DNA of 24,317 nt. Source: a virus. Below the pieces are notes generated by a model, which searched no databases, was not told where the DNA came from, and saw nothing but the letters and a program-made list of their open reading frames with translations. The translations under genes and the position numbers were made by a program. Positions 1-24,317 of this stretch are shown piece by piece. The stretch's first letter is position 1; the number at the start of each line of letters is the position of its first letter. The stretch is from IMG/VR virus record IMGVR_UViG_3300013127_000031, positions 1-24,317 of that record; one strand, 5' to 3'.

Positions 1-2
1 AT

Positions 3-254
3 GGAAATTTTTATTGTTCTAGTAATCAATTAACATCTCTTCAATATTGTCCTTCTGAAGTAAATGGCAATTTTTATTGTTCTAATAATAAATTAACCTC
101 ACTTCAATACTGTCCGTCTAAAGTAAAAGGTGATTTTGTTTGTTATTCTAATAGATTAACATCACTTCAATATTGTCCAACTAAAGTAAATGGTAATTTT
201 TATTGTAATGATAATCAATTAACATCACTAAAAGATATTCATAAATTATTTAAA
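3..254 (+). repeat. Tandem 63-bp coding repeats (LRR units)
   Basis: Four in-frame 63-bp units lie at 3-65, 66-128, 129-191 and 192-254. The first three are very similar at DNA level (shared blocks such as TTAACATCACTTCAATA), not only at protein level. This suggests recent duplication or recombination. The fourth unit decays in its second half. The array may continue to the left of the window. Confidence 0.85.
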
Positions 255-494
255 AATGACGGATATATTAAAGGAAATATTGCTTTTTATGATAACCCAA
301 TCAAATCAAATATCCTCGGGTTAATGTTAATTCCTGGATTGAAAAGTATTGATGATATTGAAAATATTAAAGATGAACAATTAAAGTTAGCATGTACAAT
401 AATAAATAAACACTTATCATCGGGTAATCGAGATCTGTTTGCATGTCAAGAAGAACTAATTGATAATAATTTGAAAGATTTTGCTGAATTATAA
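3..494 (+). CDS. Leucine-rich-repeat protein (5' truncated by window edge)
   Basis: The frame is open from base 3 to the TAA at 492-494 (163 codons visible); the start lies outside the window. The first 84 residues are four 21-residue repeats of the type G-N-F-Y-C-S-x-N-x-L-T-S-L-Q-Y-C-P-x-x-V-x, the last one degenerate. The rest is non-repetitive and ends in an acidic helical stretch with two Cys residues. The pattern matches the short leucine-rich-repeat proteins common in large T4-like phages. Such repeats usually make a protein-binding solenoid; the partner is unknown. The gene runs in the same direction as terminase 41 bp downstream. I am sure of the repeat class but not of the function. 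Confidence 0.8.
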   Translation, partial: GNFYCSSNQLTSLQYCPSEVNGNFYCSNNKLTSLQYCPSKVKGDFVCYSNRLTSLQYCPTKVNGNFYCNDNQLTSLKDIHKLFKNDGYIKGNIAFYDNPIKSNILGLMLIPGLKSIDDIENIKDEQLKLACTIINKHLSSGNRDLFACQEELIDNNLKDFAEL

Positions 495-497
495 GAA

Positions 498-505
498 TAT
501 AAATA
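498..505 (+). promoter_or_regulatory. Candidate T4-type late promoter box TATAAATA
   Basis: A perfect match to the T4 late promoter -10 element TATAAATA sits 30 bp before the terminase start, a classic late gene. About three such octamers are expected by chance in a strand this AT-rich, so the position rather than the match alone supports the call. Confidence 0.5.
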
Positions 506-535
506 TAGATATTATAACTAATATCTAATATCTAT

Positions 536-2104
536 ATGGCAAATCCTTATCTAAAACGTGCAAATACTGAAATTGAATATGAGCCTTGGCAAGTTGAAGA
601 ACTTCAGAAATGCATGGATGATCCTATCTACTTTATTAAGAACTATGTCAAAATTCAACATGCAACTAGAGGAACAGTTCCATTTGAACTATATGACTAT
701 CAAGAAGAATTCATATTAGCAATTCATAATAATAAAGATACACTTGCATTGATGAGCAGGCAGTTAGGTAAAACGACTACTGCTGCAATGTATATCTTTT
801 GGTTATCTGCTTTTATCGATGATCAAGCTTGTGTTATAGCATCCAAGAATATGGATCATGCTACTGACATTATGGCAAAAATCAAGTTTGCATATGAAGA
901 GCTACCAAACTGGTTGAAACCAGGTGTCAAGTTTTACAATCGAACTTCTATCGAATGGGATAACGGATCAATCATCAAATCTCAAGCTACAACCGAAAAA
1001 ACAGGTCGTGGTAGCTCACCTTCAATCCTAATGCTTGACGAGATTAGCTTTATCTCAACTCGTATTCAAGATAAGATTTGGTCTTCTATTGCTCCGGCAT
1101 TATCAACAGGTGGTAAGTTGATAATGACTACTACTCCTAATGGTGATACTGACTTATTTGCTAGATTGTGGAGAGAATGCCTTGCTGGTCTGAATAGCTT
1201 CAAACATGTCCTTGCTCATTATACTCAACATCCTGAACGTGGACCTGGAAGTGGTTATAGAGAGGAAATGCTTGCTAAACTTGGTGAGTTAGTATGTCGT
1301 GTAGAATTGGATTGCGAGTTCCTTTCATCAGATGCATTACTTATTCAATCACAACGTCTTATTGAACTCAAATCATCACTTCCAGCTTTTATTGATAATG
1401 GGTTCAGCTTCTGGGAAACATTCCGGTCTGATGTAGCATATCTTGTAGGTGTGGATATTGCAACCGGTTCTGGTCGAGACTTTAGTGTAGTAGAAATCTT
1501 TGAATTCCCGTCACTTATTCAAGTTGGAGAGTTTAGAACTAACAATCTGAACATACCGGACTTATATGATAGGCTAAAGTGGATACTCAATAAACTAACA
1601 GTCCAAACATTCAATAACAAACGACCTGAAGTATTCTGGACATTTGAACGAAACGGAGTTGGTGAAGCTATTGGTGCTCTATATTCTACAGACGAACATC
1701 CTCCTGAATTTGCCGAACTTATCAATGATGTTCCTGGTAAGTTCGGAATGCAGACTACAAATCGTAACAAAATTCTTGCATGTTTGCAACTAAAATCAAT
1801 GGTTGAAAAAGTCAAAAATGGACTTATCCTCAATTCCGAAATCAACATCTTTGAACTTAAGAACTTTGTGGCAAGTGGTGGTTCATATGCTGCTAAAATT
1901 GGAGCAACTGATGATAGCGTATCAGCTCTTCTACTTATTGTTCGATTATTGAAATATGTTAGTGAGTTTGATGATAAAGCTAGAAAACTTCTATACGAAT
2001 ATAATGCAGACGATTATTCTCCACGTACACCTGCTAATTCGATCAATGGGGATGAAACTTCAGCTGATGAAAGCGATGAAGCTATACCATTTTTAGTGAT
2101 TTGA
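536..2104 (+). CDS. terL: Terminase large subunit (T4 gp17-like)
   Basis: This is the DNA-packaging motor: an ATPase that drives DNA into the prohead plus a nuclease that cuts the concatemer. At 522 residues it is somewhat shorter than T4 gp17 (610). The ATPase motifs are clear: Walker A around residues 74-81 (SRQLGKTT) and Walker B with D168-E169 (LMLDE), followed by a TTTPNG coupling-type segment. The RNase H-fold nuclease has its first acidic residue in GVDIATGSGRD (D307), an ERNGVGE segment, and D459/D460 near the end. The ATG at 536 starts right after a T-rich leader with no visible Shine-Dalgarno sequence. A TATAAATA late box lies just upstream. No small terminase subunit was recognised nearby. 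Confidence 0.95.
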   Translation: MANPYLKRANTEIEYEPWQVEELQKCMDDPIYFIKNYVKIQHATRGTVPFELYDYQEEFILAIHNNKDTLALMSRQLGKTTTAAMYIFWLSAFIDDQACVIASKNMDHATDIMAKIKFAYEELPNWLKPGVKFYNRTSIEWDNGSIIKSQATTEKTGRGSSPSILMLDEISFISTRIQDKIWSSIAPALSTGGKLIMTTTPNGDTDLFARLWRECLAGLNSFKHVLAHYTQHPERGPGSGYREEMLAKLGELVCRVELDCEFLSSDALLIQSQRLIELKSSLPAFIDNGFSFWETFRSDVAYLVGVDIATGSGRDFSVVEIFEFPSLIQVGEFRTNNLNIPDLYDRLKWILNKLTVQTFNNKRPEVFWTFERNGVGEAIGALYSTDEHPPEFAELINDVPGKFGMQTTNRNKILACLQLKSMVEKVKNGLILNSEINIFELKNFVASGGSYAAKIGATDDSVSALLLIVRLLKYVSEFDDKARKLLYEYNADDYSPRTPANSINGDETSADESDEAIPFLVI

Positions 2105-2164
2105 TGAAAATCATCATTTTTCATCAAAAACCATTGCTAATCAGTCACGGAAAAATGATGATTT
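2100..2164 (+). other. Nested, mutually exclusive hairpins after terL
   Basis: An 11-bp perfect inverted repeat pairs 2100-2110 with 2118-2128 (loop TCATCAT) and overlaps the terL stop codon. A longer 15-bp perfect inverted repeat pairs 2108-2122 with 2150-2164. The two share bases, so an RNA can form only one at a time. Neither is followed by a proper T-run, so this is not a standard intrinsic terminator. It could be an RNA end-processing or attenuation element. Confidence 0.6.
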
Positions 2165-2171
2165 GAAAAAT

Positions 2172-2350
2172 AGTAATAAAATCAATAACTTAGAACACAA
2201 ATGAATAATAAAAATAGTAATAAAATCAACTACTTAGAAAAAGACTAACTACAAAGTGGAGACGAAAATGTAAAACATGAGAGGGAGAGAGGGAGAAACT
2301 GAATAATATATATACCCTTAGTCTGTCAGTTTTTCGAGTAATAAAATCAA
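2172..2350 (+). repeat. Three direct copies of AGTAATAAAATCAA
   Basis: Exact copies lie at 2172-2185, 2216-2229 and 2337-2350. Similarity extends to the right as (A/C)TA(A/C)(C/G)TTA-type sequence, so the ancestral unit was probably about 25 bp. They occur only in this non-coding region as far as I could see. Confidence 0.8.
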
Positions 2351-2396
2351 TAAGTTATACTTAAGCAAAATCCATTATATAGTCTGTCAGTTTTTC
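2319..2396 (+). repeat. Two direct copies of TAGTCTGTCAGTTTTTC
   Basis: Exact 17-bp copies lie at 2319-2335 and 2380-2396, 61 bp apart, with the third copy of the 14-mer repeat between them. Their spacing and placement before the gene at 2469 would suit binding sites. Confidence 0.8.
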
Positions 2397-2468
2397 ATTT
2401 GTGCAAATTATGGCTTAGGTGTAAATAGTAAATCAAACACTTATATAAAGAAAGAGAGAACCTTACAC

Positions 2469-2885
2469 ATGAAACTTATCGACATCAAACCTCATGTTAT
2501 CAGTGAGTCAAGCACACCTATTCATATGACCATGTTGTTAGATGAAGTGCGTCAAGCTGGTAAAATCACTAATACTGCTCAAACTGTTTTGATTGCTCAA
2601 CTTGTTCAACTTCTAAAGTTTTCGCCAGTTGATCCAAAGAATGACATCTTACAGTTTCAACAAGCTCATAGTGCAATGAAACCGCGTTATGTATATGAGA
2701 ACCCAACTCCTAAAGAGCTTATTGACGATATCAAAGCACTGAGTGGAGAAGATCAGGTCAAATTGGCAGAATGGTTATTACAACAACTTGCAATGATTGA
2801 AGCTAGTGAAGACATGGAAATCTATTATAACCCTCAAATGGAATTGACTAAATGGATACATTTAGTTACAAAGTCTCAACATTGA
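2469..2885 (+). CDS. Hypothetical protein, 138 aa
   Basis: I do not recognise a family. The product is predicted mostly helical, with no signal peptide, membrane segment or Cys motif. The middle is hydrophobic (LIAQLVQLLKF) and the second half has a helical LAEWLLQQLAMIEA stretch; the last residues are polar. The start has a purine-rich AAAGAGAGAA sequence 9-18 bp upstream that can act as a ribosome site. It is the first gene after the repeat-rich non-coding region and lies between terminase and a tail-fibre-like gene, so a virion or morphogenesis role is possible but unproven. Confidence 0.7.
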   Translation: MKLIDIKPHVISESSTPIHMTMLLDEVRQAGKITNTAQTVLIAQLVQLLKFSPVDPKNDILQFQQAHSAMKPRYVYENPTPKELIDDIKALSGEDQVKLAEWLLQQLAMIEASEDMEIYYNPQMELTKWIHLVTKSQH

Positions 2886-2891
2886 TAAATA
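2884..2891 (+). promoter_or_regulatory. Candidate late promoter box GATAAATA
   Basis: This octamer differs by one base from the T4 late element TATAAATA. It lies 52 bp before the tail-fibre-like gene and overlaps the previous stop codon. The same variant precedes the large gene at 19286. Weak on its own. Confidence 0.3.
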
Positions 2892-2943
2892 CTTTTATTC
2901 AAATACTTGTGTGCTTCCTATATGCATGGAGCTATAAACTAAT

Positions 2944-3381
2944 ATGACTTATCAACTAAAACATTCTGATACTTTGGTCGCAGACATCCCGCTTGCACCG
3001 CTTACTACTGACGATACTTCAACGTCATTGACTTTTGTTGGTCGTGGTGTTCCTAATCATGGACAGATACATCAGACAAATTTTCTAAAGATACTTGAAA
3101 ACTTTGCTTCTGACACAGCACCTCTACATCCGATTTACGGACAACAATGGTATAATAAGACTACTAAACAACTAAAAGTCTGGGATGGGACTAACTGGAT
3201 AGTTTCACAATCTTGTGCATGTGAAGTAAGTCCAACTCCTCCAACTTATATCTGTCAAGGTCAAATGTGGTATAATACCAATACAAGCATGTTGATGGTG
3301 CAGACGGGTGTAAACGCTGGAGCTTCAAAATGGGTGACTGCAATAGATGAAAGCTTGTTATACTTAGCTCTTCTAATGTAA
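2944..3381 (+). CDS. Tail-fibre/virion structural-like protein
   Basis: The N-terminal half has the pattern LTFVGRGVPNHGQ followed by NFLKILENFAS, proline, then GQQWYNxxTxxLKVWDG. This motif string is familiar from tail-fibre or other virion proteins of T4-like marine phages. The GQxWYN motif occurs twice, starting at residues 66 and 106, so the protein has a roughly 40-residue internal repeat. At 145 residues it is short compared with full fibres and may be a small adapter or a single-domain version. The start at 2944 has the CTAATATG context seen before several genes here. It lies close to a P-loop protein gene (28 bp gap). I am fairly confident of a virion role, not of the exact one. Confidence 0.6.
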   Translation: MTYQLKHSDTLVADIPLAPLTTDDTSTSLTFVGRGVPNHGQIHQTNFLKILENFASDTAPLHPIYGQQWYNKTTKQLKVWDGTNWIVSQSCACEVSPTPPTYICQGQMWYNTNTSMLMVQTGVNAGASKWVTAIDESLLYLALLM

Positions 3382-3409
3382 TCTTACCCATCAAAGGAAC
3401 TCTACTCAT

Positions 3410-4036
3410 ATGTCAATTTTAGTCGCCGTCAGCGGAACCCATGGTTCTGGAAAATCATCAATACTTAACGGGTTAGCTTCAAAGTTCGAAGTTGATGATT
3501 ACAAAGTCTCTCGAGCTGTTCAAGCTGAATTAGGTGTTGAGAACTTACAGGAATTGGTTACTTCTTTCTACAAAATGAAGGCATATCAGGACAAAGTTTT
3601 TGAATACAAGTGGGCTCGTGATAGTGCAATAGCAACAAACGGTTTAGATGATAAAATTGTTTTGACAGAACGTTCATTCTTTGATATCGCAGCTTATACT
3701 GAAGTTTGGTTATCAAGATACAAAAAACTTTCTGCTGACCAACAAATGTGGTGGGAGAACTACAAAGCAAAGTGTATAGAAGCACAACACATCTATAGTG
3801 GGTTAGTTATTGTTCATGCTCATCCTAACATTGATTTTGAATTAGACCCAAATCGTGCAGACGAAGAGTCTCGTTCTCAATTTGAGAACTTGTTGATATC
3901 TTATTCAACTTTGTATGACACAGGAATTCATCGCATTCCAACTAAGAACTTTTATGCTAAGTTGGATGTCTTTTGTGAAGGTAAAGAAGAACGAGTAAAA
4001 CTTGTAACTGACTTTTTGGACCGTTTACATTCATAG
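3410..4036 (+). CDS. P-loop nucleotide kinase-like / AAA_28-type NTPase
   Basis: The N-terminus has a clear Walker A, GTHGSGKS at residues 9-16, directly after the first strand. Residues 87-92 read ERSFFD, like the DRS/ERS motif of deoxynucleoside-kinase-type and AAA_28 (NadR-like) P-loop proteins. A third strand (LVIVHAH, around residues 133-139) is followed by an Arg-containing lid-like stretch. At 208 residues it is a normal size for this class. It may phosphorylate a nucleoside, nucleotide or related small molecule; the substrate is not readable. The ribosome site AAAGGA lies about 13 bp before the start. The -35 box of the next promoter lies in its last codons. Confidence 0.7.
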   Translation: MSILVAVSGTHGSGKSSILNGLASKFEVDDYKVSRAVQAELGVENLQELVTSFYKMKAYQDKVFEYKWARDSAIATNGLDDKIVLTERSFFDIAAYTEVWLSRYKKLSADQQMWWENYKAKCIEAQHIYSGLVIVHAHPNIDFELDPNRADEESRSQFENLLISYSTLYDTGIHRIPTKNFYAKLDVFCEGKEERVKLVTDFLDRLHS

Positions 4037-4052
4037 TCATTAGTGATATAAT
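4024..4052 (+). promoter_or_regulatory. Sigma70-like promoter with extended -10
   Basis: TTTACA at 4024-4029, a 17-bp spacer, and TATAAT at 4047-4052 preceded by TGA. The -35 box lies inside the 3' end of the kinase-like gene. It would drive the exonuclease gene starting at 4093. Confidence 0.8.
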
Positions 4053-4094
4053 GAACTTTGTAACTTCTAAATAAGACAGACAATTTCATTATAT
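4046..4094 (+). other. Inverted repeat joining a -10 box and a start codon
   Basis: ATATAATGAA (4046-4055, contains the -10 box) is the exact reverse complement of TTCATTATAT (4085-4094, contains the first two bases of the ATG at 4093). The 29-bp interior is unpaired. Read-through RNA could hide the start codon in a stem, while RNA from the local promoter lacks the left arm. Confidence 0.5.
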
Positions 4095-4692
4095 GCTAAC
4101 TCTTTACAAATCACTTGCTCCAACATTAGGCTTATGCTTTGACTTTGAAACCTCTGGAAGTTCTTGGGGTAAAGATAGTTCAATAGACCATCAAGCACTA
4201 AGTTTGGGTATGGCTGTGTTCAATACTCGAACTTTTGAAGTAATCGATGACTTATACATCGAGATGAAGTTTGAGGGTGATAAGTATCAATGGTCACCTG
4301 AGGCAGAAGCTATTCATGGTTTGACACGAGAGTATCTTGAACAATACGGCTTGTCTAATGAAGATGCAGTGGTTGCAGTTGGAGAGTTTTTGTTGAAATA
4401 CTTTGGACCTAATCCAACTATTATGGTAATGGGGCACAATGTTGATTATGACCTATTGTTTATGAAACAGTTATTAGGACCGCATGGTATGATGTTTCAT
4501 GTTCATAATGTCAAAATTGATACTGCCGGTGTTAGTTTTGTCAATTTTGTGACATATAAGTCAGACCATTTATTTGAACTAACAGGTGTTGGCGACAGAG
4601 ATACTCATAATGCATTAGCAGATGTCTATATGACAATAGGTGCTGCTAAATTTATGCGAGACTTAGTTGAGACTGCTTTAGTATCTTTATGA
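4093..4692 (+). CDS. DnaQ-like 3'-5' exonuclease (DEDDh)
   Basis: All motifs of a DEDDh exonuclease are visible: D17 and E19 in CFDFETSG, HNVDYD with D120 (H115-D120), and H172/D177 in HNALAD. The 199-residue length fits a stand-alone exonuclease of the RNase T/ExoX/DnaQ-epsilon group. The substrate (RNA or DNA) cannot be read from the motifs. The phage polymerase downstream has its own exonuclease domain, so this enzyme is probably for repair, RNA turnover or nucleotide salvage. It has its own promoter at 4024-4052, no Shine-Dalgarno sequence, and overlaps the next gene by 4 bp (ATGA). Confidence 0.88.
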   Translation: MLTLYKSLAPTLGLCFDFETSGSSWGKDSSIDHQALSLGMAVFNTRTFEVIDDLYIEMKFEGDKYQWSPEAEAIHGLTREYLEQYGLSNEDAVVAVGEFLLKYFGPNPTIMVMGHNVDYDLLFMKQLLGPHGMMFHVHNVKIDTAGVSFVNFVTYKSDHLFELTGVGDRDTHNALADVYMTIGAAKFMRDLVETALVSL

Positions 4693-4895
4693 TAATGTAT
4701 ATGAATGAACTGACATATATCCATGATGGAGTTGAAGTAAAAAAGACTGGTCGAGTTGCAACAAAATCGACCATGAGAAATAACTCTATCCACTTTCAGA
4801 TAGTAGAAATCACTCCTATTGACAAATCATATAATTGGACAAAATGGGTTAGACCTGAAGACCTTTACATTATAACAAATCAAAGTAATGAATAA
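4689..4895 (+). CDS. Hypothetical small protein, 68 aa
   Basis: Unrecognised. The start overlaps the stop of the exonuclease gene (ATGA), so the two are probably translationally coupled; in-frame ATGs at 4695 and 4701 are alternative starts. The predicted product is small and beta-rich, with a GRVATKST stretch and a terminal WVRPEDLYII strand, which could be a small SH3-like barrel. It overlaps the next gene by 8 bp. Confidence 0.65.
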   Translation: MIMYMNELTYIHDGVEVKKTGRVATKSTMRNNSIHFQIVEITPIDKSYNWTKWVRPEDLYIITNQSNE

Positions 4896-6045
4896 TAAGA
4901 AAATAGTCACTTATAAATGTACTACATGTAATAGAACAAAAGACTACGAAGCGTCAAAACTTCATAGCTTTATTGATTTATGTTCTATTACATTGAACTG
5001 TAGTGGCAAATTGTTACCTATTGCTACTAAAAGTTTGCGTAATGTTTTAGCTTCTGCTCCTGTTGATGGAGTTCCTGATTGGATTTCTCGTTTTGAAAAT
5101 ACTAATGCTAATCAAATAACTTCTATAAATAGTTCTGAACAAAATCTTTATGTTACTTTAGCATCTTCTAGTTCTTTGGCTTTATCTTTAGCAGTCAAAC
5201 GTCAAAATCCATCAATAAACAATAATCCATCTTCTTTCACAGTTTCGTTTGCTACTCAACAATTTGAAGTAAGCACTTTTGACGAATTTACCTATTTTAT
5301 TACATCTACTTTCAATTCTGTTTCTGGTCCTGACACTACTTCTAGTAAAAAGGTTTTAAGATTTACCTCTTCTGATATTGTAAAAGTTTTTCTTAACGGA
5401 GTTGAACTGACTGAAGGAACTCTAATCAATGAATATCGATTGACTTATAATGGTCAAAATGGATATAAAGTAGTTTTCAATACTTCATACTCAGTTAGTT
5501 CAACAGTAAAAGTAATAGTTTATCAAAATCAAAATATAGTTTTATCTAACCCAATAACTTTTACTCGTAATACTTTATTAGTTTCTAGTTTAGATAATCA
5601 AACTTCATGGTCAAATGTTTCTACTATTGAATATCAAAATGACATTTTTGATGTATATACTTGTTTAGATACTTTATCTTTACCTGCTAATCAAATTTTG
5701 AATGTTTATCCAAATGGAAATCACTTTTCAAGTAATATAGTTTCTCCTGAGTTATCAAGTTTTAGATTTTTATTATCATACCCGCCATTTTCTGTTATTG
5801 ATAGAATATATTCTGCTTTTATTAGTTTTGATAATCTTTCTGATGTTGATAATCATATTAGACTTTATTCAAATAAAGGTTCTATTACTTTAGAAGTTTC
5901 TAAAAGTTCTGTTTCATATGTTAGTTTTGCTCCTTTACTTCATGTTGCAGATGATAACTTAGAATGGTTATCATCTGCAACTATTTCTATCACGGATGAT
6001 ACATCAATAATTCCTAATAACCCGTATATCATCGGTCCAATATAA
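4888..6045 (+). CDS. Probable virion protein with N-terminal zinc ribbon
   Basis: The first 40 residues contain C11-x2-C14 and C32-x5-C38, a likely zinc-binding knuckle pair. The rest is long, Ser/Thr/Asn-rich and predicted beta-sheet, with a KVFLNGVELTEG segment around residues 166-178. The xFLNGVEL motif is common in beta-rich tail and baseplate proteins of phages. No membrane segment or signal peptide is seen. The start overlaps the previous gene, and the stop is 1 bp before the next ATG, so it is part of a tight operon. Many codons end in T. I favour a structural role, but there is no direct family match. Confidence 0.55.
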   Translation: MNNKKIVTYKCTTCNRTKDYEASKLHSFIDLCSITLNCSGKLLPIATKSLRNVLASAPVDGVPDWISRFENTNANQITSINSSEQNLYVTLASSSSLALSLAVKRQNPSINNNPSSFTVSFATQQFEVSTFDEFTYFITSTFNSVSGPDTTSSKKVLRFTSSDIVKVFLNGVELTEGTLINEYRLTYNGQNGYKVVFNTSYSVSSTVKVIVYQNQNIVLSNPITFTRNTLLVSSLDNQTSWSNVSTIEYQNDIFDVYTCLDTLSLPANQILNVYPNGNHFSSNIVSPELSSFRFLLSYPPFSVIDRIYSAFISFDNLSDVDNHIRLYSNKGSITLEVSKSSVSYVSFAPLLHVADDNLEWLSSATISITDDTSIIPNNPYIIGPI

Positions 6046-6046
6046 A

Positions 6047-6538
6047 ATGCATTTTTATACAGTTGAGGTTTATCAACCCTTTCTTGAACGGTTATTGCCT
6101 GGAGTTTCATGTGAAGACTTATTCAAAATTACCGTTGTTTCTGATAGTTATGATTATGATATTGAAGCTCATGTAGCTGCCCAAGACATTATCAATGAAA
6201 TACTGACAGATGATGAACGAAAAGATATTGCTATTGAATATAATGAGGATTTCTTTCCTCTTTCATTATGTTATGATGAAGAAGATTTATTAGAAGATGA
6301 TAATGAAGATACTTCATCTATTGAACCTATAGAGATGTTATCAAGTAATGATACATTTGACATATCATTTGACGGGGTACCACGAGTTGAACAAGATATA
6401 ACTATTCATGATCTTATTGAGGCATCTTATACATTAGGAGATGTAGAAATGGAAGCTCTTCAATTCAGAATAAACATTATGGTTAATCCTGACATAATTG
6501 AATATATCAATTTTGAAACTAATACAACAGTTCATTAG
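6047..6538 (+). CDS. Hypothetical acidic protein, 163 aa
   Basis: Unrecognised. It is strongly acidic, with the densest run around residues 78-93 (DEEDLLEDDNED). The N-terminal part (residues 1-60) looks like a mixed alpha/beta fold and the C-terminal part is helical then beta. No cysteine motif, signal peptide or membrane segment is evident. It starts 1 bp after the stop of the zinc-ribbon protein, which suggests coupling. The acidity could indicate a DNA-mimic or chaperone-like role, but that is only a guess. Confidence 0.6.
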   Translation: MHFYTVEVYQPFLERLLPGVSCEDLFKITVVSDSYDYDIEAHVAAQDIINEILTDDERKDIAIEYNEDFFPLSLCYDEEDLLEDDNEDTSSIEPIEMLSSNDTFDISFDGVPRVEQDITIHDLIEASYTLGDVEMEALQFRINIMVNPDIIEYINFETNTTVH

Positions 6539-6543
6539 CTAAT

Positions 6544-6963
6544 ATGAGTAATAAAACATTTTACCTATATTCAATCAGTCTTAACTTAGATCATGAGTCT
6601 TTAGCAAATCATGAGCTAAAAACTATTTTCAATGCAGTCAATGTGATCATCGAAAGCAATGGTTTCGATGATCATAAAAGTTGTATCGAGTCGTGTAATA
6701 AGGTGTTCGTTGATCTTGCACAGGACCTTGATCAATTGAATAGTAGTGGCTCTAAGTTGAAACACTTTATCGCTTGGGAGGCCAATCCAAAAATGAACCC
6801 CGATACACCTCACATCACACCAAAAGATGATTGGATTGATACAGAGTTGATAAAGATGTATCTTACTGCTGGTCAAAAAGAAAACATTACCCGTCAAACA
6901 TTGAAGTCTGTGGCAAGTGCTTCAATTTTTACAGGAGAACGTAAAGTAACCGAACTGAACTAA
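6544..6963 (+). CDS. Hypothetical protein, 139 aa
   Basis: Unrecognised. The N-terminal two thirds is predicted helical (LANHELKTIFNAVNVIIE, then LAQDLDQLN). A short WEANPKMNPDTPHITPKDDW segment follows, and a basic C-terminal helix. Two Cys lie close together (CIESC) without a partner pair. The start has the CTAATATG context and follows the previous stop by 5 bp. A new promoter starts just after its stop, so it is probably the last gene of the block 4093-6963. Confidence 0.6.
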   Translation: MSNKTFYLYSISLNLDHESLANHELKTIFNAVNVIIESNGFDDHKSCIESCNKVFVDLAQDLDQLNSSGSKLKHFIAWEANPKMNPDTPHITPKDDWIDTELIKMYLTAGQKENITRQTLKSVASASIFTGERKVTELN

Positions 6964-6971
6964 CATTTTTA

Positions 6972-6999
6972 TGATATAATGATTTTTTATAATTTTTAG
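6972..6999 (+). promoter_or_regulatory. Extended -10 promoter before dsbA-like/polymerase genes
   Basis: TGATATAAT at 6972-6980, followed by GAT, a T-rich stretch and ATAATTTTT. The same order (TGATATAAT, AATCAT, TTTATAATTTT) occurs at 10251 before the clamp gene. No TTTACA -35 box is visible at 16-18 bp, so recognition would rest on the extended -10. Confidence 0.7.
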
Positions 7000-7018
7000 C
7001 AAGAGAGGCATAATACAT

Positions 7019-7318
7019 ATGGCAAAGAAAGAAAAACCAGCAATCGTTTCAATCGAAGCAATTTTAGCAAATCCAAGTGATAAATCCAAACTTATGACCT
7101 TCCTTGAAGAAGCAGTTCGATGCAAACTTCGAATAGCCGATGAAATGGAAGCAATCAAAGGTCTTCGTGAAGAAGCCGCTGAAAAACTTGGTCTTGAGTC
7201 AAAACTGTTCAATCAGTTAGTGAAAGTATCATTCAACAATTCTTATAGTGAAACTAAAGCTGAAATCTCTGCATTAGAAAGTGCAATTGAAATCTTATTC
7301 CCTGAGTCAGACTCTTAA
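7019..7318 (+). CDS. dsbA: DsbA-like double-stranded DNA-binding protein
   Basis: The 99-residue protein starts MAKKE and has a central helical pattern (ADEMEAIKGLREEAAEKLGLESKLF followed by NQLVKVSF in sequence order) and an acidic C-terminal helix. T4 DsbA (89 residues, binds dsDNA near late promoters) has the same layout: MAKKE start, an xxIKxxRxxAxxxLGxxxKxFNxLL core, then an acidic tail. I made this match from memory, not by alignment. It sits 8 bp before the polymerase gene and downstream of a strong promoter, with AGAGAGG as a ribosome site about 10 bp before ATG. It may act in late transcription or DNA packing in the cell. Confidence 0.65.
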   Translation: MAKKEKPAIVSIEAILANPSDKSKLMTFLEEAVRCKLRIADEMEAIKGLREEAAEKLGLESKLFNQLVKVSFNNSYSETKAEISALESAIEILFPESDS

Positions 7319-7326
7319 TCGTAAAT

Positions 7327-10206
7327 ATGACAAAAACAACAACTTCTATTCCTAATAAGGAATATGTTCCATCATACATTGGTGTATGTAATGATTATCG
7401 AAGTGATAAAGTTGTTGCATGGGAAAGAACTGAAATAGGTGGTCCTAGGACCACCGTTTCCTATGACCCACCACGATACTTCTTTATTGAGGATGAAGAC
7501 GAAGATAAGTATCGTTCAATGTACAACACTCCCCTCAAAAAGTTATCTTTTGATAATAAAGAAGAATATGAAGCAGCTAAACGAGTATTCAAGAAAAAGT
7601 TTGAAAGTGACATAAATCCAATTCAACGAATAATGATGGACGAGTACTATGGCCGTCCTATTCCTAAAATCCATTTTGCATTCTTTGACATAGAGTCAGA
7701 AGTTATTAAGGGAGCAGGATTTTCACGGCCTAGTAATGCTTTTGCTCCAATCACTGCAATTACCATTTACAAACAATGGCTTGATAAGTTTGTATGTATT
7801 GCGGTTTCACCTGATAAATCTCGACTTGAAACTACTTGGAATGATGGCCTTTCAAAGTTTGCTATTGATGTTGGTCAGTATGGATATGACGATATTCATT
7901 GTGACCTGATACTTGTTAAGTCTGAAGCGGAACTGCTAAGTATCTTTTTAGATGAACTAGAGGACATAGACTTCATCTCTGGATGGAACTCCGAGTTCTA
8001 TGACTTACCTTACATCTACAAACGAATAGAGATGCTGTTTGGTGAGAAAGCCACTCTCAGGTTATGTTTTCCTGGAGCTGGTAGGCCTCGTGAAAAGATG
8101 GTTGAACGGTTTGGTAAAGAAGAACTTACTGTTCAACTTCAAGGTAGAACCCATCTTGACTATCAAGATATGTTCAAAAAATTCACATTCGAAGGTCGTG
8201 AAAGTTATTCGTTGGAAGCTATAGCATCTGAAGAAGTTGGTGCTTCTAAGTTGCATCATGAAGGTTTAGAAAAGTTATATCGATTAGACTTTATCAAGTT
8301 TGTTCATTACAACATTATCGACGTTGTTCTATTGAAACTGCTAAATGAAAAGTTTCGTTTTGTTGAACTTGTCAATCAAATGGCACATGAAAATACTGTT
8401 CCGTTTGAAGCTATACTTGGAACTACTAAGTATGTTGATATGGGTATCACTAACTTTGCTATCAATAATGAAGGTGTCCGGGTCAAAGATAAGGATGCTT
8501 ATATTGTTACAGGTAAAGTTGAAGGTGCTATTGTTATGACACCTCGTATAGGATTACATGAATGGGTTGGAAGTGTGGATATCAATTCACTATATCCATC
8601 TACTATTCGTAGTCTTAACATGTCACCTGAAAAAGTGATTGGTCAGTTTGAAACTGAAGAGACGGCTGATAGATTACTTCGTGACAATGTTGCATTTGCG
8701 GAAGCTGTTGAAAAGGCAGAACGAGTTGGCATTGATACTATATCTTTTATCAAATCAACTGCTAAAGAAGCAGATTGGAGAGGTATTAGAGATGAAGATG
8801 ATTATCCACATACATTACATTTTGTTGATGAGAATGAAGAACCTATTACGATGACAGGCAAAGAATGGAAACAGACTTTACTTCAACAAAAATGGTCTAT
8901 CTCTGCTTATGGTACTGTATTTGACCAATCATCAGGCCAAGGCATTGTTCCACGATTACTTGAGTCTTGGTATGTTGAACGTAAAAAGATGCAAGCAGAA
9001 AAGAAGAAATGGACTAAACTTCTAAAAGAGCTTCAAGATGGAACTGATGATTACAAAGAAGCTAAGATACAAGAAGCACAGTATGAACTACTTCAGCTAA
9101 CAAAGAAAATCTCGCTCAATTCACTTTATGGAGCACTTTTGGCGAAGGGCTTTAGATGGTCGTTTCGTGAATGGTTAGGTGCTTCTACTACATACTGTGG
9201 TCGTGCAATCACTTCACATATGATTTGTTTTGCTGGTCACTTACTCACCGAACAAGAAGTCATACTGAACAAAACATATGAAGTTGATGGTGGTGATAAA
9301 GCTCGTATCTCTAACATCTATACTACTGATAATGAAGCTATCATATACGGTGACACGGACTCGGCATATTTCAAAACTTTTGCAGCAACTAAAGAAGAAG
9401 CAGTAGAAATTGCTGATGCAGTTGCTGATGAAATCAATGAAAGTTTTCCGGCATTTATGAGACATTCTTTTTGTTGCCAGCCTGAATTTGATACATTGAT
9501 TGCAGCAGGTCGAGAAGTAGTTGCAGAACGGGGTTTGTTTCAAGCTCGTAAAAAGTATATGCTAAAAGTTGTCAATCTTGATGGTTTTGATACTAATAAG
9601 ATGAAAGCAATGGGTTCTGAAATCAAAAAATCAGATACTCCAAAAATCATTCAGAAGTTTCTAAAACATGTAGTAGATATGATACTCAATGGCGATGATT
9701 ATGATACTCTTGTTGAGTTTGTCAATAATGAAAGATCTCGATTATTCAAAGGGTTTATTGATCCTGAAGATAAACTACTATTCGGAATATCTAAAGCAGC
9801 AAACAATCTTGAACTGATGACACGAGCTTATGATGCAGAACTAGCAGGCAAACCTATGCTAAACTCTAAAGGTAAAGGTAAGCTAACTATCCCTGGTCAT
9901 TGCCGGGCAGCAATCAACTTCAATAAGCTGTCATCAATGTTTGAAGGTGCTGACGGGGTTCAAATAAGTTCTGGTGACAAAGTGAAAATCTTTGATCTAA
10001 AATCAAATGAACATGAGTTTACCAGTATTGCTATTCCAGCTGAAGCAGAAGAATTTCCATATTGGCTTGAAGAAGAACTTGAAATCGATTTCAAAAAGAC
10101 TGAAGAAAAACTTATTACTGCTAAACTTGAAGGTATCTTTTCTGCATTAGGAAAAGAAGTTCCGACTCCATTTAGTGCTCGTGTCAATAAACTTATGGTC
10201 TTCTAA
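7327..10206 (+). CDS. 43: Family B DNA polymerase (T4 gp43-like)
   Basis: The replicative polymerase with proofreading, 959 residues against 898 in T4. The exonuclease motifs are ExoI FFDIES (D121/E123), ExoII GWNSEFYD (D226) and ExoIII YNIID (D332). The polymerase motifs are A (VDINSLYPS, D418), B (KKISLNSLYG, near N598-G602) and C (IYGDTDSAY, D676/D678). All catalytic residues are present and the frame is unbroken. No intron or intein is seen, although such insertions are frequent in phage polymerases. The hydrophobic C-terminal end (KLMVF) could be the clamp-binding peptide, as in gp43. The gene follows the DsbA-like gene by 8 bp in one operon. Confidence 0.98.
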   Translation: MTKTTTSIPNKEYVPSYIGVCNDYRSDKVVAWERTEIGGPRTTVSYDPPRYFFIEDEDEDKYRSMYNTPLKKLSFDNKEEYEAAKRVFKKKFESDINPIQRIMMDEYYGRPIPKIHFAFFDIESEVIKGAGFSRPSNAFAPITAITIYKQWLDKFVCIAVSPDKSRLETTWNDGLSKFAIDVGQYGYDDIHCDLILVKSEAELLSIFLDELEDIDFISGWNSEFYDLPYIYKRIEMLFGEKATLRLCFPGAGRPREKMVERFGKEELTVQLQGRTHLDYQDMFKKFTFEGRESYSLEAIASEEVGASKLHHEGLEKLYRLDFIKFVHYNIIDVVLLKLLNEKFRFVELVNQMAHENTVPFEAILGTTKYVDMGITNFAINNEGVRVKDKDAYIVTGKVEGAIVMTPRIGLHEWVGSVDINSLYPSTIRSLNMSPEKVIGQFETEETADRLLRDNVAFAEAVEKAERVGIDTISFIKSTAKEADWRGIRDEDDYPHTLHFVDENEEPITMTGKEWKQTLLQQKWSISAYGTVFDQSSGQGIVPRLLESWYVERKKMQAEKKKWTKLLKELQDGTDDYKEAKIQEAQYELLQLTKKISLNSLYGALLAKGFRWSFREWLGASTTYCGRAITSHMICFAGHLLTEQEVILNKTYEVDGGDKARISNIYTTDNEAIIYGDTDSAYFKTFAATKEEAVEIADAVADEINESFPAFMRHSFCCQPEFDTLIAAGREVVAERGLFQARKKYMLKVVNLDGFDTNKMKAMGSEIKKSDTPKIIQKFLKHVVDMILNGDDYDTLVEFVNNERSRLFKGFIDPEDKLLFGISKAANNLELMTRAYDAELAGKPMLNSKGKGKLTIPGHCRAAINFNKLSSMFEGADGVQISSGDKVKIFDLKSNEHEFTSIAIPAEAEEFPYWLEEELEIDFKKTEEKLITAKLEGIFSALGKEVPTPFSARVNKLMVF

Positions 10207-10250
10207 AATAGTATAAAACATTTTTGCTATAAAATATTTTGATATATTTG

Positions 10251-10265
10251 TGATATAATAATCAT
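10251..10265 (+). promoter_or_regulatory. Extended -10 promoter with TATAATAATCAT element
   Basis: TGA then TATAATAATCAT (10254-10265), an exact 12-mer also at 14562 and 15471, followed by TTTATAATTTT like the promoter at 6972. It would drive the clamp gene at 10308. No good -35 box is seen; the upstream 50 bp are almost pure A/T. Confidence 0.8.
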
Positions 10266-10307
10266 TTTATAATTTTCTTACATAACATATAAAGGATAAC
10301 AAAGAAT

Positions 10308-11048
10308 ATGAAACTAACATCTACTGACTTAACTAATCTAAACAACGTAATCAATGTATGTGCTTTAGTTGGCATTGATATGTTATTACTTGATGCTTCT
10401 TCTGCTGATGAACCTGCAATGTTGTCAGGTATCAATTCAGACAGAACATGTGTCATTATTACTAATGACAATATCCCTGTTCTTGACACAGGTTCTAAAC
10501 TTGCATTGAAAAAACTAAAGTTACTAAAACAACGTTTAGATTTATTCAAAACAGACCCACAGGTTTCTGTTGAATTGAAAAAGAAACCTAATGGCGATAT
10601 CTCAGAACTCTTGATCAAAGGTACAAAAGCAAGTTCTCAATATAGAACTTCTCCAATCAACAGTGTTCAATGTCCAAAAAGTATTGAAGATACTCCGCTA
10701 AAAACAATCAAATTGACCCGTGAAGAAGTTACTCTTATTCTCAATGCTGAAAAAGCAATGGGTTCTAAAAAGATTACTATTGCGGTAAAGAAAGGAACTA
10801 ATGTAACGGTTGAATTGTCAGATGGTAATAATGATTTATTTTCTATTCCATTATCAATTGCAGCTGAAGACATTAGCGATGAGCCACAAGCATCGGTTAT
10901 TTCATACTTTCATACTGACGGATTTTCTCCATTAGTTCGTGCAGCAGCAGTTGAGAATGAAATAGTATCAATTGATTTGTATGAAGCTTCTGCAAAAATT
11001 GAAGTAAGTGGATATGTATTGACGATGATTTGTCCAGTTGATATCTAA
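10308..11048 (+). CDS. 45: Sliding clamp-like processivity factor (T4 gp45-like)
   Basis: The 246-residue product is close in size to T4 gp45 (228). From residue 134 it reads I-K-L-T-R-E-E-V-T-L-I-L-N-A-E-K-A-M, then ITIAVKKGTNVTVELSDGNN; gp45 has the same arrangement at its domain junction (helix with Leu-Leu, then ITxAITVKxGKIVINGFN-like strands). The N-terminal MKLT and helix also fit. The position directly after the polymerase, under its own promoter, supports the call. A clamp would encircle DNA and tether the polymerase and late transcription factors. The match was made by eye and the sequence is divergent. AAAGGA precedes the start by about 12 bp. Confidence 0.75.
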   Translation: MKLTSTDLTNLNNVINVCALVGIDMLLLDASSADEPAMLSGINSDRTCVIITNDNIPVLDTGSKLALKKLKLLKQRLDLFKTDPQVSVELKKKPNGDISELLIKGTKASSQYRTSPINSVQCPKSIEDTPLKTIKLTREEVTLILNAEKAMGSKKITIAVKKGTNVTVELSDGNNDLFSIPLSIAAEDISDEPQASVISYFHTDGFSPLVRAAAVENEIVSIDLYEASAKIEVSGYVLTMICPVDI

Positions 11049-11050
11049 AA

Positions 11051-11057
11051 GAGGAGG
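11051..11057 (+). promoter_or_regulatory. Strong Shine-Dalgarno GAGGAGG
   Basis: GAGGAGG lies 9 bp before the ATG at 11067 and only 3 bp before an upstream in-frame TTG at 11061, so it fixes the start at 11067. It is the strongest ribosome site in the window; most genes here have a weak one or none. Confidence 0.85.
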
Positions 11058-11066
11058 AATTTGAAT

Positions 11067-11441
11067 ATGTCATTTGATAAACCTACTTCTATTTCTTCAG
11101 CAAGCATGAATGATTATGCAGTTCTAACTGAGCAATTACATGCTACACAAAATGAATTGCTAATGATAAGAGAAGAACTAAACAAATTCAAACCTGAAAT
11201 TTTGTTATCAATCAACGCTGATCAAAAAACTATTACTTCTAAGATTTCTCAATTAGGAAGTACTTTAGTTGTCACAATGAACAAAGATGACATTGATTAT
11301 CATGATACCAATAATAAAGCTCAACTATTTGCTGATGAGCTGGTAAAGATTTTTCGACAACATATCATTGAACAGATTACACCATTATTGACAAATGCTG
11401 ACAAAAACATTGAAATGTTTAGAGGTCAAGGAATATGGTAA
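11067..11441 (+). CDS. Hypothetical protein, 124 aa, after clamp
   Basis: Unrecognised. From the ATG at 11067 (chosen for its strong ribosome site) the protein has a Ser-rich start, a helical and probably coiled-coil segment (about residues 14-45), a short beta stretch (STLVVTMNKDD) and a C-terminal helix (AQLFADELVKIFRQHIIEQI). No catalytic motif is seen. It follows the clamp gene by 18 bp and overlaps the next gene (its stop lies within the next start region), so it belongs to the clamp operon. In T4, clamp loader and late-transcription genes lie near gene 45, but I see no AAA+ motif here. Confidence 0.65.
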   Translation: MSFDKPTSISSASMNDYAVLTEQLHATQNELLMIREELNKFKPEILLSINADQKTITSKISQLGSTLVVTMNKDDIDYHDTNNKAQLFADELVKIFRQHIIEQITPLLTNADKNIEMFRGQGIW

Positions 11442-11791
11442 AACTATTCAATTGGTTAGTTGAACGATTGATGTCTCGAAGTAAAAAACCGTGGGCAAGA
11501 TTACTCATAAGTGGTGTTGATAAAAATAATGAAGTTAGATTTGATGTTGCATACAATAAAGCATTTATTCGTAATCTTGATAAACAGGGTTTGACCGGAG
11601 CTAATGATGATGAAACTATTGAGAACTTCTTGTTTGGTACTTTCATGGCACCTAAGTCAATCATAGATGAATATATGTCTTTGAATGAAAATGGTGGTGT
11701 TGCATCAGATGCACATCCAAACCTTTCAAGTGAAGTAACGGAAACAATGAAAGGTTTCCGTTTTAGAAATGGCAATCAACAAAATGCTTGA
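11435..11791 (+). CDS. Hypothetical protein, 118 aa
   Basis: Unrecognised. The N-terminus is basic and amphipathic (LFNWLVERLMSRSKKPWARLL), then a mixed region with a FLFGTFMAPKSIIDEYMSL helix, and a polar Arg-containing tail. The start overlaps the previous stop by 7 bp and has AAGGA very close upstream; coupling is likely. It shares 23 bp with the following gene. A role as a small replication or transcription accessory protein is inferred from position only. Confidence 0.65.
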   Translation: MVKLFNWLVERLMSRSKKPWARLLISGVDKNNEVRFDVAYNKAFIRNLDKQGLTGANDDETIENFLFGTFMAPKSIIDEYMSLNENGGVASDAHPNLSSEVTETMKGFRFRNGNQQNA

Positions 11792-12101
11792 CAAAATTGA
11801 TGACATCTCATATAAAAACTTTATTAGTCCTATCTTCAGATTAGTCAATCAAATTGCACATCCTGATACTCCACAAGAAGAAGTGTCAAATGCCCTAGAC
11901 AAATTGAACACTCTGTTAGAAGTGGCAACACCTCTAATAAGTGTTCAACCTGTTATAATAACTATTGGATATTTGCGTTGCACTTTTTCTGTTAGACATC
12001 TACTTTCTCAATGGCCTATATTTTTAGCAGAAGCTTACTCACAATTGAATTTGAAATTCAAACCTGAAAAAGTCAATAAGCTATTACGTGGTCTTTTATA
12101 A
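11769..12101 (+). CDS. Hypothetical helical protein, 110 aa
   Basis: Unrecognised. It is predicted all-helical, with a hydrophobic middle (ISVQPVIITIGYLRCTF, about residues 58-74) that is too interrupted to call a membrane segment firmly. The start is uncertain: ATG at 11769 lies 23 bp inside the previous gene, and ATG at 11784 lies just 5 bp before that gene's stop codon. The second would be the more usual coupled start. It ends 26 bp before the Rnh gene. Confidence 0.6.
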   Translation: MAINKMLDKIDDISYKNFISPIFRLVNQIAHPDTPQEEVSNALDKLNTLLEVATPLISVQPVIITIGYLRCTFSVRHLLSQWPIFLAEAYSQLNLKFKPEKVNKLLRGLL

Positions 12102-12127
12102 GCATATCTCTCCCTCCTTACATACAA

Positions 12128-13096
12128 ATGAAAATACTAGTAATCGACGTTCCAAATCTTTTTTATAGAACTGTTGCAGCTCATTCAAATAAGTATGGAG
12201 GAACTATTGAAGATAAGGCAGGGTTAGCACTTCATAGCTGTCTTATAGGTATGAATAAGTGGTACAATAGTATCAAACCTGATCAAGTAGCAGTGGTTTT
12301 TGAGGGTTCTCAGAATTGGCGAAAGACATATACCTCAAGCAGTCAGTGTCATTCAAAGACACTTTATAAAGGTAATCGTGTCAAAGATCCAAGTATGGAA
12401 CATTTGTTTGACGTTATCAACGACTTTGAAAAACTTGCACGAGAACATACTTCAATAGTATGTCTTTCTGCTCCTGAGCTTGAAGGTGACGACTTGATTG
12501 CAGGTGTCACTCAAAAGTTTGCATCAAATGGTGATGAAGTAGTGATATTGTCAGGAGATAAAGACTTCAAACAATTGCTCAAGTATTCCAATGTATCACT
12601 TATCAATCCTGATGATGGTAAAGCACGTCAGTGTGATGATCCTGAGTACTTTATGTTTGAAAAAGCAATTCGTGGTGATACTGGTGATAATGTAAGATCT
12701 GCATTTCCACGAGTTAGAACAACCCGTTTAGAAAAAGCATTTCGAGACCCTTATGAAATGACACTTTTGATGAATGAAACTTGGTCTATGCCTGATCCTG
12801 TTTCTGGTGAAAAAAGAACTTTCATGGTTCGTGATTTGTTTGAAGAAAATCAGTTGCTCATGAACTTAGAAAAACAACCTGACGAAATCAAACAAATCAT
12901 AAACGAAACAATTGAACATGGTTTTGCAACTCATGGCAAGTTTTCGTTATTTGCTTTTACTAAGTTTTTAGGTCAGCATGGTCTAAAACAAATTGGCGAT
13001 AACTCTCAAAAATTTGTCAATTTGCTAAGTTGCAAACCACCAGGGGGAGGAACTTCTAATACTATGCCAATAAAGAAAGGAATACTAACATTCTAA
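12128..13096 (+). CDS. rnh: RNase H / 5'-3' flap exonuclease (T4 Rnh-like)
   Basis: A PIN/FEN-fold nuclease of 322 residues (T4 Rnh 305), which removes RNA primers from Okazaki fragments. The metal-binding acids are visible in order: D7 (VIDVPN), E119-D121-D122 (ELEGDD), D144/D146 (SGDKD), D184/D187 (RGDTGDN). The NWRKTY and YKGNR basic segments fit the DNA-binding arch. The C-terminus ends in a Gly/Pro-rich linker and a final hydrophobic GILTF that could contact another replisome protein. No promoter or Shine-Dalgarno sequence is seen, so it likely relies on the upstream operon. Its last four bases are shared with the end of the convergent homing gene. Confidence 0.93.
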   Translation: MKILVIDVPNLFYRTVAAHSNKYGGTIEDKAGLALHSCLIGMNKWYNSIKPDQVAVVFEGSQNWRKTYTSSSQCHSKTLYKGNRVKDPSMEHLFDVINDFEKLAREHTSIVCLSAPELEGDDLIAGVTQKFASNGDEVVILSGDKDFKQLLKYSNVSLINPDDGKARQCDDPEYFMFEKAIRGDTGDNVRSAFPRVRTTRLEKAFRDPYEMTLLMNETWSMPDPVSGEKRTFMVRDLFEENQLLMNLEKQPDEIKQIINETIEHGFATHGKFSLFAFTKFLGQHGLKQIGDNSQKFVNLLSCKPPGGGTSNTMPIKKGILTF

Positions 13097-13974
13097 AAAT
13101 ATCTATCTAATACTATCCAGTCTTTTGAAGGTCCTGAAAGAACTGGATTAGTATTTTTCTTCTGAGCTTTATATCGTAGAACTGAATATGCTAATGAATG
13201 TTTTTTGCAAAAATTACTAATTGCTTTAGTAGTATGTATTTCTCCATTTGGAGACTGAAGAACCCAAGTAGCAGCTTTCCAATGATTTCCGTTTGATAAA
13301 GTATTACTCATTTTTGCTTTTTGTTCTTCAGAGATAGTTTTTCCTCGATGAACATCTCCAATTTTTTGTCGATGCTCTTCTGATTTCGGTTTTCCTAAAT
13401 TTGCTAATCTAATTTTTTCAATTTCTTCTTCACTTTTTATCCTTCCTGTATTCGCAATTGAGATTTTTTCTTTCCATTGTTCGATTTCTTCTTCGGACTT
13501 ATTTGAATATGCTAGTGAAATTTTTTGACCTAATTCTTTTTTAGCTTCATCTGTCATTGGGTTATTTTTTCGCCATTCTTTTAGTTTTTTTATTGAAGAA
13601 ATTTTTTTAGGTTTTCCCTGATGAGCCGCTCCAATTTTTTGTCGATGCTCTTCTGATTTTGATCCTCCACAATAAAACTTATGATTTACATATCCATTTA
13701 GACATAAAGAATGTCTTATGTGTTCTTGAATGTATTCCTGTTCAAATAAAAAAGCGTCTTCACCAGTAAAAAATTCTGCAATCACTTTATATTCAAATTG
13801 GTCATAAAAAGGTTTTACTTTTTTAGAAGAAGAAAAATACGTTATACCTATATCTTCAGTAGATGGGACTTTATTAGCTTCTCGATACCCAATATAAAAT
13901 TCTCCGGTAATCCGGTTTGTTGCAAGATAAACATACGGAAGCACTTTTTTTGATTTATAAATAATTCCAGACAT
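13093..13974 (-). CDS. GIY-YIG homing endonuclease with NUMOD3 motifs
   Basis: This 293-residue selfish endonuclease is the only strong minus-strand gene. The N-terminus has the GIY-YIG variant YVYLATN (residues 14-20) and FYIGYRE with the catalytic-type Arg near 31, and an FLFEQEYI segment with the likely catalytic Glu near 80. The middle has at least three NUMOD3-type DNA-binding repeats (pattern SEEHRQKIGxxHxGKxxS, also SEEEIEKIRLANLGKPK). The C-terminus has a helix-turn-helix-like NUMOD segment (TTKAISNFCKKHSLAYSVLRYK). It is free-standing, not inside an intron. It has its own promoter (14033-14005) and converges with rnh, so it was probably inserted by homing. Confidence 0.93.
   Translation of the reverse strand: MSGIIYKSKKVLPYVYLATNRITGEFYIGYREANKVPSTEDIGITYFSSSKKVKPFYDQFEYKVIAEFFTGEDAFLFEQEYIQEHIRHSLCLNGYVNHKFYCGGSKSEEHRQKIGAAHQGKPKKISSIKKLKEWRKNNPMTDEAKKELGQKISLAYSNKSEEEIEQWKEKISIANTGRIKSEEEIEKIRLANLGKPKSEEHRQKIGDVHRGKTISEEQKAKMSNTLSNGNHWKAATWVLQSPNGEIHTTKAISNFCKKHSLAYSVLRYKAQKKNTNPVLSGPSKDWIVLDRYF
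13109..13158 (+). terminator. Intrinsic terminator for rnh, inside the homing gene
   Basis: AATACTATCCAGT (13109-13121) pairs with ACTGGATTAGTATT (13142-13155) with one bulged base, followed by TTTTTC. It stands 13 bp after the rnh stop. The same bases encode the last residues of the antisense endonuclease. A T5 run on the other strand suggests it may work both ways. Confidence 0.7.
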
Positions 13975-14004
13975 AATAATACTTTATGTTGTGAAGTAAA
14001 TTAT

Positions 14005-14033
14005 ATTATAACACATACTAATAATTTTGTAAA
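14005..14033 (-). promoter_or_regulatory. Minus-strand promoter of the homing endonuclease
   Basis: On the minus strand: TTTACA (14033-14028), a 17-bp spacer, then TGT-TATAAT (-10 at 14010-14005). This is the same design as the phage's own promoters at 4024 and 14538. It lies 31 bp before the ATG at 13974. Confidence 0.8.
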
Positions 14034-14050
14034 TACTGGAGAAATCTAAT

Positions 14051-14527
14051 ATGGCATCAACACCAAAAACTACAACCGCTCCTGTTTCTTCTTCTATTGA
14101 AACTGGTAAAATTGAAATGAAAGCAACAAATATACCACATATCTTTATGGTTGATATTGACGACTCAGGAATGTATCGTGAATGTGCAATTGTGAAGTTA
14201 TTTGATGATGGATCAATTGCATATGTTCAAATTGACACACTCCATCCAATTGATAAGGCAAGACTGAAAAAAGTTGTTACTAGTATTCATGCGGACAAAT
14301 ACCCTCTCTATGAACTACTTTCACAGGCAAAATTTTCAAATGGACTCAACGCACTAGATTATGTTCATACAAATTTTGTCAAAATCAAACGTCCAAAAGG
14401 AACATCGATGACATCAAATTCAATCTTATCAACTAGCATATTCAAAGATGCGGATCATATGATTGGATCAGATTTTGTCAATCCTGCAGAAGCACTACTT
14501 GATCAAACTACAAAAACGTTCATGTAA
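14051..14527 (+). CDS. Hypothetical protein, 158 aa
   Basis: Unrecognised. The first 22 residues are a Thr/Ser/Pro-rich, probably disordered tail. The core (about 27-110) reads as an alpha/beta fold with FMVDIDDSGMYRECAIVKLFDDGSIAYVQI strands split by short turns. The C-terminus is polar. No catalytic motif is recognised. GGAG lies about 8 bp before the start, which has the CTAATATG context. A TGTAAATAC sequence lies upstream, but its complement is the -35 box of the divergent promoter. Before the homing gene inserted, it probably followed rnh directly. Confidence 0.65.
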   Translation: MASTPKTTTAPVSSSIETGKIEMKATNIPHIFMVDIDDSGMYRECAIVKLFDDGSIAYVQIDTLHPIDKARLKKVVTSIHADKYPLYELLSQAKFSNGLNALDYVHTNFVKIKRPKGTSMTSNSILSTSIFKDADHMIGSDFVNPAEALLDQTTKTFM

Positions 14528-14537
14528 AAGAAAACTG

Positions 14538-14567
14538 TTTACATTTCAATGGACCTTGTGGTATAAT
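14538..14567 (+). promoter_or_regulatory. Sigma70-like promoter with TATAATAATCAT element
   Basis: TTTACA at 14538-14543, an 18-bp spacer, TGG and TATAAT at 14562-14567, continuing as the exact 12-mer TATAATAATCAT to 14573. The -35 box also forms a 7-bp inverted repeat with ATGTAAA at 14522-14528, which includes the previous stop codon. Drives the gene at 14605. Confidence 0.85.
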
Positions 14568-14604
14568 AATCATATAATCAAATTATACCATAAGGTCCAT
14601 TTTT
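14548..14604 (+). terminator. 20-bp terminator hairpin enclosing a promoter
   Basis: 14548-14567 and 14582-14601 pair over 20 positions with a single G-U wobble. The loop is 14 bp, and the right arm runs into TTTT at 14601-14604, directly before the ATG at 14605. As read-through RNA this is a good intrinsic terminator. Its left arm contains the -10 box of the next promoter, so transcripts started here lack that arm. Confidence 0.8.
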
Positions 14605-14985
14605 ATGCCAGATGAAAACGAAGTAAAACTGTATTTTGGACGTAAACCTGAAGGTGCAATGTCTATTGATGATTTGTTCATTGGCTTTTTACAAAAGCAT
14701 CAGTACTTAATTGACCATGCAGTTGATGATTTAGTCGATTGTATCAAAAACTTCTATTTGCCTACTAAAGTTTTTCACACATTCAATCCGCTCATTCCTA
14801 ACTTTATGGATGATGAACCTGCATCTCAACTGATGTGGATGCTCGGACCTGATGGAACACATATCCACATGTGCGAAGATGAACATATGATGGAAAAACT
14901 ATCATTCATGGGACCCGGTGAGGTATTATGCGATGATTATCGTAGCTTTGAACAATTACCAATAAAAGGAAACTATGAAACCTAA
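14605..14985 (+). CDS. Hypothetical protein, 126 aa
   Basis: Unrecognised. It is acidic and predicted alpha/beta, with a helical first half (LFIGFLQKHQYLIDHAVDDLVDCI) and a His/Met/Cys-containing second half (DGTHIHMCEDEHMMEKL). The His-Cys-His-Met cluster could bind a metal, but no known motif fits. The ATG directly follows the T-run of the terminator/promoter hairpin. The only ribosome-site candidate is AAGG in that hairpin's right arm. It overlaps the next gene by 11 bp. Confidence 0.6.
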   Translation: MPDENEVKLYFGRKPEGAMSIDDLFIGFLQKHQYLIDHAVDDLVDCIKNFYLPTKVFHTFNPLIPNFMDDEPASQLMWMLGPDGTHIHMCEDEHMMEKLSFMGPGEVLCDDYRSFEQLPIKGNYET

Positions 14986-15184
14986 ATTTCGAATAATCAA
15001 CTTGGTGAATGACAACATGTTCGGAACTAACAATATAGATGAAGTAATTCATTACATATTGACACATGAAGATACTGAAAGTTATCTCATTCTGAAACAA
15101 GATAATCATGGACATCGAATTATCAAAATAGAAGGAACTTCATATGATGCAATTGAAATGTGTTTGTTAGAAAGTATATTATGA
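14975..15184 (+). CDS. Hypothetical small protein, 69 aa
   Basis: Unrecognised. A compact 69-residue protein, predicted alpha/beta, with SYLILKQDNHGHRIIKIEGTS in the middle and a C-terminal helix (YDAIEMCLLESIL). AAAGGA lies 6 bp before the ATG, which is inside the end of the previous gene. It overlaps the following gene by the ATGA arrangement, so the three genes 14605-15414 are translated as a coupled set. Confidence 0.65.
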   Translation: MKPKFRIINLVNDNMFGTNNIDEVIHYILTHEDTESYLILKQDNHGHRIIKIEGTSYDAIEMCLLESIL

Positions 15185-15414
15185 AAACAATATCTGAAGT
15201 ATCACTTCTTGCTGAACAGTGTGGAGCTCAATTAAAACTTGGGCTATTATCTAAACTAGTTTTTACTGAAGGCGAGCTAATGTCTTTTACCAAAGAGATA
15301 GCTCGTGAAGCAGTTAGAGCCATTGATGATGGTGATGGAAGTATGAGTTCTATGGCAGAAAATGCATGGCGACAGACATGTTGTAGGGAGATAAGAGAGA
15401 AGTTTGGATTGTAG
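15181..15414 (+). CDS. Hypothetical small helical protein, 77 aa
   Basis: Unrecognised. I chose the ATG at 15181 because it overlaps the previous stop as ATGA; an in-frame ATG at 15160 would lie deeper inside the previous gene. The product is mostly helical with four Cys and Cys-Cys near the end (TCCREI), and an amphipathic helix ELMSFTKEIAREAVRAI. Several small phage proteins of unknown function begin like this (MKTISEVSLLAEQCGA). It ends the coupled set before a long leader region. Confidence 0.65.
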   Translation: MKTISEVSLLAEQCGAQLKLGLLSKLVFTEGELMSFTKEIAREAVRAIDDGDGSMSSMAENAWRQTCCREIREKFGL

Positions 15415-15431
15415 TGCTTCTGAAAGCAAGC

Positions 15432-15439
15432 TATAAATA
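15432..15439 (+). promoter_or_regulatory. Candidate late promoter box TATAAATA
   Basis: A perfect T4-type late octamer, 18 bp after the stop at 15414. It is 286 bp before the lysozyme start, which implies a long leader RNA through the structured region. Chance occurrence is possible. Confidence 0.35.
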
Positions 15440-15465
15440 ATAGACCAACCGTCAAAAAGTTGGTG

Positions 15466-15512
15466 TATAATATAATAATCATATATAGCTATAATGATCA
15501 TTATAATGATCA
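15466..15512 (+). promoter_or_regulatory. Cluster of TATAAT boxes with palindromic repeat
   Basis: TATAAT begins at 15466, 15471, 15490 and 15502. The second extends into the exact 12-mer TATAATAATCAT (15471-15482). The 14-bp palindrome ATAATGATCATTAT spans 15491-15504, and ATAATGATCA is repeated 12 bp apart at 15491 and 15503. This looks like a promoter with adjoining operator-like sites. Confidence 0.6.
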
Positions 15513-15516
15513 CTTA

Positions 15517-15538
15517 TGTAGACATTTACATGTCTACA
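15517..15538 (+). other. Perfect 9-bp hairpin
   Basis: TGTAGACAT (15517-15525) pairs with ATGTCTACA (15530-15538) around the loop TTAC. No T-run follows, so it is more likely an RNA 5'-end stabiliser or binding site than a terminator. Confidence 0.6.
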
Positions 15539-15596
15539 TCTTACACGGCCTTAGAGCACGGGACATCTACTGTTCCATTTTCATGTGATTTAAGGT

Positions 15597-15639
15597 AACG
15601 GTGCTGAAAAGCCAAAAAACCGAAGGCTTGCACCCCGTT
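15597..15639 (+). ncRNA. Candidate structured RNA in lysozyme leader
   Basis: AACGGTGC (15597-15604) pairs with GCACCCCGTT (15630-15639), leaving a two-C bulge. An inner stem pairs AAGCC (15609-15613) with GGCTT (15625-15629) around an A-rich loop. It is more GC-rich than its surroundings. AGCAC at 15555-15559 could compete for GTGCT. It matches no riboswitch or ribozyme consensus I know. Confidence 0.35.
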
Positions 15640-15724
15640 GGGCAACATAAGAATTACTGTTGATTTATCTGATGAGACTTTTTATGGAGTGCTTGATGCG
15701 AACAAACAATTAGAGAGGGAACAA

Positions 15725-16390
15725 ATGAAATACACACTAACCTTAGTGGCAGCACTTTGGGGTATGGCAGGTATGTCACACTCTGAAAATGCTTCTGCAA
15801 AAGTGCACCATGTTTATCATCGTCACCAACATCATTCAAATGATTTTTCAAAGAATGGTACAGGTGAAGAAGTAAAAGTAAGGCATGGAAGGGGTGAAAG
15901 TGGAAAGTCATCGTATAAGAATGAACCGCTTTCTGTTAATCAAAAGAACATCATTACTTTAGCTTATAATACGGCAAAAGCTGATGGTCTTCGACAACCA
16001 GAAGTTCTAGCTGGTATAATTTACCAGGAAAGCAAAGCCGGTGAGGCGGCTAAGTTTAGAACCTCAAAACATAAGAAGGCTTGTGACCAAACTGTTGGGT
16101 TAGGGCAAATCAAAACTAAAACTGCAAAATCAGTTATGAGAAGATTTCCTGAACTGAAACAAAAGTTTGGAATACCAGATAGCCAAATAGAGAATGCACT
16201 TGCATACAACGACAAATTCAATGTTGCTGTTGCCAGTAAGTATCTTGTCTATCTGAGCACAATGTATAAAGGTGATGCACTCATTGCCAGTTATAACCTG
16301 GGAGAAGGTGGTGTTAAAAAGCTACGTAATCCTAGCAAGTTGCCTTATGTACAGGTGGTTAATAAGCATATTAGCCGTCTAAATCTATAA
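15725..16390 (+). CDS. Exported lytic transglycosylase (SLT-type lysozyme)
   Basis: A cell-wall-degrading enzyme. The ATG at 15725 has a good purine-rich site (AGAGAGGGA) just upstream and begins a signal peptide: MKYT, a hydrophobic core LTLVAALWGMAG, and an ASA cleavage-type site near residues 23-25. A His/Lys-rich linker follows. The SLT fold has the catalytic Glu in IIYQES (E102), GLGQIK, a YNDKFNVAVASKYLVYL helix and ASYNLGEGGV. At 221 residues it is single-domain. The Sec-type signal suggests an exported endolysin or a virion/entry-associated enzyme. A longer form from the TTG at 15638 would bury the signal, so I reject it as the main start. Confidence 0.88.
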   Translation: MKYTLTLVAALWGMAGMSHSENASAKVHHVYHRHQHHSNDFSKNGTGEEVKVRHGRGESGKSSYKNEPLSVNQKNIITLAYNTAKADGLRQPEVLAGIIYQESKAGEAAKFRTSKHKKACDQTVGLGQIKTKTAKSVMRRFPELKQKFGIPDSQIENALAYNDKFNVAVASKYLVYLSTMYKGDALIASYNLGEGGVKKLRNPSKLPYVQVVNKHISRLNL

Positions 16391-16397
16391 CAACAGA

Positions 16398-16435
16398 ACA
16401 TACGAGAATATGTGTTATAATATATTCTCGTATGT
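16398..16435 (+). terminator. 13-bp hairpin with promoter in its loop
   Basis: ACATACGAGAATA (16398-16410) and TATTCTCGTATGT (16423-16435) are exact reverse complements. The 12-base loop contains most of the extended -10 TGTTATAAT. CACTTTTT follows. It can terminate lysozyme transcripts, while the right arm contains the primase ATG (16432-16434). Confidence 0.7.
16413..16421 (+). promoter_or_regulatory. Extended -10 promoter of primase
   Basis: TGTTATAAT at 16413-16421, in the loop of the 16398-16435 hairpin. A start about 7 bp downstream would give a primase mRNA with only a few bases of leader. No -35 box is apparent. Confidence 0.7.
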
Positions 16436-17484
16436 CACTTTTTACATTATGTATGTCATCAAGCGAGTCGTCTTCTCCTTTTGCATCAAAACTACAAAAC
16501 CTAATTCATACTCATATTCCGCTACATGGGAAAGTATCTGCAACCGGCTTTCAACAAGTAAGGTGTGCATGCTGCAACGACCATTCTCCCCGTGGAGGTT
16601 GGCGAATTGAACCAACTGAAATCATGTATCACTGCTTCAATTGTGGGGTTGTTGGAAGTTGGAAGTTAGGTGATGAATATCTCTCAAAAGAGTTTCAAAG
16701 AATTCTTAAAGAGTTTGGAGTTCCTGAACTTGAACTAAATGAAGCTAAAAGTCATCTATTCTTCAATAAGTCAAAAACTTCCCCTGAAGAGAAAGTTATC
16801 ACATTAGAGACTCTTACTAAAGTTGATCTTTTTACTCCTGAAGTATCTTTACCTGCTAATTCTGTTAGACTTGAGCCAACACTTCATATTCAGGAATGTG
16901 AATTTTTATGGAACAAATATAGACTGTCTGCTAATGACTATCCGTTTTTTGTTAGCACAACTTTGTCAAACCGTGTTATAATACCATTTTATAAACAAGG
17001 GAAATGTATCTATTGGCAAGCAAGAACAATATTGCCACACGAAAATCCAAGGTATCGTAATTGTGAAGTCAAAAAAGATGCTGTGATTTTCAATCACGAT
17101 GAAATCTTTCGTTACTCTGATAAACCACTCTTCATATGTGAAGGTGTCTTTGATGCTATTCATATCAATGGAATAAGCCTTTTAGGTAGTAAGCTCACTA
17201 ATGCTAAGATAGAGCTACTACAAAAATCACGACGAGAACTAATCTTCGTGATTGACAAAGATGCTAATGGACAATCATTAGCACGACGGGTGTTGAAAGA
17301 GGGGCTGGGTTGTATCACATTTGTTACAAATGCCTCCACAACAAAATCAAAAGCTGACATATCATCTCGAATTGTCGAAACTGGCAAAATCTGGACTGTG
17401 TATGAACTCCTTCAAAATAGGATATATGATGAAAAGAAAGCAACACTTTACATAAACTTTTTACCACAACATATAAGGAAATAA
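16432..17484 (+). CDS. 61: DNA primase (T4 gp61-like)
   Basis: Makes RNA primers for lagging-strand synthesis with the gp41-type helicase encoded next. Residues 45-51 (CACCNDH) and 68-71 (CFNC) form the N-terminal zinc-binding domain. The TOPRIM core has FICEGVFDA with E237 and FVIDKDANG with D275/D277. At 350 residues it is close to T4 gp61 (342). The start is uncertain: the ATG at 16432 lies only about 10 bp after the -10 box, so the mRNA would be nearly leaderless; the in-frame ATG at 16453 is an alternative and loses only seven non-conserved residues. It joins the helicase gene without a gap. Confidence 0.93.
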   Translation: MSLFTLCMSSSESSSPFASKLQNLIHTHIPLHGKVSATGFQQVRCACCNDHSPRGGWRIEPTEIMYHCFNCGVVGSWKLGDEYLSKEFQRILKEFGVPELELNEAKSHLFFNKSKTSPEEKVITLETLTKVDLFTPEVSLPANSVRLEPTLHIQECEFLWNKYRLSANDYPFFVSTTLSNRVIIPFYKQGKCIYWQARTILPHENPRYRNCEVKKDAVIFNHDEIFRYSDKPLFICEGVFDAIHINGISLLGSKLTNAKIELLQKSRRELIFVIDKDANGQSLARRVLKEGLGCITFVTNASTTKSKADISSRIVETGKIWTVYELLQNRIYDEKKATLYINFLPQHIRK

Positions 17485-18867
17485 ATGATAGAAGAACAAA
17501 TAGAATACAATCTTGATGTTCAGAAACTTTTAGTTGAAAACTTATTGAGCAATCCTGAACTATTTGCTCGTTGTAACAAAATCCTTTCTCATGAATACTT
17601 TGATGTAGCTCTGAATAAACCTGTCAAGTTTATTCGTGAATACTTTGAAGAATATCGAACAGTGCCCAATCCTAAAACGATTGCTGCTACTACAGGGTTT
17701 CAATTTGATGTTGCTGAAACATTGAATAAAGCTGACCAAGATTTTACTGCAAAACAAATAGAAAGCTTTTGTCGTAATTCTGCAGTTTGGGCAGCTGTTA
17801 TGAAAGCTCCAGCTTTACATGATAAAGGTGACTTTGGAGCTATTTGGCAATTGATAAAAGAAGCTGATGCTATTTCTCTAAATCGAGATTTAGGTATCAA
17901 TTACTTTGATAATGTTGGGGATAGGTTACGCGACTTGTTGAATAATTCTCCAACAATATCAACAGGTTGGGCTGAAGTCGATGAAGCTATAGGTGGAGGT
18001 ATCAATAGGCAAGAACTACTGTTACTAACAGCCGCAAGTGGTATCGGTAAAAGTATCTGCATGTCAAACTTAGGTATCAATTTAGTTGAACAAGGATATA
18101 GTGGGGTTTATTTCTCACTTGAACTTGCAGACCGAATTGTATGTAAGCGATTTGATAGTATGGTAACCGGTATTGGTCAAGCAGATATTCTGAAGAATAT
18201 CTCAGCAGTTGAGTCTAAAGTAGAAAACTTTAGAGGGAAACATGATGCAAAACTTTTTGTAAAACGATTTCCTGAAAGTGTTACTACTGCAAACGACTTA
18301 CGGGCATATCTTAAAGAGTTTCAACAAACTTATGGCTTTACCCCAGATTTCATCATAGTTGATTATCTTGATTTGATGGCAACTAATAGAGGTATTAGTA
18401 ATGAGAATATTTGGTTAGCAGATAAGTATAAAGCAGAAGAACTTCGTGCATTAGGATTAGAGTTTGATTGTGCAGTTATTACGGCTTCACAATTAGGAAG
18501 AGGTTCTCTGGAAGCAGAGAAAGTTGGACAACAACATATTCAAGGGGGATATTCAAAAGTACAAACTTGTGATATAATGATAGCTATCATTCAAACTGAT
18601 TTGATGCGAGCAGCAGGTGAATATCAATTTGAATATACTAAAGTACGTAATGCATCAGGAACCGGTTCTCATACATTATTAAAATGGGACCCTATTGCAT
18701 TACGAGTTTCTAATTGGGAAGAAGGTAATCAAGGATTACGAATAAAGCCAAAATCTGAAACTATAAATACTGTTTTGAATACTTACGGATCCATGATTGC
18801 AGATAAATTCAATCAAAATGGATCTACTAGTAAATCAAATCTTTTAGATTTGGTCGGAAAAAAATGA
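17485..18867 (+). CDS. 41: Replicative DNA helicase, DnaB/gp41 type
   Basis: The hexameric helicase that opens the fork and stimulates the primase. The N-terminal helical domain (about residues 1-145) is followed by the RecA-like core: STGWAEVDEAIGGG, Walker A SGIGKS (185-190), YFSLE, Walker B FIIVDYLDLM (D293), the ITASQLGRG segment, and an EYTKVRNASG motif. The length of 460 agrees with T4 gp41 (475). AAGGA precedes the start, which directly abuts the primase stop, so both are made together. A TGATATAAT inside the gene (18570-18578) looks fortuitous. Confidence 0.95.
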   Translation: MIEEQIEYNLDVQKLLVENLLSNPELFARCNKILSHEYFDVALNKPVKFIREYFEEYRTVPNPKTIAATTGFQFDVAETLNKADQDFTAKQIESFCRNSAVWAAVMKAPALHDKGDFGAIWQLIKEADAISLNRDLGINYFDNVGDRLRDLLNNSPTISTGWAEVDEAIGGGINRQELLLLTAASGIGKSICMSNLGINLVEQGYSGVYFSLELADRIVCKRFDSMVTGIGQADILKNISAVESKVENFRGKHDAKLFVKRFPESVTTANDLRAYLKEFQQTYGFTPDFIIVDYLDLMATNRGISNENIWLADKYKAEELRALGLEFDCAVITASQLGRGSLEAEKVGQQHIQGGYSKVQTCDIMIAIIQTDLMRAAGEYQFEYTKVRNASGTGSHTLLKWDPIALRVSNWEEGNQGLRIKPKSETINTVLNTYGSMIADKFNQNGSTSKSNLLDLVGKK

Positions 18868-18904
18868 TTTTATAACCACACACAACATAAAAGAGGAAAT
18901 CAAA

Positions 18905-19168
18905 ATGGCAGAAACAAATGAACAAGTTCAAACTATCACTATTGACGGTGTTCAACATGAACTTGCAAAATTTTCAGTTGAAGTACAACGTTTAGTTCAA
19001 ATTCATCAAATCTGGGAACAAAAAGTTATCGAAGCTGAGCTTGAACATGCTCGTGCTCGTGCTGCCGTTCGTGATTTGAATGCTGAATTATTGGCTAAAT
19101 TGAAATCAGAATTAGAACCAGCTTCTGCTGCTGACGACGAAGCTACTGATCCTGCTGAAGCAGTATAA
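18905..19168 (+). CDS. DUF6447-like small coiled-coil protein
   Basis: An 87-residue protein beginning with the TITIDGVQHELAKFS pattern, then a long charged helix (about residues 35-70, HARARAAVRDLNAELLAKL) and an acidic, Ala/Asp-rich tail. The ITIDGxxH-x-L opening plus helix matches the small DUF6447-type proteins common in T4-like marine phages. Its function is not known. AGAGGAAA lies 8 bp before the start, a good ribosome site. A strong terminator follows, so it ends the primase-helicase operon or is made on its own. A TATAAATA within the helicase end (18762-18769) could be its late promoter. Confidence 0.65.
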   Translation: MAETNEQVQTITIDGVQHELAKFSVEVQRLVQIHQIWEQKVIEAELEHARARAAVRDLNAELLAKLKSELEPASAADDEATDPAEAV

Positions 19169-19192
19169 GTTCTAAATACTGAGTAAAAACTA

Positions 19193-19226
19193 AAAAGGAC
19201 CGAATATGAAAGTATTCGGTCCTTTT
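19193..19226 (+). terminator. Strong intrinsic terminator
   Basis: AAAAGGACCGAATA (19193-19206) and TATTCGGTCCTTTT (19213-19226) are exact complements with the loop TGAAAG; the 14-bp stem ends in a T-run and GTTT. The A-run on the left makes it potentially bidirectional. It separates the replication genes from the late genes downstream. Confidence 0.92.
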
Positions 19227-19243
19227 GTTTATCCATGTAAGTA

Positions 19244-19251
19244 GATAAATA
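19244..19251 (+). promoter_or_regulatory. Candidate late promoter box GATAAATA
   Basis: Same one-off variant of the T4 late element as at 2884, here 34 bp before the start at 19286 and just after the strong terminator. The gene must have a promoter here, and no TATAAT-type box is seen. Confidence 0.45.
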
Positions 19252-19285
19252 GTTTTTATTATCTAACATTATAGACACTTACTAT

Positions 19286-22111
19286 ATGGCAACAACATTT
19301 GAAGATTTACCTATAAAGAAGTTTATTGCTCAATTGAAATCAATAGGTTCTTATACGATTTCAGCTCAAGCAGATGGACTTACTTTTTACTTTGGTATTG
19401 ATACTGATGGTCAATTCTATACTAGTGCTTATTCTCCAAATAAACGAACAAAGTTTTCATATAAAGTAACTGATTATCAATTACGAGTAGAGAATAATCA
19501 ATTTAGAGCAGCACATAAAGCTATCTCCAAGTTTATCAACGAAATAAAGGATATCCTTGATGAAGGACAAGCAATTGAATGTCAATTAGAAGCTCATGCT
19601 GAAACTCAATTTGGTAATACTTTTAGCAAAATCATTCTTGTTAGACCAGTAGTTGGAGAAGCAACTATTGCAGATAGCAAAATCATTGATACATTATATG
19701 ATGCTATCGGTGATAAGAAATCTCAAGTAAAAGTCAAACAAATAACATCTATCAATGGAGAAGATCTTGAAGAACAAGAAGTGATTACTTCTTGGAAAGT
19801 TACTAAGACTAAATCAGTCAAGGGTAACGGAATGTTATCTTCTGGTAAAATAAAAAGTATCTTATCTAACTTACAAGACTTTCTTGCAAAAGATAATGAA
19901 GTAGCTTATCATCATGGATTAGAACTTAGCAATTATGATGTTGCTTCAATCAATCTTACCCAAGTTCCAATGAAGTATCGTGATGTCATTGAAACAGAAC
20001 GCGATAAACTTAACAATGAAATTCTTACTAAGTATAAGTTCCCTATCAAAACAGAACTATTGAAGTCAATTGAAGATAGTATCGGTTCTCAAGCAGCATT
20101 ACTACATAAAGGTTCAGGAGACAGTACTTGGATTGCTTCAAGCGAGTTCAAAGCTGATGGTCGATTTGATACTATTCCAAAACGCGAATTGAACGGAATG
20201 ATAAGAACTACCGATAAGAAAGCTTCTCTTGAAGATAGAGGTGGAATTGAAGGTATCTTTCAACAAAGAATGGCACAACTATTTGGAGTACCAGAACTAC
20301 AACGTCCACAATCAGCTAACTCAATCTTCAAAACTCTTAGAGGCACAACTCCTCGTGATACTGCAGCAGCTTTTGCCCAACAATTGAAAGAGATGAGCTT
20401 TAGCGGAGTAAAGATGAAGGTTCAAGCAGTACTAAAACATTCAAAAGAAGAAGCTGAGAAAAAGTTGAAAGAGTTCAAAGATACGAGTAATGATTTCAAA
20501 CAGGTCACAGGCGAGTCAGAAATTACCTATACTCAAGACGAAATAAAAGATAATCTTGGATATTATGCTCAAGCAATTGAAAGCTATAATGATAGAATGT
20601 CTGAAGTTGGAAGAAGTAAAAGTTTCACTGACCTGATACTTGCTTTATATGGGGATCGTATCTATTCAATTCACGGACAACAGGTAGCGGAATGTGTCAT
20701 TGAAGAAGGAAGTAAGTTACAAAATGTATCATTAGATCAAATCAAGAATATGCATGGTCATGATATTTGTAGTGCATATACCGCAACATTGTTAGCGACT
20801 ATGCTTCTGCTTCGAACACAGATTAGAAATGCAGTTCCTCTTATCAAAGATATGAAACATGCTACACTAAAACATAAACCTGATGCTACAATGAGCCAAT
20901 TGAATTTTTGGGGAACTATGGTCTTTAGTCCATACATTGCTGCAATGAAAGATAGTATCTCATCAGATACTACAAGTGAATTGAAAAAGTTATCAGGACG
21001 AATAACAAAACAACGAATTGAAAAGATACATAAAACATTATCATCTGGCAGTTTTGTTCAAGATTGGGATTTACAAGAAGAAAATGCTAAATTGATTACT
21101 ATGCGTCTTGAAACCCGCAGTCAATCAATAAATATGTCAATCACTGGAATAAGACATTGGGATGATATTGAACTAAGTGATAGAAATACTGTCATTTCTA
21201 AAGTCTTTTACTATTTACAACAACATGTTCATGGTTCCCCGCTTTTGGCACCTTTACGACAATTGGCAACAACTACACTGACACATGCAGCAAAAGATAA
21301 CACTAATATGACAAATAAGAATTCTACTTCTTTACAAGATATTGACGAGTCATTTACTTTCATTCAAGAATTGTCTTCTTTAGTAAATGAAACTGAAATG
21401 GGGTCTAATACAACTCAAACTGCTTTTAGTTCAGGGGCTAATACACCTGCTTGGGGAGATTTTGGAGTAGCACCTGATCCTTCTTCAGATGGACAATCAA
21501 AACAAACTAAAGCGGCACCTGTCGGTAATAAAGCCCTATCAAACAATCACTTACTGGTCAAATTTATGAACGGAAAACCAATAGTAAAAAGGAAAAGAGA
21601 CTTCGTCAAAAAATCAAAATTTGTTCGAAATGCGGAACAAGTTGTTAGAGAAGATGGTGAAGGGGGAGATAGTGGAGGCGGTGTTGATGCAAGTGTTACT
21701 TCATCAGCTGCAATTGCAACATTCCCTGCACGATTATTTGAACCTACTAATGATACCAAAAAGAAAGGAAGTGGCAAAAAGAAAAAGAGAATTCTGAAGC
21801 GAGTTATTCCTGGGTTCAAACATTTGACTGCGGTTAGTGAAAAGACACTTTCAATGTTTGATGATTTGTACTATGCAATTGTTGAATGGACTGATGAAGA
21901 CTTCAATGGTGATCCTTTGACAGATGAAGGTTTCAAATTCTTGAAAGAACACCGAAACATTATTGCATCGGTGGTGGATCGAGCACCTCGTAAATGGCCT
22001 TCTGTCAAATTAGTAGGAACTAAAGATCATCTTACTACATTCTTATCAAAAGACTACCAAGCAGATGCATCATTTATCACATCTGCTATCAAACCAATGA
22101 TTGGGGAGTAA
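19286..22111 (+). CDS. Large protein with degenerate nucleotidyltransferase-like N-terminus
   Basis: A 941-residue protein. Residues about 20-130 resemble the ligase/nucleotidyltransferase fold of phage DUF6267-like or ligase-like proteins: SAQADGLTFYFG followed by DGQFYTS, an FRAAHKAI helix and IECQLEAHAE. In active enzymes the first motif is KxDG with the AMP-accepting Lys; here it is Q28-A-D-G, so transfer activity is probably lost. The middle (about 220-690) is mostly helical. Residues about 690-830 are low-complexity and Gly/Ser/Lys-rich; a folded C-terminal domain follows (LYYAIVEWTDEDFNGDPLTDEGF). A late box precedes it and it abuts the 656-residue protein gene, so a virion or late role is inferred. 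Confidence 0.55.
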   Translation: MATTFEDLPIKKFIAQLKSIGSYTISAQADGLTFYFGIDTDGQFYTSAYSPNKRTKFSYKVTDYQLRVENNQFRAAHKAISKFINEIKDILDEGQAIECQLEAHAETQFGNTFSKIILVRPVVGEATIADSKIIDTLYDAIGDKKSQVKVKQITSINGEDLEEQEVITSWKVTKTKSVKGNGMLSSGKIKSILSNLQDFLAKDNEVAYHHGLELSNYDVASINLTQVPMKYRDVIETERDKLNNEILTKYKFPIKTELLKSIEDSIGSQAALLHKGSGDSTWIASSEFKADGRFDTIPKRELNGMIRTTDKKASLEDRGGIEGIFQQRMAQLFGVPELQRPQSANSIFKTLRGTTPRDTAAAFAQQLKEMSFSGVKMKVQAVLKHSKEEAEKKLKEFKDTSNDFKQVTGESEITYTQDEIKDNLGYYAQAIESYNDRMSEVGRSKSFTDLILALYGDRIYSIHGQQVAECVIEEGSKLQNVSLDQIKNMHGHDICSAYTATLLATMLLLRTQIRNAVPLIKDMKHATLKHKPDATMSQLNFWGTMVFSPYIAAMKDSISSDTTSELKKLSGRITKQRIEKIHKTLSSGSFVQDWDLQEENAKLITMRLETRSQSINMSITGIRHWDDIELSDRNTVISKVFYYLQQHVHGSPLLAPLRQLATTTLTHAAKDNTNMTNKNSTSLQDIDESFTFIQELSSLVNETEMGSNTTQTAFSSGANTPAWGDFGVAPDPSSDGQSKQTKAAPVGNKALSNNHLLVKFMNGKPIVKRKRDFVKKSKFVRNAEQVVREDGEGGDSGGGVDASVTSSAAIATFPARLFEPTNDTKKKGSGKKKKRILKRVIPGFKHLTAVSEKTLSMFDDLYYAIVEWTDEDFNGDPLTDEGFKFLKEHRNIIASVVDRAPRKWPSVKLVGTKDHLTTFLSKDYQADASFITSAIKPMIGE

Positions 22112-22119
22112 CAATCACA

Positions 22120-24090
22120 ATGAAGAATACAACTGACTTTCTAATGGACATTTTAGCTGAAATTGAACAACCCAATTCATTCAATGCTCCTAAAGATCAA
22201 AATACAACTAGTGCTCCACCTAAAGATCACTTTACTTTGCCAAAAGGGATTTCATTTGATCCGAATACAAAGCTAACTCAACGAGATGCATCTAACTTGA
22301 TACAACAAGCACAGGATAAAGCAGAAGAAGTTGATACTATTGCTTTTGGACTTGAACTAAATGATGGAGCAATTGTCAAGGTATATGTTGCTACTCCTGA
22401 TGCTGAAAGCTTTGAAAAAGCAATGAGTGACCTGTTAGGTAAAGAAGATGACATTGAAATTGCTATCAATGATTTAGCAGGAGAGTTTGATATCGTATCA
22501 GTCGAATGGCCTGAAGATGATATGACTGGTGATGGTTCTGTTCCAGGAGAAGAAGAGGTTGGAGATGCTGCACTGGATAATGAAGGTGATGGTAATGTAG
22601 ATGATTTAGCTGACAAGAAAGAAAAGAAAACTAAACTTGGCTTCAATCTAAATAGTGACGATGAAGATAAGAAAGATAAAGGTGATGAAGATAATCTTGA
22701 AGGTCCTTCAGACGATGATAAGAAGAAGGATGATGAAGAAGATGCATTTGGTGGATTAGACTTCGGTAAGAAAGATGGCGACGATAGTGAAGAGGAGGAG
22801 AAAGACAAACCTGCTCTTGACGACGAGGAAGAAGAAGAAGAACCTGAAGATAAGGAAAAACCAACACCTCCTAAGAAGAAACCAGCAAGTAAGAAGAAAC
22901 CAGCAAGTAAGAAGAAAGAAGAGTTGAAAGATAGCATTCAACAATCTTCTCATTCCTGGCTATTCTCTTCGTTCTTGAACGAAGACACTCTTTTGGAAGA
23001 AAGTAAGAAAGAAGATGAAGCTGAAGAGAAGATTGAAGAACTGTTCAAGACTGCTATGCAACGTAAGATCATTCGTCTTATCATTCTTCTTGGAATGCCA
23101 GCTTTACGTTTGTCACAAAGTAAAACTTTACTGCGTCATGGTGTGAGAGAAGCAGCTCTAGGAATGGTCAATAACCCTAAAGGTCGTATCTTTTTGCATC
23201 GTTCATTGAAAGAGTTAGAAGACATCTTGGGAACCGGGGAAGCTGAGAAAGCTGAGAAAGAACTTACTTCTACTAAAAGTAAGAAAGAGAAGATTGATGA
23301 AGCATCCACGTCTCATGGTACTTCTGCAATGTTTGAGTACATTCTTCATCTTCTTGAAGCATTGGGAGTTCCGCATGACTTATTGCATTCTCGTAAGTCA
23401 CTGTTAAGACAAGCATTGAAACCAACAATTGTTCATCTTATCAAACATGGCAAACTTCGCAACTATGTAGCAGGATTAGCAAAAGCTTTAGGTATCAAGC
23501 AAGTACATCCACATGAAGAAAGCGATGAAGATGCTATCGTAAAAGAAGCGGTTGATTTAGGTAATGATGCTTATCTATCATTGGTCTCAACATTAGCTTC
23601 ATCACTGGGTATTCCTGATGATAACTTGAACTATAAGAGATCTAATCTAATTCAAGCTCTTCGTCAACGCAAACAACAACTCAACTTGCCAGCAGTTAGA
23701 GTTAGGGCAGCCGCTTTAGCAAAAACGTTATCAGCAGGAAGTGTCAATGAAGAGGAATTACAAGTAGTGTATGAAGAAGCTTATCGTCATATGCGAGACA
23801 AAGCAGTTGACCTTGGCATGTGGAGTATTGGAAAAACTGGGGAAAGAGTAAGATTTGCAATTGACAGTCTTGAGATAAAGTTAAGTTCAACTGAAGCAAA
23901 GAACTTGCATCATGCAATTGACAATGGCTTCGAGACAACTGTTAGTTCGGGTAATGAACATTTCAACTTCAAACCAGTCAATCATGGAGTAGAGTATGTT
24001 GTTACACCACTTGATAGTGATAACGAATTTCATAAAGATGGTATCAAGTTAGGTAAGAAGTCAGTTGAAGCATTCTTGAACTTATGGTAA
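22120..24090 (+). CDS. Large protein with charged linker and three helical repeats
   Basis: A 656-residue protein of unknown family. Residues 1-135 form a small alpha/beta region. Residues about 137-272 are an acidic and lysine-rich low-complexity linker, ending in tandem KKKPAS repeats. Then come three related helical modules (about 311-369, 402-460, 483-541), each with LxxLLxxLGxPxxxLxxxRSxLLRxALR, then a basic LxxxLxK helix. A mixed C-terminal domain ends at LNLW. It starts 8 bp after the previous stop with GGGGAG upstream, and its last bases overlap the next start. The layout suits a virion-internal, DNA-associated or scaffold protein, but this is inference. Confidence 0.6.
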   Translation: MKNTTDFLMDILAEIEQPNSFNAPKDQNTTSAPPKDHFTLPKGISFDPNTKLTQRDASNLIQQAQDKAEEVDTIAFGLELNDGAIVKVYVATPDAESFEKAMSDLLGKEDDIEIAINDLAGEFDIVSVEWPEDDMTGDGSVPGEEEVGDAALDNEGDGNVDDLADKKEKKTKLGFNLNSDDEDKKDKGDEDNLEGPSDDDKKKDDEEDAFGGLDFGKKDGDDSEEEEKDKPALDDEEEEEEPEDKEKPTPPKKKPASKKKPASKKKEELKDSIQQSSHSWLFSSFLNEDTLLEESKKEDEAEEKIEELFKTAMQRKIIRLIILLGMPALRLSQSKTLLRHGVREAALGMVNNPKGRIFLHRSLKELEDILGTGEAEKAEKELTSTKSKKEKIDEASTSHGTSAMFEYILHLLEALGVPHDLLHSRKSLLRQALKPTIVHLIKHGKLRNYVAGLAKALGIKQVHPHEESDEDAIVKEAVDLGNDAYLSLVSTLASSLGIPDDNLNYKRSNLIQALRQRKQQLNLPAVRVRAAALAKTLSAGSVNEEELQVVYEEAYRHMRDKAVDLGMWSIGKTGERVRFAIDSLEIKLSSTEAKNLHHAIDNGFETTVSSGNEHFNFKPVNHGVEYVVTPLDSDNEFHKDGIKLGKKSVEAFLNLW

Positions 24091-24317
24091 AGTATTCATT
24101 CCCAAAGTTGAAACGTATAGAAGAAGGCGGGTATCGGTTATATGAAACTCCCGAAGGTAACTATTACCCTTCCATAACGTGTCTTCTTGGACGTACAGTA
24201 AGTGAAGAAAAGAAGACAAGTCTAACAAGTTGGCAAAACTCATTAGGAACTGATAAGGCAGCAGCATATACTCAAGCTGCTGCATCTAAAGGTACAAATG
24301 TTCATACTATGATTGAG
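24084..24317 (+). CDS. RecB-like PD-(D/E)XK exonuclease (3' truncated by window edge)
   Basis: The first 78 codons are visible, starting with the ATG that overlaps the previous stop (ATGGTAA). The pattern YETPEGNYYPSITCLLG, then LTSWQNSLGTDKAAAYTQAAASKGTNVHTMIE in two parts, matches the N-terminus of T4-like phage PD-(D/E)XK nucleases: a PSxTxxL strand, Trp helix, then AAxxGTxVHxxxE. The His and Glu of VHTMIE are the first active-site-like residues; the rest lies outside the window. It probably processes DNA during recombination or replication. Confidence 0.75.
   Translation, partial: MVKYSFPKLKRIEEGGYRLYETPEGNYYPSITCLLGRTVSEEKKTSLTSWQNSLGTDKAAAYTQAAASKGTNVHTMIE

Follow-up and report, generated by a model that had tools for sequence, protein, structure and literature searches.

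A predicted sigma70-type promoter within a terminator-like hairpin at a viral gene junction

Genes and features at the junction

The DNA window analysed here, the whole of the 24,317-base virus record IMGVR_UViG_3300013127_000031, carries genes for a terminase, a DNA polymerase, an exonuclease, a primase and a DnaB-like helicase. A nucleotide comparison with 50,697 phage records gave no match; among helicases, those of the very large phages XaC1, Phosso, Atu_ph07 and 121Q come closest to its own. Our subject is an element, called element 1, in the 77 bases between the stop codon of one plus-strand gene and the start codon of the next, together with a second element before the primase gene (Table 1). 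The product of the gene upstream of element 1 matched neither a PHROG nor a Pfam entry. The protein encoded downstream belongs to no Pfam or PHROG family, a fold search with it returned nothing significant, and a scan of it against genome contigs found no relatives; its distant homologs in L027-L030 (38% identity) lie in a different context and lack element 1.

Table 1. Coordinates in the window of the two elements, their parts and the adjoining genes
Feature	Position	Strand	Remarks
Upstream gene, ORF of 158 aa	14051-14527	+	final gene ahead of element 1; homologs in 34 viral loci
-35 box TTTACA	14538-14543	+	identical in G001 and G002
Stem left arm, terminator-like	14548-14567	+	12 outer pairs counted across the three versions
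Extended -10 box TGGTATAAT, within left arm	14559-14567	+	identical in G001 and G002
Loop, 14 nt	14568-14581	+	inferred transcription start near 14574, at the usual -10 to +1 distance
Stem right arm	14582-14601	+	pairs with left arm
Likely Shine-Dalgarno TAAGG, in right arm	14591-14595	+	9-nt spacing; AGG in G002, AGGG in G001
T5 run abutting the start codon	14600-14604	+	identical in G001 and G002
Proposed insulated gene, ORF of 126 aa	14605-14985	+	relatives at 98%, 55% and 40%
Element 2, promoter-in-hairpin (arms 16398-16413 and 16420-16435)	16398-16435	+	-10 TATAAT at 16416-16421, then CACTTTTT
Primase gene	16453-17484	+	start by alignment with G001; first in-frame ATG at 16432

An earlier, sequence-only reading of this DNA had placed a terminator, a promoter and a start codon in one folded element here, and the parts that it named are all present: a 20-bp stem with a single G-U pair, a T-run directly before the ATG of the downstream ORF, and a -10 box in the left arm with TTTACA 18 bp upstream. 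What it had not mentioned is that the hexamer TATAAT (14562-14567) is preceded by TG, forming an extended -10 box, and that TAAGG stands in the right arm. The promoter matches at 11 of 12 positions, which places it among the best matches in 10 kb, and its -35 and -10 boxes, spaced within the 16-18 bp of sigma70-type promoters, are unchanged in the three versions of the element described below. The hairpin likewise has the marks of a terminator, in that it carries GGACC/GGTCC near the base of the stem, follows the end of a transcription unit and runs directly into a U-run, though this is only five bases long and is broken off by the AUG.

Three other observations were made elsewhere in the window. 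A homing-endonuclease-like gene on the minus strand (13093-13974; PHROG homing endonuclease, NUMOD3) separates the exonuclease gene from gene 14051 as an insertion and is missing at this place in the close relatives G001 and G002. The stretch at 15550-15650, upstream of a transglycosylase gene, is apparently untranslated, is near-identical in G001 (AAGGTAACGGTGCTGAAAAGCCAAAAAACCGAAGGCTTGCACCCCGTTGGGCAACATA) and has predicted pairing, which makes it a candidate structured RNA; compared with Rfam it gave no match. Finally, a ATAAATAGT motif resembling a T4-type late promoter occurs at about 2420 and 19250, upstream of genes 2469 and 19286, and is kept in relatives.

Conservation in close relatives and comparison with chance

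The collections searched hold three distinct versions of element 1: that of the window, that of G002 (L002/L034), at about 98% protein identity, and that of G001 (L003/L031), 90 kb in length, whose copy of the element recurs identically in four further contigs. All three retain TTTACATTTNNATGGACCNTGTGGTATAAT, the stem, the T5 run and the ATG, and TTTACA-18-TGGTATAAT is present in each, over an evolutionary distance at which the window and G001 versions of the downstream protein share 55% identity. Relatives with the promoter but without the stem, which the sequence-only reading had regarded as evidence against itself, were not seen among these versions, all of which keep both. The same reading had looked to covarying stem changes, and here the outcome is modest, with three distinct sequences offering one two-sided, compensatory change (U-A to C-G in G001) and one G-U pair of the window that is G-C in both G001 and G002. 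Beside that G-C pair, G002 has a single U-U mismatch. The G001 stem contains a 5-nt bulge, with which it still folds to -29.8 kcal/mol and because of which a strict terminator scan misses it. Since random dealing reaches the observed count of two-sided changes in 172 of 500 shuffles, covariation of this stem taken alone is a weak sign; the conservation of its arms, which occupy what is usually free promoter spacer, is a stronger one.

The fold of element 1 is far more stable than its composition would give, at -29.1 kcal/mol against -10.0 in shuffles (z = -6.8). Its stem has the top hairpin score in the window (25.2), and the best of 40 whole-window shuffles reached 20.2; none of these shuffles yielded a scored hairpin overlapping TGNTATAAT, and the pattern TT[GT]ACA-16..18-TGNTATAAT was absent from all of them. 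Shuffles and conservation together rule out a chance palindrome. A search of Rfam found no known RNA family for the element. Two other ideas were tried and rejected: a bidirectional promoter arising from the palindrome, which is not supported, as the minus-strand TGGTATAAT is found in the window and G002 and lost in G001, and weak pairings in two start regions, 503-537 and 4044-4095, which are not kept as such in G001.

Mergers of this type are rare. The loci that we fetched, about 1.17 Mb with partial overlap, contain 287 distinct T-run hairpins, only seven of which lie near or over TGNTATAAT; four of the seven are elements of the window lineage and one belongs to the locus L060. Apart from the two window-lineage elements and L060, the survey gave no further merger of the kind seen in element 1, and it rules out a general use of promoter-in-terminator mergers. 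Our search of the literature on phage promoters inside terminators found nothing on point.

The homologous site in distant relatives and the primase junction

Several of the viral loci with homologs of the upstream gene are on contigs of 150-350 kb, and it is common among them for the gene to be followed by a terminator, found just after the homolog in 21 of 29 distinct loci where shuffles give 2.0, and in 19 of 26 when the window lineage is left aside. L068 and L070 have one a little further downstream, and the cultured Xanthomonas phage XacN1 has a terminator at the homologous site too. In L047, L053, L057 and L072 a separate -10-like box stands after the terminator and before the next gene. 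These relatives end one operon and start another at this site, and element 1 therefore looks like a fusion of the two signals. A separate merger, built another way, is seen in the 48% relative L060, in which TGTTATAAT overlaps the left arm of the terminator stem and the Shine-Dalgarno sequence lies outside the stem.

Two further arrangements were noted among the loci. L069 has a promoter, a terminator and then the next gene at 3441-3500, an order reversed relative to the other relatives and possibly that of an attenuator. On the minus strand of L037 (6951-7016), in G001, an extended -10 box directly precedes a hairpin of 22 bp with T6, and such a promoter would yield a very short terminated RNA.

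Element 2, before the primase gene, reads ACATACGAGAATATGT-GTTATA-ATATATTCTCGTATGT and then CACTTTTT in the window, with TGTTATAAT central, and ACATGTGAATGGGTGT-TATAAT-GTACCTATTCACATGT-CACTTTTT in G001. All 16 of its pairs form in both, and six of them differ by compensatory, two-sided changes, a number reached by 8 of 500 shuffles; a control in which the partner was slid by 1 to 3 columns gave 0 or 1 such changes. The wobbles in the two window elements are G-U and never A-C, as expected for plus-strand RNA. The primase start lies outside the stem of element 2, with its predicted accessibility unchanged, and the T-run begins three bases past the stem; termination is therefore less certain at this junction. 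The mechanism is less clear than that of element 1, and it is possible that element 2 is a DNA operator. At the primase junction of L097, a 52% relative, an ordinary hairpin is followed by a T-rich tail.

The primase genes of many large-phage relatives have a promoter close to the start codon. A sigma70-like promoter stands just upstream of the primase ATG in L084, L088, L090, L093, L095, L103, L111-L154 and L156 (~1411-1455), often as TTGACA-17-TATAAT/TATACT/TACAAT with the -10 box ending 5-7 nt before the ATG. Such a promoter adjoins the ATG at 40 of 68 primase loci, copies and a few weak matches included, as against 4% of all ATGs, and the primase mRNA of those loci is predicted to be leaderless. 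In the cultured Pseudomonas phage vB_Pa-PAC2 (PA5oct-like) the corresponding sequence is TTGACA-17-TATAAT-GTGCGC-GTG, because of which the primase start annotated there (locus position 1552) probably lies too far downstream; in Escherichia phage 121Q the primase leader is normal. The promoter spacer in L137-L154 contains a near-palindrome, ATACTAT-ACAG-ATAGTAT, which touches the -10 box and may be an operator.

Proposed mechanism, rival explanations and known systems

We interpret element 1, with a probability of roughly 0.7, as a fusion of two signals: an intrinsic terminator closing the operon whose last gene is 14051-14527, and a sigma70-type promoter for the unit after it. Polymerase arriving from upstream would make the full hairpin and U5 and would mostly halt there, and in RNA that reads through, the hairpin would bury the region from TAAGG to the AUG and leave it poorly translated. 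Polymerase starting at TTTACA-18-TATAAT would begin in the loop, so that its RNA, lacking the left arm, could not form the hairpin and, as an mRNA with a short leader, would leave the ribosome site exposed. This is in essence what the sequence-only reading had suggested, that read-through RNA terminates or hides the start and local RNA is free, and the suggestion gains from the terminators of distant relatives and from the folding predicted in all three versions; the start site, the termination and the translational block are themselves inferred. Opening the region from -15 to +3 is predicted to cost 17.5-20.5 kcal/mol in the read-through RNA and 4.4-8.8 kcal/mol in the local RNA, modelled with its start some 7 nt past the -10 box, in all three versions. 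By these predictions the ribosome site is paired in RNA from upstream and freed in local RNA, with the AGG itself mostly paired in the local RNA of G002. Because of the position of the element, termination is the better supported half of the mechanism, and the ribosome lock would follow almost unavoidably from the packing.

A broader claim, which we put forward tentatively and at somewhat less than even odds, is that of a two-level insulator in which the same bases may act at once as a terminator, as a promoter of the ordinary vegetative kind and as a lock on the ribosome site, at two junctions in this phage lineage (before 14605 and before the primase gene), a similar merger having arisen separately in the distant L060. 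Within about 77 bases, a phage so equipped could close one operon and open another that is shielded from read-through. The comparative series, with the signals separate in most relatives and merged here and in L060, shows the starting point of such a merger; the compact design could be used for testing as a genetic insulator, and phage hairpins at gene starts are worth checking for promoters inside.

The hairpin might instead act mainly as a timing switch, silencing stage-specific read-through RNA while the local promoter serves another stage and termination plays a minor part, as for the T4 genes e, soc and I-TevI. The geometry equals that of the T4 cases (PMC3014915, PMC2988022) and the predicted occlusion is strong, yet the local promoter resembles a vegetative sigma70 promoter and not the T4 late TATAAATA, ordinary terminators stand at the homologous sites, and the exposed Shine-Dalgarno sequence of L060 indicates that a merger needs no occlusion, so that we regard this explanation as unlikely. 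Slightly less likely again is a DNA operator, at which a phage repressor dimer would bind the palindrome across the -10 box and the RNA hairpin would be incidental. Palindromes do lie on or beside the -10 box of the primase promoter in L093, L095 and L103, and a symmetric operator would also vary two-sidedly; the two window elements, however, have no half-site sequence in common, element 1 is made asymmetric by a 5-nt bulge in G001, the mismatches take the form of G-U on the RNA strand, G001 has lost the palindrome's minus-strand -10, and the T5 run and the position fit terminators. The long, near-perfect intergenic stems of 16-20 bp would also suit an RNase III processing site or an mRNA-stability hairpin between two units, the least probable of the three, as it leaves unexplained the conserved T5, the placement of the -10 box and the terminators at homologous sites.

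A terminator merged with a promoter, as we propose for element 1, has a close mechanistic parallel in T4, where the ribosome sites of genes e, soc, 49 and I-TevI are hidden in an RNA helix and, in the cases of gene e and I-TevI, late-promoter transcripts are made without the 5' strand and undergo translation; Aeh1 mobE and T4 segB are grouped with them (PMC3014915, PMC2988022). Element 1 follows the same logic, with a ribosome site that would be hidden in read-through RNA and translatable in RNA from a promoter in the 5' strand. The T4 type, however, has the late promoter TATAAATA in its left strand and serves timing, whereas element 1 has TTTACA-18-TGGTATAAT, of sigma70 type with an extended -10, and a stem that, at a terminator position, leads into a U-run; the gene and the phage lineage differ as well. 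Because its promoter is not T4 late and because of its terminator character, we consider element 1 a variant of the T4 e-type logic and not a member of that group. The ordinary terminator followed by a promoter in L047, L053, L057, L059 and L072 agrees with element 1 in position and in order of functions; there the two signals lie side by side, whereas in element 1 they have bases in common and the U-run reaches right up to the start codon. The transposase gene of Tn10/IS10 was reportedly found by Davis, Simons and Kleckner in 1985 to be shielded from external promoters at two levels. Element 1 resembles that system in the proposed insulation through reduced read-through and a fold-back hairpin over the start, and differs from it in that the gene protected in Tn10/IS10 encodes the transposase of a mobile element, that separate sequence elements are used there, and that no sequence is shared with the junction described here.
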